Source of the DNA: Arcticibacter eurypsychrophilus
GTDB taxonomy: Bacteria; Bacteroidota; Bacteroidia; Sphingobacteriales; Sphingobacteriaceae
DNA length: 64,000 nucleotides
Assembly (NCBI RefSeq): GCF_001730525.1
Contig: NZ_MDFN01000027.1
Coordinates: forward strand, 1-64,000
Reading direction: 5' to 3'
Shown: positions 1 through 64,000 of the stretch, one piece after another
Layout: every line of letters starts with the position of its first letter
How positions within the stretch are numbered: position 1 is the first letter of the stretch
The notes under the pieces: model-generated
Databases searched by the model: none
What the model was told of the DNA's origin: nothing
What the model saw: only the letters and a program-made list of their open reading frames with translations
Program-made: the position numbers and the translations under genes

Positions 1-2096
1 GATACGATAATGACAAGTCAAGAACAGTCGCAAGGATATATAACGAAAATATCAATAAGGAAATTACTGTTGATGGGGTGGATGTTAAATTAGGCGATAG
101 ACTTAGAAGAGATGGCTATGACATTATCGTTTACGATTATAAAGATGGATCCGATCTTATTGAAAAAAATGCATTAGCGGTTGTTAAACTACTGGAAACA
201 CTTAATACCACTTACAGCTCGACGCTGCAAAAGAAATTTGTTGTAATTGGACCAAGTATGGGAGCACTGGTAGCTCAATATGCCCTCGCCTATGCAGAAA
301 AAACCAATAAAAATGTTAACACCAGACTATATATTTCCTTTGATGGGCCTCACCAGGGAGCTAACGGTGCCATTGGCCTACAACAATTACTTCAGTATAT
401 ATCATCAAAAGGCTTAGGCAGCGTTGTATTTAAAAGTCTTAAGAATGGTGCACATAGAGGATCAGCCGCAAGACAGATGTTAGTGGCAAATGCTGGAGTA
501 TCTGGAGAATCGCCAACCCCTGATAACTACAGGAATATTTTTTTATCAAATTTAGCTAGTGTTGGCACTTATCCAAACGCTACCAACGACACAAACAAAA
601 TACGAAAAATTGCTATAGTAAATGGAAGTAAAAACCTTACACCAAACACTCTACTGCAACCAAACGGTGAAATTCTTTTTATGCAGGTTAAGCGGTCGGG
701 CTTACTAGGTTTAATTAACGGGAGGTTAGGTGATAGATTGAATATTAATATAACGGCATCTCCTTCATCAGGCAGAAGTGCCACTTCGGATATCTGGTTA
801 TTTAAGCCATTAATAAATATAGCGCTATGGCAACCACCTCGTGTAATTAATTATGGACAGCCTGCCGTAAATAATTTTAGTTACGATACTGCTATTGGTA
901 GTCGTTTTACTGACCCGGTAGATGATAAGACCGAAGGATGGATCGATATTACACAAAAATTACTTTATCTTTTCGCTGGGAACAAATCCAAATTCAGGCA
1001 TAATATCAATGCAACGTTTATGCCCACGACAAGCGCAATTGATTTACAAGTACCCAACTTTACTTTGGCATATGATTTTAGCAATGAAAATATAGTATGC
1101 AATAAAAAAACCCCTTTTGATCGGGTATATGCCCCAAATGAAAACCAACCTCACGTTAAAGTTACTGCTGAGAATATAACTTGGTTTGAAAGTGAAATAA
1201 AATTTGGAGACCCAAACCTTGGCCCAAAACTTCAACGTATTGCGCAACCAGATGGAGCCTATACAGTTTCTGGCCCCTCAACCTTTTGCGGGTCTGCAAC
1301 CTATCAAGTTAATATTCAATCAGGGATGACCGTTAAATGGTCAGCAACAGGGAGCATAAGTATACCTGGTAATTCAACTTCATCCTCAGTTTCAGTGAAC
1401 TCTGTCAGCGGAGGAGCAGGAACCTTGCTTGCGACAATGACCTCTGCATGTGGTCAGAGCTCAGCAACAAAAAACATTAATGTAGGTATAGTGTATTCTG
1501 TGAACTATTCAGCATCGCCTGGAGGAGTGTATGGTACTATAACACCAGGGTCTTCTCCTAGTGTAACGAGAGGTCCAACAAATAGCAATTATTATTTAAG
1601 CGTTTTTACACAAGGAAATGGTTACACTTATGCCTGGTCTATCCTAGGCGGATCTGGGTATAGTTCTGTTAATTTTAACGGAGCTAATGCTGGATTTTAT
1701 TTGTCTGGATATAATCCTCAAATTGTTTTGGGTTTGACCGTAACAAACCCAGCATGCGGTAGCAGTTATGAATCTATTTTAATTTTTACTGGAGGATCAT
1801 CAACAATGGCAAAGACCCAAAGCAGCTTCAAAGTCTTTCCTAATCCATCAAGTAACGAGATTACAATTTCTTTGAAAGATGATACGCAGACGGTCGTAGA
1901 TCAAGATGCTGTAAAAAATGATAAACCATTTGAATATAAAATCTATAATAAAACCGGGGTTATAGTAAAACAAGGGAAATCTCGTGATGGAAAAGATGTA
2001 AAAGTAAATGTCGGGAATATCCCAGATGACAATTATTTTTTACATGTAATTATAGATAAGGAGAAGATGATTCGTCAAATTATCATTAAACATTAA
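1..2096 (+). CDS. T9SS-exported alpha/beta hydrolase (lipase/esterase-like), 5' end outside window
   Basis: The reading frame is open from base 3, so the gene starts upstream of the window and the GTG at 78 is only the first in-window start-like codon. A nucleophile elbow GPSMG (Ser codon at 255-257) lies in VVIGPSMGALVAQYAL, followed by FDGPHQGAN, as in alpha/beta-hydrolase lipases and esterases. The middle is Ser/Gly-rich with Cys pairs and looks like a PKD/Ig-like beta domain. The last 75 or so residues (FKVFPNPSSNEITISL to the C-terminal IIIKH) form a type A T9SS sorting domain, so the product is expected to be secreted or anchored on the cell surface through the type IX system. The substrate cannot be predicted. 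A PorV-like gene lies directly downstream. Confidence 0.8.
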   Translation, partial: YDNDKSRTVARIYNENINKEITVDGVDVKLGDRLRRDGYDIIVYDYKDGSDLIEKNALAVVKLLETLNTTYSSTLQKKFVVIGPSMGALVAQYALAYAEKTNKNVNTRLYISFDGPHQGANGAIGLQQLLQYISSKGLGSVVFKSLKNGAHRGSAARQMLVANAGVSGESPTPDNYRNIFLSNLASVGTYPNATNDTNKIRKIAIVNGSKNLTPNTLLQPNGEILFMQVKRSGLLGLINGRLGDRLNINITASPSSGRSATSDIWLFKPLINIALWQPPRVINYGQPAVNNFSYDTAIGSRFTDPVDDKTEGWIDITQKLLYLFAGNKSKFRHNINATFMPTTSAIDLQVPNFTLAYDFSNENIVCNKKTPFDRVYAPNENQPHVKVTAENITWFESEIKFGDPNLGPKLQRIAQPDGAYTVSGPSTFCGSATYQVNIQSGMTVKWSATGSISIPGNSTSSSVSVNSVSGGAGTLLATMTSACGQSSATKNINVGIVYSVNYSASPGGVYGTITPGSSPSVTRGPTNSNYYLSVFTQGNGYTYAWSILGGSGYSSVNFNGANAGFYLSGYNPQIVLGLTVTNPACGSSYESILIFTGGSSTMAKTQSSFKVFPNPSSNEITISLKDDTQTVVDQDAVKNDKPFEYKIYNKTGVIVKQGKSRDGKDVKVNVGNIPDDNYFLHVIIDKEKMIRQIIIKH

Positions 2097-2123
2097 TTGA
2101 AGAACAGATCCTAACTAAAATAC

Positions 2124-2225
2124 ATGAAATGCATTGCACCCTTAATTTTCGTACTAGTCTTCCTTTTTCCCTGCAAAAAAACAAATCCGACGAGTAAAGT
2201 CGGATCGGACGAAGGTAAATGTTAA
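2124..2225 (+). CDS. Very small putative lipoprotein (33 aa)
   Basis: An ATG at 2124 opens 33 codons reading MKCIAPLIFVLVFLFPC then KKTNPTSK and on to a stop at 2223-2225. The first 17 residues form a short lipoprotein-type signal with a candidate lipobox FPC at Cys17; the mature part would be only about 17 residues. Its stop overlaps the first possible ATG of the PorV-like gene (AAATGTTAA), which suggests translational coupling. It could be a genuine micro-lipoprotein or the stub of a longer one. No function can be assigned. Confidence 0.4.
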   Translation: MKCIAPLIFVLVFLFPCKKTNPTSKVGSDEGKC

Positions 2226-3268
2226 AAATGTCAACATCAGCAGCTAACATGAAGGTACTTGGATATTGTAGAGCTATATTGACACTTACTTCTATTCTTG
2301 GAATTAATTTTACTATAAAGGCACAGGAATCTAAGCAAGGAAATACTCAGAACATTTTACCATTTTTGCTAATTGCTCCGGATGCAAGGTCAGCCGGTAT
2401 GGGTGAAACAGGAGTAGGCTCATCTTCAGACATTAACTCTATCCATTGGAACGCTGCAAAGTATGCCTTTAGTGTTGAGCCGTCTGGGGTGAGCCTCTCC
2501 ATTACACCCTGGAATAGGGATTTGGCTGAAGATATGAGTTTTGTTTATGTCTCCGGTTTTAAAAAGCTTGCCCACATGCAGGTAATTGCTGGTAGTATAA
2601 AATATTTTAATTCAGGTCAATTTGATTTTTCTGATCTACAAGGAAATAAGACATCTTCATATAAGCCTTATGATCTTTCTATTGATTTTGCTTATATTAA
2701 AAAGTTGTCTGAGGTTATATCAATATCGACAACCTTTAAATACATCCGTTCCATGTATACCGCCTATGAATATGTCCAGGGAGGAACAGGATCGATCAGC
2801 TCAATCGCTGCTGACATAGGTTTTTTACACCAGCAACCTGTACGACTATTTCATAATGAGGGGCTACTAGGATTAGGAATAAATTTTTCTAACATTGGCC
2901 CTGCAATCAAATACAACTTATATAGTCGCCCTCTTCCAATGAATCTGCGCATTGGGAGTGCTTACACCGCATACATTGATAATTCTACAGAACTAATAGT
3001 ATGCTTTGATATAAACAAACTTTTTGCCGATGGGATAAGCGATAAGATTAATTATTCGGCAGGAATTGAAGCTCTGCTTGCAAAGACAATTTCATTAAGA
3101 ACGGGTTTTTTCAAATCAGATAACCACCCAACTGTTGGAGATTACCTGACCGCAGGGATGGGCGTTTCTGTTTCCAAATATAAAATAGACATTTCTTATC
3201 TAGTATCTTTCCAGAAATTAAACCCTGTTAATAATACTATCCATTATACAATAGGATACTTCTTTTAG
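2219..3268 (+). CDS. PorV/PorQ-family outer-membrane beta-barrel protein (T9SS-associated)
   Basis: This is a 349-residue protein with a signal peptide; the best signal start may be Met11 (MKVLGYCRAIL... ending IKAQ), at base 2249. After the signal comes FLLIAPDARSAGMGETGVG, then INSIHWNAAKYAF and VSLSITPWNRDL, a pattern typical of PorV (LptO), which shuttles cargo at the T9SS outer-membrane translocon. The rest alternates like a FadL-type barrel and ends in aromatic Phe-Phe. The usual housekeeping porV is linked to porU, whereas this copy sits beside a T9SS cargo gene, so it is probably a paralogue. A role dedicated to the neighbouring hydrolase is inference only. Confidence 0.75.
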   Translation: MLKMSTSAANMKVLGYCRAILTLTSILGINFTIKAQESKQGNTQNILPFLLIAPDARSAGMGETGVGSSSDINSIHWNAAKYAFSVEPSGVSLSITPWNRDLAEDMSFVYVSGFKKLAHMQVIAGSIKYFNSGQFDFSDLQGNKTSSYKPYDLSIDFAYIKKLSEVISISTTFKYIRSMYTAYEYVQGGTGSISSIAADIGFLHQQPVRLFHNEGLLGLGINFSNIGPAIKYNLYSRPLPMNLRIGSAYTAYIDNSTELIVCFDINKLFADGISDKINYSAGIEALLAKTISLRTGFFKSDNHPTVGDYLTAGMGVSVSKYKIDISYLVSFQKLNPVNNTIHYTIGYFF

Positions 3269-3278
3269 CACAAATTAA

Positions 3279-3431
3279 TTGTTAATAATTCTGAATTTTT
3301 TTCTTAAAGTTTCCAAAAGAATTGGAGAAACTAATGAATTATTAGATTTAGGTGTGATAAGGAGTTCCATTAAATTAGAGGAATATTTAAAATTACAATT
3401 ATTCAGAAAGGACGCATTATTTGGAGATTAA
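3279..3431 (+). pseudogene. Possible coding remnant left of the transposon
   Basis: An open stretch with no ATG (a TTG at 3279 is the only start-like codon) encodes about 50 residues with plausible protein texture: FLKVSKRIGETNELL, then DLGVIRSSIKLEEY and LKLQLFRKDALFGD before a stop at 3429-3431. It ends 16 bp before the left inverted repeat of the Tn3 element. It may be the 3' end of a gene cut by an older rearrangement. The family was not recognised, and a chance ORF is possible. Confidence 0.25.
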
Positions 3432-3446
3432 AAAGAATAACAGTCT

Positions 3447-3485
3447 TGGGTAAATTAAAAGAAAGAACAAAATCCGTCACTTCCC
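3447..3485 (+). repeat. Left terminal inverted repeat of the Tn3 element
   Basis: About 38 bp starting (T)GGGTAAATTAAAAG. It pairs with the right end at 7452-7492 with a few mismatches and one small indel. Tn3-family ends are typically about 38 bp and start with GGGG; the outermost base here is T instead of G. Confidence 0.75.
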
Positions 3486-3522
3486 TTTTTTATTTCAGTA
3501 CGAATTAACACCTTACACTTGT

Positions 3523-4107
3523 TTACTCTCTTCCATGAATTTTAACCCCTCGGTGCCTAAGATATTTATATAACGTCATTTTAGAAATCAAAAGTTCCTC
3601 AGCAATAGCGTTTACTCCTAGTTTCCGCTCATTATACAGCGTTTGAGCAAGCATGGCTGTCCGTTCGGCCTCTTTAGACAAGCCCTTGCTTCTGCCACCT
3701 TTTCTTCCACGAGCCCTGGCTGCTTCCAGACCGGACTTTGTTCTTTCCCTGATCAAGTCCCTTTCAAATTCAGAAAGGGAGGCGAAGATGTTAAAGATCA
3801 ATCTACCCTGAGCGGTAGTGGTATCAATATGGTCATTTAAAGATACCAGGCCAACTCCCTTCTTTTCAAAATCCGAGGCCAGCTCTAATAAGTGTTTCAA
3901 CGATCTGCCTAAGCGATCAAGTTTGTAGATGTAAATCACATCCCCCTTCCGCAAGATTTGTTGCATCGCAGAAAGTTCATGCCGTTCTGATTTAGCACCC
4001 GACGCCTTTTCCTGGAATATTTGTTCGCAACCCTCTTTGTTCAAAGCGTCCAGCTGCATTTCTAAATTTTGATCCTGGGTAGAAACCCTGGCATATCCTA
4101 TTTTCAA
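3523..4107 (-). CDS. tnpR: Serine recombinase / Tn3 resolvase (Pin/Hin family)
   Basis: This 194-residue site-specific recombinase should resolve transposon cointegrates at a res site. The N-terminal catalytic domain starts MKIGYARVST with nucleophile Ser9, followed by YIYKLDRLGRS and the FASLSEFERDLIRERT helix. The C-terminal 50 residues form a helix-turn-helix (GVNAIAEELLISKMTLYKYL). The length is normal for small resolvases and invertases. It is divergent from the transposase at 4329 with a 221-bp spacer that holds a res-like dyad, the usual Tn3 layout. It looks intact even though the transposase is frameshifted. Confidence 0.9.
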   Translation of the reverse strand: MKIGYARVSTQDQNLEMQLDALNKEGCEQIFQEKASGAKSERHELSAMQQILRKGDVIYIYKLDRLGRSLKHLLELASDFEKKGVGLVSLNDHIDTTTAQGRLIFNIFASLSEFERDLIRERTKSGLEAARARGRKGGRSKGLSKEAERTAMLAQTLYNERKLGVNAIAEELLISKMTLYKYLRHRGVKIHGRE

Positions 4108-4131
4108 TTCTGTATACTTTTATCCGTTGAT

Positions 4132-4159
4132 GCAATCAAAATTAATATACTTTGATTGC
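4132..4159. promoter_or_regulatory. res-like resolvase binding site
   Basis: A 28-bp dyad has 9-bp arms GCAATCAAA and TTTGATTGC separated by ATTAATATAC. Its length and AT centre fit a crossover subsite of a Tn3 res site, and it lies in the tnpR-tnpA spacer. A second palindrome, ACTTGTACAAGT, is at 4237-4248 and could be an accessory subsite or operator. Confidence 0.6.
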
Positions 4160-4328
4160 TATACAAGTTTTATTTACTAATTTCATATACATAGACTCAT
4201 TTTGAGATTTCACAATAGTCCTTCTCTACTCTTGCGACTTGTACAAGTTGAGCACCGTTTGTTTGTACAGCAAAATCAGAAACAAAAGTAATTCATACGA
4301 TCTTTGTTACTTTCAATAAACTCTACCT

Positions 4329-7300
4329 ATGCCAAGAAAAGATTACCTATCTGCTGAAGCAAGGCACCGGTTTGATAACCCTCCAGTTCTTTCAGGGGAA
4401 CAACGCCAGATATTTTTGCAGGCACCTACCTGGGCAACGGAATATGTCAAAGGTTTGCTGACCCCTTCGAATAAAGTCGGTTTTATTTTGCAGGTTGGTT
4501 ATTTTAGGATAGTCAGTCGCTTCTTCGTTTCGAGTCGTTTTCATCAGGCAGATGTTGATTTTATAGCAGATAAGATTTCGGTAGATGCAAATGGAGTAAA
4601 TATGGCCGATTACCAGGGCAATACTTTTAGGCGGCATCAGGAAGATATCCTTGGCTTCTTTGGGTTTGCACCTTTTAGCAAATCTTCAAGTGAAGCCTTA
4701 TTGCAGGAAGCCGAACGGTTGGCACATGTACAGACCAGGCCGCACTTGATATTTGGCGGGATGGTCAGTTTCCTTCAAGAGCATCGTATAGAGATACCTA
4801 CTTACCAGGCCATACGCACCATTCTTGAAAAAGCCCTCGACAACTTTGAGCGGGATCTCGAATCTATACTTTCCCGGAATTTGACGCAAGAAGATATTCT
4901 TTTATTGGATCAGCTCTTACAGGAGCACTCTTCATATCAGGAAGATTCCAAAGCCCATTTGAAAATCAAGCGGTATCAAATTACTCTTTATAAAAAGATT
5001 TCCCAGTCCATGGAAGTTAAACACATCCGAGAACGGGTGAAAAATTTTCAGCACCTGAAAAGAATGTATCTGCAGTTGGTTCGGGTGGCCAAACGCTTAA
5101 AACTTTCGGATGCTGCTATCCAGTATTACGCAGAATACGTGATCAATAACCAGATTCCACAGGTTGCTACCCGGAGCACCATCAGGTACCTGCTCCTAAT
5201 CTTCTTTTATCATCCACCAATACTATCTGCTCGGTGATGCTCTTATTTTAACATTGAACAGTGCCGTTACCAATTATATCAACGGTTGCGAAAACCTCGT
5301 CAAGCAGGAACTGTATCAAAACCGGATGCAAACAGCCCAACTGGTAAGCAGTGTCGCCCAACGGAGCGTAACACATATTGATGTATTGACAACTATTGAA
5401 AAGATTATAGCAGATATAGCAATAGGGCCAGCTGAAAAGATAGACGCCATTGACCAGTTATTAAAAAAGAAACGCTTGTCTCAAAGATTGTTTCAAGAAG
5501 ATGAACAGCGACTTAAATCATTGAAGGAAGTCAACCAAAAAGTACACGACCGAGAAAATTACTACCTAATTTTAGAAAAGAACTCTTCAAAGCTTACTGG
5601 TAAGGTGGCAGACATTTTAAAAGTATTGGTTGCAGGAACTTCCTCTTCCGGAAAGGATATCCTTTCTGCTTTTTTTTACTATCAGGATAAAAATGGCTCA
5701 ATTACCTCAAGCGGAGCCGTACCGACAAGTTTTCTCAGAATGGAAGAACAGCAGCGTGTGCTCTCACCAGAAGGCAACCTCCGTACAGGCCTGTACAAAG
5801 TATTCCTTTTTAAGGAAATACGGGATGCCATTAAATCAGGTGCACTGGCGGTAGAATCTTCTTACGACTACCGTTCATTCGAAGAGTATATCATTCCGGC
5901 TGGTTTGTGGCAAAAAGAAAAAGAATTCTTGATCAAACAGGCCGGTATAACAGCCCATGCCCATCCAAGGGCAACGCTGCTAAAACTCAATGAAAGATTA
6001 AATGCACAGATCAAAAAAACGAATAATCAGCTTAGCGAAAACAAACAGGTATATTTTGATGCTGCAGGTGACTGGCACCTGATGAAAGATAAACGCTCCG
6101 AAGAGGAACCGGACGCTGAATCGCTTTATCCTCAAGAGTATATCATCCCGGTATTAGGAGTGCTTACCACCGTAGGAAATATTTGCGGCTTCACTTCTGT
6201 TTTTAACCATCACGGAATTGATTATGTGCCTAAGCGCCCCGAACAAAAACTGTTCTTTGCAGCTATACTCGGTTTTGGGTGCAATATTGGTATACGTAAA
6301 TTTTCGTTTATGTCAAAAGGTATCCGGACGAGTTCACTGGAGACTACCGCACTTCATTACTTTACGCCGGAAACACTGATCGAGGCGAATGATAAACTGC
6401 TTTCTTTTAGTAATTCTTTGCCTCTTACTTCGCATTTCCGGAAGGAAGAAGATTTTGTCCATACTTCCAGCGATGGGCAAAAATTCGATGTATCAGTGGC
6501 TTCTTTGGTTGCTTCACCTTCTTTTAAGTATTTCGGAAACGGCAGGGGCGTCACCCTATATTCTTTTCTGGATGAATCCGGCCAGCTCTTTTATTCCACG
6601 GTGTTCAGTGCCGCAGAACCCGAATCGCATTATGTGCTCGACGGATTGACACACAATGAAGTCGTCGTGCCTAATGCGCACTCAACGGACACCCACGGTT
6701 ATAGTGAACCTGTCTTCGCCGTAACAGGTCTTTTGGGCATCGAATTCCGGCCTAGGTTTGCCCGTTTCCATCACCAACAGTTATACTCCATTAATGAAGT
6801 CCGCACTTACAAGGAACAGGGGCTTAAAATCGTTCCCGACCTTAAGATCAACCTGGAACATTTGGAAAATAATTGGGAGGATATATTAAGGCTGGGATGT
6901 ACTATCAAGCTGGGGTACTCAAAAGCATCCACGTTATTTAGACGGCTAAACTCCTATTCTAAACAGCATCCTTTATATAAGGCACTAAAAGATTTGGGAA
7001 GGTTATATAAAACGGCCTATGTCTATCAATATATGGACGACGAACTGGTCCGTAAAACCGTATCCGGTTCGCTTTCCAAAATTGAAAGCAGCAATAACTT
7101 TTCAAAGGCGATCACAATTGGCAATAATCAGGAACTGATATGGGCTACCCGCAGGGAACAGCTAATTGCGGAGGGCTGTAAAAGGCTGATCGCCAATGCG
7201 GTTAACACCTATAATCTATTGCTGTTGTCGGAGAAGTTATCCCTGACCAATTCTGAAGAAGAAAAGCAAATCTTGTTAAAGAAAATCGTCCGTACGTCTA

Positions 7301-7410
7301 CTCAAAGCTGGGCACATATCAATTTGGTAGGCGAATATGATTTTTCAGAAGGTAAAGACTATAAAACATTTGATTTGAACGCCCTGATGAAGCCGATCCT
7401 AAAGCAATAG
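4329..7410 (+). pseudogene. tnpA: Tn3-family transposase, interrupted by a +1 frameshift near base 5214
   Basis: The N-terminal piece (4329-5237, starts MPRKDYLSAEARHRF, DUF4158-like) and the C-terminal piece (5254-7410, Tn3 DDE domain with SSDGQKFDV, STDTHGYSEPVF and a final ATRREQLIAEG region) together give about 1,025 residues, the normal Tn3 TnpA length. Frame 1 reads ...IRYLLLIFFYH then runs out of register; frame 2 resumes at HQYYLLGDALILTLNSA. Removing one C at about 5214 (TTTTATCATcCACCAATAC) restores a continuous frame. No slippery heptamer is present, so mutation or sequencing error is more likely than programmed frameshifting. Confidence 0.85.
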
Positions 7411-7451
7411 AATTTAATATTCAAGGGAAATGTCAAGGAAAAATCCTACAG

Positions 7452-7492
7452 CGAAGTCGTGGCGCTTTTTGTACTTTTCTTTAATTTACCCC
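7452..7492 (-). repeat. Right terminal inverted repeat of the Tn3 element
   Basis: Read on the minus strand it starts GGGGTAAATTAAAGAAAAG and matches the left end at 3447. It lies about 40 bp after the transposase stop, which is typical for the tnpA-proximal end. Confidence 0.75.
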
Positions 7493-7600
7493 AACTCTGT
7501 TATAGGCGCCGGAAGCGTTGTCACCCGTTCAATACCCGGGAACTCTGTGGCTTTCGGCAATCCATGCAAAGTTATCAGAGAGAACAATCCAACCGTTTAG
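7493..7600 (+). pseudogene. 3' stump of a hexapeptide sugar O-acetyltransferase gene (Maa/NodL-like)
   Basis: Immediately after the right transposon end the frame reads [18 protein letters not shown], then [17 protein letters not shown] and a stop at 7598-7600. This is the typical final coil and C-terminus of maltose/galactoside O-acetyltransferases (VIGAGSVVT...IP.NSVA.G.PC.VIR). Only about 35 codons remain, starting at the transposon border. The 5' part is not on the other side of the element, so a deletion or rearrangement accompanied or followed insertion. Confidence 0.75.
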
Positions 7601-7618
7601 CTATACATCTATATTTAA

Positions 7619-8266
7619 ATGACGAAAATTAAAGCAGTAATATTTGATCTTGATGGTACATTAGCCAATACATTACCATTATGCATCTCCGGATTCAGAA
7701 AATCCATCGAACCACTTATAAATCGCTCCTTGTCAGATGAAGAGATCATTGCGACGTTTGGTCCATCGGAAGAAGGAACTATTATGGCATTGGCACCAGA
7801 ACACTACGAAAAAGGCGTTTCTAGTTATTTAAAATTTTACAAAGAGCTCCATGCAATGTGTCCCGCCCCCTTTGAGGGCATTGAAGATCTATTAATTACT
7901 TTAAAAGATAAATCAGTAAAGATTGCCATGGTAACTGGTAAGGGCAGGCACAGTACCGATATCTCTTTAGAACAATTTGGCATTGGTAAATATTTCGAAG
8001 CCATCGAAACTGGGATATCGACAGGACCACGGAAAGCGGAGGGCATACAAAACATCTTAGACCTTTTTGAAGATATACGGAAGGAAGAAATCATATACGT
8101 TGGTGACGCTCCAAGTGATATCATAGCAAGTAGGAAAGTCGGGATCCCGGTAGTGGCAGCAGCCTGGGCAGAAACAGCAGAGCCTAAAAAGTTGAAAGAA
8201 TTATATCCGGATATGTTGTTTGATAATATCAGCGATTTTAGTCATTGGTTAACATTAAGTATATGA
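7619..8266 (+). CDS. HAD-superfamily phosphatase (phosphoglycolate phosphatase-like)
   Basis: This 215-residue hydrolase has the haloacid dehalogenase motifs. Motif I is VIFDLDGTLANT with catalytic Asp10 and Asp12, motif II is MVTGKG, the motif III Lys is in TGPRKAEG, and motif IV is YVGDAPSDIIASRKVG. The helical cap between residues 18 and 85 is of the Gph/PpaX type. It probably dephosphorylates a small phosphometabolite such as 2-phosphoglycolate or a nucleotide, but the substrate cannot be read from sequence. It stands alone directly downstream of the acetyltransferase stump. Confidence 0.8.
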   Translation: MTKIKAVIFDLDGTLANTLPLCISGFRKSIEPLINRSLSDEEIIATFGPSEEGTIMALAPEHYEKGVSSYLKFYKELHAMCPAPFEGIEDLLITLKDKSVKIAMVTGKGRHSTDISLEQFGIGKYFEAIETGISTGPRKAEGIQNILDLFEDIRKEEIIYVGDAPSDIIASRKVGIPVVAAAWAETAEPKKLKELYPDMLFDNISDFSHWLTLSI

Positions 8267-8895
8267 ACGGCGGGTTGTGAAGCTCATTATACTTCCTTTT
8301 AATCTATTCTCATAGAGCTTTAGAGATCAGGAAAGAATCTTTAACAGATGCTAACCTATTATTATAATTTAACAAGATTAAGTATGGAAAGGTCTGGCAG
8401 AATCTAACGGCAAAATAGCGTTAAAGAAAGTATGCAATTTATCAATGCAGTTCACAGGCAACATTTCTAACTTTATCATCCAAGGAAAAATGGTTGTCTT
8501 TAAGACGACTCTATTATTATCAAAAAAGGGTAATTTTCTTAGACGATGTAAGAAATAGATTTCTCATGGATTCGTTTTAACCGTTAGATATCATAAGCAA
8601 CTTTTTACCCATTTTCTTCCTTTTCTTAATCACGCAATACCTAAAACAAACTATTACTGTAAACCTGATTGTAAACAATCTGATAAAACTGCAATAAGGA
8701 ACCAAAATGAGTCCAGTAGTGAATAGCTCAAGTTGGACTTACACGTGATTCTTATTCCTTTGTTTTTGCTGTAAATTACAATCATAGCGTATTGAGGAAG
8801 ATTCTGCTGTATGAGAGAAGATTTAGGAAGATTTTGCCTTTCTTTCATTTTTAAAATTCCTAAATCCTTCCTTTATCGAAATAAATGTAAACGAT
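8267..8895. other. 629-bp gene-poor spacer
   Basis: No convincing ORF, RNA gene or terminator was found on either strand. It is AT-rich with scattered stop codons. It separates the HAD gene from the orphan gene at 8896. Confidence 0.5.
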
Positions 8896-9861
8896 ATGGC
8901 TACAATAGACAAAAAAGGAATGGTACATGGAACCGCAGGATCAGTAATCTACCGTGAGTACCGTGGAAAGAACATCATCCAGGGGAAAGCAAAGAAATTT
9001 AAGCAAACCGAAAAAACGATTAGGAGTGCTACTGAGTTTGGACTATCGAGTTCAGCAGCGGCAGTAATCCGGAATGCATTTGAACCGGCTTATTTCTTTA
9101 AGGATGGAACAGCAGCTTACAGAAGCACTCAACTGGCGTATCGGTCGATACTTAATAATGTAAGCGGAGAGAAAGGGAAACGAGATCTGCATGATGGAGA
9201 CCTTTCTTTAATGAACGAAATGGACTTTAATACGACTAGTAAACTGCATGAAGTACTTCAAATAAGCCATGATGTGAGTAAAAATGCAAACGGGAAAGTA
9301 AGTGTTACCCTTGGTCCCTTGAATACTCAAACTGGGATCAAAAGGCCCAAAAACGCAAGCGGAGCTTATATTAAACACCGCATTAGGCTTATGTTGGTTG
9401 CATTTAACTTCAGGGAGGAGTATTACGAAAACCTGGGCGTAAAAGATCTCGACCTTGAAGGGTATCAAACCATTGATGGACAAGTAATCACCTTTACAGA
9501 AGCAGTGCCAAAAGATTGCCTGGCAATGGTGAGCATGTCGCTGATGTTGTACTCAAAAATCAGCCAAACCAATGAAAGTATCTTAATGAACAGCAAAGAG
9601 TTCAGTCCTTGTGCGATTATCGGAACATTTCAATCTGAACAACCCTCTGATTATCCTAAAAAAGAGGTTGATACACAACTATCCGATTATCCGGGTAAGG
9701 AAGAGAAGATCAAGCTCATGTTCTACAAAGGGAATCTCCTTATGATGGGATTGGATTCCCGGTTTGGGAAACAGGCTATGTTGAACTCTAAAACAGTAAA
9801 ATCAAAGCAGATGATTCCGGAGGTTTTGCCAGGAAAGCGAGTTTCGTTTAAAAAAAGTTGA
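8896..9861 (+). CDS. Uncharacterised Bacteroidota protein, 321 aa
   Basis: I do not recognise a function. The N-terminus MVHGTAGSVIYREYRGKNII followed by QGKAKKFKQTEKT and ATEFGLSSSAAAVIRNAF resembles the G..G.VgnvvY..wrGK.v.r...k..qT..q opening of DUF6266-type Bacteroidota proteins, though this link is weak. The middle is mixed alpha/beta; residues 245-270 contain two SDYPxKE copies (SDYPKKEVD, LSDYPGKEE). There is no signal peptide or membrane helix, so it is probably cytoplasmic. It is monocistronic, with large spacers on its upstream side. Families of this shape are often multi-copy and patchily distributed, consistent with its place beside the transposon-scarred region. Confidence 0.55.
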   Translation: MATIDKKGMVHGTAGSVIYREYRGKNIIQGKAKKFKQTEKTIRSATEFGLSSSAAAVIRNAFEPAYFFKDGTAAYRSTQLAYRSILNNVSGEKGKRDLHDGDLSLMNEMDFNTTSKLHEVLQISHDVSKNANGKVSVTLGPLNTQTGIKRPKNASGAYIKHRIRLMLVAFNFREEYYENLGVKDLDLEGYQTIDGQVITFTEAVPKDCLAMVSMSLMLYSKISQTNESILMNSKEFSPCAIIGTFQSEQPSDYPKKEVDTQLSDYPGKEEKIKLMFYKGNLLMMGLDSRFGKQAMLNSKTVKSKQMIPEVLPGKRVSFKKS

Positions 9862-9928
9862 GAGGGTTTGGTTGAGCAAACTAGAAAAATTGGTTTTTCA
9901 ATTTTCTAAAAGGGTAAAGTATGCTGAT

Positions 9929-10354
9929 TTACAAAGCCCCGTAACTTCTTTTCTCCATCCAGGATTGCAGGATAATAGTAGCCGATATGGTATCGATCAA
10001 CTCCTTACTTTGCCTATCTGCTTTTTTCAGTCCGCTTTGCGCGATCGTAGCTGATGCCATTTTAGAGGTAAACCGTTCATCCATTTTTTCAATGGGGATA
10101 CCAGGGAATGCTTTTTTTAAGATCGTCATAAATCCCTTCACATGGGGCATAGACTGCGAAGCTGTGCCATCCATTTGTTTGGGTTCGCCGACTACGAAAA
10201 GCTCTACTTGTTCGGTCTCCAGGTATTTTTTCAGAAAATCAACAATATCTTTAGGATGTATGGTGGTTAAACCGGTTGCTATAATTTGCAGTGGATCGGT
10301 AACGGCGATGCCAATCCGTCTGGTTCCATAATCGAAAGCTAGTATTCGGGACAT
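9929..10354 (-). CDS. ruvX: RuvX/YqgF RNase H-fold nuclease (putative Holliday junction resolvase)
   Basis: A 141-residue cytoplasmic protein. It begins MSRILAFDYGTRRIGIAVTD, with catalytic Asp8, then VVGEPKQMDG, MDERFTS and a terminal DTISATIILQSW motif containing the final acidic residue. The family is implicated in Holliday-junction or pre-16S rRNA end processing. Length and motifs are normal. Its 5' end and first codon lie inside one copy of a 37-bp direct repeat (see 10343-10445). Confidence 0.92.
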   Translation of the reverse strand: MSRILAFDYGTRRIGIAVTDPLQIIATGLTTIHPKDIVDFLKKYLETEQVELFVVGEPKQMDGTASQSMPHVKGFMTILKKAFPGIPIEKMDERFTSKMASATIAQSGLKKADRQSKELIDTISATIILQSWMEKRSYGAL

Positions 10355-10445
10355 GATGCAAAACTATTGATTTTAATACAAGAATAGTCTGATTAAGATT
10401 ATTTAGAATATTCGGGCCATGATGCAAAACGATTGATTTTAATAC
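10343..10445. repeat. 37-bp direct repeat spanning the ruvX start (period 66 bp)
   Basis: Bases 10343-10379 (TATTCGGGACATGATGCAAA...) and 10409-10445 (TATTCGGGCCATGATGCAAA...) match at 35 of 37 positions. The first copy contains the ruvX start codon; the second lies 66 bp upstream with a near-start CAT replaced by a CAT in GGCCAT. It is a recent partial tandem duplication of the ruvX 5' region. Confidence 0.85.
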
Positions 10446-10537
10446 GCTTTTAGTCATAATGCACAGATAACCCTTGTTATCACATATAAGGCATGGCTGA
10501 TATGCTAAAATATCAGTTCTATTTCTTAATTTGCACG

Positions 10538-11683
10538 ATGCTGTTTAGTGAAATTGTAGGACAGAAGGAAATTAAGCAACAGTTAATACAGACTGTTGTG
10601 GAGCAGAGGGTGAGCCATGCCAGGTTGTTTCTGGGTCCGGAAGGATCTGGAAGTTTGGCGCTTGCGCTTGCTTATGCGCAATATATTTCCTGTGAGAACA
10701 GCAGTCCGGAAGATAGTTGTGGGGTTTGCGCTTCCTGTCGGAAGTACAGTCGTCTCATCCATCCGGATCTTCACTTTTCGTATCCCTTCTTCGCCAAGAA
10801 TAAAGACGAGACATCTCTTAACTATATTCAGGAATGGCGCGAAGCTTTTCTCAAAAACCCTTATCTAAATCTGGATGAGTGGCGCCATCAGCTTGATGCC
10901 GAAAATAAACAGGCTAATATCAACATTGCAGAATGCCATCAGATTATCCGAAAGCTGAGTTTAAAACCCTTTGAATCGGAATACAAGGTGCTGATTATGT
11001 GGCTTCCTGAATATCTGGACAAGGAGGGAAATACGCTACTGAAGGTAATCGAGGAGCCGCCACAAAAGACACTTTTCCTGCTGGTAGCGCAAAACCAGGA
11101 TCAGATTCTGAATACCATTCTTTCGCGTACTCAGTTGATGAAGATTAACCGCCTGAGCGATGAAGAAGTAAAACACCATCTGATTGATCGGATGCAGGTT
11201 CCTGAATTGCAGGCGTCGCGGATCGCTTATTTAAGTGAAGGCAATTTACAGATGGCTCTCCAGTTAAGCAAAGAGGATAATGGCAATGCTTTTGGCGACT
11301 TTACGGCTTGGCTAAGAAACAGCTTTGCAAATAACATGATTGCGCTGATTGATTTTTCGGATGCAGCATCTAAATGGGGAAGAGAAAATCAAAAGAACTT
11401 TTTACGCTATGGTACCAAGTTATTAAGGGAGGTGATGATGGAATTGTCCGGAGCCGATAACCTGATTCATTTGCCGCCTAATGAAAAAGAGTTTGTGGAT
11501 AAGTTTAGCAGAATTGCTACTCTGGCTCAAACTGAAGCTTTAATTAATGAGGTCGAAAAGGCTCATTATCATATTGAACGTAATGCAAACGCTAAAATTT
11601 TATTTTTAGATGTATCTTTGCAGTTTACTAGAATTCTCAAGTTTAAAACGCTCCCTAAGGGGACTCACTATATATATCAATAA
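10538..11683 (+). CDS. holB: DNA polymerase III delta' clamp-loader subunit
   Basis: Translated from the ATG at 10538 (MLFSEIVGQKEIKQQL), preferred over 10493 because it matches the family N-terminus; this gives 381 residues. It has the AAA+ fold with a non-canonical P-loop GPEGSGSLALA (no GKT/S, as expected for delta'). A four-Cys zinc module follows (CENSSPEDSCGVCASC), then KVLIMWLPEYLDKEGNTLLK, a VIEEPP motif and ILSRTQ sensor 1. It helps load the beta clamp onto DNA. Its stop directly abuts ricT, and gldH follows, a gene order often seen in Bacteroidota. Confidence 0.9.
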   Translation: MLFSEIVGQKEIKQQLIQTVVEQRVSHARLFLGPEGSGSLALALAYAQYISCENSSPEDSCGVCASCRKYSRLIHPDLHFSYPFFAKNKDETSLNYIQEWREAFLKNPYLNLDEWRHQLDAENKQANINIAECHQIIRKLSLKPFESEYKVLIMWLPEYLDKEGNTLLKVIEEPPQKTLFLLVAQNQDQILNTILSRTQLMKINRLSDEEVKHHLIDRMQVPELQASRIAYLSEGNLQMALQLSKEDNGNAFGDFTAWLRNSFANNMIALIDFSDAASKWGRENQKNFLRYGTKLLREVMMELSGADNLIHLPPNEKEFVDKFSRIATLAQTEALINEVEKAHYHIERNANAKILFLDVSLQFTRILKFKTLPKGTHYIYQ

Positions 11684-13138
11684 ATGGGATGTGGATCATG
11701 TTCAACGGGTGGCGGCTGCACGCCAGGTGGTTGCAAAAGTAACGGCTCTTGCCTTACAGGTGGATGCAGTAAATTAGACGTATACGATTGGCTTTCCCAT
11801 ATGGATTTGCCAACTAACTATAAACCATTCAATATACTTGAGATCAAGTTTAAGGGCTCAAGGAAAGACTTTTATATCAACCAGGATAACGCTTATCTGG
11901 AGATGGGTGACCTTGTTGTTGTCGAAACGACTACTGGGGGATACGATATCGGCCACGTTTCTTTAACGGGAGAATTAGTCCGTATGCAGATCAAAAAGAA
12001 GCATATGAAGATGGAGGAAATTACCCGTAAGGTGATCCGAAGGGCTACTCCGGCTGATGTGGATAAATGGAAAGCGGCCAAGGATATGGAGTGGGAAACG
12101 ATGCATAGGGCACGTACGCTGGCATTAACTCTGGGTCTTTCCATGAAGATCAGTGATGTGGACTACCAGGGGGATAAAACGAAAGCTACTTTTTATTATA
12201 CAGCTGAAGGGCGCGTTGACTTCAGGGAACTGATTAAAAAGATGGCGGAAAGCTTCCGGATTCGTATTGAAATGCGACAGATCGGGATGCGTCAGGAAGC
12301 CAGCAGGCTTGGTGGATTGGGTTCATGCGGACGCGAATTATGCTGCAGTACCTGGCTTACGGACTTCAAAACGGTTTCTACATCGGCTGCCCGTTATCAA
12401 AATTTATCATTAAATACATTAAAACTGGCTGGTCAGTGTGGTAAACTTAAATGTTGCCTGAACTACGAGCTGGATACCTATATGGATGCGTTGAAGGATA
12501 TTCCTGAAGACGTAGAACGCCTGGAAACATTGGTAGGAGTGGCTCGTTTGCAAAAAACGGACATCTTTAAAAAGCTGATGTGGTTCAGCTATCCGAATCA
12601 GGAAAGCTGGATTCCAATTGAAATTTCAAGGGTTAAAGAGATTCAGAAATTAAATAAAGAAGGCGTTAAACCTGATGATTTAAAAGACGAAGCGGCAGAA
12701 CTGGAAACGACTCCTGTAGCTAAGGTACTCGATTATGAAAATGTGGTAGGGCAGGATAGCATTACCCGTTTGGATGAGCGACAGGCTAAAAAGAAGAAAA
12801 AGCGGACGAATAAAAGTAAACCTAAGACTGAGGGTGATACAGGCGTAACCGCTGAGGGTACTCCTGCACCTAGTTTGCAGCGGGCGGTACAGAACAACCC
12901 CAGACAACCTGCGAAACAGGGCAACCAACAAGGATCTAAACCGGCTATACAACAAGGCAATACGCAACCGGCCGGCACTCAAGCGGCTCAAACGAACAAA
13001 CCTATAGTGGTTTTAAAGAAGGAGCAACCGACTGGAGAGCCTGTTGAAAAGACTGCGGAGGCAAAGAAAGCAAATGCAAACCGTCATTTCCGAAGAAATA
13101 AAAACAACAATAACAAGCCCAGGCCTAATGCAGAATAA
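11684..13138 (+). CDS. ricT: PSP1-domain protein RicT/YaaT-like, Cys-rich
   Basis: 484 residues, starting on the base after the holB stop. The first 30 residues are a Gly/Cys cluster (MGCGSCSTGG, CTPGGCKSNG, SCLTGGCSK) with six or more cysteines. The PSP1 core spans about 45-300 and carries RLGGLGSCGRELCCSTWL and GQCGKLKCCLNYE. In Bacillus, RicT with RicA and RicF binds Fe-S and stimulates RNase Y. Here the partner set is unknown and the N-terminal cysteines may bind a metal. The C-terminal 150 residues are a low-complexity Lys/Gln/Pro/Asn tail, probably disordered. Confidence 0.85.
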   Translation: MGCGSCSTGGGCTPGGCKSNGSCLTGGCSKLDVYDWLSHMDLPTNYKPFNILEIKFKGSRKDFYINQDNAYLEMGDLVVVETTTGGYDIGHVSLTGELVRMQIKKKHMKMEEITRKVIRRATPADVDKWKAAKDMEWETMHRARTLALTLGLSMKISDVDYQGDKTKATFYYTAEGRVDFRELIKKMAESFRIRIEMRQIGMRQEASRLGGLGSCGRELCCSTWLTDFKTVSTSAARYQNLSLNTLKLAGQCGKLKCCLNYELDTYMDALKDIPEDVERLETLVGVARLQKTDIFKKLMWFSYPNQESWIPIEISRVKEIQKLNKEGVKPDDLKDEAAELETTPVAKVLDYENVVGQDSITRLDERQAKKKKKRTNKSKPKTEGDTGVTAEGTPAPSLQRAVQNNPRQPAKQGNQQGSKPAIQQGNTQPAGTQAAQTNKPIVVLKKEQPTGEPVEKTAEAKKANANRHFRRNKNNNNKPRPNAE

Positions 13139-13613
13139 AGGATGGCGCCTTTATGCAGTCCTGATTGTTTTAATCTTATCGGGATTGCAGGGTTGTGAAG
13201 AAAATGCGGTGGTGGATGTCAATACGAGTATTGAAAATGGATCTTGGGGTTATGATAAAAAGATAAATGTGCCGGTACAAATTACTGATGCTTCTAAATT
13301 GTATAACCTTTATTTTAATTTAAGGCATACCAGTCAGTATCAGTATTCCAATATTTTTGTGCTCATTCATCAAAAAGCAAAGGGAGTAAAGACGATTACA
13401 GAGCGTAGGGAGTTTAAACTGGCTTACCCGGACGGGGAATGGCTGGGAAGTGGTACAGGCAATTTTTACTCGTATCAGCTCCTTTTCAGAAAGGATTATA
13501 AGTTCCCTTCTGCGGGAACCTATACCTTTGAAATTGAGCAGAATATGCGCGACAATCCGCTCAAAGAAGTTATCGATGTGGGGCTGCGGGTAGAACCGGT
13601 AAGTGCAAATTAA
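13128..13613 (+). CDS. gldH: Gliding motility lipoprotein GldH
   Basis: The start is taken at the ATG at 13128 (MQNKGWRLYAVLIVLILSGL then QGCEEN), which gives a clean lipoprotein signal with lipobox LQGC and overlaps the ricT stop by 11 bp. The longer in-frame start at 13044 would put a charged 28-residue extension before the signal. The mature domain is all-beta (NGSWGYDKKINVPVQ, LYFNLRHTSQYQYSN, GEWLGSGTGNFYSYQLLF), as in GldH. In Flavobacterium, GldH is needed for gliding. It is retained in many non-gliding Bacteroidota, so motility cannot be concluded. Confidence 0.88.
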   Translation: MQNKGWRLYAVLIVLILSGLQGCEENAVVDVNTSIENGSWGYDKKINVPVQITDASKLYNLYFNLRHTSQYQYSNIFVLIHQKAKGVKTITERREFKLAYPDGEWLGSGTGNFYSYQLLFRKDYKFPSAGTYTFEIEQNMRDNPLKEVIDVGLRVEPVSAN

Positions 13614-13630
13614 TATTAGTGCAAAGTTTT

Positions 13631-15721
13631 TTATTGTACAAAAAGAGCAGGTTTAATTTCGCTTTTATTCGAGGAGATCTGTTTCATTTCGTTCAAAATG
13701 TAATACATAGACAATGCGTAATTAGCACGTGATTGCTTGAGCAACGTTTTCGCAAATAGATTGCTATCATCTAAACTGAGCTCCTGCTTATCATTCATTT
13801 TATATAAAGCACCAGCATTAAGATAGTTAGCGCTGGCTTTCTTATTGAAAGCCGTAGATGAGCCAATGTTTAATCCATAAAAGTTACTGCTGTTTGCTTT
13901 GCTACTATCAAATAGATTCGCGCCAATACTATAATACTTGCTATTTGATAATGCGAGATTAATTATGGTAGGAAAAATATCTTTGTGTGAACCAAATACA
14001 CTCGTATCAATAGTATGAACAGGCTTATATTTCTTCGGGATGTACATATACAAAGGGACTCCCCTTTGCTGTAGTTGATGCGCTTCGTCAAAACCAAAAA
14101 GCATTAAGTTATTATGATCTCCAGTCATAACGACGATCGTATTTTTAGCAAGAGTTGAGTGTTTTATTTTGTCGAGAAAGGTTCCCAGGCAATTATTGGA
14201 ATATTGATAGCAATTCAAATTTTTAATAGCCAGATCTTCGGTTACTTGTAGGTTCTCCTTAACATTTTTAGTGAGTGTAATCTGATCAGGCTTGTACGTA
14301 TCCGGCAATTCGAAGGGGGTATGATTAGAGGTGGTTTGTATAAAAAGGAATTTTGGTTTCGTACGCTTTGCTGCCAGTGTTTGATAGGCATAATCGAATA
14401 AATACTCATCATAGGCACCCCAATGGTTTGCTTCCGAATTTTTAATTGTACTTAGGATCTCTTGTTTCCCAGCCATAAACTGAAACCCTTGATGGGGAAC
14501 AAACTCATTTAGGTTGCGCCAGGAGCTTTCTCCTCCAGTTATAAAAGTGTTTTCGAATCCTGCTCTTTTAAATGGTAAGGCAACAGCGGATTGAAATATT
14601 GAGAATCGATATTTAGATTGTGTAAGACTAACAGGGGTATTGATTAATAAATATTCCAGACTTTGGATGGTCGTATTTCCACTGGATACAAAATTCCTGA
14701 ATAAGAGATCGGAGGCAAAATGTTTTCGTAGTTTACCTAAGAGATTCATTTGTTTGGAATCGAAATTCATGTTGTAATTACTCATGCTTTCCATGAAGAT
14801 GAAAACTACATTCGGTTTATTCTCTTCGAGAAACTTGTTTTTTGGAGTCACTTGAAAAAGCATTTTTAAAGCGGCCGAATCAGATAGGATATTGGGTAGA
14901 TCTTTTTCTGTAAAGTAGTCGCGGGCGGCTTGAGCGGGACGATCATAGCCTAAACTATGTATGTTGCTTAATATGGAAGATGGCAGATTATCCCCTTTTT
15001 TTCTTTCGGTGAAAGACGTTTTTAATGCATATACTCCATTTATGGTTAGAAAATTTATTGCCCTGTTTTTACAGATTAAGTTATCGTGACTTTGTAAAGG
15101 AAAGGTTCCAACTGATTCTCTGATACCCAGAACAAACACAAGCAGTATGGCAAAGCAACATGCAGTACTTTGCCAAATTGGAATATTTACAGTAAAGGGT
15201 TTCTTTTTATTCAGCCGTTTGATATATAAAACGTAAATCGCTAAAAGAGCAAACCAAGCGGATAGGATTTTAATGATAGGATAGTCTGACCAGACTGATG
15301 TCATTACAGCTTTGGTATCGTCATCAATCAGTCCGAAGATTAAAACATTGATATGCGATTGAAAATAATCATAATAATATTGGTCTATAAAGAGAACAAG
15401 CAGAAAGAAAGCTAATGATATACCACAGTACCAGGAAACAAAAATGCTAGAGATGTTTTTTACTTTGTTTGATGATGTGATTAGTTTTAACAAGCAGACT
15501 GAAAATGGTATAATTAGACCATAACTGATAATCATGGTATCAAACTGAGATCCTCTGATAATAGCATTAAAAGTTTCTGTGGGCACATTAAAAAAGTCAT
15601 CGGACTTAATCAATCTGATAATAAAAGTAATTCTGAAGGCGGTAAATAAGACTAATTGGAAAAGGTAAATTTGAAATAGCGTGTATACGCTATTAAAGAA
15701 ATGTTCGAACTTTTGATTCAT
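13631..15721 (-). CDS. LTA synthase-family membrane sulfatase (phosphoglycerol/phosphoethanolamine transferase-like)
   Basis: 696 residues. About five N-terminal membrane helices lie in residues 10-215 (for example LFQIYLFQLVLFTAF and STACCFAILLVFVLGI), followed by an extracytoplasmic alkaline-phosphatase-fold domain. Visible metal and active-site elements are VVFIFMESMSNYN (Glu ligand), a Thr nucleophile in SGNTTIQSLEYLL, and VVMTGDHNN. Relatives in Bacteroidota are annotated LTA synthase family although these cells lack LTA; transfer of a phospho-headgroup to a periplasmic glycan or lipid is the likely chemistry. It is convergent with gldH and divergent from comM, so it has its own promoter. 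Confidence 0.85.
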   Translation of the reverse strand: MNQKFEHFFNSVYTLFQIYLFQLVLFTAFRITFIIRLIKSDDFFNVPTETFNAIIRGSQFDTMIISYGLIIPFSVCLLKLITSSNKVKNISSIFVSWYCGISLAFFLLVLFIDQYYYDYFQSHINVLIFGLIDDDTKAVMTSVWSDYPIIKILSAWFALLAIYVLYIKRLNKKKPFTVNIPIWQSTACCFAILLVFVLGIRESVGTFPLQSHDNLICKNRAINFLTINGVYALKTSFTERKKGDNLPSSILSNIHSLGYDRPAQAARDYFTEKDLPNILSDSAALKMLFQVTPKNKFLEENKPNVVFIFMESMSNYNMNFDSKQMNLLGKLRKHFASDLLFRNFVSSGNTTIQSLEYLLINTPVSLTQSKYRFSIFQSAVALPFKRAGFENTFITGGESSWRNLNEFVPHQGFQFMAGKQEILSTIKNSEANHWGAYDEYLFDYAYQTLAAKRTKPKFLFIQTTSNHTPFELPDTYKPDQITLTKNVKENLQVTEDLAIKNLNCYQYSNNCLGTFLDKIKHSTLAKNTIVVMTGDHNNLMLFGFDEAHQLQQRGVPLYMYIPKKYKPVHTIDTSVFGSHKDIFPTIINLALSNSKYYSIGANLFDSSKANSSNFYGLNIGSSTAFNKKASANYLNAGALYKMNDKQELSLDDSNLFAKTLLKQSRANYALSMYYILNEMKQISSNKSEIKPALFVQ

Positions 15722-15871
15722 GGTTTAATAAGGCCTAGTCCGGCAAATATATTAATCATTATGAAAAAAGTAGTATTCATTACGAATAAAGAATACCTTT
15801 ACGAAGCAACAAGCCCTTAAGCAAAGAGTAGGATTCTAACATCCCACTCAACCTAAAACCTAGTATTAACC

Positions 15872-17410
15872 ATGCCGATAAAAACCTTTTCAAGTGCTGT
15901 CTTTGGAATAGAGGCTACAACTATAACTATTGAGGTCAACATTACCAGTGGAACCCGTTATTATATCGTGGGGCTCCCTGATACGGCAGTGCGGGAAAGT
16001 CTGCTTCGCATAGAAAGTGCTATTGTTACCAGTGGATACCGCATGCCGAGACAAAAGATCCTGGTTAATATGGCGCCTGCTGATATTCGCAAAGAGGGTT
16101 CTTCTTATGATCTGGCCATTGCTGTAGCCATTCTATGTGCTTCTGAACAAATTGATGCCAGTTTGCTTGATCAGTACATGATATTAGGTGAACTTTCGCT
16201 GGATGGTGCTATTCAACCGATCAGAGGTGCTCTGCCTGTTTCTATTCAAGCACGACAGGAGGGATTTAAGGGTTTGATTCTTCCTAAGCTAAATGCAAGG
16301 GAAGCGGCTATTGTGAATAATATAGAAGTTCTAGGTGTAAGTACCCTGACTGAGGTGCTTGACTTTTTGAAAGGCTCACTTTTGTTGAAGCCTACTCTAG
16401 TGGATACGAGGGAAGAGTTTTATAATAACATTTGCAATTATGAATCTGACTTTTCGGATGTAAAAGGACAGGAAAACATAAAAAGGGCCTTGGAGATTGC
16501 TGCTGCTGGTGGCCATAATGCGATTTTGATTGGTCCACCAGGATCAGGGAAAACCATGCTGGCTAAACGGTTACCCAGTATATTGCCTCCCTTGAATCTG
16601 CAGGAGGCATTGGAAACTACAAAAATTCATTCTGTGGCAGGTAAGCTTGCTGCCGCTGATTCCTTGATTACGGTAAGACCTTTTCGGTCGCCCCATCATA
16701 CGATTAGTGATGTAGCATTGGTTGGCGGAGGCGCTTATCCGCAACCGGGAGAGATTTCTTTATCCCACAATGGCGTGCTTTTTTTGGATGAGCTACCTGA
16801 ATTTAAGCGCTCGGTACTGGAAGTGATGCGGCAGCCGTTGGAGGAACGTAAGGTAACGATTTCCCGTTCGAAGCTTTCGGTGGAATATCCGGCGAGTTTT
16901 ATGCTGATCGCTTCGATGAACCCTTGTCCATGTGGGTTCTATAATCATCCTGAAAAGGAATGTACTTGTCCCCCGGGTGCTGTTCAAAAATATTTAAGTA
17001 AGGTATCGGGACCATTGCTGGACCGCATTGATCTGCATGTAGAGGTTACTCCCGTTAATTTTACGGAACTGGCATCGGAAAGTAAATCGGAAAGCAGTGC
17101 GGAGATCAGGGAACGGGTGATTAAAGCCCGTGAGATTCAGGAGATTCGGTTTAAGGACATAGCTGAGGTGTATTGCAATGCGCAGATGGGATCAAAAACG
17201 GTTCGGGAGCTTTGTAAGATAACTGAGGCGGGACAACTTTTACTTAAAAAGGCGATGGAGAAATTGGGCTTGTCGGCTAGAGCGTATGATAGAATTTTAA
17301 AGGTTTCGAGGACTATTGCGGATTTGGCTAACTCGGAAGAGATTCGGATTGAACATCTGGCCGAAGCGATTCATTACAGGAGTTTGGACCGACAGGGTTG
17401 GGCAGGGTAA
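15872..17410 (+). CDS. comM: YifB/ComM-family Mg-chelatase-like AAA+ ATPase
   Basis: 512 residues. An N-terminal Lon-protease-like domain ([48 protein letters not shown]) precedes an AAA+ core with Walker [23 protein letters not shown] and Walker [28 protein letters not shown] zinc module follows and then a C-terminal helical domain. ComM is a helicase that drives branch migration during natural transformation. The protein is complete and has no obvious operon partner; msrA follows 60 bp later. Confidence 0.93.
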
Positions 17411-17472
17411 AGTGATAATTTTTCTTGGATCTGGCTCTACAATGTTTTGTTTTTTTCCACGTTTATACCATC

Positions 17473-18111
17473 ATGAACGTCATTAAATTAGCAATCGCAA
17501 CCCTGGCATTTAGTTCTCTGCTGGCATGTAATTCATCCGGCCAGCAAAAGGGTACAACAGAGATCAAGGTGAAGGATGGAAAAGCGAAATCAGTTGCCGC
17601 ATTTGCAGAAGGATGCTTCTGGTGCTCTGAGCATATTTTTGAAGAACTGGCAGGTGTGGATTCTGCGGTTTCGGGATATGCAGGGGGACACACCAAGAAC
17701 CCAACATATGAAGAAGTTTGCACAGAAAAAACTGGACATGCGGAAACCGTTCTGGTGTATTTTAATCCTAAAGTCATTTCATATACGCAACTATTGGATG
17801 CCTTTTTTCAGTCGCATGACCCGACTACTTTAAATCAACAAGGTCCTGATGTAGGTCCTTCTTATCGTTCAGCCATATTTTATACCGATAAGGAACAGGA
17901 AATGCAGGCTACTGAAGCCATTAAAAAATGGACTCCTAAGTTCGAGAAGACCATAGTAACAGAGGTGGCACCACTGACTACTTTTTACAGGGCAGAGGAG
18001 TATCATCAGAACTATACTTCCGAAAACCCGTATAATTCATACGTGAGGGCTGTTTCCTTACCTAGGTTTGACAAGTTTCAGCGCGCCTGTAAGCTGAAAA
18101 TGAAGAACTAG
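17473..18111 (+). CDS. msrA: Peptide methionine-(S)-S-oxide reductase, lipoprotein-type
   Basis: From the ATG at 17473 the 212-residue product opens MNVIKLAIATLAFSSLLACN, a lipoprotein signal with lipobox LLAC; the upstream in-frame start at 17425 adds unlikely residues. The MsrA core follows: catalytic Cys in EGCFWCSEHIFEEL, then SGYAGGHTKNPTYEEVC, FFQSHDPTTLNQQGPDVG and AEEYHQNY. It repairs oxidised methionine, and here probably faces the periplasm as a lipid-anchored enzyme. Confidence 0.93.
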   Translation: MNVIKLAIATLAFSSLLACNSSGQQKGTTEIKVKDGKAKSVAAFAEGCFWCSEHIFEELAGVDSAVSGYAGGHTKNPTYEEVCTEKTGHAETVLVYFNPKVISYTQLLDAFFQSHDPTTLNQQGPDVGPSYRSAIFYTDKEQEMQATEAIKKWTPKFEKTIVTEVAPLTTFYRAEEYHQNYTSENPYNSYVRAVSLPRFDKFQRACKLKMKN

Positions 18112-18125
18112 GCATTTTATTTTCT

Positions 18126-18133
18126 TACATTTG
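18126..18133 (+). promoter_or_regulatory. -7 element TACATTTG upstream of the M16 peptidase
   Basis: An exact match to the Bacteroidota -7 consensus TAnnTTTG, only 7 nt before the ATG at 18141. Transcription would start at or next to the start codon. No clear -33 TTG was seen. Confidence 0.45.
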
Positions 18134-18140
18134 CCTTTTA

Positions 18141-19373
18141 ATGGACTACGAGGTTTTTACACTGCCTAACGGCATCAGGTTACTATTTAAACCAACTGTT
18201 TCTTCTGTATCGCATGCCTGTATTATTATCAATACCGGCTCAAGAGATGAGCCGGAAGAGAAAGATGGTCTGGCACATTTTATCGAGCATCTTCTGTTTA
18301 AAAAAACAGAAAAAAGAAGTACCAATCAGATCTTAAATTATCTGGAAGCGGTTGGTGGCGACCTAAATGCCTATACCACTAAAGAATATACCTGTATTCA
18401 TGCTTCATTTCTTATTCCGTATTTAAGAAAAGCACTTGATCTTTTTGAAGATCTGGTATTTCATTCGCTCTTCCCTGTAAAGGAAATGGAAAAGGAAAAA
18501 GGAGTGATTATGGATGAAATTGCCTCGTATCAAGATCAACCCGAGGAAGCTATACAGGATGACTTTGAAGATCTGTTATTTTCAGGCCATTCTTTAGGGA
18601 GAAATATCCTGGGTTCTGCCGATTCGGTTACAGCTTTTCAACAGCAGGATATATTTTCATTTTTAACGGCTAACTACAATACGGAAGAAATTGTAATTGG
18701 TGTAAATGGGAATTATACGTCCAAAGAGGTCAATAAATTATTTACTTCTCTTTTTGAGAACATTCCGGCCAACCGCAATAAACCTTGCAGATTGGCGCCA
18801 AACTATACTCCGGTGATTAAAACGGTTGAAAAATCTATTGCTCAAACGCATTGCGTTCTGGGCAATCAGGCTTATTCGATCCATGATTCTAAGAAAACAG
18901 GTTTGCTTGTACTGAATAATATTCTAGGAGGCAATGGAATGAGCTCTATACTGAATCTGATTATCAGAGAAAAGTATGGCATAGCCTATACCATTGAATC
19001 AAATTATACACCGATGTGTGATAGTGGAATATTTTCAATCTACTTCGGTACTGATGCTGAGAAATCGGATAAGGCTCTTAAGCTTGTATATAAGCAACTT
19101 GCGTTGCTAAGAGACAGCAAAATGACTGATCTGAATCTGAGCCGTGCGAAGAAAAAAATAAACGGGCAGATTGCCCTTGGGGAGGACAACCGAATGGGCT
19201 TGATCATCGGAATGTGTAAAAGCCTGATTGATCATGGCAGGGCTGAGTCAATTGAGGAGGTCTTTGCGAAGATCAACGCCATTACATCCAATGAACTTCT
19301 TGAAATTGCAAACGAAATTTTTAACCCGGCAACAATGAGCACACTCACTTTTGTGCCCGATGAGGCTGAATAA
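18141..19373 (+). CDS. M16-family zinc metallopeptidase (processing peptidase-like)
   Basis: 410 residues with the inverted zinc motif HFIEH (His46, Glu49, His50) and a downstream Glu in EKGVIMDEIASYQDQPEEA. The N- and C-terminal halves form the two M16 domains (LNNILGGNGMSSILN and REKYGIAYTIESNY in the second). Homologues resemble mitochondrial processing peptidase beta and Bacillus YmxG. No signal peptide is visible, so it is probably cytoplasmic. def starts 17 bp downstream, which hints at joint handling of peptides or N-termini, but that is inference. Confidence 0.9.
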   Translation: MDYEVFTLPNGIRLLFKPTVSSVSHACIIINTGSRDEPEEKDGLAHFIEHLLFKKTEKRSTNQILNYLEAVGGDLNAYTTKEYTCIHASFLIPYLRKALDLFEDLVFHSLFPVKEMEKEKGVIMDEIASYQDQPEEAIQDDFEDLLFSGHSLGRNILGSADSVTAFQQQDIFSFLTANYNTEEIVIGVNGNYTSKEVNKLFTSLFENIPANRNKPCRLAPNYTPVIKTVEKSIAQTHCVLGNQAYSIHDSKKTGLLVLNNILGGNGMSSILNLIIREKYGIAYTIESNYTPMCDSGIFSIYFGTDAEKSDKALKLVYKQLALLRDSKMTDLNLSRAKKKINGQIALGEDNRMGLIIGMCKSLIDHGRAESIEEVFAKINAITSNELLEIANEIFNPATMSTLTFVPDEAE

Positions 19374-19390
19374 TTTAGTAATTTTACATC

Positions 19391-19954
19391 ATGAAAATAC
19401 CTATAGTAGCATATGGCGACCCTGTTCTGCGAAAGAAGGCAGTAGAAATTTCAGCAGATTATCCTAATCTGGGGGAGCTTATTTCAAATATGTTCGAGAC
19501 CATGTATAATGCCAGTGGGGTTGGATTAGCTGCTCCACAGGTAGGCCTTTCTATCCGCCTGTTTGTGATTGATTTATCGGATAAAGATGATCCTGGTTAT
19601 GAAGACTTTAAGAAGGTTTTTATAAATGCGAAGATCTTAGAAGAAAAGGGTGAGATTTGGGAATTTAATGAAGGTTGTTTAAGTATTCCTGATATCAGGG
19701 AAGATATTAAAAGACTGGATACCGTTACTATATCTTATTACGATGAGAACTGGCAGTTACGTAATGAAACCTATGACGGACTGGGTGCCAGGGCAATACA
19801 GCATGAATTTGACCATATTGAGGGTAAGCTTTTTATCGACAAACTGAGTCCACTTAGAAGAGCAATGCTTAAAAGCAGATTTGATGCAATTAAAAAAGGA
19901 GCTATTGACGTGGATTATAAAATGAAGTTTCCTATGGCTTCTAAAAGGCGTTAA
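19391..19954 (+). CDS. def: Peptide deformylase
   Basis: 187 residues. All three deformylase motifs are present: GVGLAAPQVG, EGCLSIPDI (metal-binding Cys) and HEFDHIEGKLF (two His ligands and catalytic Glu). It removes the N-formyl group from nascent proteins. It follows the M16 peptidase by 17 bp. A near -7 element, TAATTTTA, sits 4 nt before the ATG. The stop codon directly abuts the convergent gene at 19955. Confidence 0.96.
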   Translation: MKIPIVAYGDPVLRKKAVEISADYPNLGELISNMFETMYNASGVGLAAPQVGLSIRLFVIDLSDKDDPGYEDFKKVFINAKILEEKGEIWEFNEGCLSIPDIREDIKRLDTVTISYYDENWQLRNETYDGLGARAIQHEFDHIEGKLFIDKLSPLRRAMLKSRFDAIKKGAIDVDYKMKFPMASKRR

Positions 19955-20590
19955 TTAATTATTTCCCTTACCCTTGTCTCCGTTGATAATTTGCTGGATA
20001 AAAGAACCCCAGGCAAAAGGATTAAGAAGCGGATTAGCCATCCGCATATTCATTGCTTTATTGGTCAAAGCAATATGATTATTCTGAAAATTCACTCCAC
20101 GCATTTCCTGTCCATCACGTGGTAAGTTCTTTGCCATGGCTAACAGGGAAGAGCGGGTAACATTTTTCTTTGCTATTTCAAGATCGTCATCTGCGAACTT
20201 CAGCGACATGAATTCTTTGGTGAATTCATCCACACTTGCCCAGGGAAGTACGGTTACCATTGGAAGATTGACGACTTCAGGTTTCATTTTTACGATCACG
20301 GTATAACTTTTATCTTCCCTATCCGGGGGGATAACAAGTGCTTCGCGACGATAACCTACTGAGCTGAAAACAATGGTATCACCCTCATTTGCAACAAATG
20401 AAAAATATCCCTGAAAATTAGCAGACACCGTTTTGTTTTGTTTTGATCTATTGGTAACGGTGACATAAGGAACCACTACATTAGAATCTATATTATAGAT
20501 TATACCAGAAAACTGCACCAGAGGTTTCTCCTGTGCTTTTGTGTATCCTGTTATGAATAATATGATTACTGCCGTGAATATAATTTTCAT
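19955..20590 (-). CDS. Secreted carboxypeptidase-like regulatory-domain protein (CarboxypepD_reg-like)
   Basis: 211 residues with signal peptide MKIIFTAVIILFITGYTKAQ. The domain at about 25-110 (VQFSGIIYNIDSNVVVPYVT, ANFQGYFSFVANEGDTIVFS, SVGYRREAL) is the beta-sandwich found at the N-terminus of many TonB-dependent receptors. The C-terminal half is helical and unknown. Convergent with def, with no spacer between the two stop codons. Function unknown; probably periplasmic or at the cell envelope. Confidence 0.75.
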   Translation of the reverse strand: MKIIFTAVIILFITGYTKAQEKPLVQFSGIIYNIDSNVVVPYVTVTNRSKQNKTVSANFQGYFSFVANEGDTIVFSSVGYRREALVIPPDREDKSYTVIVKMKPEVVNLPMVTVLPWASVDEFTKEFMSLKFADDDLEIAKKNVTRSSLLAMAKNLPRDGQEMRGVNFQNNHIALTNKAMNMRMANPLLNPFAWGSFIQQIINGDKGKGNN

Positions 20591-20698
20591 TGATGTAAAC
20601 GTATCAATAATTGTGCTATTTTTTCGTTAAATACTGTTAAAAACCAAAAAAGCGAAACATGTTACATGATTCGCTTTTTGACCCTAACGTAAATTGTG

Positions 20699-20968
20699 TT
20701 AATTGGGCATTACCGCATTCGGATCATCCACATCTGTCAAATTTGTAGCTTCTATACCTACAATTTCAGGTACGGATCTTAATATTGCTTGTTCTATTCC
20801 AGCCTTTAAAGTCATCAGACTCATCGGACATGAACCACATGATCCGAGTAACCTAAGTCTAACAATATTGTCCGGAGTAATTTCTTCAACTGATACATTG
20901 CCCCCATCTGCTTCCAGATATGGCCGGATGCTATCTAACGCGTTCTCTACTCTTTGCAATAAATCCAT
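20699..20968 (-). CDS. NifU C-terminal-domain Fe-S scaffold protein
   Basis: 89 residues, equal to a free-standing NifU C-terminal (Nfu) domain: IRPYLEADGGNVSVEEI and the cluster-binding GSCGSCPMSLMTLK (CxxC), then LRSVPEIVGIEA. It carries and delivers a [4Fe-4S] cluster. It lies 35 bp downstream of mrp on the same strand, an Fe-S maturation pair. Confidence 0.93.
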   Translation of the reverse strand: MDLLQRVENALDSIRPYLEADGGNVSVEEITPDNIVRLRLLGSCGSCPMSLMTLKAGIEQAILRSVPEIVGIEATNLTDVDDPNAVMPN

Positions 20969-21003
20969 AATGATATTTTTATAAAATTAAAAAAAATCTT
21001 CCA

Positions 21004-22074
21004 TTAAACCGAAGCAGGCCGGGCGTTTTGTATCGCAACCTGTTGCGCTACCCTTTCTGCCACTTGAAGGAAAGCTTGAGCTATTGGATGATCGGTTTGC
21101 AATATAATTGGTTCTCCTCCGTCTCCCGCTTCGCTGATTGATTGGACTAGGGGTATTTCGCCTAGAAAAGGAACATCAAACTTCTCTGCAAGAGACTTAC
21201 CGCCACCTTTACCAAATATATAGTATTTGTTGTCAGGAAGCTCAGCAGGACTAAAGTAAGACATGTTTTCGACAATACCTAAAATAGGCACATTGATTGC
21301 ATTCATCATAAACATACCAATCCCCTTTTTTGTGTCAGATAGCGCCACTTTTTGTGGGGTAGTAACGATTACTGCACCTGCCACCGGATAGTTTTGAGTA
21401 AGCGTGATGTGAATATCACCTGTACCTGGAGGAAGATCGACAATAAGATAATCCAGTTCACCCCAATCGGCATCATTGAACAGTTGTTTTACTGCGTTAG
21501 AAGCCATTGGACCTCTCCACGGTATCGGTTGTTCAGGATCGGTAAAAAAACCGATAGAAAGAAGCTTTATTCCGTATTTTTCAATTGGCTGAATCCGCGT
21601 TTTACCCTCCGGGCCTGCTTTAGCCTCGGGCTTAGCATCTTCTACGCCAAACATAATGGGGATTGATGGTCCATAAATATCTGCATCTATCAGTCCTACT
21701 CTTGCTCCTTTGCGAGCTAAGCCTAAAGCAATATTAGAAGCAACAGTAGACTTGCCTACCCCTCCTTTACCTGAAGCTACCACTACTATATTACCGATAT
21801 TTTTTAATGGCTGATTTTTTTGTGTAGTAACACGTGACGTCATCTTAACTTCAACTGCAACATCAGGACTGATGAAATGGGATATTGCATTCCGGCAGGC
21901 GTTTTCTATAAACCCTTTTAAAGGACATGCCGGAGTCGTTAGAATTACAGTGAATGTCAGGTGATTCCCCTCAATTAATATATCCTCAATCATGTTTAGA
22001 GTAACGAGGTCCTTTTTAAGATCTGGCTCCTCTACATGGCTTAAAGCATGTAGTACTTGTTCCTTTGTAATCAT
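21004..22074 (-). CDS. mrp: Mrp/NBP35-family ATP-binding Fe-S carrier protein
   Basis: 356 residues. An N-terminal MIP18/DUF59 domain (residues 1-80, VEEPDLKKDLVTLNMI) is fused to a deviant-Walker NTPase with SGKGGVGKST at 101-110, DADIYGPSIPIMFG and LIVDLPPGTGD. It should cooperate with the adjacent Nfu protein in Fe-S cluster transfer. The region where E. coli Mrp carries its CxxC reads ENMSYFSPAELPDNKYYIFG here and has no cysteines. Confidence 0.93.
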   Translation of the reverse strand: MITKEQVLHALSHVEEPDLKKDLVTLNMIEDILIEGNHLTFTVILTTPACPLKGFIENACRNAISHFISPDVAVEVKMTSRVTTQKNQPLKNIGNIVVVASGKGGVGKSTVASNIALGLARKGARVGLIDADIYGPSIPIMFGVEDAKPEAKAGPEGKTRIQPIEKYGIKLLSIGFFTDPEQPIPWRGPMASNAVKQLFNDADWGELDYLIVDLPPGTGDIHITLTQNYPVAGAVIVTTPQKVALSDTKKGIGMFMMNAINVPILGIVENMSYFSPAELPDNKYYIFGKGGGKSLAEKFDVPFLGEIPLVQSISEAGDGGEPIILQTDHPIAQAFLQVAERVAQQVAIQNARPASV

Positions 22075-22211
22075 CTGTTGTGTATTAAAAAGACAAAAAT
22101 ATGAAACCTACACGCTAAAGTCCTTGTTTACGTTATGTTTTTGCAGATATTTACACTGTGGAAACTAATCGTTTGATTTGACGTTTTCATAAAAGGCTCA
22201 AAAACATAAAT

Positions 22212-24344
22212 ATGTCCGAATACATGCGTATTCCTCTCCAGTACAAAAAATACTTCAAAATTGCAGGCATTGTACTAGGGGTATTACTAATCCTCTCTGT
22301 AATTGCAGGTGCCATAGCTTATTCTAAAAGAGAAGCTATCTTAAAGGAGCTGATCCAAAAAGCAAAACTAAAGGCTAAACGTGATTATAACTTAAATTTA
22401 ACGATCAATAACCCTCATTTTGAGGGATTACGAACCATTGCTTTCTCCGATGTTGCTATTGTACCCGAGAATAGAGACAGTTTGGTTTTGATTCGCGATC
22501 TGCACATTGGCGTAAAACTGATGCCCCTTTTATTTGGTAATATTAAATTATTAGGACTAAGGGTAAGTGAGGCCAGGGTAAATTTAGTAAAGCGTGATTC
22601 GCTGCGCAACTATGACTTTTTATTTAAAAAGAAGAAAACAGATTCGACTGAGCGGGGAAAAGCGGATTATGCGGAACTGGCTAACAATCTATTAAATCAG
22701 CTTCTTTATAAGATTCCGGATGAAATGGATGTACGGAATTTCAAATTAACCATTATCAGGGATGATGAGCAGTTCAACTTTAATACGACATCGGCGATCA
22801 TTAAGGACGGCCAGTTAAAGTCTCGGATCCTCATCAATGGCAATGAATCGATATGGCATCTGGATGGATTGGTCGAGGCATCTGACCAAAAACTAGATAT
22901 TAAACTGTATGCAGAGAACAAAAAGGTAGAACTTCCTTTACTTGAAAAAAAGTTTGGTGTCAAGATCAACTTTGATACCGTCTATACGCAGTTAAAGAAC
23001 ACCAAAAAAGATGGTGATGAGTTTCATATATATGGTTCATGGGCTATCAGAAATTTATTGATCAATCATCCGAAGATTGCTGCAAATGACATTATCATTC
23101 CAAGCGGATCAATAGATGCGGATATCCTGATTGGCAGGAATTTCCTGGCAATTGACAGTTCATCTGTAATCCACTTAAAAAATATCGAAGCGAGGCCTTT
23201 CATTAAATACACCTTAGGAACATTTAAAAAGTACGAATTAAAGCTTAAAACGGACGATCTTGACGCTCAAGAGTTATTTAATTCATTCCCTACGGGTCTC
23301 TTTGAGTCGCTGGAAGGAATAAAAGTGGCTGGAAAACTACGCTATGATCTTGACTTTTCGCTTGATGCTAGAAATCCGGATAGTGTCCGGTTTAGTTCAT
23401 CACTATATCCTTCAGGTTTCCGGATCTTGCAGTGGGGCAAAACTAATCTTGCGAAAATTAATAGCCCTTTTGTGTATACCCCTTATGAGTTCGGAAAGCC
23501 AATGCGCGATATTACTGTCGGGCCTAAAAATCCGGATTATACCCCTATCAACGAGATCTCACCTGATCTTCGTAATGCCCTGCTGACCTCTGAAGATCCC
23601 TCTTTTTACTCACATCGGGGATTTGTAGAGCGGTCAATCCGCCGTTCTATTGCCACCAATTTCAAAGAAAAGGCTTTTAAAAGAGGCGGAAGTACGATAT
23701 CCATGCAATTAGTGAAGAACGTATTTCTGATCAGGCAAAAAACACTGGCTCGCAAAATTGAAGAAATTCTGATTGTGTGGCTGATTGAAAATAACCATGT
23801 ATCTACCAAGCAACGCATGTATGAAGTGTACCTGAACATCATTGAATGGGGCAGGAATGTGTATGGCATTGGAGAGGCCGCTCGTTATTACTTCAGCAAA
23901 AAACCCTCTGAATTAAGTATAGGCGAAAGTATCTTTTTAGCGAGTATCGTTCCCCGACCGAAATCATCGCTGTACTACTTTCTGTATGATGGCAGCCTGC
24001 GTACTAGTTTAAGAGGTTATTTCAGGTTAATAGGTAATTTGATGGCAGAACGGGGTTATACTATGCGCGATTCCAGTGCATACGGCTTTTACAACGTCAG
24101 GTTACGCGAAAGCCTGCGCCCGGAAGCACCTGTCGACTCTATGCAAGTTGATTCTTTGTTTGAATTCGAGGACATGGAGGAAGGAGGGTTATTAAGAGAT
24201 ATTTTCAAAATTCCTCAGAAAGATACCGTTCGTCAGGAAGAGGAGATAAAGAAGGCGATATTGGCTGATACTACTTTAACACGGTCTGAAAAAAGAAAAC
24301 TTAAGCGTGACATGAAACGTAAGGAGAAGGAAAGCGACAATTAA
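22212..24344 (+). CDS. Peptidoglycan glycosyltransferase (GT51) with long N-terminal periplasmic region
   Basis: 710 residues. One membrane helix (about 15-38, FKIAGIVLGVLLILSVIAGA) is followed by a roughly 400-residue AsmA/DUF748-like beta region, then a GT51 domain at about 455-600. The catalytic Glu is in LLTSEDPSFYSHRG, with GGSTISMQLVKNVFL, EEILIVWLIENN and VYLNIIEWGRNVYGIGEAA. The C-terminus is charged (EKRKLKRDMKRKEKE). There is no transpeptidase domain, so it is a monofunctional glycan polymerase, far larger than the roughly 240-residue MtgA. The large domain ahead of GT51 may sense or span the periplasm. Confidence 0.88.
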   Translation: MSEYMRIPLQYKKYFKIAGIVLGVLLILSVIAGAIAYSKREAILKELIQKAKLKAKRDYNLNLTINNPHFEGLRTIAFSDVAIVPENRDSLVLIRDLHIGVKLMPLLFGNIKLLGLRVSEARVNLVKRDSLRNYDFLFKKKKTDSTERGKADYAELANNLLNQLLYKIPDEMDVRNFKLTIIRDDEQFNFNTTSAIIKDGQLKSRILINGNESIWHLDGLVEASDQKLDIKLYAENKKVELPLLEKKFGVKINFDTVYTQLKNTKKDGDEFHIYGSWAIRNLLINHPKIAANDIIIPSGSIDADILIGRNFLAIDSSSVIHLKNIEARPFIKYTLGTFKKYELKLKTDDLDAQELFNSFPTGLFESLEGIKVAGKLRYDLDFSLDARNPDSVRFSSSLYPSGFRILQWGKTNLAKINSPFVYTPYEFGKPMRDITVGPKNPDYTPINEISPDLRNALLTSEDPSFYSHRGFVERSIRRSIATNFKEKAFKRGGSTISMQLVKNVFLIRQKTLARKIEEILIVWLIENNHVSTKQRMYEVYLNIIEWGRNVYGIGEAARYYFSKKPSELSIGESIFLASIVPRPKSSLYYFLYDGSLRTSLRGYFRLIGNLMAERGYTMRDSSAYGFYNVRLRESLRPEAPVDSMQVDSLFEFEDMEEGGLLRDIFKIPQKDTVRQEEEIKKAILADTTLTRSEKRKLKRDMKRKEKESDN

Positions 24345-24411
24345 AATCAATATGTCCAGGCATAGGAAGAGCAACTGCTTTCCACATTGCCTGAAATTAA
24401 CACCATTTAAT

Positions 24412-24966
24412 ATGAAAATCCAAATTGAGGATAAAGAGTTTAGCTGTTTCCTGGAGTATGAGCAGATAAAAAAGAGAACAAGATTGCTTGGAATTCAAAT
24501 GAATGTTGACTATGAGGACAAGCTTCCTGTTGTCATTGCAGTGCTCAACGGAAGTTTCCTCTTCATGGCAGATCTGGTAAAAGAGCTCACTGTACCTATC
24601 GAAGTCTCTTTTGTAAAACTATCGTCCTACCTTGGAGGTGAATCCAGCAGCGGCATAATTAAGGAAATAATTGGGTTGGACATTGACTTACAGAACCGGG
24701 ATGTCATTATTGTAGAAGATATAGTAGATACCGGCAATACGATCACGCATGTCTTAAAGCAAATAAAAGAACATAACCCTGCCTCTGTAGTAGTATGTAC
24801 CCTCCTGCTTAAACCCGATGCGCTTCAGGTAGAAGTGGATGAGATTGCTTATGTGGGATTTGAAATACCGGATGAATTTGTAGTTGGCTATGGGCTTGAT
24901 TACAAAGGCTTAGGAAGAAACTTAAAGGATATTTACCGGGCAATTAGTCTTCCTTCGGAAACTTAA
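24412..24966 (+). CDS. hpt: Hypoxanthine phosphoribosyltransferase
   Basis: The start is taken at the ATG at 24412 (MKIQIEDKEFSCF; 184 aa), because the upstream in-frame ATG at 24352 adds 20 residues unlike the family. The PRPP-binding loop is VIIVEDIVDTGNT; the pyrophosphate loop lies in VAVLNGSFLFMADL; and EIPDEFVVGYGLDYKGLGRN is the C-terminal purine region. It salvages hypoxanthine and guanine to nucleotides. psd follows 39 bp later. Confidence 0.93.
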   Translation: MKIQIEDKEFSCFLEYEQIKKRTRLLGIQMNVDYEDKLPVVIAVLNGSFLFMADLVKELTVPIEVSFVKLSSYLGGESSSGIIKEIIGLDIDLQNRDVIIVEDIVDTGNTITHVLKQIKEHNPASVVVCTLLLKPDALQVEVDEIAYVGFEIPDEFVVGYGLDYKGLGRNLKDIYRAISLPSET

Positions 24967-25005
24967 AGACATTTTTAGCATATTTGCGTAAAATATTAAT
25001 TATAA

Positions 25006-25674
25006 ATGACGATCCACAAAGAAGGTTATACTTCAATAGCGCTTACCGTTCTACTGATATTTATTATGAATGCGTTAGCTCATTACTATTTGCCTGACCA
25101 AACTGTAATTAAGTGGATCATTTATTGCCTCTCCTTTGCTATTTTTATCACAGTACTTCAGTTTTTCAGACATCCTACCCGCCAAACAACGCTTAATGTA
25201 GAGCATGTTATTTGTCCGGCTGATGGTAAAGTGGTCGTTATTGAAGAAACTGAAGAAACTGAATATTTTAAAGGGAGACGCCTGCAGATCTCTGTGTTTA
25301 TGTCGCCTATCAATGTACATGTGAACCGGAACCCTATTTCGGGAATTGTTAAATACTTCAAATACCATTCCGGTAAATATCTGGTTGCTTGGGATCCTAA
25401 GTCGTCCACAGATAACGAACGTACCACAGTGGTAGTTGAGGATAGCAATGGTATAGAAATACTATTCAGGCAGATTGCAGGGGCTTTAGCAAGAAGGATT
25501 GTTTGTTATGTAAAAGAAGGTGATCATGTGGAGCAAGGAGAGCAATTTGGATTTATTAAGTTTGGCTCCAGAGTGGACGTATATTTACCTATCGGAACCG
25601 AAGTAAAAGTTAACTTAGGTGATGTGGTAAAGGGCGGAGTTACTGTACTTGCATACATATCTAATCCTTCATAA
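25006..25674 (+). CDS. psd: Phosphatidylserine decarboxylase (short, archaeal-type)
   Basis: 222 residues. Two N-terminal membrane segments (IALTVLLIFIMNALAHYYL and IIYCLSFAIFITVLQFF) precede the catalytic part: CPADGKVVVIEE, FMSPINVHVNRNPISG and the self-cleavage region FGSRVDVYLP, where the Ser becomes the pyruvoyl prosthetic group. It makes phosphatidylethanolamine from phosphatidylserine in the inner membrane. The short length fits the PSD-A class. Confidence 0.93.
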   Translation: MTIHKEGYTSIALTVLLIFIMNALAHYYLPDQTVIKWIIYCLSFAIFITVLQFFRHPTRQTTLNVEHVICPADGKVVVIEETEETEYFKGRRLQISVFMSPINVHVNRNPISGIVKYFKYHSGKYLVAWDPKSSTDNERTTVVVEDSNGIEILFRQIAGALARRIVCYVKEGDHVEQGEQFGFIKFGSRVDVYLPIGTEVKVNLGDVVKGGVTVLAYISNPS

Positions 25675-26020
25675 ATTACTTCCCATATAATAGCCTTTAC
25701 TGAAATCACACTGCAGATAGATTGCAGGGCTTACTGAGCTCTTATCTTCCTTCTTTTGGATTCTTGCTGCTTCCCTCTGTTTTTAAAGCTTATTTGCAGC
25801 CTCTATGCTTCTATTGAAGAGTTAAAAGAAGGATTCAAGTCTTTTCGACACAGGTAAATACATTACCAATTCACCCGTATTCGTATATTATAATAAGATT
25901 TCCTTTTTCGTGAGGATAGCCCATCTGATAATTAAGTTTCGTAATGCCCCTTGACTTCCTTAAATTATATTTTGCCTGCTACGATAAATTATAAGCAAAA
26001 AGGGTAAAGGAACGTTTTAA

Positions 26021-26101
26021 ATGACTGATAATTTAGGGAATGCAATGAAAGAGTCGGCTACATTGGCAATGGCATCTGATTTAGGCCAGTTTCAATACTA
26101 A
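26021..26101 (+). CDS. Candidate 26-aa small ORF in the psd-rplS spacer
   Basis: ATG at 26021; the peptide reads MTDNLGNAMKESATLAMASD then LGQFQY, with a stop at 26099-26101. Upstream, TTGACTTCC at about 25948 and TATATTTTG at about 25967 resemble a -33/-7 pair with suitable spacing. It is the only open feature in a 527-bp gene-free spacer (25675-26201). It could be a real peptide, an sRNA locus, or chance. Confidence 0.2.
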   Translation: MTDNLGNAMKESATLAMASDLGQFQY

Positions 26102-26148
26102 GAGGATAGAATTCTAAATAGCAGCAGAACTTGCTATAAACTAAAAAT

Positions 26149-26174
26149 CCTGTTCGCGAATCATCACGAACAGG
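26149..26174 (-). terminator. rplS terminator
   Basis: Stem CCTGTTCG/CGAACAGG with a 10-nt loop. Read on the minus strand it is followed by ATTTTTAG. It lies 28 bp after the rplS stop. Confidence 0.75.
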
Positions 26175-26201
26175 ACTAGAATGTCTTTCTTATAAAAGAA
26201 C

Positions 26202-26552
26202 TTATCTGGTTCTCTTAGTCTTAATTCTGGCAGCTTTACCAGTTAAGGCACGTAGGTAGAACAATTTAGCTCTGCGAACTTTACCAATACTATGTACTTC
26301 TATTTTAGCAATATTTGGTGAGTTGATTGGAAAAATACGCTCAACACCAATACCGTTAGATACTTTTCTTACAGTAAATGTTTCATTGTTTCCAACACTA
26401 TTGCGTTGAAGAACAACTCCTTGATAAATCTGGATACGCTCTTTGTTTCCTTCGCGGATTTTATAGTGCACACTTACTGTATCGCCAGATTTGAATGCAG
26501 GCACTTCTTTCCTGGCTACAGCCTGCTCTTCAACAAATTTTACTAAATCCAT
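26202..26552 (-). CDS. rplS: Ribosomal protein bL19
   Basis: 116 residues, full length: [30 protein letters not shown] and [10 protein letters not shown], then [18 protein letters not shown] and the basic [18 protein letters not shown]. Structural protein at the 30S/50S interface. It is 248 bp downstream of trmD, separated by a foldable leader, and ends at a hairpin terminator. Confidence 0.98.
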
Positions 26553-26574
26553 GCTTATTATTTATTAAACGGCA

Positions 26575-26624
26575 TTATACCTTAATATCCGCTCCTGTTT
26601 TTCGGAGTGCAATGTTAGGTATAA
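26575..26624 (-). promoter_or_regulatory. Candidate bL19 autoregulatory mRNA leader
   Basis: A two-level stem lies 20-70 nt upstream of the rplS start. Outer arms TTATACC (26575-26581) and GGTATAA (26618-26624) enclose inner arms GCTCC and GGAG around a U-rich loop. Position and shape suit the known class of ribosomal-protein leaders, including an L19 type described for Flavobacteriia. Assignment to a named motif would need a covariance search. Confidence 0.5.
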
Positions 26625-26800
26625 TTTTTTACAAAAGAAAGAATAATTGCAAATAAACATTTCTTTAAAACTATATCAGAGAGAATAGAATCATGCTGAG
26701 TATGAGATTAACTAATTAAGAAGTTAAAAGGTTGGGGTTATTAGAAAAAATAGCATGATACTAAGCATAAGATACTTCCAGTCATGCAAATTTCCCCGGA

Positions 26801-27475
26801 CTACTTTAACAGATCGGGACGGCGTTCTATAGTTCGCTCTAAAGCTTTTTCATGCAGCCAGTTATGGATCTTAGCCTCATCACCGCTTAATAAGATCTCA
26901 GGAACCTTTAATCCATTCCAATCGGCAGGCCTGGTATACACAGGAGCATCAAGCAGATCGTCCTGGAAGGAATCAGACAACGCGGATGTTTCATCCGATA
27001 AAACGCCTGGAATTAAGCGCACAATAGAATCTACCAGTATGGCAGCAGGGAGTTCTCCTCCTGATACCACATAATCACCAATCGATATTTCGCGGGTAAC
27101 ATAAAGATCACGTATCCGCTGATCAATGCCTTTATAATGACCGCAAAGGATCAGTATATTTTCACCCAGAGAAAGCTCATTTGCAGTTGATTGATTAAGC
27201 GTCACGCCATCAGGAGTCATGAAGATCACCTCATCGTACTTCCGATCAGCTTGCAGACTTTCAATGCAGGCGGCAAAGGGTTGAATAGACATCACCATTC
27301 CACTTCCACCTCCGTAAGGATAATCATCTACATTCCTGTGCTTATTGGTTGAGTAATCCCTAAGATTATGCACAACAATCTCAACTAACCCTTTTGTTTG
27401 GGCACGCTGAAGGATAGAATGAGCAAAAGGACTTTCTAAAAGGCCCGGAAGAACAGATATGATATCAAATCTCAT
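26801..27475 (-). CDS. trmD: tRNA (guanine-N1)-methyltransferase
   Basis: 224 residues of the SPOUT fold: [33 protein letters not shown], the SAM knot [13 protein letters not shown], then [15 protein letters not shown] and [16 protein letters not shown]. It methylates G37 of tRNAs to prevent frameshifting. It sits 6 bp after rimM in the conserved rpsP-rimM-trmD-rplS order. Confidence 0.97.
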
Positions 27476-27481
27476 GATGTT

Positions 27482-28006
27482 TTAGCTTAAGTAAATATCG
27501 GTTAATCCATCCGGAAGGTCAACATGCAACGTTTTTGCTTCTTCATCAATCGATATGATCAGATCATCATTCAACGGAAACATAATTTCATTTGATTGAT
27601 AAGCAACCACCGCTATAAACTGCTGCGGGTATTCATGAACATCAAGAATTTCGCCCAACTCTCCCAGCTTTTCGTCGTAAGCGATAAAACCTTTCAGATC
27701 GGTGTAATAAAACTCATCGTTTGTTCGCTCCGGTTTTTTTGAAAGAGGCAAATAAAGCTTTTTCTTAAGAAGTTTTGCCGCTTTCTCAATTATATCAATA
27801 TCTTCAAAGTAAAAATACCCGGTAGAGTTCGGATGGATTTTATAAGATGATATGAAATAGGGAATTAACTTCTTATTTATTTCTATAAATACAGATTCAA
27901 ACTCCAGCTCTTCATAATCATCACATTCAAAATAAACCTGGACTTCGCCTTTCAGCCCTTTGGTCTTGGTAATATATCCGATGTAAAAGCTTTCTTCGAT
28001 CGTCAT
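27482..28006 (-). CDS. rimM: 16S rRNA processing protein RimM
   Basis: The start at 28006 (MTIEESFYIGYITKTKGLKG) is preferred. The alternative ATG at 28027 lies inside the arm of a long inverted repeat and adds seven residues. The RimM N-domain is followed by a PRC-barrel (GFIAYDEKLGELGEILDVHE, EIMFPLNDDLIISID). It assists maturation of the 30S head. Confidence 0.9.
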   Translation of the reverse strand: MTIEESFYIGYITKTKGLKGEVQVYFECDDYEELEFESVFIEINKKLIPYFISSYKIHPNSTGYFYFEDIDIIEKAAKLLKKKLYLPLSKKPERTNDEFYYTDLKGFIAYDEKLGELGEILDVHEYPQQFIAVVAYQSNEIMFPLNDDLIISIDEEAKTLHVDLPDGLTDIYLS

Positions 28007-28019
28007 TTCTTTAAATAAA

Positions 28020-28083
28020 AATGTCATTTTAACAGATTCGAATCATCTGATATCAAATGATTCGAATCTGCCAAAATGACATT
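28020..28083 (-). terminator. Large hairpin between rpsP and rimM (attenuator/terminator candidate)
   Basis: Arms are AATGTCATTTT plus CAGATTCGAATCAT (28020-28046) and their complements (28057-28083), with one 2-nt internal loop and a 10-nt apical loop. On the minus strand the stem is followed by TTTATTTAAAG. It lies inside an operon, so it may attenuate or process the transcript and set rpsP above rimM/trmD. Confidence 0.7.
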
Positions 28084-28101
28084 TAGTGTTTTTTTGAAAA
28101 A

Positions 28102-28635
28102 TTATTCAGGATTTTCTGAAGTTTCTTCAGTAGCCGCATCTTCTGCAACAGGTTCTTCTGTTACTTCTGGTGCTGGAGGAGTATTCTTGATTGCTATTGC
28201 AGCAGCTCTATCTTCCTTCTTTTTAGCTTCAGCTAATAAAGTCGCTTTTCTAACAGCATCTTTATTTGTGTTGAAATCTTCTTTTTTACCTAATACCTTC
28301 TCTTGTTTACTTTGTACCCATTCGTTAAACTTTGATTGGGCTTGTTCAGCAGTAAGTGCACCTTTCGCGATACCACCTTCTAGGTGTTTCATGAAAAGGA
28401 CTCCCTTGTCTGAAAGAAGTGTACGGACAGTATCTGTAGGTTGCGCTCCTTTATTGATCCATTCCAGTGATCTTTCGAAGTTTAAATCGATAGTTGCTGG
28501 ATTAGTGTTTGGGTTATAAGAACCTAAACGTTCGATAAAGCGGCCATCTCTTGGTGCGCGTGAGTCTGCTACGATTACATAGTAAAAAGGTTTTCCTTTT
28601 TTACCGTGTCTCTGCAGTCTGATTTTAGTTGCCAT
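28102..28635 (-). CDS. rpsP: Ribosomal protein bS16 with acidic/Ala-rich extension
   Basis: 177 residues. The bS16 core ([39 protein letters not shown]) covers about the first 80 residues. It is followed by a helical Lys/Ala region and an acidic tail ([21 protein letters not shown] region, 160-177). Such tails are common in Bacteroidota bS16, compared with about 82 residues in E. coli. First gene of the rpsP-rimM-trmD unit. Confidence 0.97.
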
Positions 28636-28693
28636 TGTTTTGTTTTGTTTTATGTATTCAACATAGTTCCCGGAGTGTCCTTCTGCGGGGATG

Positions 28694-28701
28694 CAAAGAT
28701 A
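28694..28701 (-). promoter_or_regulatory. rpsP promoter -7 element TATCTTTG
   Basis: An exact TAnnTTTG match on the minus strand, 58 bp upstream of the rpsP ATG. The predicted leader begins near CATCCCCGC and contains small stems (CCCG/CGGG, TATGT/ACATA), so bS16 feedback on its own leader is possible. Confidence 0.55.
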
Positions 28702-28776
28702 GCAATTATGATAATATAAAAAAGCTTATTACGCTGTTTTTTAAGCACAAAGAAGAAACTACACTAAATATAGTCT

Positions 28777-29343
28777 TTACAAATGACGTTCGACATAGTC
28801 TATCAACGAATGAATCACTTTAATATGAATCTCCTGGGCCCTGTCTGCAAAGTTTGATATCGGTGCTCTAACTTCAACATCACACATTGAAGCCATTTTC
28901 CCTCCATCTTTTCCCGTCAATCCAATTACCTTCAATCCTTTTTCTTTCGCAGCAAGAATTGCCTGGAGCACATTCTCCGAATTTCCACTCGTACTAATTG
29001 CAAATAACACGTCACCTCGTTGCCCAATAGCTTCCACCATTCTTGAAAAGACGAAATCGTACCCATAATCATTGGCCACACAGGAGAGGTGCGAAGGATC
29101 AGATATAGATAAGGCAGCCAGAGCTTTACGATCATTCCGGTAACGACCCGAAAGCTCTTCGGCAAAATGCATCGCATCGCACATAGAGCCTCCGTTACCG
29201 CATGAAATTATTTTATTACCTGATGCAAGCGCATCAGATAATATTTTTCCAGCATCTTCAATCTTCTGAAAATTCGAATCATCAGCCAAAAAATCTATTA
29301 ATACAGACTGTGCTTCTATAAAATGTTGTTTTACTGAACCCAT
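28777..29343 (-). CDS. gmhA: Sedoheptulose-7-phosphate isomerase (SIS domain)
   Basis: 188 residues of the GmhA type: [55 protein letters not shown], and a C-terminal [15 protein letters not shown] carrying the catalytic Glu/His. It makes D-glycero-D-manno-heptose-7-phosphate for LPS inner core or other heptose glycans. Downstream of pfkA by about 33 bp on the same strand, so probably co-transcribed. Confidence 0.9.
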
Positions 29344-29376
29344 GATATCGATTTTACAAAACGGCAGCAGAAATAG

Positions 29377-30348
29377 TTAAGAAAGTATTCTTACTATTTT
29401 AAGTAAATTAGGATCAGCTTCAGCCAAATGTTTAATCGCATTATCAAATGGCGTGTAAACCACATTCTGATTCATTAATCCAACCATCATACATTTTTTG
29501 CCATTCAAAAGAGCTTCAACTGCGGCAACACCTAATCTGCTTGCAAGAACCCTGTCCATGCAACTCGGACGGCCTCCACGTTGTATATGCCCAAGAATAG
29601 ACAATCTGGTGTCATAATTGGGGAACTTTTCTTTTATCAGTTCCGCAATTTCAAAACCTCCAATCTCTTCCCCTTCAGCAACAATAATTATTTTAGAAGC
29701 TTTATCTTTTCTTCCACTGGAAAGTGTGTTGAATAATACGTCAATATCAGTCTTTGATTCTGGAATCAGAATCGCTTCAGCTCCTACACCGATACCACTT
29801 CTTAATGCGATTAAGCCTGAATCGCGGCCCATTACTTCTACAATGAATAAACGGTCGTGCGATTCGGCAGTATCCCTGATTTTATCAACAGCATTAATAA
29901 CGGTATTCGTTGCCGTGTCATAACCGATTGTAAAATCTGTTCCAATAAGGTCGTTATCGATCGTACCAGGCATTCCTATGATTGGAACATTGAACTCTTT
30001 TGAAAAAATATTTGCCCCTTTAAACGTTCCTTCTCCTCCAATAGCTACCAGTGCATCTATATTATTCCGAACAAGGTTATCGTAGGCAATTTGCCGACCT
30101 TCCTTTGTTAAAAATGCGTCACTTTTGCCCGTCTTTAAAATAGTACCGCCCCTTTGAATGATATTAGCAACAGATTTACTGTTCATGGGCATAAAATCAC
30201 TCGTGATAAGGCCTTCAAAGCCTTTCATTATACCGGTAACCTGTATATCGTAATGTAATGCTGTTCTGACAACGGAACGAATAGCAGCATTCATACCCGG
30301 TGCATCACCTCCTGAGGTAAACACCCCTATATTTTTAATCTTATCCAT
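29377..30348 (-). CDS. pfkA: 6-phosphofructokinase
   Basis: 323 residues: GVFTSGGDAPGMNAAIRSV, RGGTILKTGKSD, and a catalytic PGTIDNDL with Asp131/Asp133, then TRLSILGHIQRGG. The Mg-ATP loop, GGDGS in E. coli, reads GGEGTF here: Glu106 replaces the usual Asp while Gly107 is kept, which favours ATP over PPi. Commits fructose-6-phosphate to glycolysis. Confidence 0.95.
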   Translation of the reverse strand: MDKIKNIGVFTSGGDAPGMNAAIRSVVRTALHYDIQVTGIMKGFEGLITSDFMPMNSKSVANIIQRGGTILKTGKSDAFLTKEGRQIAYDNLVRNNIDALVAIGGEGTFKGANIFSKEFNVPIIGMPGTIDNDLIGTDFTIGYDTATNTVINAVDKIRDTAESHDRLFIVEVMGRDSGLIALRSGIGVGAEAILIPESKTDIDVLFNTLSSGRKDKASKIIIVAEGEEIGGFEIAELIKEKFPNYDTRLSILGHIQRGGRPSCMDRVLASRLGVAAVEALLNGKKCMMVGLMNQNVVYTPFDNAIKHLAEADPNLLKIVRILS

Positions 30349-30677
30349 GATTGATTTATTCAGCCGCTAATTTCGCTTTTATGTTTTAACCTTTATAATA
30401 ATATTTGCATATAATTATCTGATATAACTCATTTATTAGATAATTTAAAAAAAATAAATAGACAACAGTAATTTCTGTTGCTAAAAGTACTAAATCAGCC
30501 AAGTACTTAACCCTTATTATACATCAGAATGTTTTTTGTAATAACCTTTATACTAAATCTATTATAAAAGCACTAAACCTATTCCATTTTCAATATCCTC
30601 ACTCAAGTTTTAAACCACATTTCTTATTACTATTTCTAGATCTTTAAGGGACCTAGCCCGCAGTTATTTCGCATTCC

Positions 30678-30710
30678 GTGCGGACAAGGTGCGGAGAAGG
30701 TGCGGAGAAG
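30678..30710. repeat. 11-bp tandem repeat, three copies
   Basis: GTGCGGACAAG, GTGCGGAGAAG, GTGCGGAGAAG in perfect register, followed by a truncated GTGGG. It lies in the 436-bp birA-pfkA spacer (30349-30784), which otherwise holds only AT-rich sequence. It is G-rich compared with its surroundings. Confidence 0.85.
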
Positions 30711-30784
30711 GTGGGTATAATTTGCGCGTTATTCTATAATCAGACAATGGCTGGGGATCTTCAGTAAAGCCACATTGGACTTGC

Positions 30785-31549
30785 TTATAAATATTTAACT
30801 TCTTTGAGTGAAAATGTTTTCACTTCATCTCCAACAGTTATTTCTATCTGCCCTTCCGGCTTAATGTTGGTAATCCGTCCTTCGAAAGGAAGACCATTTG
30901 ATTCATAGGAATGTAAACTTTCATATCTGTATAGATTTTTTTTATACTCTTGGATGTGATTGTCAAAATCATTACCCTTTAATTGATTGTATCGGTTGTT
31001 TATAGAGACCAGCAAAGCAGACAAAAGTGTATCAAGTGGAATTTCTTTACCTAAAATAGCAGACAGCGAAGTAATATTTTTGATATGATCATCGAATTGG
31101 AGCTGATTTACATTAATTCCGATCCCTACAATGGCGTATTTCCACTTCGATCCTTGTAAAATATTCTCAATTAAAACTCCACCAATTTTTTTATCTTTAA
31201 AGTAAATATCATTTGGCCATTTAATCTTACAATCACATCCAATAAAAGAGGTTATTATATCGTTAATAGCTAGACTTACAGCTATATTTAACAAAAATTG
31301 TTTAAGAGGCGCTAAAAAAACTGGAAATAACAGAATGCTAAACGTTAAATTTTTGCCTGGCTGGCTCAGCCATTGGTTTTCAAATTGGCCTCTGCCTGCA
31401 AATTGGTCTTCTGCCAATATAACAGTACCTTCAGGCAATGGCTTAGATTTTGCCAATTGATTCTTTAAATAATTGTTGCTAGAATCGACACTCTTTAAAG
31501 AGATCAGATTTTGACCTATAAATAATCCTGAAATTGTGTTATTTTGCAA
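30785..31549 (-). CDS. birA: Biotin--[acetyl-CoA-carboxylase] ligase
   Basis: 254 residues, from a TTG start (no in-frame ATG precedes the conserved region). Catalytic part: GRGQFENQWLSQPGKNLTFS, KWPNDIYFKDKKIGGVLIEN, VGIGINVNQ, and a small C-terminal domain. It lacks the N-terminal DNA-binding domain of E. coli BirA, so it is a monofunctional ligase. Divergent from rsfS. Confidence 0.93.
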   Translation of the reverse strand: MQNNTISGLFIGQNLISLKSVDSSNNYLKNQLAKSKPLPEGTVILAEDQFAGRGQFENQWLSQPGKNLTFSILLFPVFLAPLKQFLLNIAVSLAINDIITSFIGCDCKIKWPNDIYFKDKKIGGVLIENILQGSKWKYAIVGIGINVNQLQFDDHIKNITSLSAILGKEIPLDTLLSALLVSINNRYNQLKGNDFDNHIQEYKKNLYRYESLHSYESNGLPFEGRITNIKPEGQIEITVGDEVKTFSLKEVKYL

Positions 31550-31589
31550 AGTGTTTAAAGACTAATATTGCCAAACTTAATTTTTTTTA

Positions 31590-31964
31590 ATGATAAAAAA
31601 CAAAGGAGTTAACGAATCTACTTACATTTCAGAACTGGCCATATTTGGAATTCAGGAAAAAAAAGGAAATCAAATAGTAAGATTGGATTTAAGAAATATT
31701 AATAGTTCTGTTGCAGATTATTTTGTAGTCTGTCATGCGGAATCAACCACCCAGGTTAAAGCAATCACAAAAAGCATTGAAGAGGAGGTCTACAAAGTCA
31801 CCGGTGAATGGCCCCTTAGAGTTGAAGGCCTTCAACATGGCGAATGGATCCTCTTGGACTATGTGGACGTAGTTATACATGTTTTTAAAACTGATAAACG
31901 CGAATATTACGGTATAGAAGAGTTGTGGGGAGATGCTGAGACTATGCACTATCAGAGTGCCTAA
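31590..31964 (+). CDS. rsfS: Ribosome silencing factor RsfS
   Basis: 124 residues: VADYFVVCHAESTTQVKAI, WPLRVEGLQHGEWILLDYVD and VVIHVFKTDKREYYGIEELW, all typical of RsfS/Iojap. It binds uL14 and blocks subunit joining in starvation. ftsH starts 24 bp downstream. Confidence 0.95.
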   Translation: MIKNKGVNESTYISELAIFGIQEKKGNQIVRLDLRNINSSVADYFVVCHAESTTQVKAITKSIEEEVYKVTGEWPLRVEGLQHGEWILLDYVDVVIHVFKTDKREYYGIEELWGDAETMHYQSA

Positions 31965-31988
31965 AATTTGTTTAAATAATATTCAAAA

Positions 31989-34109
31989 ATGAAAGACGTA
32001 AATACCGATAATAAAAAAGGGTTTATCAAAAAGACAGGAAAAAAATTAGTGCCTAAACCCCCACGGTTTAATATCATGTGGGTATATGCAGGGATTATTC
32101 TATTGCTTTTTGTTGTACAATGGTTCTTTAATAGCCAAACTATCAAGGAAATCAGTTACCAGCAGTTCGAAACAGAATACTTAAAACCTGGGGATGTAGA
32201 AAGAATTGAAGCATATAAGAGCAATGACTTTGTTGTTGCCGAGGTTTTTATAAAAAAAGACAGATTAAAAGAGGCTAAGTATAAGGATGTCCTACCTAAG
32301 GAAAATCTTAGTATGAACAGTAACGCTGCAACGCCTCAGTTTAAATTTACTGACGGTTCATTTGACGGGCTTCAAGCAAAATTAAAAGATGCGCAAAAAG
32401 ATTTACCTGCAGATCAGCGTACTCCTTTGAAATTTAGCACACGCGAAAATTTCTGGGCCAGTTGGTTTATGTCCATCATTCTTCCAGTTCTATTATTAAT
32501 TGGGTTCTGGATCTTTATCATGCGTCGTATGGGCGGTGGTGCCGGTGGTGGTGCTGGTGGTCAGATTTTCAATATTGGAAAATCAAAAGCGACTCTGTTT
32601 GATAAAGAAGCGCAGGTATCTGTAACCTTTAATGATGTTGCAGGACTTGAAGAAGCGAAACTCGAAGTAATGGAAATTGTGGATTTCTTAAAGAATCCTC
32701 AGAAATACACCAACCTTGGGGGTAAAATACCTAAGGGAGCGCTTTTAGTAGGTTCACCAGGAACTGGTAAAACATTACTAGCTAAGGCTGTAGCAGGAGA
32801 AGCACAGGTTCCTTTCTTTTCTCTATCCGGATCAGATTTCGTTGAAATGTTTGTAGGGGTTGGTGCTTCCAGAGTACGTGATTTGTTCAAACAGGCCAAA
32901 GAAAAGGCACCATGTATCATCTTTATTGATGAAATTGATGCCATTGGTCGTGCAAGAGGAAAAAACAACATCGTTGGGGGTAATGACGAACGTGAAAATA
33001 CACTAAATCAATTGTTGGTTGAAATGGATGGTTTCGGTACCGATTCGGGTATCATTATTCTTGCAGCTACCAACAGACCTGACGTTCTTGACTCTGCTCT
33101 ATTACGTCCAGGACGTTTTGACAGACAAATATCTATTGATAAGCCCGATTTAGTTGGTCGTGAACAAATATTTAAAGTTCACCTTGGTCCTCTTAAATTA
33201 GCCGCAGAAGTGGATCCTAAAAAGCTTTCTGCACAAACACCTGGTTTTGCGGGTGCTGAAATTGCGAATGTTTGTAATGAGGCTGCCTTAATTGCTGCCC
33301 GTAGAAATAAAACAGCGGTGGACATGCATGATTTTCAAGATGCAATTGACCGTGTTATTGGTGGTTTAGAGAAAAAGAACAAGATCATCTCTCCTGAAGA
33401 GAAGCTTATTGTTGCCTATCATGAAGCGGGACATGCTATTGCAGGATGGTTCCTTGAGCATGCCGATCCATTGGTTAAGGTATCTATTGTTCCCCGTGGT
33501 GTTGCTGCATTGGGCTATGCGCAATATTTGCCTAAAGAACAGTTTCTGTATACTACAGAGCAACTAACTGACAGCATGTGTATGACACTTGGTGGTCGTG
33601 TAGCTGAAGATATTGTTTTCAATAAAATTTCTACTGGTGCTCAGAATGACCTTGAAAGGATTACTAACCTGGCTTATGGCATGGTATCTATTTATGGTAT
33701 GAATGAAAAAGTAGGTAACATTTCTTTTAATCATCAGGACCAGCAGTTTATTAAACCGTATTCTGAAACTACAGGGGAATTGATCGACTCTGAAGTCCGT
33801 CTCCTGATTAAAGCAGCTTACGACAGAACGAAAGACTTGCTTGTTGAGAAACGTGAAGGACTAGAAAAACTGGCTAGTAAATTACTAGAAAAGGAAATTT
33901 TATTCCAAAGTGACTTGGAAGAAATTTTAGGAAAAAGACCTTTCAGCAGCAGGACAACTTATGATGAATTTGTGAATGGTGATGATACCGGCAACCAGAC
34001 TTTGGTAGCGGAGAACTTACATCCTGAACCATTTGGAGATTCAACAGAACCACTACAAAAGAAAGATTCAGATGATTCGGTTGTATTAAAAACAGATAAA
34101 GCATCTTAG
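31989..34109 (+). CDS. ftsH: ATP-dependent zinc metalloprotease FtsH
   Basis: 706 residues. Two membrane helices ([19 protein letters not shown] and [20 protein letters not shown]) flank a periplasmic domain. The AAA+ module has Walker A GSPGTGKT, Walker [34 protein letters not shown], and the protease site HEAGH. A Gly-rich linker [11 protein letters not shown] follows the second helix. Degrades membrane and short-lived proteins as a hexamer. Followed by a strong terminator. Confidence 0.98.
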
Positions 34110-34154
34110 CATGTAATAAGAATAGGAAGGTTGTTATTATACTTTCTTTTGAGA

Positions 34155-34206
34155 TTTAAATAAATAAGGGTTGTTTCGAATACGAAGCAACCCTTATTTA
34201 TTTAAA
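34155..34206 (+). terminator. ftsH terminator
   Basis: A perfect 19-bp stem (TTTAAATAAATAAGGGTTG with its complement at 34188-34206) around a TTTCGAATACGAAG loop that can fold further; the A/U-rich arms serve as the U-tract. Confidence 0.85.
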
Positions 34207-34252
34207 ATTTATATGCGTATATTAAAATTATATTGATCTTCGTAGTACCATA

Positions 34253-34891
34253 ATGAAAGAGACCACTTCTAAAGAAAAAATGCTTAAGAAAATACGGAAA
34301 GCTTTGCTTGAAAAGCGAGATAATCCTTATCCTAATCTTGAAGACACTTCTGTATACGAGCCTTATACCGATTATCTTGATGTCTTATTTGCTGAACAGT
34401 TAAGCTTGGTAGCAGGAAAGTTTATTTTCTGCGAAGACGAGCTGCAGTTTGTTGAAAACTTACTTTTACTAGCAGATGAGAAAGGCTGGAGAAAAATATA
34501 TTGCTGGGAACCGCCTCTTCAAAAGGTACTTGAACACTTTGAATTTCCATTTTACAGTACGGATACTGACTTTATCGCTCAAGCGGAAGTAGGGATTACA
34601 TTATGTGAATCTTTGGTTGCAAGAAATGGAAGCGTAATTGTATCCAACGGAAATGCAGCAGGAAGAAGGTTGAGTATTTATCCGCATTGCCATATTGTTG
34701 TGGCATATACTTCGCAGCTTGTGTTAGATCTAAAAGATTCATTTAAGCTACTTAAAACGAAGTACGACGCTGATCTTCCTTCCATGATATCGGCAGTTAC
34801 AGGACCAAGCCGTACGGCTGACATTGAAAAAACATTAGTATTAGGAGCACATGGCCCTAAAGAGTTAATCGTGTTTCTGTTGGAAGGTTAG
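34253..34891 (+). CDS. LUD-domain protein (LutC/YkgG family)
   Basis: 212 residues, of the LutC fold: helical N-terminus, then VGITLCESLVARNGSVIVSN, GNAAGRRLSIYPHCHIVV and ISAVTGPSRTADIEKTLVLG AHGPKEL. LutC works in lactate utilisation with LutA and LutB, which are absent here. Solitary copies next to ftsH occur in Bacteroidota and have no proven role. It has its own promoter region after the ftsH terminator. Confidence 0.85.
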   Translation: MKETTSKEKMLKKIRKALLEKRDNPYPNLEDTSVYEPYTDYLDVLFAEQLSLVAGKFIFCEDELQFVENLLLLADEKGWRKIYCWEPPLQKVLEHFEFPFYSTDTDFIAQAEVGITLCESLVARNGSVIVSNGNAAGRRLSIYPHCHIVVAYTSQLVLDLKDSFKLLKTKYDADLPSMISAVTGPSRTADIEKTLVLGAHGPKELIVFLLEG

Positions 34892-34940
34892 AAGGGAAGT
34901 AAACTCATGAGAACCATAAGGCCCACATGAGTTTGACTAT

Positions 34941-36197
34941 TTATTTTAATTTTAACAATGCTTCTTTTACACGGGGAAGCATTTCATTGATATCAGTTAA
35001 TGAGCAAGCACCTATAGATGCTCTGAACCAATTCACTGAGCTGTCGGCACCAAAGGCTGAGAAGGGAACGAAAGCGGCTTTCGCTTCTTTAATCAGGTAG
35101 AAGTTGATGTCCTCACTATCTTTAAGCACTTTCCCATCAGGAGTGGTCTTGCCAGCATAATCAATTTTAAGAGTCAGGTATATCGCTCCCATTGGTTCAA
35201 TTACGTCTACATTCAACCCATCCGCTTTGAATTGCTTAAAGGCAGTATATATCGCATTCAAACTATTCTGAATCTTTTGTTTAAAGGTTGCTAAGAATTC
35301 CTGTACCTTTTCTTTATTCTGCAGAAATGCTGCCATTGCAAATTGCTCAGGCTTAGGGGCCCATGCTCCCATGTGCATCACGAGTATTTTCATCTTTTCA
35401 ATTACTTCTGCAGGACCAAAGCCCCAGCCTACGCGCACGCCTGTAGAGGCAAAACATTTAGATGCGCCATCTACATAGATCACATAATCTTTCATTGCCG
35501 GCCGTAAAGAAACAGGATCGTAGTGAACATGTTTTCCAAATGTCAGCATAGAATAGATTTGGTCATAGATGACATACAAAGGTTTTGTACCTGGCTCACG
35601 CTGACTATTTTCCTCTAATACAAGATCACAAATATCTTCCAGATCCTTTTTAGTAAACATAGTTCCAGTTGGATTTAAAGGAGAGCATAATGCCAGTAAT
35701 GTGGCACCTTTTACATGAGGACGGATATCAGCAGCAGAAGGCATGAAATTATTATCGGGACTGGTAGTAACCGCAATAGGCACAGCACCAACCAGGGAAC
35801 TATAATGATCATTGTTCCATGATGGAGCCGGATAGATGACTTTATCACCCGGATCTACCAAAGCCATATAGGCTGAATAGATTAGCGGACGGGAGCCACA
35901 GGAAACCAAAATTTGATTGGTGTTAAAATCCAATGCGTACGTATCCTTCAGGTAACTGCTGATATTTTCCCTTAAAGCTAAAATTCCATCAGCGGGAGGA
36001 TAGTTTGTATTATGCTCATCATAAGACTTCTTAATCCCATCCTTCAGTGCTTCAGGAATAGGGAACAGAGAAGGGTCGAAGTCGCCAATAGTTAAATTAG
36101 CTATCTTTTGCCCTTGCTTTTTAAGTTCATTAATCTCTCCGGCAATTTTAATAATTTCTGAGCCTTTTAATTTTTTTGCTAAACGTGATACACTCAT
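34941..36197 (-). CDS. PLP-dependent class I/II aminotransferase (aspartate aminotransferase-like)
   Basis: 418 residues. The cofactor Lys lies in VDGASKCFASTGVRVGW; SPLNPTGTMFTK, VIYDQIYSML and a C-terminal NWFRASIGACSL substrate-carboxylate Arg are visible. It lies 18 bp after argH on the same strand, so it may be the last gene of the arginine operon. Aspartate feeds argininosuccinate synthase, so an aspartate-forming role would fit, but the substrate is inference. Confidence 0.85.
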   Translation of the reverse strand: MSVSRLAKKLKGSEIIKIAGEINELKKQGQKIANLTIGDFDPSLFPIPEALKDGIKKSYDEHNTNYPPADGILALRENISSYLKDTYALDFNTNQILVSCGSRPLIYSAYMALVDPGDKVIYPAPSWNNDHYSSLVGAVPIAVTTSPDNNFMPSAADIRPHVKGATLLALCSPLNPTGTMFTKKDLEDICDLVLEENSQREPGTKPLYVIYDQIYSMLTFGKHVHYDPVSLRPAMKDYVIYVDGASKCFASTGVRVGWGFGPAEVIEKMKILVMHMGAWAPKPEQFAMAAFLQNKEKVQEFLATFKQKIQNSLNAIYTAFKQFKADGLNVDVIEPMGAIYLTLKIDYAGKTTPDGKVLKDSEDINFYLIKEAKAAFVPFSAFGADSSVNWFRASIGACSLTDINEMLPRVKEALLKLK

Positions 36198-36215
36198 TAT
36201 GAATAATCTATTTGG

Positions 36216-37547
36216 TTAAGATACAAGGGCTTTAACGGCCGCTTCTACTTTTGTAAAGTTAAAATTTGCTACAATAGCATGAAAGGAATCTGCAATTTCC
36301 TGATTACATAAATTGCCAATGCTTCCCTCGTGGACATGTTTAACGGATGCCGGGGCTTTAAAATTACCACTTTCAATTGCTAAACCCACTTTTTTATATG
36401 CTTCCCGGAAAGGCAATCCATTTAGAACTTCCTCATTCACGGCATCAACGCTGAAAAGGTAAGCATATTTTGGGTCATCCAGAATATCAGCTTTAATGGT
36501 GATATGCTTCAACATGAAAGCGGTCATTTCCAGACATTCATTCAATGAAATGAAAGCAGGGAAAAGGCTTTCCTTCAACAACTGAAGGTCGCGATGGTAA
36601 CCTGAAGGCAAGTTAGTCGTCATCATTGCAATTTCGTTAGGCATCGCCTGAATCTTATTACAACGGGAACGAATCAGTTCAAATACGTCAGGATTTTTTT
36701 TATGAGGCATAATGCTCGATCCTGTAGTCAGTTCATCCGGGAATTTAATAAAGCCGAAATTCTGATTGATAAACAGGCAAACATCCATGGCCAGTTTAGC
36801 CAGTGTGGCAGCAATGGAAGACATCGCCTGAGCGAGAATCCGTTCTGTTTTACCTCTCCCCATCTGCGCATAAACAACATTGTAGTTCATGGAATCAAAT
36901 CCTAAGAGTTCTGTTGTCATTGTACGGTTCAACGGGAAGGAAGATCCATATCCTGCAGCAGAGCCTAAAGGGTTTTTATTGCAGATTTTCCAGGCAGCAA
37001 GCATGAGCTCCATATCGTCGGCCAGACTTTCTGCGTAGGCACCAAACCATAAGCCGAAAGAAGAGGGCATAGCGATTTGAAGGTGTGTATATCCTGGTAA
37101 GAGTTTTTCTTTATGGGTTTCGCTTAATTCGATCAGCAGGTTGAATAGAAGAGTGGTATTCTCTACCATATTTCTAATTTCAGAACGAAAATAGAGCTTT
37201 AGATCCACTAACACCTGGTCATTCCTTGAACGTCCGCTATGAATTTTCTTGCCGGCATCACCAATGTGTTTAGTAAGCTGTAACTCTACCTGCGAATGCA
37301 CATCTTCAACGCCTTCTTCGATAGTAAAATTGCCGTCCTGAATATCCTGATAGATCACTTTAAGTCCTTTTTGAACAGCATCCAGGTCTTCTTTGTTAAG
37401 GAGGCCAATACTTTCAAGCATTCTGGTATGCGCCAGTGAACCCAGCACATCAGCCTCTGCCAGGAATTGATCCAGTTCACGGTCCTTGCCTACCGTAAAC
37501 TTTTCTACCGATCCGGACACTTCTTTATCTTTCTGCCAAAGCTTCAT
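36216..37547 (-). CDS. argH: Argininosuccinate lyase
   Basis: 443 residues: KIHSGRSRNDQVLVDLKLYF, LPGYTHLQIAMPSSFG and the fumarase/lyase signature TGSSIMPHKKNPD. Splits argininosuccinate into arginine and fumarate, the last step of the pathway. The upstream 253-bp spacer is built of degenerate copies of the argE 3' end, one of which touches the argH start codon. Confidence 0.97.
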   Translation of the reverse strand: MKLWQKDKEVSGSVEKFTVGKDRELDQFLAEADVLGSLAHTRMLESIGLLNKEDLDAVQKGLKVIYQDIQDGNFTIEEGVEDVHSQVELQLTKHIGDAGKKIHSGRSRNDQVLVDLKLYFRSEIRNMVENTTLLFNLLIELSETHKEKLLPGYTHLQIAMPSSFGLWFGAYAESLADDMELMLAAWKICNKNPLGSAAGYGSSFPLNRTMTTELLGFDSMNYNVVYAQMGRGKTERILAQAMSSIAATLAKLAMDVCLFINQNFGFIKFPDELTTGSSIMPHKKNPDVFELIRSRCNKIQAMPNEIAMMTTNLPSGYHRDLQLLKESLFPAFISLNECLEMTAFMLKHITIKADILDDPKYAYLFSVDAVNEEVLNGLPFREAYKKVGLAIESGNFKAPASVKHVHEGSIGNLCNQEIADSFHAIVANFNFTKVEAAVKALVS

Positions 37548-37850
37548 CTAGTCTATTATTTTGTTCTTAATGTATATTAAAATTCTTTCTTAGGATATTA
37601 TTGTATTTAATACCGCAATTTAACAATTCTTACCTATCGTCCCAATCACTCATTACCAATCCTTGGTAACCCTATTCTCCCTTTAGTATCGTATTGATCA
37701 GGTAAACCATTATATGTATTTCATTTAGTAAGGCAATGAAATTTAAAATTCCCTTTCTTGGATACTATTTGTTTTGATCACCTATTGTACCAATTCCTAT
37801 CTAGCGTATTATTTTGTTTAGTAAGGCAATGTATAGTAAAATCCCTTCAT
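37548..37850. repeat. Degenerate tandem copies of the argE 3' end
   Basis: Three related segments: the authentic argE end (37801-37850, CTAGCGTATTATTTTG...), one at about 37715-37775 sharing TTTAGTAAGGCAATG, and one at 37548-37610 (CTAGTCTATTATTTTG...). Read on the minus strand they encode GILLYIALLNKIIR-stop (argE), GILNFIALLNEI..., and RILIYIKNKIID-stop, so the copies derive from the same coding tail. Confidence 0.7.
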
Positions 37851-38877
37851 TAATCTCATCGGTATAAATATACTCGTCTGCCATGTGAGAGCGTCCAGAA
37901 TCACCCGGTCCTATCTTAAGGGATGGAATGCCTAGTAATGCCTGATCACTCGTTGTAGGGGACCCGTAAGTCTCTCTGCCAAGATGTATACCTGCCTGTA
38001 CAATGGGGTGGCTTTTATCGATTGATGAAGGTTTAAGTCGTAGGGAGCGAGGTTTGACTGTACAAGAAACATGAGATTTGATGATTTCCAGTACCTCTTC
38101 CATTGAATAAACATCTGTAACCCGCACATCAACAGTAAAGGTACATGTTGCAGGTACCACATTATGCTGAGAACCTGAATTTATGATTGTTACCGACATC
38201 TTAACCGGACCAAAAACATCCGACTCTAAAGGGAAGCGAAAGCTTCGAAACCATTCAATATCTTTAAGCGCCTTATAAATTGCATTATCGCCCTCTTCTC
38301 TTGCTGCGTGTCCTGCTTTACCAGTTGCTGTACAATCCAGCACCATTAAACCCTTTTCGGCAATAGCCAGATGCATCTTCGTTGGCTCTCCAACCAGAGC
38401 AAAATCAAGCTTACCTAAATCAGGGATAATCAATTCAATTCCGTTAAGTCCCGAAATCTCTTCCTCTGCAGTTGCAGCCAGACAAAGGTTATAACGCAAG
38501 CCAGTCTCCGCATAAAAATGCCTGAATACGGCGATTAATGAAACTAATGCCCCTCCGGCATCATTACTTCCTAATCCATATAATTTCCCATCTTCAACAT
38601 CCGGAGAAAAAGGATCCCTGGTATAGCCCATATTAGGCTTCACCGTGTCATGATGTGAATTAAGTAGTATGGTAGGCTTTAAAGGATCGAAGTATAGGCT
38701 ATAGGTCCAGATATTGTTCACCTTTCGCTTAAAAGGAATTCCATGCGATGAAAAAAAGCTTTCAAGCAGCGCTGCTGTACCATCTTCCGCTTTGCTTAAA
38801 GAGGGGATTGCAATCAGCGCTTGGAGTAAGCTTAAACTTTCAGCCGCAAGTTGATCAATCATCTTACTTACTTTCAA
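37801..38877 (-). CDS. argE: M20-family deacylase, acyl-ornithine/citrulline deacylase (ArgE-like)
   Basis: 358 residues. The metal site reads LLNSHHDTVKPN, LGSNDAGGALVS, TAEEEISGLNGIE and GEPTKMHLAIAEKG. In this operon it most likely removes the acyl group from N-acylcitrulline made by ArgF'. Its 5' end overlaps proC by 14 bp, so the two are translationally linked. Confidence 0.88.
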   Translation of the reverse strand: MKVSKMIDQLAAESLSLLQALIAIPSLSKAEDGTAALLESFFSSHGIPFKRKVNNIWTYSLYFDPLKPTILLNSHHDTVKPNMGYTRDPFSPDVEDGKLYGLGSNDAGGALVSLIAVFRHFYAETGLRYNLCLAATAEEEISGLNGIELIIPDLGKLDFALVGEPTKMHLAIAEKGLMVLDCTATGKAGHAAREEGDNAIYKALKDIEWFRSFRFPLESDVFGPVKMSVTIINSGSQHNVVPATCTFTVDVRVTDVYSMEEVLEIIKSHVSCTVKPRSLRLKPSSIDKSHPIVQAGIHLGRETYGSPTTSDQALLGIPSLKIGPGDSGRSHMADEYIYTDEINEGILLYIALLNKIIR

Positions 38878-39685
38878 TATATAGTTCTCCGGCTTTAACT
38901 GCGGAAAGTTTTATTCCCTTGATCAGTGAGGAACTAAATCCCTGGTGTTCCATTTCATTCAATCCGGCTATGGTACATCCCTTCGGAGAGGTTACCTTAT
39001 CAATTTCCTGTTCAGGATGACTGTGATGTTGTAATAACAAATCAGCAGCACCCTTGGCTGTCTGAACCGCCATCTTCAATGCTACATCAGCATGAAACCC
39101 AATCTCTACTCCGCCTTGTGATGCTGCCCTTATCGCCCGCAAAAAGAAAGCAATACCACAAGCACACAATGCAGTGGCTGAAGTCATCAATTCTTCATTA
39201 ATAACGACTACAGAACCAACCGTTTCAAACATGCTCTGCACTAATGCAACCTGCTCTGCTGAAGCATTGTCCGAAGCAATACAAGTCATGGATTGTCCAA
39301 TTGAAATGGCTGTATTGGGCATAACCCGTACTACCTGTACATCCTGACCTAATTTTGATTTAATATCCTTACAGCTAACTCCTGAGATTACAGAAATTAC
39401 AAGGTGTTTACTTGCATCAATGACAGGTTGAATTTCATGTAATAGGCCATCCAGTTGCTGAGGCAGAACTGCCAGAATCACGATTGAGGCATTCTGAACC
39501 GTCTCAGGATTATTAGCCGAGACCTGATAACCCATTTGTGCCTGCTCGGTGAGGTTAGTTACATTCCGTCTGGTTAATAATATAGATGCTGCATCCTGGT
39601 AATCTGCTTTCACTAAGCCATAAGCAAGTGAAAGACCTATATTTCCACTTCCTAGTATCGCAATGTTTCCATGTATATTTTTCAT
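38864..39685 (-). CDS. proC: Pyrroline-5-carboxylate reductase
   Basis: 273 residues with Rossmann motif ILGSGNIGLSLAYGLV, then VVRVMPNTAISIGQSMT, ATALCACGIAFFLRAI and the substrate-binding KVTSPKGCTIAGLNEMEHQG. Makes proline from P5C using NAD(P)H. Its place within the arginine operon links proline and arginine supply, both from glutamate. It follows a repeat-filled spacer. Confidence 0.95.
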   Translation of the reverse strand: MKNIHGNIAILGSGNIGLSLAYGLVKADYQDAASILLTRRNVTNLTEQAQMGYQVSANNPETVQNASIVILAVLPQQLDGLLHEIQPVIDASKHLVISVISGVSCKDIKSKLGQDVQVVRVMPNTAISIGQSMTCIASDNASAEQVALVQSMFETVGSVVVINEELMTSATALCACGIAFFLRAIRAASQGGVEIGFHADVALKMAVQTAKGAADLLLQHHSHPEQEIDKVTSPKGCTIAGLNEMEHQGFSSSLIKGIKLSAVKAGELYIESK

Positions 39686-39716
39686 CAGACTGTCGTATTT
39701 TTATAATTTCGAGTAC

Positions 39717-39970
39717 TTTCTAAGTAGTTTTAATTGCTTAGTTTTTTTTGAATTATACTTTTAATCTTGGCTCTTATCTAAGCAGCTTTAATTGCTTGAA
39801 AAGCATTAAAGCTGCTCAAATATTGAAGCTTTTCTAAGTAGTTTAAATAGCATCAAGTACATTGAATTACTTTTTATAATCTTGATACCTTTCTGAGCAG
39901 TTTTAATTGCTTGGTACCTAATTAAGTAGTACAAATATTAATGCTTTTCTATGCAGTTTTACCTGCTAAA
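39717..39970. repeat. Degenerate repeat array with about 57-bp spacing (five units)
   Basis: The core CTAAGTAGTTTTAATTGCTT recurs in variant form at 39720, 39778, 39834, 39893 and 39949 (spacings 58, 56, 59, 56). Units 1/3 and 2/4 share further downstream sequence (TTGAATTA..CTTTT..ATCTTG and CAAATATT.A.GCTTTT), giving a higher-order period near 114 bp. Unit 2 contains a 36-nt hairpin, AGCAGCTTTAAT to ATTAAAGCTGCT (39781-39816). Spacer 39686-40036 holds no ORF. Confidence 0.75.
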
Positions 39971-40036
39971 TTATTTTCATTGTTTAATTATTTTAAAGGC
40001 AATCAAACTTTTCTTTTTCATCTCTATTTTAGCTAT

Positions 40037-40843
40037 TTAGGCAAATAACCTTGTGCCAAATAACTCCTTGCCAAGCAGTTGAAGTTCATCCGATTTTCCG
40101 ATATAAACCTCAGTCACCCCGTTCTCAATGGCTTGAAAAGCATTATGGAGCTTAGGCAACATGCCCCCGGCAATGACATTATCTTCTTTAAGTCTTTTGA
40201 ATTCAGCTCTATTAACCTCTCTTAAAACCGAATGATCATCATCTACATCTAAAAGTACACCCTTTTTCTCAAAACAGTAAACCAAACTCACATCATATAA
40301 AGAGGAAAGTGCTACAGCCAACGCTGAAGCAATTGTATCTGCATTTGTATTTAGCAACTGACCTTCTCCATCATGTGTAATGGCAGAAAAGACAGGGACA
40401 ATCCCTGATTGCAGTAAGGTACTTAACTTTTCCTGATCAACTGAGGTATCAGATAAATCGCCTACAAAACCATAGTCAATATCTTTTACAGGTCTTTTTG
40501 TTGCTTTAATTAGATTTGCATCCGCTCCTGTTAGTCCTATTGCGTTGCATTCGTAGCGTTGAAGTTGTGCAACTACGTTTTTATTGATCAGTCCGGCATA
40601 AACCATCGTCACCACCCGTAGGGTCTCAATATCTGTTATTCTTCTGCCATCCACCAGTTTAGGCTCAATGCCCATGCTATGCGAAAGGTCGGTTGCAATT
40701 TTCCCTCCACCATGAACCAGAATCTTATACCCCTTTAAAGCAGAGAAGTCTTTCAGAAAATTGTGCAGGTTCTCGGAGTTGTCAATTACATTGCCTCCTA
40801 TCTTTATGACATATAAGGTTGATAATTCTTTTTTTGAATCCAT
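40037..40843 (-). CDS. argB: N-acylglutamate kinase
   Basis: From the ATG at 40843 (MDSKKELSTLYVIKIGGNVI; 268 aa), chosen because the longer start lies inside argF' and adds nonhomologous residues. Motifs: VIKIGGN, VHGGGKIATDLSHSMGIEP, VDGRRITD, GLTGADANLI, LNTNADTIASALAVAL and ENGVTEVYIG. Phosphorylates acetyl- or, given the ArgF' type, succinyl-glutamate. Confidence 0.93.
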   Translation of the reverse strand: MDSKKELSTLYVIKIGGNVIDNSENLHNFLKDFSALKGYKILVHGGGKIATDLSHSMGIEPKLVDGRRITDIETLRVVTMVYAGLINKNVVAQLQRYECNAIGLTGADANLIKATKRPVKDIDYGFVGDLSDTSVDQEKLSTLLQSGIVPVFSAITHDGEGQLLNTNADTIASALAVALSSLYDVSLVYCFEKKGVLLDVDDDHSVLREVNRAEFKRLKEDNVIAGGMLPKLHNAFQAIENGVTEVYIGKSDELQLLGKELFGTRLFA

Positions 40844-40851
40844 TAGCCGAT

Positions 40852-41811
40852 TTACAAAGAGGTTAGAAGGTTCTTTAATACCGTTTGTGCTGCCCATAAG
40901 CGGTTTCCCGCTTCCTTGATCACCAAAGATTCAGCGCTATCCAGAATTTCTGATGAAAGTTCTAAATCTCTTCTTACCGGCAAACAATGCATCACTTTAG
41001 CTTGATTGGTTATTTTAAGGCGCTCCAGGTCTAACATCCATCCCTCACCACCTGGTAAGATCTTACCATAATCCTGGTAGCTGGACCAGTTCTTTACATA
41101 TATAAAGTCTGCATCTTTCAATGCTTCATCCTGATCGTAAACAATTGTAGTATTGGGAGTAAACTCTTCGGCCAGTTCATATCCCTTGGGATGCGTAATG
41201 ACAAAGTCTATCATTCCTTCTGCTTCAGCACGACACATCCATTCGGCAAACGAATTAGGCACTGATTGAGGCAAAGGTTTAATATGAGGAGCCCAGGATA
41301 ATACCACCTTAGGCCGCACTGACTTTTTATATTCCTGAATAGTGATCAGGTCAGCAAAACTCTGAAGGGGATGACGGGTAGCACTTTCCAGACTTACTAC
41401 AGGAATGTTGCTGTATTTTATAAACTTATTGAAGATATCTTCGCTATAATCCGCTTCCCTGTCCTTTAAACTGGGGAAAGAACGGAGGCCCATGATATCG
41501 CAATACTCACCAATCACGGCTGCAGCTTCCCGAATATGTTCCACTGTAGTACCATTCATGATTACCCCGTCCCTGGTTTCCAATGCCCAGCCTTCCTTAT
41601 CCATGTTCATCACCATCACATTCATCCCCAGGTTCATAGCCGCTTTTTGAGTACTTAAACGGGTACGCAGACTAGGATTTAAAAAGATAAGCCCTAAAGT
41701 CTTATTCTTTCCAAGATGTTGCAGCGCATAAGGGTCAGTTTTTAAAGAAAGAGCTTCTTCAACAAGCTCATTTACATTGGGAACATCATGAACGGAAGTA
41801 AATAATTTCAT
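40852..41811 (-). CDS. argF': N-acyl-L-ornithine carbamoyltransferase, succinylornithine type (ArgF')
   Basis: 319 residues. Carbamoyl-phosphate motif FLNPSLRTRLSTQKAAMNLG, RHPLQSFADLITIQEYKK, HCLPVRRDLELSSEIL. It resembles Bacteroides SOTCase rather than classical OTCase. At the specificity position (Pro90 in B. fragilis SOTCase, Glu92 in Xanthomonas AOTCase, as I recall) this protein has Val90 in GTTVEHIREA, which argues against acetylornithine and for succinylornithine. Makes N-acylcitrulline. Confidence 0.9.
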   Translation of the reverse strand: MKLFTSVHDVPNVNELVEEALSLKTDPYALQHLGKNKTLGLIFLNPSLRTRLSTQKAAMNLGMNVMVMNMDKEGWALETRDGVIMNGTTVEHIREAAAVIGEYCDIMGLRSFPSLKDREADYSEDIFNKFIKYSNIPVVSLESATRHPLQSFADLITIQEYKKSVRPKVVLSWAPHIKPLPQSVPNSFAEWMCRAEAEGMIDFVITHPKGYELAEEFTPNTTIVYDQDEALKDADFIYVKNWSSYQDYGKILPGGEGWMLDLERLKITNQAKVMHCLPVRRDLELSSEILDSAESLVIKEAGNRLWAAQTVLKNLLTSL

Positions 41812-41846
41812 TTTTAAATAGTAATTGCCTTCAGCAAATTAAATAA

Positions 41847-42980
41847 TTAAGCGTTTAATATCCGACCAAATGCTTCAAGGAAACGATCCGCATGAGCCTT
41901 AGTCAAATTCAGAGCAGGCAGTAACCGGATTACATTAGGTTTAGCCTCGCCTGTAAAAATATGATGTTTAAATAGTAAATCTTTCTTAACATGCGACAGC
42001 TCTTCAGGAAGATCGATGCCGATCATTAAACCCCGTCCTCTTACTTCTCTTACCTGCTTGAATTTATTTAACTCAGTAGTAAGATACCCCCCTATTGAAG
42101 AGGCGTTTTCCATGAGATGATCCTGCTCAATAACTTCAAGAACAGATAGTGCCGTAGCACAGGCCAGATGATTACCACCAAAAGTAGTCCCCAGCATGCC
42201 GTGCCATGGTTTAAACTTAGGCGCAATAGATATACCCGCTACCGGAAAACCATTTCCCATACCCTTAGCCATCGTATATACATCCGCATCTACTTCTGCA
42301 TAATCATGAGAGTAAAATTTACCTGACCGGCCATAACCGCATTGTACGGAATCAGCAATATACACCGCATTATACTCATCGCATAAAGAACGAATTAATT
42401 GCAAGAATTCAGTGCTGGCAGGTTTAATTCCTCCTACTCCCTGAATACCTTCTATCAATACGGCACAGATCTCATTTCCATAGGCATTAAAAGCATCCTG
42501 CAGTGCTTCCAGATCATTATGCTTCAAAAATACCACATGATCTGTTTCATTCACCGGTGCGATGATCTTCGGATTATCTGTACACGATACCGCTAATGAA
42601 GTCCGCCCATGAAAAGCTCCTTTAAAGACAATAACCTTTTTCCTGCCATTATAAAATGAAGCCAGCTTTAAAGCATTTTCATTTGCTTCCGCTCCTGAGT
42701 TACATAAAAAAAGTTGATAATCAACTTTTCCTGATACATGACCAAGCTTTTCCGCTAACTCTTCCTGTCCTCTGATACGGATAGAATTAGAATAAAAGCC
42801 AATTTTATTCAGCTGATCAGTAAGTCGTTCTACGTAATGCGGATGCGTATGGCCAATTGATATAACCGCATGACCACCATAAAGGTCAAGATACTCTTGC
42901 CCATTATTGTCCCATACCAGGCTTCCTTTGCCTTTTACAATTTCAATGGGGTTTAATGGATATACATCAAATAATTTCAT
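41847..42980 (-). CDS. argD: N-acylornithine aminotransferase
   Basis: 377 residues, class III PLP aminotransferase: NSGAEANENALKLASF, FKGAFHGRTSLAVSCT, VYIADSVQCGYGRSGKFYSH and the cofactor Lys in TMAKGMGNGFPVAGI. One oddity: the usual DEVQ(T/S)G after the beta strand is DSVQCGYGRSG, with Ser replacing Glu. Converts N-acylglutamate semialdehyde to N-acylornithine. 10 bp after argC. Confidence 0.92.
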   Translation of the reverse strand: MKLFDVYPLNPIEIVKGKGSLVWDNNGQEYLDLYGGHAVISIGHTHPHYVERLTDQLNKIGFYSNSIRIRGQEELAEKLGHVSGKVDYQLFLCNSGAEANENALKLASFYNGRKKVIVFKGAFHGRTSLAVSCTDNPKIIAPVNETDHVVFLKHNDLEALQDAFNAYGNEICAVLIEGIQGVGGIKPASTEFLQLIRSLCDEYNAVYIADSVQCGYGRSGKFYSHDYAEVDADVYTMAKGMGNGFPVAGISIAPKFKPWHGMLGTTFGGNHLACATALSVLEVIEQDHLMENASSIGGYLTTELNKFKQVREVRGRGLMIGIDLPEELSHVKKDLLFKHHIFTGEAKPNVIRLLPALNLTKAHADRFLEAFGRILNA

Positions 42981-42990
42981 CTCCTAATAT

Positions 42991-43977
42991 TTAAAAAGCT
43001 GTTGCTTTTAACTTCAATCCGGTCTGTTCTTCCAGACCGAAAATAAGATTCATGTTTTGAACTGCCTGTCCCGACGCTCCCTTTAACAGATTATCAATAA
43101 TACTCACAATCAATAACTTATCACCGTGTTTCTCCACATATAAAAAACATTTATTGGTATTGACCACCTGTTTCAAATCAATATTCTTTCTCATCAAGTG
43201 TGTAAAGGGATGCTCTTTGTAGTACGCCTCATAAAGCGTAACGGCCTCTTCTTGCGTTAAAGAGGATTTTGTATATACCGACGCAATGATTCCTCTTGAA
43301 AAATCGCCCCGATAAGGAATAAAGTTAAGTTGATCTTTGTTCAGTGATGATCCTGCCTGATGAAGCGATTGAGTAATTTCATTCAAATGCTGATGTTCGA
43401 ATGCTTTATAAACAGACGAATTATTGTTCCTCCAGCTGAAATGGGTAGTCTGACTCAAGCTCTGACCCGCACCTGTAGACCCTGTAGTAGCCGAAATATG
43501 CACCTCATCTGTTAAAACACCTGCAGCAGCTAAAGGCAGCAAAGCCAGCTGAATACAAGTAGCGAAACATCCCGGATTAGCAATATGCCGCGCCTTTTTT
43601 ATGGCATCCCGTTGTAGTTCAGGGAGTCCGTAAACAAAATCACTTCCTTTGTAAGTCGTATTGTTGCTTAGCCTAAAATCCTGACTTAAATCAATCAAAT
43701 GAATCTTATTGTCTATCTCATGGCTCTCCAGAAACTTCCTTGAATCACCGTGACCAACACACAGAAAAAGAACATCAATGTCCTGTGAAAGGGTCTGAGT
43801 AAACACCAGGTCAGTATCGCCTGTAAGATCAGTATGAACATCTGAAATAAGGTTTCCTGCATTACTATTGCTATGTACGAAAGTGATTTCCACTTGGGGA
43901 TGATTGACCAGTAAACGGAGAAGTTCTCCCCCTGTATAGCCGGCACCACCGACAATTCCGGCTTTAATTTTCTTCAT
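42991..43977 (-). CDS. argC: N-acyl-gamma-glutamyl-phosphate reductase
   Basis: 328 residues: GIVGGAGYTGGELLRLLVNH at the NADP fold, catalytic Cys in ANPGCFATCIQLALLPL, TGSTGAGQSLSQTTHFSWR and the closing KGASGQAVQNMN. Reduces N-acylglutamyl phosphate to the semialdehyde. 22 bp after argG. Confidence 0.95.
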   Translation of the reverse strand: MKKIKAGIVGGAGYTGGELLRLLVNHPQVEITFVHSNSNAGNLISDVHTDLTGDTDLVFTQTLSQDIDVLFLCVGHGDSRKFLESHEIDNKIHLIDLSQDFRLSNNTTYKGSDFVYGLPELQRDAIKKARHIANPGCFATCIQLALLPLAAAGVLTDEVHISATTGSTGAGQSLSQTTHFSWRNNNSSVYKAFEHQHLNEITQSLHQAGSSLNKDQLNFIPYRGDFSRGIIASVYTKSSLTQEEAVTLYEAYYKEHPFTHLMRKNIDLKQVVNTNKCFLYVEKHGDKLLIVSIIDNLLKGASGQAVQNMNLIFGLEEQTGLKLKATAF

Positions 43978-43999
43978 TCTTCTATCTTAAACTTGCCAA

Positions 44000-45196
44000 T
44001 CAAGATTTGGAGGCGTTTACTTTATGCCAGATCGATACCTGGTTACCAAATATTTTAGAGAATCCCTTTACGTCATCTCCGGTATATCCTTCATTCATTT
44101 CACCATAGCTACCGAACTTACTACTCATTAAATCATTATCCGATTCAATTCCCAGTACAACAAAACGATAGGGAAATAATTGAATAAACACTTTTCCGTT
44201 AACCGTCTTTTGTGAGTTACTCAGGTAAGCTTCAATATCACGCATAACAGGGTCATGAAACTGGCCTTCATGCATCCAGTTGCCATAAAACATAGACAAC
44301 TGATCTTTCCAGCTTAACTGCCACTTGGTTAAAGTATGTTTTTCCAGCGCATGGTGTGCTTTGATAATAACCATTGGAGCGGCTGCTTCAAAACCAACAC
44401 GTCCTTTAATTCCAATGATTGTATCTCCAACATGTATATCACGGCCTATTCCAAATGGAGCCGTAATAACCTGTAAAGCCTGAATGGCCTGCACCGGATG
44501 ATCATAATGTACGCCATTAACAGACGTAAGCTCACCCTTAGCAAATTCAAGTTCCAGATTCTCTGCATCTGTTTTTGTAACCTGAGTTGGCCATGCTTCT
44601 TCGGGCAACATACCGTTAGATGTTAAGGTTTCTTTACCCCCTACAGACGTTCCCCAAATTCCTTTATTAATTGAATATTTAGCCTTTTCCGCATTGATCT
44701 CTACGCCATGACGATGCAAATAATCAATTTCCTCATCACGGCTTAACTTCAAGTCACGAATTGGTGTAATAATACCTACACCTGGAATCAGGATATTGAA
44801 GATCATATCAAACCGAACCTGATCATTACCGGCACCTGTACTTCCATGAGCGACAAAGTCTGCATGAATATCCTTTGCATAATTTGCTATAGCAGTGGCC
44901 TGCGTAACCCTTTCAGCACTTACAGAAAGTGGATAGGTGTTGTTTTTTAATACATTACCATAAATTAAATAGCGCAATGAACTGTTATAATAGCCCTCAA
45001 CAGCATCTACTGCATGATGAGAAGTCACACCTAGAGCATACGCCTTTTTTTCAATTAGTTCCAGTTCTTCCTTGCTAAAACCTCCGGTGTTTACAATTAC
45101 CGAATGCACTTCAAGGTCAAGATCGCGGGATAAATAAATAGCACAGTATGAAGTATCTAATCCACCACTAAAGGCTAAAACAACTTTCTTTTTCAT
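44000..45196 (-). CDS. argG: Argininosuccinate synthase
   Basis: 398 residues. ATP-pyrophosphatase loop VLAFSGGLDTSYCAIYL, AHGSTGAGNDQVRFD, and IWGTSVGGKETLTSNG are visible. Couples citrulline and aspartate. It follows the GNAT gene by 47 bp and is the second gene of the operon. Confidence 0.96.
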   Translation of the reverse strand: MKKKVVLAFSGGLDTSYCAIYLSRDLDLEVHSVIVNTGGFSKEELELIEKKAYALGVTSHHAVDAVEGYYNSSLRYLIYGNVLKNNTYPLSVSAERVTQATAIANYAKDIHADFVAHGSTGAGNDQVRFDMIFNILIPGVGIITPIRDLKLSRDEEIDYLHRHGVEINAEKAKYSINKGIWGTSVGGKETLTSNGMLPEEAWPTQVTKTDAENLELEFAKGELTSVNGVHYDHPVQAIQALQVITAPFGIGRDIHVGDTIIGIKGRVGFEAAAPMVIIKAHHALEKHTLTKWQLSWKDQLSMFYGNWMHEGQFHDPVMRDIEAYLSNSQKTVNGKVFIQLFPYRFVVLGIESDNDLMSSKFGSYGEMNEGYTGDDVKGFSKIFGNQVSIWHKVNASKS

Positions 45197-45243
45197 TTCA
45201 ATAAGTTATATAATCATGATGTCTGCAGATGACACCCAATACG

Positions 45244-45927
45244 TTAAGAATGAAGGACAGCGGTATACAGCATTTTTGCCGATCCCTTTAGTTTTTCTTC
45301 TATACGTTCAAATAACGACGACTTTCGGGTTACCTTACTTAGCTTTTCATCCTGCAACCTTTGCTTTTCTTCAAGCTCCTTCATTTTTTCCACAGGATCA
45401 TAAAGCATTGCTGTACACAGACAATTCTTTCTTTCCTTCATGGTCAGAATATCAAAATTCACACAACTCTTGCAGCCACTCCAAAATTTCTCATCTTGTG
45501 TAAGTTCGGAATAAGTTACCGGTTCATACCCAAGTTCTGAGTTAATTTTCATTACGGCAAGACCAGTAGTCAAACCAAAAATCTTAGAATCAGGGTATTT
45601 TTCCCTTGAAAGTTTAAATATTCTATTCTTTATGGCTTTAGCTAAGCCACACTTACGGTAAGGGGGATTGACAATCAAACCTGAGTTGGCCACAAATCCT
45701 TCATGCCCCCAGGTTTCGATATAACAAAACCCAGCCCATGTACCATCCTGATGAATTGCGATGACAGCCTTTCCTTCGCGCATTTTATTGGCCACGTATT
45801 CTGGACTTCTACGTGCTATTCCGGTTCCACGAGCTTTCGCGGATTCTGCCATTTCATCACATATCTGCTCTGCATAACTGGTATGCAATTCAGAAGCTAC
45901 TATTACAGAGAAATCTTTTTCGTTCAT
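45244..45927 (-). CDS. GNAT acyltransferase, probable N-acylglutamate synthase of the arginine pathway
   Basis: 227 residues. GNAT fold at 10-150 with acyl-CoA loop LIVNPPYRKCGLAKAIKNRI and GYEPVTYSELT; a Cys-containing segment GCKSCVNFDILTMKERKNCLC follows, then a charged helical tail (EKMKELEEKQRLQDEKLSK). It is the first structural gene of the arginine operon, and no classical argA or argJ is present in the window. I recall a Bacteroides gene of this kind (BT3761) being assigned as N-succinylglutamate synthase by fitness data; by position this is its likely counterpart. Confidence 0.75.
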   Translation of the reverse strand: MNEKDFSVIVASELHTSYAEQICDEMAESAKARGTGIARRSPEYVANKMREGKAVIAIHQDGTWAGFCYIETWGHEGFVANSGLIVNPPYRKCGLAKAIKNRIFKLSREKYPDSKIFGLTTGLAVMKINSELGYEPVTYSELTQDEKFWSGCKSCVNFDILTMKERKNCLCTAMLYDPVEKMKELEEKQRLQDEKLSKVTRKSSLFERIEEKLKGSAKMLYTAVLHS

Positions 45928-45997
45928 TTTATGAAAATCCGCTCTTCACGGAGGAAGACTATGACGTCTTTAGTTTTTCAGAAAAATTGTTAATTGA

Positions 45998-46016
45998 ATT
46001 CTGCGGGATGCAGAAT
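45998..46016 (-). promoter_or_regulatory. Hairpin in the arginine-operon leader
   Basis: Stem ATTCTGC/GCAGAAT with a 5-nt loop, about 28 nt after the leader ORF stop and 70 nt before the first structural gene. Flanking GAATTC copies (about 46028 and 45996) can form an alternative pairing that excludes this stem. The U-run (AATTTTTC) comes 10 nt later, so it is not a textbook terminator. Confidence 0.45.
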
Positions 46017-46043
46017 CTATAGAGGGGGAATTCATATTAGTTT

Positions 46044-46178
46044 TCAAACCCTAGTCAAAAAGGGTCGTCGGTGTCTGAACACCAACTTTGCATTGATATT
46101 CTTTTCACCTATCACAACAGTAACATACCCAATCAAAGCTGGGGATGCCGTAGTAATGTTAAAAAGAGAATTGTTCAT
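46044..46178 (-). CDS. Candidate arginine leader peptide (44 aa)
   Basis: ATG at 46178 (minus strand), stop TGA at 46046-46044. The peptide begins MNNSLFNITTASPALIGYVT and ends KLVFRHRRPFLTRV. Codons near the end are AGA CAC CGA CGA CCC TTT TTG ACT AGG: four Arg in the last ten residues. It lies about 36 nt after the predicted transcription start and 116 nt before the first gene of the arginine operon. Two small stems overlap the Arg codons (GGTGT/ACACC and ACCCT/AGGGT). This is the expected layout of leader-peptide attenuation: ribosomes stalling at Arg codons would alter the fold. No homologue could be checked. Confidence 0.5.
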   Translation of the reverse strand: MNNSLFNITTASPALIGYVTVVIGEKNINAKLVFRHRRPFLTRV

Positions 46179-46220
46179 TTCTATATGACTTACTAAATGG
46201 TAAAACTTAAAATTACTATA

Positions 46221-46228
46221 CAAAATTA
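46221..46228 (-). promoter_or_regulatory. Arginine operon promoter -7 element TAATTTTG
   Basis: An exact TAnnTTTG match on the minus strand in the spacer between ssb and the GNAT gene. Predicted start near 46214 gives a leader of roughly 290 nt. The -33 region is not clear. Confidence 0.55.
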
Positions 46229-46316
46229 TTGATTTTAATTTTAGTATTACCTAATCATTTACGTTTTTATTCATCTGCAAGCCAATAAACAACGAAATGT
46301 GGGTTCAAGTATTTGA

Positions 46317-46354
46317 ACAAAAAGGGCAGATTCTTTTATTTCTACCCTTTTTTT
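46317..46354 (-). terminator. ssb terminator
   Basis: Arms AAAAAGGGCAGA and TCTACCCTTTTT (one mismatch) around a 10-nt A/T loop, directly after the ssb stop and followed on the minus strand by further U. It separates ssb from the arginine promoter. Confidence 0.8.
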
Positions 46355-46360
46355 CTTCTT

Positions 46361-46795
46361 TTAGAAGGGCAAATCATCCCCCGGATCATTCGAATAATCT
46401 ACTGTTGGTTCCTGATGATTAGCGGTATTTTTCTGTTCTTCACTATGAGATTGTTCATCTCCCGGACTCTTTTTACCCAGCATAGTAAAATTATCCGCTA
46501 CAACTTCTGTCTGGTAGCGCTTTACTCCGTTCTTATCATCATAAGAGCGGGTTCTAAGTTTACCTTCCACATAAACCAATTCACCCTTCTTCAGGTATTT
46601 TTCAGCTACATCCGCTAAACCTCTCCAAACGACAATATTATGCCACTCGGTTTGTTCTACTTTCTTACCATCTCTAGTATAATTTTCCGAGGTTGCTAAG
46701 GTAAAACTAGCCACACTTGTCCCATTTTCTAAATGCCGGACTTCAGGGTCTTTACCCAGATGTCCAACCAATATTACTTTATTTACTCCTGCCAT
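46361..46795 (-). CDS. ssb: Single-stranded DNA-binding protein
   Basis: 144 residues. OB fold: VNKVILVGHLGKDPEVRHLE, TEWHNIVVWRGLADVAEKYL and VYVEGKLRTRSYDDKNG, then a Gln/Glu/Asn-rich linker and the acidic tip DPGDDLPF that docks partner proteins. Downstream of mutY by 22 bp on the same strand. Confidence 0.97.
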   Translation of the reverse strand: MAGVNKVILVGHLGKDPEVRHLENGTSVASFTLATSENYTRDGKKVEQTEWHNIVVWRGLADVAEKYLKKGELVYVEGKLRTRSYDDKNGVKRYQTEVVADNFTMLGKKSPGDEQSHSEEQKNTANHQEPTVDYSNDPGDDLPF

Positions 46796-46817
46796 AATTT
46801 AATTTTTTATTAGTCAT

Positions 46818-47867
46818 TCAAGGTACTAAGTTTCTTAGAAAGGAGAAAATTATTTTTGGCTGAGCTATCTTTTCTAAATCCTCAAAACGAATATACGACC
46901 AGTTTACTTTTTGTACTGGTGCTAAGTTAAAATATTGAATAACAATAAATTGAGCATATATAGTTTGATGGCTCAGGAGATGTTTTGCCGAGCGATGTAC
47001 TGATTCGATCCTGACCTCTGCACCAAAGATTTCTACAAATTCGGGCAAGGCCAAAACAGCATTAGCATCAAGAGCAGTATCCGTTTCAAACAAAGGAAAA
47101 TCGTATAGATTCTCCCAGATATCCTTAGGTCCTCTTTTATTCATCAGCACCGCGTTATCCTTCAAAACAACCACATAATTAAAGTACCTGGAGCGTGAAA
47201 TGCCCCCTTTCTTTTTTACAGGAAGATTTCCAATTTCACCTTGTTTCAAGGCATAACAATCCTGATTAACTGGACAAATTACACAATCAGGAGCTTTGGG
47301 TTTACAAACAAGAGAACCAAATTCCATCATTGCCTGGTTACTTAACCCAGGTTGTTCTTTATTCATGACCTCATTGGCCAGTTGGGTAAATATTTTCTTG
47401 CCCTTGGGACTGTTTATCACCTCTTTGATGCCAAAATAACGAGAAAGGAGTCTGAAAACATTACCATCAACAACCGCTCTGGGCTCATTGACAGAAAAAG
47501 AAGATATGGCAGCAGCGGTATATTCCCCGATGCCCTTAAGCAGAATCAAATCATCATACCGGGTAGGAAAAATCCCCTGATAGTTTTCCATTACGAACTT
47601 TGCCGTGGCATGCATATTTCTTCCTCTGGAATAATAACCTAACCCCTGCCAAAGATTCAAAATGTCATTTTCTGCAGCACTAGCAAAGTCAGAAACCGCA
47701 GGATATTTCTCCAGAAAGCGATTAAAATAGGGCATGCCCTGCTCTACACGCGTTTGTTGAAGGATGATTTCAGAGAGCCAGATCACATAAGGATCACTGG
47801 TATTTCGCCATGGAAGATCCCTTTTATTCTGCTGATACCACCCCATTATTTCATCGATAAATTGCAT
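46818..47867 (-). CDS. mutY: A/G-specific adenine glycosylase
   Basis: The start is taken at the ATG at 47867 (MQFIDEIMGWYQQNKRDLPW; 349 aa); the 47927 start adds 20 foreign residues. HhH and catalytic Asp: LKGIGEYTAAAISSF then PRAVVDGNVFRLL; the [4Fe-4S] motif is CKPKAPDCVICPVNQDC; the C-terminal NUDIX-like domain checks 8-oxoG. Removes A opposite 8-oxoG. Confidence 0.95.
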   Translation of the reverse strand: MQFIDEIMGWYQQNKRDLPWRNTSDPYVIWLSEIILQQTRVEQGMPYFNRFLEKYPAVSDFASAAENDILNLWQGLGYYSRGRNMHATAKFVMENYQGIFPTRYDDLILLKGIGEYTAAAISSFSVNEPRAVVDGNVFRLLSRYFGIKEVINSPKGKKIFTQLANEVMNKEQPGLSNQAMMEFGSLVCKPKAPDCVICPVNQDCYALKQGEIGNLPVKKKGGISRSRYFNYVVVLKDNAVLMNKRGPKDIWENLYDFPLFETDTALDANAVLALPEFVEIFGAEVRIESVHRSAKHLLSHQTIYAQFIVIQYFNLAPVQKVNWSYIRFEDLEKIAQPKIIFSFLRNLVP

Positions 47868-48177
47868 CACGCAAAGGTGATAAAAAGTATCAAACTTAAA
47901 ATGAGACATCAGGAATCTGACGTCCAATCAATCTAAATTTGCATTATCTCACCGACAATAGCAAGATATTTAGAATTTTGAAAGACATAACAATAAAAAT
48001 ACAAATATCACATTTGCAGCAATATAAAGTGCTCAAAAGTGCACATAACACAGATATACAGACTATTTAACCTAAATAAGCAAAATAAAAACACTATTTA
48101 TTCGTGGTATCTATCTGACATTTTAGAAGTTAAAAGAAAAATAATTGTTTTTATTTTATGATTACGAATTAAACTAA

Positions 48178-48185
48178 TACTTTTG
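48178..48185 (+). promoter_or_regulatory. HU gene promoter -7 element TACTTTTG
   Basis: An exact TAnnTTTG match 50 bp before the HU start, at the end of a very AT-rich 300-bp region (47940-48234). Confidence 0.6.
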
Positions 48186-48234
48186 CAACCCCAAAACAAT
48201 TAAGAGTTTACGTAAAAAGTTAACATAATAAGAT

Positions 48235-48567
48235 ATGACTAAAGCAGAAATTATCGCAGAGATATCCACCAAAACAGGAATCGAAAAGCTAGACGTGCAG
48301 GAAGCGGTAGAAGCATTTTTTAAAGTAATTAAAAACTCTATGGTGAATGGAGAGAATGTGTATGTAAGAGGCTTTGGGAGCTTTGTTGTGAAAAAGAGAG
48401 CAACAAAGACAGCACGTAACATTTCAAAAAACACAGCGATCATTATTCCTGAGCATTATGTACCAAGCTTTAAACCAGCAAAAGTATTTGTTGAAAAAGT
48501 AAAAAACGGTAATGTAACCAAATTGGCAGCAGCAGCTGAAGAAGCAAAATCAGCAGCAGAAGCATAA
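48235..48567 (+). CDS. HU/IHF-family DNA-binding protein
   Basis: 110 residues: MTKAEIIAEISTKTGIEKLD, VYVRGFGSFVVKKRATKTAR, ISKNTAIIIPEHYVPSFKPA and an Ala/Glu tail. Bends and compacts DNA. It precedes a TPR protein by 10 bp and likely shares its transcript. Confidence 0.96.
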   Translation: MTKAEIIAEISTKTGIEKLDVQEAVEAFFKVIKNSMVNGENVYVRGFGSFVVKKRATKTARNISKNTAIIIPEHYVPSFKPAKVFVEKVKNGNVTKLAAAAEEAKSAAEA

Positions 48568-48577
48568 TTTCTGAAGA

Positions 48578-49423
48578 ATGATAAAAGGAAAGCAGATAGC
48601 TGTAATTGGTTTAGTAGTGGTATTAATGGGGCTTTTGCTTTCATTAAACATTAAGGGGCTTAAAAAAGGAGAGGAAGGACAACATTCTGGCGAGGCAGCC
48701 GAAAAAGCGTCTCAACTTCCAATGGTAAGTGTCGAAAGTGTTTCAACAACGGCTAAGCAAGCACTAAATGCGAACTTATCAGATCAGATATCTTCTCTGG
48801 AATCCTCCATCAAATCTGCCGGAGAGCCAGAGAGGTTTAGCCTTCTTAAACAAATTGCTCAAAAATGGGATGATGTGAATCAACCCGCTCCGAGTGCTTT
48901 TTACAATGAACAAATTGCTGAAAAGGAAAACACGCTTTCCGCATGGCTTAAAACTGGTGATTTATTTTCCAGCGCTTATAGCTCAACGAAAGATACCTTA
49001 ATTCAACCTGCATTGGTTGCTAAAGCACTTGTTTCCTACCAGAAAGCATTGGATTTAAATCCAAAAAGCTTGGATGCTAAAACAGGATTAGGTGTAGCTT
49101 ATGTAAGTGGCACCCCTGAACCAATGAAAGGTATTACCCTCTTGTTGGAAGTGGTTAAGGAAGATCCTAAAAACGTGAAAGCGAATTTAAACCTCGGCTT
49201 GTTCTCGATCAAATCGGGCCAGTTCGATAAAGGTGTCATTCGATTTAAGAACGTTTTGGAAAAACAACAACTTCCCGATGCCTGGTTTTATTTGGCCACA
49301 TGTTATGAAAACCTGGGACAAAAAAAGGAAGCCATACAGGCCTACGAAACAAGCAAGACTCTTGCTGCTGATCCCGGTTTCAGCACGTACATAGACCAAC
49401 GTATTCAAACCTTAAAAAAGTAA
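48578..49423 (+). CDS. TPR-repeat membrane-anchored protein
   Basis: 281 residues. One N-terminal membrane helix (IAVIGLVVVLMGLLLSLNI), a disordered/charged segment, then at least three TPR units in 130-275 (ALDLNPKSLDAKTGLGVAYV, VKEDPKNVKANLNLGLFSIK, WFYLATCYENLGQKKEAIQA). Probably a periplasm-facing or cytoplasm-anchored scaffold; the partner is unknown. Between HU and the tiny ribosomal protein gene. Confidence 0.85.
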   Translation: MIKGKQIAVIGLVVVLMGLLLSLNIKGLKKGEEGQHSGEAAEKASQLPMVSVESVSTTAKQALNANLSDQISSLESSIKSAGEPERFSLLKQIAQKWDDVNQPAPSAFYNEQIAEKENTLSAWLKTGDLFSSAYSSTKDTLIQPALVAKALVSYQKALDLNPKSLDAKTGLGVAYVSGTPEPMKGITLLLEVVKEDPKNVKANLNLGLFSIKSGQFDKGVIRFKNVLEKQQLPDAWFYLATCYENLGQKKEAIQAYETSKTLAADPGFSTYIDQRIQTLKK

Positions 49424-49459
49424 TTAATTAACAATAAAAACATTTTAAACTAAAAAACT

Positions 49460-49549
49460 ATGCCAAGCGGTAAGAAAAGAAAGAGACATAAAATGGCTAC
49501 CCACAAACGTAAAAAACGTTTAAGAAAGAACAGACACAAGAAAAAGTAG
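49460..49549 (+). CDS. Very small basic protein, AURKAIP1/COX24-domain (bS22/mS38-like)
   Basis: 29 residues beginning MPSGKKRKRHKMATHKRKKR and ending RHKKK, more than half Lys/Arg/His. It matches the short Bacteroidota proteins annotated AURKAIP1/COX24-domain, related to mitochondrial mS38 and mycobacterial bS22, which lie on 16S rRNA. It is easily missed by gene callers. Downstream of the TPR gene and ending at a hairpin terminator. Confidence 0.75.
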   Translation: MPSGKKRKRHKMATHKRKKRLRKNRHKKK

Positions 49550-49575
49550 TCTAACTAATATATTTAGTTCAAAAG

Positions 49576-49608
49576 ACCTCCACGCTTACGCGAATGGAGG
49601 TTCTTGTG
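49576..49608 (+). terminator. Terminator after the bS22-like gene
   Basis: Stem ACCTCCA/TGGAGGT with a 12-nt loop that can extend through CGC/GCG, followed by TCTTGTGTT. The U-tract is weak. Confidence 0.6.
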
Positions 49609-49636
49609 TTATGAATCAATTCTTGTGTCATACATT

Positions 49637-49655
49637 GTCGGCTCAATAAGCCGGC
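49637..49655 (+). promoter_or_regulatory. Hairpin before rng
   Basis: GTCGGCT/AGCCGGC with a CAATA loop, ending 15 nt before the TTG start of rng. RNase E/G genes are often autoregulated through 5'-UTR stems, so this may be such an element. Confidence 0.35.
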
Positions 49656-49670
49656 ACTAAAAGAGGTAGC

Positions 49671-51221
49671 TTGGTAAAGGAATTAATAATAAATTCGGCC
49701 CCTAATGGGGTAACTATAGCTTTACTGCAAGATAAGCAACTCGTAGAACTTCACACAGAACACATTAACAACAATTATGCAGTAGGAGACATTTACCTTG
49801 GGAGGGTTAAAAAAATCATGCCCGGGCTAAATGCCGCCTTTGTTGATGTTGGTTATGAGAAGGACGCTTTTTTGCATTATCTTGACCTGGGGCCTCAGGT
49901 ACAGTCACTAGTAAAGCTGACGAAGATCGTAAAGAACGGCAGTTATAAAGAAAAATTGCTGAATAATTTTAAGCTGGAAGAGGATATCAATAAATCCGGT
50001 AAAATTTCTGAAGTACTGAACCGCAATATGTTATTGCCCGTACAGATTGCTAAAGAACCTATTTCAACTAAAGGCCCACGTTTGAGTTCTGATCTTTCTA
50101 TTGCAGGAAGATTTGTAGTTCTGGTACCCTTCTCGGAGTCCATTTCTATCTCTAAAAAGATAAAAAGTAATACCGAAAGAACCAGACTAAAAAAGATTGT
50201 TGAAAGTATAAAACCTAAGAACTTTGGGGTAATAATACGTACCGTATCCGAAGGAAAAGGTGTAGCTGAATTGCAAAAAGACCTGTTAGATCTGATCTCC
50301 CGTTGGGAACTGATCAATACAAGGCTGGAAGCTACAGAGCCTTCAAAGAAAATACTGGGAGAAATGGGCAGAACGTCCACTATCCTGCGTGATCTTTTAA
50401 ATGCTGACTTCACTAATATCCATGTTAACGACACGGTTATTTATGAAGAAATCCGCATGTATGTAAAAGACATTTCGCCAGAGTTGGAGAAAATTGTAAA
50501 GCTTTACAAACACAAAGAGTCCATTTTTGAACACTTTGGAGTAGAAAAGCAGATCAAATCGACCTTTGGACGAACTGTTAACCTTCCCGGAGGCGCATAC
50601 CTTGTGGTTGAGCATACAGAAGCATTACATGTCATTGATGTCAATAGCGGAAACAGAACAGCAAGTCCGGAAAACCAGGAAGAAAATGCTTTCATGGTCA
50701 ATAAGGAAGCTGCCAAAGAGATCGCCCGACAATTGCGACTGAGAGATATGGGGGGTATTGTGGTAGTCGATTTTATAGACATGCACAAGCCAAATAACAG
50801 GAAAGATCTTTTTGATTACCTGAAGCAGCAAATGGCACTTGATCGTGCAAAACATACGATTCTCCCACCTAGTAAGTTTGGACTGGTACAAATAACCAGA
50901 CAACGTGTACGTCCGGAGATGAACATTGTAACGAACGAGAAATGCCCTGCATGCGGAGGTACCGGAGAGATTAAGGCCAGTATTGTATTGATGGATGACA
51001 TTGAAAACAATCTGAACTATATCTTAAATGAGCAGAATGAAAAAAGTGTATCCCTCTCTGTGCACCCGTACATTGCAGCATACATCAAAAAAGGATTCAT
51101 TACCCGTCAGTGGAAGTGGTTCTTTACTTACGGGAAGTGGATTTCAGTTAAATCTTCTCCTTCCTACTATCTGACAGAATTCCATTTCACGAATTCTAAA
51201 GAGGAAGAAATTAAGTTATAA
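49671..51221 (+). CDS. rng: Ribonuclease E/G
   Basis: 516 residues from a TTG start with upstream AAGAGGT. S1 domain (VGDIYLGRVKKIMPGLNAAF, DVGYEKDAFLHY), DNase-I-like catalytic part (ALHVIDVNSGNRT, GGIVVVDFIDMHKPNN with the acidic metal ligands), and the zinc-link CPACGGTG. Processes 16S rRNA and mRNA. A terminator follows. Confidence 0.95.
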   Translation: MVKELIINSAPNGVTIALLQDKQLVELHTEHINNNYAVGDIYLGRVKKIMPGLNAAFVDVGYEKDAFLHYLDLGPQVQSLVKLTKIVKNGSYKEKLLNNFKLEEDINKSGKISEVLNRNMLLPVQIAKEPISTKGPRLSSDLSIAGRFVVLVPFSESISISKKIKSNTERTRLKKIVESIKPKNFGVIIRTVSEGKGVAELQKDLLDLISRWELINTRLEATEPSKKILGEMGRTSTILRDLLNADFTNIHVNDTVIYEEIRMYVKDISPELEKIVKLYKHKESIFEHFGVEKQIKSTFGRTVNLPGGAYLVVEHTEALHVIDVNSGNRTASPENQEENAFMVNKEAAKEIARQLRLRDMGGIVVVDFIDMHKPNNRKDLFDYLKQQMALDRAKHTILPPSKFGLVQITRQRVRPEMNIVTNEKCPACGGTGEIKASIVLMDDIENNLNYILNEQNEKSVSLSVHPYIAAYIKKGFITRQWKWFFTYGKWISVKSSPSYYLTEFHFTNSKEEEIKL

Positions 51222-51227
51222 TAGTAG

Positions 51228-51275
51228 AAAAAGGTCCAGGCAGGTTATCATACCCTTAGCCGGGACCTTTTTTTT
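51228..51275 (+). terminator. rng terminator
   Basis: AAAAAGGTCC ... GGACCTTTTTTTT with a 25-nt interior, 7 bp after the rng stop; strong U-tract. Confidence 0.88.
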
Positions 51276-51367
51276 GTTGCCATCCGCCTTTATCCCATCA
51301 CATCATAATAATTGATCTTTTTATCTGATCATGTTGTATTTTCGTACAGAATCCAAAGAAAATAAAA

Positions 51368-52756
51368 TTGGCTAAAATTAAATCAGCATATTTCTGTCAA
51401 AGCTGTGGTTACGAATCAGTAAAATGGCTTGGCAAATGCCCTTCCTGCAATCAATGGAACACTTTTGTAGAAGAAATTATTCAAAAACCCAGCAGTGCTG
51501 TACCCGAGTGGAAAGGCCCTGGGGGCACATCCAAAGTGGCAAAACCATCTGCTATACACGAAATAGCTTATACAGAAGAGAGCCGTTTAGCGACACCTGA
51601 CCATGAATTTAACCGGGTATTGGGTGGCGGCATTGTTCCTGGTTCATTAGTACTGATTGGAGGAGAACCAGGCATTGGGAAATCCACACTCATGCTGCAA
51701 CTAGCCCTTAATTTAAAAGGGAAAAAGATACTCTACGTTTCAGGAGAAGAAAGTGAACAGCAGATCAAGATGAGGGCCGAAAGACTATCTCAAGCAGAGC
51801 CTGCCAAAGATGGAACCGGCGTATTTATTCTTACAGAAACCTCTACCCAGAATATATTCAAGCAAATAGAAATTCTTGAACCCGATTTAATCATCATTGA
51901 TTCTATCCAGACCTTGCATTCGGCACATATCGATTCTACACCCGGCAGCGTATCTCAGGTACGCGAATGCGCTGCCGAATTGATGCGATTTGCTAAAGAA
52001 ACAGCGACTCCAGTTTTCCTGATTGGACATATAACAAAAGACGGATCTATAGCCGGACCAAAGATTCTGGAACATATGGTTGATACAGTACTTCAATTTG
52101 AAGGCGATCGGCATCATGTATACCGAATCCTCCGGGCAGTAAAGAACCGCTTTGGTTCTGCATCAGAGCTAGGTATCTATGAAATGCAGGGCGTAGGCTT
52201 ACGCGAAGTCTCTAACCCCTCTGAAATTTTGCTTTCACAGCGCGATGAAGAACTTACCGGAATCACCATTTCAGCAATGTTAGAGGGCGTTAGACCCATG
52301 CTCATCGAAACACAAGCACTCGTAAGCGCCTCTGCATATGGCACCCCCCAACGTTCTGCTACCGGTTTCGATACCAAAAGAATGAATATGCTGCTGGCTG
52401 TACTCGAAAAACGATGCGGTTTCCGCTTAAGTGCAAAAGATGTGTTTTTAAATATTGCCGGTGGATTACGGGTCGAAGACCCTGCTGTTGACCTGGGCAT
52501 CATAGTAGCCATTATATCTTCCCATGAAGATATATCCGTTTCATCCAAGATCTGCTTTGCAGCCGAAGTAGGATTATCAGGCGAAATAAGAGCTGTAAAC
52601 CGCATTGAACATCGCATAGCGGAAGCTCAAAAGCTAGGATTCGAAGAGATTTACATCTCTAAATACAATCTAAAAGGCATTGACCGTACCAGGTACACCA
52701 TTGAGATCAAAACATCCTCTAAAATAGAAGATGTTTTTGCTTCGCTTTTTGGGTAA
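51368..52756 (+). CDS. radA: DNA repair protein RadA (Sms)
   Basis: 462 residues from a TTG start. N-terminal C4 zinc finger CQSCGYESVKWLGKCPSC, RecA-like core with GGEPGIGKSTL and SIQTLHS, the RadA signature RAVKNRFGSASELGIYEM, and a C-terminal Lon-protease-like domain (FLNIAGGLRVEDPAVDLGII). Branch-migration helicase in recombination. Confidence 0.96.
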   Translation: MAKIKSAYFCQSCGYESVKWLGKCPSCNQWNTFVEEIIQKPSSAVPEWKGPGGTSKVAKPSAIHEIAYTEESRLATPDHEFNRVLGGGIVPGSLVLIGGEPGIGKSTLMLQLALNLKGKKILYVSGEESEQQIKMRAERLSQAEPAKDGTGVFILTETSTQNIFKQIEILEPDLIIIDSIQTLHSAHIDSTPGSVSQVRECAAELMRFAKETATPVFLIGHITKDGSIAGPKILEHMVDTVLQFEGDRHHVYRILRAVKNRFGSASELGIYEMQGVGLREVSNPSEILLSQRDEELTGITISAMLEGVRPMLIETQALVSASAYGTPQRSATGFDTKRMNMLLAVLEKRCGFRLSAKDVFLNIAGGLRVEDPAVDLGIIVAIISSHEDISVSSKICFAAEVGLSGEIRAVNRIEHRIAEAQKLGFEEIYISKYNLKGIDRTRYTIEIKTSSKIEDVFASLFG

Positions 52757-52817
52757 TAGACAGGTAAAAAAAGCTTTTATACTAAAATATAAAATTTAAA
52801 AACGGATCATTTTTAAG

Positions 52818-52858
52818 AAAACAGGTTGCCTCTTTCAAAAGAGACAGCCTGTTTTTTT
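52818..52858 (+). terminator. radA terminator
   Basis: AAACAGGTTGCCTCTTTC with a complementary AAGAGACAGCCTGTTT arm, then TTTTTT; about 65 bp after the radA stop. Confidence 0.85.
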
Positions 52859-52954
52859 ATTGTAAGGAATCAGGGTAATTTTGCATCAATAAGGTTGGTT
52901 CGCATCCGGCTGAAACTATACCATCTTATACATAGATTATTATTGAAACTGAAT

Positions 52955-53032
52955 TGAATCTGTGTTGAGTCCGTATTAAGTCCATGTATTCACGTAAAAA
53001 CATGGACTTAACACGGATTCAACCTAGATTCA
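52955..53032. repeat. 32-bp imperfect inverted repeat
   Basis: Arms 52955-52986 (TGAATCTGTGTTGAGTCCGT... to TTAAGTCCATG) and 53001-53032 match at 28 of 32 positions, with a 14-nt loop. It lies in the radA-carB spacer (52757-53269) beyond the radA terminator and has no U-tract. Shape suggests a small mobile or REP/MITE-like repeat. Confidence 0.75.
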
Positions 53033-53181
53033 TTATACAATTAATAACAATCAGAATATAAGATCATACCTTTTTGACTTAATCAGAAAGGTATTTCTAA
53101 GCTCTTTGGGTCCGTGCAAAACCAAAACCACATTTTCGTCAAATCAAAACTCTTGACCTCGTAAATTAAATCAAATCCCAA

Positions 53182-53212
53182 CAAAAAAACCTGGCTCAAA
53201 CGAGACCAGGCT
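53182..53212 (-). terminator. carB terminator
   Basis: On the minus strand AGCCTGGTCTCGTTTGAGCC then AGG and seven T; stem CCTGG/CCAGG with extra pairs, about 60 bp after the carB stop. Confidence 0.75.
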
Positions 53213-53269
53213 TTACAATAACTTAAAATAATATTAGACCCTCTCCATATTGAAAAAGTCCAAAACTTT

Positions 53270-56086
53270 CTATTTACTTAAATACATTGATTTCTCTTTG
53301 TATAATTTCACAAAATAAGGATCGTTCAGATCTTTAATGAAGCGGATCGCTTCACCAGTAGACTTCATTTCAGGTCCCAGTTGTTTTTCCACTTCAGGGA
53401 ACTTATCGAAAGAGAAAACAGGTTCCTTAATCGCATAGCCAATCAATTTACGCTCAATTTTAAAGTCTTTCAACTTATTCGCGCCAAGCATGATCTTTGT
53501 GGCAATGTTGATATAAGGCACATCGTAGGCTTTTGCAATGAAAGGAACCGTACGGGATGCCCTTGGATTCGCTTCAATTACATATACAATATTCTCCTTT
53601 ATAGCAAACTGAATATTCAGCAAACCTCTTACCTCAATCGCCTTCGCTAGTTTAATGGTGTATTCTTCCATTAAATCAGTAACGTGTTTAGATAAATTAA
53701 AAGGAGGAAGAATGGCATTGGAATCACCGGAATGAATCCCGGCAGGCTCTATATGTTCCATTAAACCGATGATATGCACATCCTCACCATCGCAAATAGA
53801 ATCAGATTCTGCTTCTTCAGCACGGTCAAGGAAATGATCAATCAATACACGGTTTCCAGGCAAATCACCTAATAGTTTAACTACTGCCTTTTCCAGATCC
53901 TCATCATTGATAACGATGCTCATACCTTGTCCACCCAACACATAACTCGGGCGAACCAGTACAGGATAACCGACATGATGCGCTACTTCAATAGCTTCTT
54001 CTGCATTTTCTGCCACACCATATCTGGGATAAGGGATGTCAAGCTCTTTCAGCAAATCAGAGAAGCGACCTCTGTCTTCAGCAATATCCATGCTGTCAAA
54101 AGAAGTACCGATGATCTTAATACCTAGCGCATGAAGCTTTTCAGCCATTTTCAGGGCAGTTTGACCACCTAGCTGAACAATGACACCCTCAGGTTTTTCA
54201 AGCTCAATGATCTCACGTACGTGCTCCCAGAATACCGGCTCAAAATACAGCTTATCAGCCATATTAAAATCGGTAGATACTGTTTCGGGATTACAATTGA
54301 TCATGATTGACTCATAACCGGCTTCTTTAGCTGCTATCAGACCATGAACACAAGAGTAGTCGAACTCAATTCCCTGACCAATACGGTTGGGTCCGGAGCC
54401 TAATACAATAATCTTTTTCTTTTCGGATGGAATGGACTCATTTTCATCTTCGAAAGTGGAATAGTAATAAGGAGTTTTGGCCTGGAACTCAGCAGCACAG
54501 GTGTCAACCATTTTGTAGACCCTATTAATGCCCAGTTCCTTTCTGCGGTCATATACCTCATCCTCGGTTACATTACCAAGAAGCCAGGAGATCTGAATGT
54601 CAGAATATCCTTTTTGCTTTAAGGTAAGGAAAAAGTCTTTTGGTATATTATTCAGTGAATAACGTTTGATTTCAATCTCCAGATTAACTAATTCCTGAAT
54701 CTGGATCAGGAACCATTTATCGATACGGGTAGCCTTGCGGATAGATTCCAAAGGAACACCCAAACTCATGGCATCTTTGATGAGGAACAACCTGTTCCAG
54801 CTGGGATGCTCAAGGCCGTACATGATCTCGTCGAGGTTACGTGTTTGTCTCCCATCGGCACCAATACCAGCTCGGCCAATTTCAAGGCTCTGTGCAGCTT
54901 TTTGAAGCGCTTCAATGAAAGTACGGCCAATTGCCATCACTTCACCTACCGATTTCATCTGCAAGCCGAGTTCCATGTTTGCTCCTTTAAACTTATCGAA
55001 GTTCCATCTCGGTATTTTCACGATCACATAATCGAGCGTAGGCTCAAAATAAGCGGAAGTGGTTTTAGTAATTTGATTTTCTACTTCATCCAGGTTATAA
55101 CCTATGGCGAGCTTAGCAGCGATTTTGGCTATCGGATAGCCCGTTGCTTTTGATGCCAGAGCGGATGAACGCGATACACGCGGGTTAATTTCGATGGCAA
55201 TAATCGATTCGTCGGCAGGATTTACAGAAAACTGAACATTACAGCCTCCGGCAAAGTTACCGATAGCACGCATCATTTTGATGGCCTGGTTACGCATATC
55301 CTGATAACAACGGTCACTGAGGGTCATTGCTGGAGCCACCGTAATGGAATCACCAGTATGAACGCCCATCGGATCGAAGTTTTCGATCGAGCAGATGATG
55401 ATCACGTTATCTTTATTGTCCCGCAACAACTCAAGCTCAAATTCTTTCCAGCCCAGTACCGCCTGCTCTACCAATACTTCGTGAGTAGGTGAAGCTTGCA
55501 GGCCGCGACTTAAAGCTGCGTCAAACTCTTCTTTTTTATGGACTATACCTCCTCCGGTACCCCCAAGGGTATAAGAAGGGCGGATAACAAGGGGGAAACC
55601 TATTTCCTGAGCTGCTTCTTTTCCTTCGAGGAAGGAATTGGCAATCTTAGATCGGGCAACACCCACATGGATATCTACCATCAGCTGGCGGAATGCTTCG
55701 CGGTTTTCAGTCTTTTCGATAGCAGCGACATCTACTCCAATCACTCTTACATGATACTTTTCCCAGATACCTCTCTCTTCAGCTTCTTTACAAAGATTTA
55801 AGGCTGTTTGTCCACCCATGGTAGGCAGCACAGCATCAATTTTTTGTTCCTGAAGGATTTGTTCAATGCTTTCGCACGTTAGAGGAAGCAGATAAACATG
55901 ATCAGCGATCACTTTATCTGTCATAATGGTAGCCGGATTGGAATTAATAATGGATACTGCTATCCCTTCATCTTTAAGAGATAAAGCAGCCTGCGAGCCG
56001 GCGTAATCAAATTCGCAAGCCTGACCGATAATAATGGGTCCTGAACCAATGATCAGGACTGATTTAATGGACGAATCTTTTGGCAT
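53270..56086 (-). CDS. carB: Carbamoyl-phosphate synthase large subunit, lacking the C-terminal MGS domain
   Basis: 938 residues, against about 1,073 in E. coli. Both ATP-grasp halves are present: GSGPIIIGQACEFDYAGSQA at the start and VLGSGPNRIGQGIEFDYSC in the second half, with RPSYTLGGTGGG and RPSYVLGGQGMS. The protein ends shortly after GPEMKSTGEAIRFI, so the methylglyoxal-synthase-like allosteric domain that binds ornithine and UMP in E. coli is absent. Supplies carbamoyl phosphate to ArgF' and pyrimidines. carA is not in the window. Confidence 0.95.
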   Translation of the reverse strand: MPKDSSIKSVLIIGSGPIIIGQACEFDYAGSQAALSLKDEGIAVSIINSNPATIMTDKVIADHVYLLPLTCESIEQILQEQKIDAVLPTMGGQTALNLCKEAEERGIWEKYHVRVIGVDVAAIEKTENREAFRQLMVDIHVGVARSKIANSFLEGKEAAQEIGFPLVIRPSYTLGGTGGGIVHKKEEFDAALSRGLQASPTHEVLVEQAVLGWKEFELELLRDNKDNVIIICSIENFDPMGVHTGDSITVAPAMTLSDRCYQDMRNQAIKMMRAIGNFAGGCNVQFSVNPADESIIAIEINPRVSRSSALASKATGYPIAKIAAKLAIGYNLDEVENQITKTTSAYFEPTLDYVIVKIPRWNFDKFKGANMELGLQMKSVGEVMAIGRTFIEALQKAAQSLEIGRAGIGADGRQTRNLDEIMYGLEHPSWNRLFLIKDAMSLGVPLESIRKATRIDKWFLIQIQELVNLEIEIKRYSLNNIPKDFFLTLKQKGYSDIQISWLLGNVTEDEVYDRRKELGINRVYKMVDTCAAEFQAKTPYYYSTFEDENESIPSEKKKIIVLGSGPNRIGQGIEFDYSCVHGLIAAKEAGYESIMINCNPETVSTDFNMADKLYFEPVFWEHVREIIELEKPEGVIVQLGGQTALKMAEKLHALGIKIIGTSFDSMDIAEDRGRFSDLLKELDIPYPRYGVAENAEEAIEVAHHVGYPVLVRPSYVLGGQGMSIVINDEDLEKAVVKLLGDLPGNRVLIDHFLDRAEEAESDSICDGEDVHIIGLMEHIEPAGIHSGDSNAILPPFNLSKHVTDLMEEYTIKLAKAIEVRGLLNIQFAIKENIVYVIEANPRASRTVPFIAKAYDVPYINIATKIMLGANKLKDFKIERKLIGYAIKEPVFSFDKFPEVEKQLGPEMKSTGEAIRFIKDLNDPYFVKLYKEKSMYLSK

Positions 56087-56166
56087 AGGTTGTTAAAAGT
56101 CAAAAGTTTAAAATTAAAATTTTAAGACTTCATAATCAGCGAGATTTCCTATGCTGTTAATTGAAA

Positions 56167-56188
56167 ATCCCGACCTGATTGTCGGGAT
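56167..56188 (-). promoter_or_regulatory. Hairpin at the predicted 5' end of the carB mRNA
   Basis: Perfect 8-bp stem ATCCCGAC/GTCGGGAT with a 6-nt loop, starting 2 nt downstream of the -7 element and followed by TTTTC. It could protect the 5' end or act as an attenuator; the carB ATG is about 80 nt further on. Confidence 0.5.
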
Positions 56189-56189
56189 G

Positions 56190-56197
56190 CAAAGGTA
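56190..56197 (-). promoter_or_regulatory. carB promoter -7 element TACCTTTG
   Basis: An exact TAnnTTTG match on the minus strand, about 104 bp upstream of the carB ATG. Confidence 0.55.
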
Positions 56198-56311
56198 CAT
56201 AATTCTAGTACTTTTGCTAATTATAATTAGAAAAGTTTTTAGGAGGCATTTTCTGTAGGGCTATACAACAGAGTTTTAACAAGAAAAACAGGCCATATTA
56301 AGTCAAGCTGT

Positions 56312-56374
56312 TTCATTGTAAAACTGCCAGTTTTACAATGAAGGTAACTGTTGAAGTAGGGATAACTGTTGAAG
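56312..56374. promoter_or_regulatory. Perfect palindrome and direct repeat upstream of pnuC
   Basis: TTCATTGTAAAACT (56312-56325) and its exact complement (56329-56342) are separated by GCC: a 14-bp perfect stem. It is followed by two copies of TAACTGTTGAAG (56345 and 56363, period 18). No U-tract follows, so an operator or mRNA control element for NAD salvage is more likely than a terminator. No TPP-type sequence was seen. Confidence 0.55.
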
Positions 56375-56416
56375 CTACTTCTATTAAAACAGATAGGTCT
56401 GTAATTTTAATTAAGT

Positions 56417-57040
56417 TTGTGGGTGATCATCTGCGAAGCTTCTTTTGGACAATTATTCCTAAACCAACTCCTTCAAACATCGACATTGGAATGGCTGGGG
56501 ACTATAACCGGTTTTTTATGCGTGTATCTGGCGGCTAAACAGAATATTTTAAACTGGCCGATATCCATTATAAGCGTAGGCGCCTATGCTTTGCTTTTTT
56601 ATGATTACCATCTTTTTGGAGACGCCTTTTTACAACTTTATTTCTTAGCTACTGCTATCTATGGTTGGTATTACTGGACAAAAAACAAGGAAGAGCATCA
56701 TAAACCCATCGCAACATTAGATAGAAAAGGTTATTTGGTAGCAATTGGAGCAGTGATTATTCTATCTGTTGTACTAGGACTTTTTCTGGATCATTTTACC
56801 CCATCTGACGTTCCATATATTGACGGTACATGCACCGCCATGAGTTTTGTGGCTCAGATCATGATGACCAGGAAGATCCTGCAAAACTGGATGCTGTGGA
56901 TCCTGGTAGATGCCATCTACGTGCCCCTCTATTTATATAAAGAACTAGCTCTTACGGCAATATTGTATCTTCTATTCCTTGGGATAGCAGTAATGGGTTA
57001 TAAGGACTGGAAAAAAACATGGAACGCTACAAGAAAGTAA
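56417..57040 (+). CDS. pnuC: PnuC-family nicotinamide riboside transporter
   Basis: 207 residues; no in-frame ATG before the conserved region, so TTG at 56417 or GTG at 56423 is the start. About seven membrane segments, with LEWLGTITGFLCVYLAAKQN, WPISIISVGAYALLFY, YGWYYWTKN and NWMLWILVDAIYVPLY typical of PnuC. Vitamin specificity (NR or thiamine) is hard to judge from sequence, but the overlapping nadR-type kinase points to nicotinamide riboside. Confidence 0.88.
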   Translation: MWVIICEASFGQLFLNQLLQTSTLEWLGTITGFLCVYLAAKQNILNWPISIISVGAYALLFYDYHLFGDAFLQLYFLATAIYGWYYWTKNKEEHHKPIATLDRKGYLVAIGAVIILSVVLGLFLDHFTPSDVPYIDGTCTAMSFVAQIMMTRKILQNWMLWILVDAIYVPLYLYKELALTAILYLLFLGIAVMGYKDWKKTWNATRK

Positions 57041-57567
57041 AAAAAATAGCGGTTGTTGGACCTGAGTCTACGGGGAAATCAACCATTTCGGAGGAGTTAG
57101 CGCTACATTACAATACGGTATGGGTGCCTGAGTTTTCCCGTGAATATTGCAGTAAGCTCACAGAACCTTGTAGCTGGCAGGATGAAATAAATATGTTTAA
57201 AGGACAGATTGACCTGGAGAATCAGTTAAGCCCTAAAGCCAACGGAATCTTAATTTGCGATACCACTTTTATCACAGTAAAGATCTGGAGTGAGTATATG
57301 TTTAGCAAAGCACCCGAAGAAGTACTGTCCGAATTATCAAAGCGCCAATATGATTTTTATTTATTAATGGACATTGATTTACCCTGGCAAGAGGATCCTC
57401 TAAGGAATTTTCCACATTTGCGGGAGCACTTTATGAATATATGGCATAAAGAATTGCAATTGCTTCATGCGAACTACCAAGTTATTTCAGGTTTAGCATC
57501 ATTAAGAAAGGAAAATGCGATAATGGCAATTAACAATTACTTAACATATTTTGACACAATATCTTAG
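57019..57567 (+). CDS. NadR-type nicotinamide riboside kinase (AAA/P-loop)
   Basis: 182 residues, overlapping pnuC by 22 bp. Walker A VVGPESTGKST at about 12-22, VPEFSREYCSK, and CDTTFITVKIWSEYMF match the kinase domain of NadR; the adenylyltransferase and HTH domains of E. coli NadR are absent. Phosphorylates nicotinamide riboside, trapping what PnuC lets in. Confidence 0.88.
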   Translation: MERYKKVKKIAVVGPESTGKSTISEELALHYNTVWVPEFSREYCSKLTEPCSWQDEINMFKGQIDLENQLSPKANGILICDTTFITVKIWSEYMFSKAPEEVLSELSKRQYDFYLLMDIDLPWQEDPLRNFPHLREHFMNIWHKELQLLHANYQVISGLASLRKENAIMAINNYLTYFDTIS

Positions 57568-57649
57568 AATGTTTTTCTAATTTTACAGCATAATATTAAC
57601 ACCACGTAACTAGCTATTTATTGTAATGACTATTTACATTGAGGCACAG

Positions 57650-57751
57650 ATGGAGAGATGGAATTTGAGAAGTATTATATTGATAGTGTTAATATTTTTC
57701 AACTTTCGACTTAGCTCTCCTAAGTATACGTTCTTTTTAATTAATGATTAA
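57650..57751 (+). CDS. Candidate 33-aa hydrophobic small ORF
   Basis: ATG at 57650, reading MERWNLRSIILIVLIFFNFR then LSSPKYTFFLIND; it ends 1 bp before a strong terminator stem. The hydrophobic core would span a membrane. It could be a small membrane peptide, or part of a short RNA that ends at this terminator. No homology known. Confidence 0.3.
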   Translation: MERWNLRSIILIVLIFFNFRLSSPKYTFFLIND

Positions 57752-57752
57752 A

Positions 57753-57781
57753 AACCTTCTGCCCCTCAGAAGGTTTTTTTG
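57753..57781 (+). terminator. Terminator before terC
   Basis: AACCTTCTG/CAGAAGGTT stem with a 5-nt loop and TTTTTTG. Ends the pnuC-nadR transcript or a small gene between. Confidence 0.88.
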
Positions 57782-57819
57782 TTTCATTAACATTATATTA
57801 GAGGCATCAACTTGTAACT

Positions 57820-58608
57820 ATGGAATTTCTTTCAAATCCAGAGATCTGGATCTCCCTTTTAACCCTTACTGTTTTAGAAATCGTGTTGGGTATTGATAAC
57901 ATCATCTTTATCTCTATACTTTCTGGAAAACTTCCTGTAAATCAACAGAAGAAGGCCCGGCAGCTAGGTTTAGGTCTGGCTATGATTACCCGCGTACTCT
58001 TGTTATTGTCCTTAAGCTGGGTTATGACGCTTACCTCCGCCTTATTTAATATGGGTGAATGGGTTGGAGTCACGAATCCTGAATTACTGGCAAAGCTGGC
58101 TATTTCAGGAAGAGATTTAATCTTACTGAGCGGAGGTTTGTTTTTGATTTACAAGAGTACAGCCGAAATTCACGACAAACTGGAGGGTGAGGACCACACG
58201 ACAGAGAACAAAAAGGTGCATTCATTTGGTGGTGTGCTGGTTCAGATCCTGATCTTAGATGTGGTATTTTCACTGGATTCAGTGATTACAGCTGTGGGTA
58301 TGGCCGATCATGTAGAGGTGATGATTGCTGCTGTGGTATTGGCAATAGTGGTAATGCTATTCTCCGCTGATGCGATCAGTTCCTTTGTGAATGAGCATCC
58401 TACAGTTAAAATGCTGGCCTTATCGTTTTTGCTATTGATCGGCGTTTCTCTTCTTGCAGAAGGGTTTGATCAGCATATTCCTAAAGGGTATATTTATTTT
58501 GCTATGGCTTTCTCTGTGCTTGTAGAGATGTTAAACTTAAAATTAAGGAAAACTTCTACCGAAAAGCCTGTTCATTTAAGGAATTTTCCTGAAGAGGTAA
58601 AGAAGTAA
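57820..58608 (+). CDS. TerC-family integral membrane protein
   Basis: 262 residues with about seven helices. Conserved acidic motifs LEIVLGIDNIIFISILSGKL and ILDVVFSLDSVITAVGMADH, with a C-terminal FAMAFSVLVEMLNL. TerC/Alx proteins are linked to metal (Mn) export at the membrane. Monocistronic, between two terminators. Confidence 0.92.
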   Translation: MEFLSNPEIWISLLTLTVLEIVLGIDNIIFISILSGKLPVNQQKKARQLGLGLAMITRVLLLLSLSWVMTLTSALFNMGEWVGVTNPELLAKLAISGRDLILLSGGLFLIYKSTAEIHDKLEGEDHTTENKKVHSFGGVLVQILILDVVFSLDSVITAVGMADHVEVMIAAVVLAIVVMLFSADAISSFVNEHPTVKMLALSFLLLIGVSLLAEGFDQHIPKGYIYFAMAFSVLVEMLNLKLRKTSTEKPVHLRNFPEEVKK

Positions 58609-58756
58609 TTTTAAAAAAGTGAGTTATTGTATCCTACTTCCATTTAGCTTAGTAGTATTTTCATTTCAGTAATAAAAAACGAGGCTGTTTCATCAGTCAA
58701 AATCAAGATTCACAAACAGAATTTAATTTCGGTCAACTTCACCAAAGAATAAAAAG

Positions 58757-58805
58757 ATAATAAAAAACAGCAATTTTCGATTTGAAAATTGCTGTTTTTT
58801 ATTAT
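58757..58805. terminator. Bidirectional terminator between terC and rlmI
   Basis: A perfect 22-bp stem (ATAATAAAAAACAGCAATTTTC and its complement) around GATTT. A/T ends give a U-tract in both directions, between two convergent genes. Confidence 0.9.
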
Positions 58806-58928
58806 AAATGAAGCACTCTTTAAGATTTAATTCAGTGGGTTAAAGCCAAAAATGACTTATTAGATAACCTAACTTTTTATTCCTATTTATCAAGGCTAAA
58901 CTGTATACCTCAAATTCAATATTTTTCT

Positions 58929-60116
58929 TTAAACCACCCTACAAAGTAGCCCTTTTAAATATTCCCCTTCAGGAAAAGAGGAGCGTACTGGATGGTCTTC
59001 CGGCTGACAAAACTGATAGATATACTGAATTTCTTTACCTGCATCTAATGCTGCCCAGGCAAGAATTTGTTTAAAGTGACTAATGTCAACAGCACCTGAA
59101 CAAGAAAATGTAGCAAGGATCCCTCCGCTATTTAAAAGACCCATAGCCATCCGGTTCAAGTCCTTATACGCTCTTGATGCTTTATCAAGGGAAGACCGTG
59201 ATGGAGCATATTTAGGCGGATCTAAAACTATCAAATCAAACTTCTCATTTCCTTCCTTTAAGACCCGTAGGTATTTATTGACATCAGATTGAATCGCTTG
59301 ATACTGACTGGCATCAAAACCATTCAATACAATATTCTGGTTCATGGTTTCAATTGCAAGTGCCGAACTGTCTACACTTACTACGGATGATGCACCATAC
59401 TTTAATGCATTCAAAGTAAACCCACCAGAATAAGAAAAACAATCCAATACTCTTTTGCCCTGTGTATGCTGCGCAACGATCCGGCGGTTATCCCGCTGAT
59501 CACAAAAGAAACCTGATTTCTGACCTGCAGCTATGTTAATAAGGTATTTGACATCGTTTTCTATGACTTCTACAAATTCAGGGGGCTCAACACCATAAAG
59601 GATACCAAAGGATGCTTCCATTCCATCATGTGCTCTTGCAGAGGCATCACTTCGGTCAAAAATTCCTTTTACGTTGAGTAAAGTCACTAACTCATTTACA
59701 ATAATATCCTTAAGCTTTTCTACACCCGAAGTTAAGAGTTGAAGTGAAAGATAATCACCATAACGGTCTACAATTAATCCGGGGAGAAAGTCTGCTTCAC
59801 TGAATATAAGCCTGTACGTATTGGTATGAGTTGAATCTAATAGGCCCTGACGAGCCGAAACAGCCTTTTTAATCCGGACTCTCCACCAGTTTTCATCTAC
59901 AACGACTGCTTCATCCCACTCTAGTATTCGAACTGCCACACGCGACTGGTCATTAAAAAAACCTCTTGCCAGAAATGCTCCTGAATGATCTGTTACGTCA
60001 ACAATCTCTCCATTCTCCGGCTTACCTTTGATATTTTCTATCGCACCGGAAAATATCCATGGATGCAATTGGCGAACCGCTTTTTCTTTACCTTTTTTTA
60101 AACTAACTTGTGGCAT
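58929..60116 (-). CDS. rlmI: 23S rRNA (cytosine-C5)-methyltransferase RlmI-like
   Basis: 395 residues. PUA domain at the start (VSLKKGKEKAVRQLHPWIFS), EEHD region FLPGLIVDRYGDYLSLQL, SAM fold RVLDCFSYSGGFTLNALKYG, signature GFFCDQRDNRRIV, and LIVLDPPKYAPS with catalytic FSCSGAV. A -7 element stops 5 nt from the start codon. Confidence 0.93.
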   Translation of the reverse strand: MPQVSLKKGKEKAVRQLHPWIFSGAIENIKGKPENGEIVDVTDHSGAFLARGFFNDQSRVAVRILEWDEAVVVDENWWRVRIKKAVSARQGLLDSTHTNTYRLIFSEADFLPGLIVDRYGDYLSLQLLTSGVEKLKDIIVNELVTLLNVKGIFDRSDASARAHDGMEASFGILYGVEPPEFVEVIENDVKYLINIAAGQKSGFFCDQRDNRRIVAQHTQGKRVLDCFSYSGGFTLNALKYGASSVVSVDSSALAIETMNQNIVLNGFDASQYQAIQSDVNKYLRVLKEGNEKFDLIVLDPPKYAPSRSSLDKASRAYKDLNRMAMGLLNSGGILATFSCSGAVDISHFKQILAWAALDAGKEIQYIYQFCQPEDHPVRSSFPEGEYLKGLLCRVV

Positions 60117-60121
60117 ACGCG

Positions 60122-60129
60122 CAAAGATA
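60122..60129 (-). promoter_or_regulatory. -7 element TATCTTTG at the rlmI start
   Basis: An exact TAnnTTTG match on the minus strand, 5 nt before the ATG; suggests a leaderless or near-leaderless transcript. Confidence 0.5.
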
Positions 60130-60156
60130 TAGTTTCAGTTGTTCGCTTTTGTCTAA

Positions 60157-60181
60157 TTTTGATTCTTAATAAGAATCAAAA
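60157..60181. promoter_or_regulatory. 11-bp perfect palindrome in the rlmI-tadA spacer
   Basis: TTTTGATTCTT / AAGAATCAAAA with an AAT centre, overlapping TAATTTTG (-7 like, plus strand). Could be an operator for tadA or a short divergent control site. Confidence 0.45.
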
Positions 60182-60239
60182 CAATTATTCCAATCACAAC
60201 TATTTTTTCTTACGGTAATTAAAGGGTTTATTAAGAGCA

Positions 60240-60710
60240 ATGAGATACTATAACTTTACAGCGGAACCTTCGCAATCTGCTGATGACTTCTTTATGAATG
60301 AAGCCATTAAAGAAGCAAAGATAGCCTTAAGCCTCGACGAGGTTCCTATAGGTGCGGTCATTGTCAGCAAGGGAACCATCATAGGAAGAGGGCATAATTT
60401 AACTGAGCGGCTCCAGGATGTCACTGCACATGCTGAAATGCAAGCTTTTACAGCGGCAGCAAATTATTTGGGTGGTAAATATTTAAAAGATTGTACCCTA
60501 TATGTCACCATTGAACCTTGCGTCATGTGTGCAGGGGCCTCCTACTGGACACAGATCAACCGTATTGTCTATGGGGCTAAAGATGAGAAAAGGGGCTTTA
60601 GTTTGGTTAAATCCATAATCACACATCCGAAGACAGAAATTGTATCCGGAGTGAAAGAAGCAGACTGCGCCTTATTGATAAAGAATTTCTTTTTAGGCAA
60701 AAGAAAGTAA
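60240..60710 (+). CDS. tadA: tRNA-specific adenosine deaminase
   Basis: 156 residues: VPIGAVIVSKGTIIGRGHN, zinc site HAEMQAF with catalytic Glu, and TIEPCVMCAGASYWTQINRI. Converts A34 to inosine in tRNA-Arg(ACG). 80 bp before the SOD gene, with its own region. Confidence 0.95.
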   Translation: MRYYNFTAEPSQSADDFFMNEAIKEAKIALSLDEVPIGAVIVSKGTIIGRGHNLTERLQDVTAHAEMQAFTAAANYLGGKYLKDCTLYVTIEPCVMCAGASYWTQINRIVYGAKDEKRGFSLVKSIITHPKTEIVSGVKEADCALLIKNFFLGKRK

Positions 60711-60748
60711 AATTGACATAGCACTGAACAAAATCTTCACACATAAGT

Positions 60749-60756
60749 TATATTTG
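60749..60756 (+). promoter_or_regulatory. SOD promoter -7 element TATATTTG
   Basis: An exact TAnnTTTG match 34 nt before the SOD ATG. Confidence 0.6.
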
Positions 60757-60790
60757 TAGAACTTAAATTTTAACTTAAAAACTTAATATT

Positions 60791-61393
60791 ATGGCTTTTG
60801 AACTTCCTGCGTTAACATACGCAACTGATGCCCTGGAACCAAATATCGACAAAGCGACGATGGAAATCCATCATGGGAAACACCACCAAGCTTATGTTGA
60901 CAATTTAAATAAGGCGATCGCCGGTACTGCAGGTGATGGCAAAACTATAGAAGAAATTTTAGCTAATATTTCTTCATACCCGGCCCCCGTGCGTAATAAT
61001 GGAGGTGGGCACTTCAATCACAGTTTATTCTGGACTGTTATAGGTCCTAATGGTGGTGGAGAGCCTACAGGTGAACTTGCAGAAGCAATCATTTCAGCTT
61101 TCGGCTCGTTCGAGGACTTTAAGAAGAAGTTTGCTGAAGCTGGTGCAACTCGTTTTGGATCAGGTTGGGTATGGTTAACTGTTTCAGCTGATGGTGCTCT
61201 TCAGGTATCATCTACTCCTAATCAGGACAATCCATTAATGGATGTTGCTGATGTAAAAGGAACACCAATTTTAGGATTGGATGTTTGGGAACATGCTTAC
61301 TACTTAAAATACCAAAACAAACGTCCTGATTACATTGCAGCTTTCTGGAACGTGGTGAACTGGACTGAGGTTGCAGCACGTTTTAAAAAATAA
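60791..61393 (+). CDS. sodA: Superoxide dismutase, Mn-type or Mn/Fe
   Basis: 200 residues. Metal ligands His27 ([12 protein letters not shown]), a His in [10 protein letters not shown], and Asp/His in [20 protein letters not shown]. The NQDNPLMD stretch carries the Gln typical of Mn enzymes rather than Fe, but cambialistic use is possible. Cytoplasmic, with no signal. Followed by a terminator. Confidence 0.95.
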
Positions 61394-61414
61394 TTCTCTT
61401 TAAAAACTTTTGTT

Positions 61415-61447
61415 AAAAAGTAGTGTACTTAAGGGTATACTACTTTT
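61415..61447 (+). terminator. SOD terminator
   Basis: AAAAAGTAGTGTAC / GTATACTACTTTTT, one G-T pair, loop TTAAGG, then TTTT. It runs almost to the start codon of the small gene at 61451. Confidence 0.85.
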
Positions 61448-61450
61448 TTT

Positions 61451-61618
61451 ATGGGAAAGAAACTATCATATTTAGCTGTATTTTTTTTAATAAGCATGCT
61501 ATCAAGTTGCCAGGCAATAGGCGACATATTTAAGGCCGGTTATTATGTAGGCATATTTGTTGTAATAGCGGTGTTGGTGTTAATATTTTGGCTATTTAGC
61601 CTTTTCAGAAGAAAATAA
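61451..61618 (+). CDS. Small lipoprotein with one membrane helix (55 aa)
   Basis: MGKKLSYLAVFFLISMLSSC has lipobox LSSC at Cys20; then QAIGDIFKAGYYVGIFVV and a second hydrophobic run ending FWLFSLFRRK. Short proteins of this shape are widespread in Bacteroidota and are often mis-annotated as phosphatidate cytidylyltransferase; no enzyme domain is present. The SOD terminator ends 3 bp before it, so it needs readthrough or its own promoter. Confidence 0.7.
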   Translation: MGKKLSYLAVFFLISMLSSCQAIGDIFKAGYYVGIFVVIAVLVLIFWLFSLFRRK

Positions 61619-61635
61619 CAGGTACTGGAAGGAAT

Positions 61636-62577
61636 CTACATGAAGCCTTCCAGTATTTCCTTCTTCGTACTACTTCTCATTTCATCCGGTAGCGATTCTA
61701 AGATTTCTTTTTCAAGAGCCGTTATGATACTTCGTTTTAAAAAGTTACGATGTGTTATAATGCTGATTTCCCTTGCCGGAACAGGGTCTTTAAATCGCCT
61801 TACCCTTTTGAGTTGTTCTTTACTCAGGTCCGAAAGACTCAATTCAGGTAAAATTGTTATTCCTGAATTCAAATCAACCATCCGCTTGAGCGTTTCAACA
61901 CTACCCGTATTGTATTCAAAGAGTTTAAGTTTATTCAGCTCTGCTTTTTTACTGCAAAGATTCAGCACCTGATTTCGCATACAATGCCCTTCATTGAGCA
62001 ACCAAAGATCTTTAATTTCAATATTCTCTGCTACAATACTCTTTCTTTTCAGGACCGGATTATCTTTTGAAGCATATAAGGCAAAAGGTTCATAAAACAA
62101 GGGAAGCGCATTTAATGACTTGTCATCCAATGGAGTGGAAACAATTCCGCAATCCAGCAATCCAACCTTTAGCTTTTGAACGATTTGCTCCGTTGTAAAC
62201 TCCCATATCAACAACTGTACCTTTGGATATTTCGAAGTGAAGCTTAAAATAATTTTAGGAAGCAGGTAGGGTGCAACGGTTGGAATTACGCCAATTTTAA
62301 GTGTACCACTTATTTCCTTTTTAAAAGAATGAATAATTTCATTCAAATTATCAGCTTCTGCAAGAACAAGACGCGCCTGTTCAATCACCTGCACACCGAT
62401 CTCAGTTGGCACTACAGGTTGTTTACTTCGGTCGAAGAGAATCACTCCTAAATTATCTTCCAACTTTTGGATCTGCATACTTAAAGTAGGCTGAGTCACA
62501 CAACACTTATCTGCCGCCTGTACAAAGTTGCGGAAAGTGTCTACCGCTACAACATATTCTAATTGAACAAGAGTCAT
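61636..62577 (-). CDS. oxyR: Hydrogen-peroxide-responsive LysR regulator OxyR
   Basis: The start is taken at the ATG at 62577 (MTLVQLEYVVAVDTFRNFVQ; 313 aa). With this start the two redox cysteines in NEGHCMRNQVLNLC are residues 199 and 208, the same numbers as in E. coli OxyR. N-terminal HTH VTQPTLSMQIQKLEDNLGVI, then a LysR substrate domain. Divergent from katA, with an OxyR-like site right before the start codon. Confidence 0.93.
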   Translation of the reverse strand: MTLVQLEYVVAVDTFRNFVQAADKCCVTQPTLSMQIQKLEDNLGVILFDRSKQPVVPTEIGVQVIEQARLVLAEADNLNEIIHSFKKEISGTLKIGVIPTVAPYLLPKIILSFTSKYPKVQLLIWEFTTEQIVQKLKVGLLDCGIVSTPLDDKSLNALPLFYEPFALYASKDNPVLKRKSIVAENIEIKDLWLLNEGHCMRNQVLNLCSKKAELNKLKLFEYNTGSVETLKRMVDLNSGITILPELSLSDLSKEQLKRVRRFKDPVPAREISIITHRNFLKRSIITALEKEILESLPDEMRSSTKKEILEGFM

Positions 62578-62592
62578 ATAGTTAAAATCTAT
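62578..62592. promoter_or_regulatory. OxyR-box half site ATAG-N7-CTAT
   Basis: ATAGTTAAAATCTAT fits the E. coli OxyR consensus ATAGntnnnanCTAT and lies directly before the oxyR start codon, between oxyR and katA. A second, weaker half (GATAACAAATATC) follows. Suggests autoregulation and control of katA. Confidence 0.65.
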
Positions 62593-62678
62593 ATTAGATA
62601 ACAAATATCAATTTTTTACTCCGATTTATAAAGATGATATTTATACAAGATTTCAAATAGAAATTAATCCGTGTAATT

Positions 62679-64000
62679 ATGACGATCAATAAACAAAGAC
62701 TCACTACCGCATCAGGAATGCCTTATACGGAAGATGAGAACTCAATGACTGCAGGGCCGAGAGGTCCCGTTCTTATTCAGGATTTTATACTTCATGAAAA
62801 GATGGCTCATTTTAACCGTGAGCGTATCCCGGAACGTGTAGTTCATGCAAAAGGCTCAGGAGCATTTGGAACGTTTACGGTAACACATGACATTACACAA
62901 TATACAAAAGCTAAAATATTTAATAAAATAGGCAAAGAAACGCCCATGTTCATTCGTTTCTCTACAGTAGGAGGCGAAAAAGGATCTGCAGACACCGAAC
63001 GTGATCCGCGTGGCTTCGCTATGAAATTCTATACGGAAGATGGCAACTGGGATCTTGTAGGTAATAACACCCCGGTTTTCTTTATCAAGGATGCTAAAAA
63101 GTTTTCTGACTTTATTCATACTCAGAAGAGAGATCCGCGTACAAATTGTAAAAGCGCTACTATGATGTGGGATTTCTGGTCACTTAATCCGGAAAGTTTA
63201 CATCAGGTGACCATACTCATGTCAGATCGTGGCACACCTTACTCCTTCAGACACATGCACGGCTTTGGAAGTCATACTTTCTCTTTAATAAATGAAAAAG
63301 GTGAACGCAATTGGGTGAAATTCCACTTTAAAACCCAGCAGGGGATTAAGAATTTTACCGATGCTGAAGCTGGATTAAAAAGAGGTACCGATCCTGATTG
63401 GGCTCAACGCGACCTGGTTCAATCCATAGAAAGAGGAGATTTCCCTAAATGGGATTTAAAGATCCAGCTGATGTCCGAAACGCAAGCAGCCAAGTTCAGA
63501 TGGAACCCTTTTGATTTAACTAAAGTATGGCCTCAGGGCGAATTTCCTTTAATTGATGTAGGCGTGATGGAACTCAATCGCATCCCTGATAACTACTTTG
63601 CTGATGTGGAACAGGCAGCATTTGCTCCTGCACATGTTGTAAACGGGATTAGTTATTCACCCGACAAAATGCTTCAGGGAAGAATATTATCCTATCCGGA
63701 TGCGCAGCGTTACAGACTGGGTACTAATTACGAATATATCCCGGTAAATCAATGTCCTTTCATGGTAAGCAACTATCAACGTGATGGTGCCATGCGCGGA
63801 GACGGAAATGGTGGATCGACACCTAATTATTTCCCTAACAGCTTTGATAACATAGAAACAGATTCAAAGTATAAGGAACCAGCTATGGATCTGGATTCAT
63901 CCGTTGCTGATTGGTATGACAGGAATGCAGAAGGAGAAAACGACCACTATACACAACCAGGTGACCTTTACCGTTTAATGGACGCTCAAAACAAGGCACA
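62679..64000 (+). CDS. katA: Monofunctional haem catalase, 3' end outside window
   Basis: Open for 440 codons to the window end. Starts [20 protein letters not shown]; catalytic His in [14 protein letters not shown], Asn in [12 protein letters not shown], and the proximal haem Tyr in [14 protein letters not shown], with [14 protein letters not shown]. Small-subunit (clade 3) type. Destroys H2O2; divergent from oxyR. Confidence 0.95.

Follow-up and report, generated by a model that had tools for sequence, protein, structure and literature searches.

A conserved leader ORF with rare arginine codons before the arginine operon of Sphingobacteriaceae, a probable gauge of arginine supply

Control of arginine synthesis is usually described in terms of ArgR/AhrC or of T-box RNAs. 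For the his, trp, ilv and leu operons, ribosome-mediated attenuators are known in which a leader peptide rich in codons of the operon's end product acts on a terminator. The arginine leader analysed here shares with such attenuators a short upstream ORF, here preceded by a -7 element, with end-product codons clustered near the end of its predicted translation. It differs from them in the amino acid concerned, in that a terminator is not general among arginine leaders, and in its unusually fixed length. In the translation attenuation of the cat and erm genes, the next gene's start region is freed by a ribosome that stalls in the leader, and the stem hiding this region in cat uses the 3' part of the leader itself as one strand; the signals sensed there are antibiotics, not charged tRNA.

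The use of Arg codons as a sensor is itself established in Salmonella orf34-speF and in Staphylococcus aureus rbfL. The Salmonella leader orf34 (speFL), which precedes speF, has 34 codons. Two of its Arg codons are consecutive and one more is next to the stop; when arginine is short, the ribosome pauses at the consecutive pair, and the downstream RNA fold and the access to the RBS change (PMC6386406). The likeness to our locus lies in a leader ORF with consecutive Arg codons. The differences are that ornithine decarboxylase and not arginine synthesis is controlled, that the peptide belongs to the gammaproteobacterial DUF2618, that Rho and RNase G are involved, that the sensing Arg codons are codons 12-13 and that the stop-adjacent Arg codon is dispensable. 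Our leader was not assigned to the SpeFL/orf34 family: an arginine operon lies downstream, and none of 35 leaders matched any Pfam-A family at E<=0.1. In S. aureus, rbfL is a short uORF in which the pausing of ribosomes at rare Arg codons serves to sense that arginine is limiting (PMC13009471); it differs in having 8 codons and in that its pause hides the RBS and lowers the expression of a biofilm regulator. In fungi, the arginine attenuator peptide is encoded by a uORF controlling an arginine-synthesis gene; this system (reviewed in PMC11550727) differs in being eukaryotic, in arresting at the stop codon at high arginine and in conserving its peptide sequence. Closer by phylum, strong clues for leader-peptide attenuation before amino-acid biosynthesis operons are given for Flavobacterium psychrophilum (PMC9723704); the passage on them names no amino acid, and arginine may be among them. 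Among the titles and abstract beginnings listed in searches of the open-access literature, no Arg-codon leader on a bacterial arginine biosynthesis operon was found. A previous sequence-only reading of this locus had proposed a candidate arginine attenuator and considered such leaders to be hardly described.

The window is the whole stretch of DNA analysed, 64,000 nucleotides of Arcticibacter eurypsychrophilus. On its minus strand the ssb gene (46795-46361, -) is followed by a 433-nt gap holding the leader, and then by a gene for a GNAT acetyltransferase. The leader ORF (MNNSLFNITTASPALIGYVTVVIGEKNINAKLVFRHRRPFLTRV; 46044..46178, -) runs over 44 codons from an ATG start to a TGA stop, and its Arg-rich C-terminal end reads RHRRPFLTRV. 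Four Arg codons, all read on the minus strand, make up this end: AGA (codon 35, 46074..46076), the rare pair CGA CGA (codons 37 and 38, 46065..46070, that is 46070-46068 and 46067-46065), which is the presumed sensor, and AGG (codon 43, 46050..46052). At the position of codon 43, Arg is found in 35/35 leaders of our alignment A1, and Gln in the leader of L298. From the leader stop to the GNAT start at 45927 there are 116 nt. The ORF, the four Arg codons and the spacer had been given by the sequence-only reading and were found to be right when re-read in the sequence. The leader-GNAT spacer contains a second ATG ORF (MNSPSIDSASRRIQLTIFLKN), which includes CGC AGA, at about 46035-45970 (-), in the window and in its near relative L002; it is not listed for L003. 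The string CAATTAACAA is found at 45996-45987 (-), and the same string or close forms of it recur in the leader-GNAT spacers of several clades, which are otherwise different.

Upstream of the leader, the string TAATTTTG (46221..46228, -) resembles the Bacteroidota -7 promoter element. The string TANNTTTG occurred within the 120 nt upstream of the leader start at 65 of 171 loci, compared with 1 of 171 equal-length control stretches taken from the downstream gene, and 64 of the 65 occurrences sit 25-54 nt from the leader start. The sequence-only reading had pointed out this element. No Rfam family matched above its gathering score within the window.

Nine arginine/proline genes, all on the minus strand, follow the leader in the order GNAT, argG, argC, argD-like, argF', argB, proC, argE-like, argH. 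The first one (GNAT, 45244..45927, -) matches Pfam PF00583, and NCBIfam models only below cut-off; its position in the operon suggests that it encodes N-acetylglutamate synthase. The argG gene (44000..45196, -) was recognised by Pfam over cut-off and by NCBIfam below it, argC (42991..43977, -) by TIGR01850 over cut-off, and the argD-like gene (41847..42980, -) by TIGR00707 as best model, below cut-off. They are followed by argF' (40852..41811, -; N-acyl-ornithine carbamoyltransferase-like by Pfam, with NF003384 best but below cut-off), argB (40037..40897, -; TIGR00761 over cut-off), proC (38864..39685, -; TIGR00112 over cut-off), an argE-like deacylase (37801..38877, -; Pfam, NCBIfam below cut-off) and argH (36216..37547, -; TIGR00838 over cut-off). 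The GNAT protein of Arcticibacter svalbardensis, in the same genus, is 100% identical to that of the window. Outside the operon, genome G000 carries a second GNAT paralogue, 55% identical (L300, about 3800-4376, -; G000:C35:7893-8369).

Conservation of the leader was measured on loci picked by the GNAT gene alone, which was found in 129 of 151 genomes of the family. Upstream ORFs of 35-70 codons with at least two Arg among the last 12 residues were retained. Such an ORF was found in 150 of the 152 loci, among which many genomes occur twice; the two failures are L057, with a 33-codon ORF ending IRPFPRR, and L217, where the contig end cuts it. Two of the 152 (L230 and L244) are Flavobacteriaceae, and their 36-codon ORF ending SPIRARA may be chance. 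When the filter was applied to shuffles of 25 of the regions, 7 of 100 passed; raising it to three Arg left 3 of 100 shuffles and 19 of the 25 real regions. The Arg-rich ORF end is therefore kept in relatives that keep the operon start, as the sequence-only reading had proposed to check. The GNAT-picked loci comprise 122 distinct leaders, of which 55 have 44 codons, 42 have 41 codons and the rest 36-48; three or four Arg are present in the last 12 residues of 106 of them.

A profile built from 35 leaders matched 232 of 250 genomes of the order at E<=0.1 among the matches listed; this cut-off would admit up to 25 chance matches, and the matches listed end at 2.7e-6. A GNAT gene lay downstream in all 70 profile-picked loci that were fetched. 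As these 70 loci are not independent evidence of presence, 150/152 is the unbiased figure. Together, the 152 and the 70 loci form a pool of 222 (L101-L128 and L131-L173 being outside it), and the analyses by group were carried out on 172 distinct loci, the 122 distinct leaders above and 50 distinct profile-picked ones. Eighteen genomes had no profile match. Six loci from them were read upstream of GNAT (L294-L299), and a like ORF was present in all six (in L298 by eye); divergent leaders are present in G004, G029, G046 and G007, while G005, G030 and G056 lack a GNAT match too, and G154, G174, G180, G203 and G209 were left out of this follow-up. A pattern search for the leader gave nothing in L303 and L304, with a broken GNAT and a contig edge, respectively.

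The leaders were grouped by their end motif. The window type ends like RRPFMPRV and has 44 codons in 22 of 30 leaders. The Sphingobacterium group, comprising Sphingobacterium, Parapedobacter and Olivibacter, ends RRPILPRA or RRPIMPRA (44 codons in 43 of 45). The Mucilaginibacter type has an RRRxxxPR end and, by definition, fewer than 44 codons (41 in 38 of 49). The RQ type, from the large genus g14, ends RQxxTPRI; it makes up 33 of the 172 distinct leaders, and all 33 have 44 codons. Over the 172 loci the spacer between leader stop and GNAT varies from 81 to 153 nt.

We propose that the cell probably gauges its arginine supply by the speed of the ribosome over the rare Arg codons of the leader. 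The arginine operon mRNA would begin with the 44-codon leader, and a ribosome translating it would stall on the CGA CGA pair when charged tRNA-Arg is scarce. With plentiful arginine it would reach the stop codon and leave, upon which the leader end would fold into a stop-codon hairpin and a helix closed from the Arg-codon zone, and the folded end would hide the start region of the first gene. A stalled ribosome would cover that strand, so that the start region stays open and the operon on. In the Sphingobacterium, Parapedobacter and Olivibacter group, the Arg codons themselves would be the strand pairing with the ribosome-landing site of the first gene, while in the window's genus the output could be translational or a terminator. 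Taken as a whole, with the stall at CGA CGA and the hiding of the start region, this codon-reading leader is the best explanation that we can offer, and a likely one; the tie between leader and arginine level is one that we infer.

In the window, the local hairpin GACCCT/AGGGTT (46047..46066, -) covers Arg codons, and one like it is found in 7 of the 30 loci of the window's group. The sequence-only reading had named two competing stems, GGTGT/ACACC and ACCCT/AGGGT; the window has both, but among the 30 loci GGTGT/RCACC is restricted to L001-L003, and an ACCCT/AGGGT-like stem to those 7. Checked in this way against relatives, the two stems were not supported as the working switch and were dropped. 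A stop-codon hairpin of the AUGCC..GGCAU type is present, instead or as well, in 15 of the 30 loci; in the Mucilaginibacter and RQ types it did not stand out as a feature. Codons 34-35 (TTCAGA, 46074..46079, -) are predicted, from the fold and from relatives, to form the 5' strand of a long-range closing helix with TCTGAA (45977..45982, -). The complement lies 54-56 nt before the GNAT start in the five loci of the window's genus (5/5), with one compensatory change, TTCAGA/TCTGAA to TTAAGA/TCTTAA; in the window's group at large, such a hexamer occurs somewhere in the region in 12 of 30 loci, against 4.9 in shuffles. Because this helix lies further upstream (codons 34-35 with 45982-45977), the output step is least certain in the window's genus. 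The fold further predicts the hairpins P2 (GATTCTGC/GCAGAATT, 45997..46017, -), H1 (AAGAC/GTCTT, 45955..45970, -) and H2 (TCCGT/GCGGA followed by TTTT, 45938..45952, -), the last being terminator-like in L002, and a TTCAT-AAA-ATGAA hairpin over the GNAT start codon (45923..45935, -), which a stem finder also returned in L002. A pairing of the Arg codons with H1, considered by eye, was rejected as its changes did not compensate. In the window's group, the test for a pairing of the leader's 3' strand with the start region of the next gene, as in translation attenuators of the cat/erm type, was negative, with 7% of 30 loci at p<=0.05. RNAalifold run on whole-group alignments gave almost no structure, because the folds differ between clades.

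The pairings are better defined in the Sphingobacterium group. There, a hairpin joins the Leu-Pro codons to the stretch after the stop: its 6-nt arm, of which three types exist, has a partner of at least 5 pairs in 47/47 loci, and three double changes of this stop-codon hairpin were placed on the tree of 45 loci. The loop of this hairpin, made up of the Arg-Ala-stop codons (CGAGC or CGGGC), can also contact the loop of the hairpin that follows (GCUCG or GUCCG), this second loop being located by its likeness to two consensus strings. At position 3 of the contact we counted 19 A-U, 23 G-C and 2 G-U pairs and 1 unpaired case among 45 loci, with 3 double changes. Finally, the Arg codons CGACGACCY can pair with RGGUCG, whose first base lies 13-16 nt from the GNAT AUG at almost every locus. 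The variable position of this landing-site duplex is C-G in 19, U-A in 16, U-G in 8 and unpaired in 2 of the 45 loci, with 1 double change; this count omits two of the 47 loci (L050 and L042), which have no GGUC before the gene, and the GGUC anchor makes four of the seven pairs uninformative. Outwards, the sixth and seventh pairs are formed in only 36 and 25 of the 45. With at most 40 loci tested per group, the energy of the duplex beat shuffles (p<=0.05) in 78% of 40 Sphingobacterium-group loci, 7% of 30 of the window type, 3% of the Mucilaginibacter type and 0% of the RQ type. Each of the 33 RQ-type loci (for instance L061-L069) has, as judged by eye from the stems, a possible hairpin (TTCGTTA..TAATGAA or TTCGTT..AACGAA) that covers or touches the start codon of GNAT; this points to control of translation start.

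The main alternative for the output is classical transcription attenuation, in which the stalled ribosome would decide whether the RNA just before the first gene folds as an antiterminator or as an intrinsic terminator (H1/H2). Hairpins followed by a T-run were detected in 11 of 16 sampled loci of the window type and 12 of 16 of the Sphingobacterium group, and by eye the stems of H1 and H2 change in sequence among relatives while the pairing stays. However, they were detected in only 3 of 16 Mucilaginibacter-type loci and in 0 of 16 of the RQ type (7 of 15 among 'other' loci), so that no terminator common to the groups was found in these 16 loci per group and 15 others. Shuffles scored as well as the real hairpins in 27, 16, 42 and 64 of 64 trials for the window, Sphingobacterium, Mucilaginibacter and RQ groups, respectively; no conserved antiterminator was found, and in several loci the T-run can pair instead with the first codons of the gene. 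We regard transcription attenuation as possible, though somewhat doubtful. For the sequence-only reading, which had proposed the locus as a candidate attenuator, the Arg-codon leader reading arginine supply is strongly supported by its conserved frame, length, Arg end and CGA codons and by the failure to detect ArgR, but termination as a general output is not supported. In a folding model with a ribosome footprint, run on 24-25 loci per group, the mean unpaired probability of the start region rose from 0.34 to 0.40 in the Sphingobacterium group, going up by more than 0.1 in 9 of 24 loci and down in none; the three other groups gave 1 up and 2 down of 25, 0 of 24, and 1 up of 24. This leaves three readings: co-transcriptional steps escape the model, clades differ in their output, or the proposed output is wrong.

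We then considered selection on the leader, using pN/pS values pooled over related pairs with unsaturated synonymous change, which are to be taken as descriptive. In two groups, the window type and that of Sphingobacterium, amino acids change freely over codons 2-30 (pN/pS 1.04-1.13) but are constrained over the last 14 codons (0.59 and 0.31, respectively); this drift leaves the reading frame, the start and stop codons, the length and the Arg-rich end intact. Whole peptides are somewhat conserved in the Mucilaginibacter type (0.60) and the RQ type (0.42), the latter also keeping more of its N-terminal sequence (0.47). Codon choice is conserved as well. In the window type and the Sphingobacterium group, 74 of 75 loci spell the Arg pair CGACGA, and CGACGA with a third Arg codon is found in 49/49 Mucilaginibacter-type leaders. 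Of the 603 Arg codons that the 172 leaders have within their last 12 codons, 309 are CGA, compared with 46 of 654 (7%) in 46 genes of the window, where it is the rarest Arg codon. The RQ type has the weakest Arg signature of the four groups, with only two Arg codons in the last 12: CGG followed by CAA, CAG or CAT, and a later CGN. Comparison of the genomes thus shows selection on the leader ORF as such, on how long it is, on the Arg residues at its end and on the use of rare CGA codons. Codon starvation by itself leaves the strict leader length unexplained.

Outside the family, the leader profile matched 27 of 295 genomes of a class sample at E<=0.05; nine are family members and the other 18 are about the level of chance, so distant leaders were sought by their position before GNAT instead. 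In a class sample of 119 genomes, 43 outside the family have GNAT, and 42 upstream regions were read (G328 was not fetched, and L133, a family member, was left out). Of these 42 loci, 23 carry an ORF that begins with ATG and has three or more Arg among its 12 final residues, against 2.9 in dinucleotide shuffles, and 11 have four or more Arg, against 0.7; about three of the 23 may be chance. None of Lys, His, Leu, Ser, Pro, Ile, Gly and Thr showed a comparable excess at the ORF ends (the largest being Ser, 7 against 5.2). The ends vary, with VPFFPRR, SSRRRPMFRSRI, RRPFSRRPARV and the 19-codon MKQVLLNYRSLRRRPYAAG among them, and this variety would suit a device that reads codons.

These data bear on nascent-peptide arrest, whereby free arginine (or ornithine) would stall the ribosome through a peptide in the exit tunnel, as for the fungal arginine attenuator peptide and SpeFL. 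A length of mostly 41-45 codons, a conserved end of RRPxMPR plus one residue before the stop, and the fairly conserved whole peptide of the RQ type, whose pattern suits arrest as well, all speak for it. Against it, residues 2-30 drift in two groups with pN/pS near 1.1, distant families keep only the Arg residues in varied contexts, with some ORFs of just 19-25 codons, and a synonymous choice such as CGA would be needless for a device reading the peptide. We therefore consider arrest by the peptide unlikely. It is more improbable still that the leader serves only for translational coupling to the first gene, or for keeping Rho off the RNA, arginine not being sensed. Such a role would accord with the little switching seen in the folding model, but Arg alone of the nine residues is clearly enriched at upstream ORF ends outside the family, the rare CGA pairs are conserved, and the leader is absent before carA: in carA upstream regions of the same family, a like ORF was found in 4 of 30, against 2.3 in shuffles. 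An ordinary small protein working in trans, for which the conserved frame and length could be quoted, is highly improbable given codons 2-30 devoid of amino-acid constraint in two groups, conservation that lies in the end, where codons also take part in RNA pairing, and 0/35 leaders in a Pfam family.

The codon-reading leader is also to be viewed in the light of ArgR. ArgR (PF01316) was detected in 0 of 61 genomes of the family; as a positive control, the same model found it in 9 of 14 well-known genomes, including a Bacteroides. In the class sample, PF01316 was over cut-off in 6 of 119 genomes, and in three of them argR lies directly before GNAT, at the usual place of the leader (L171 990-1460; L172 268-807; L173 332-856). 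At these three loci an Arg-ended ORF is absent from the stretch read, which lies largely inside argR, and from the 370-380 nt before argR. Over the 42 outside loci, argR was found in 0 of 23 with a leader and in 3 of 19 without (one-sided P 0.084). Repressor gene and leader may thus swap at the same place, a lead that three cases make suggestive only. Since rare Arg codons are clustered before the operon and ArgR was not found, arginine is probably gauged by codon reading, and a sensor of this kind is well supported, at the level of sequence, by its frame, its length, its Arg-rich end, its rare CGA codons and the lack of a detected ArgR. The proposed output half appears only as covarying pairings in one branch.

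In a family in whose sampled genomes no ArgR was found, the leader would be the arginine control of the operon. Going further, we tentatively suggest, as a plausible view rather than a firm one, that an Arg-codon leader of nearly fixed length replaces ArgR in Sphingobacteriaceae and, in varied form, in much of Bacteroidia, and that in one branch the sensing codons themselves hide the landing site in a compact loop-loop fold, the stalled ribosome being both sensor and key. If true, the codon-reading leader would explain how the operon is controlled where 61 sampled genomes of the family show no ArgR, and would account for a conserved, unnamed ORF in over 200 searched genomes. Arginine supply in Bacteroidota would also gain a marker, and two questions could be studied in a natural setting: what favours pairs of the rare CGA codon, and what holds the leader near 44 codons while its sequence drifts.
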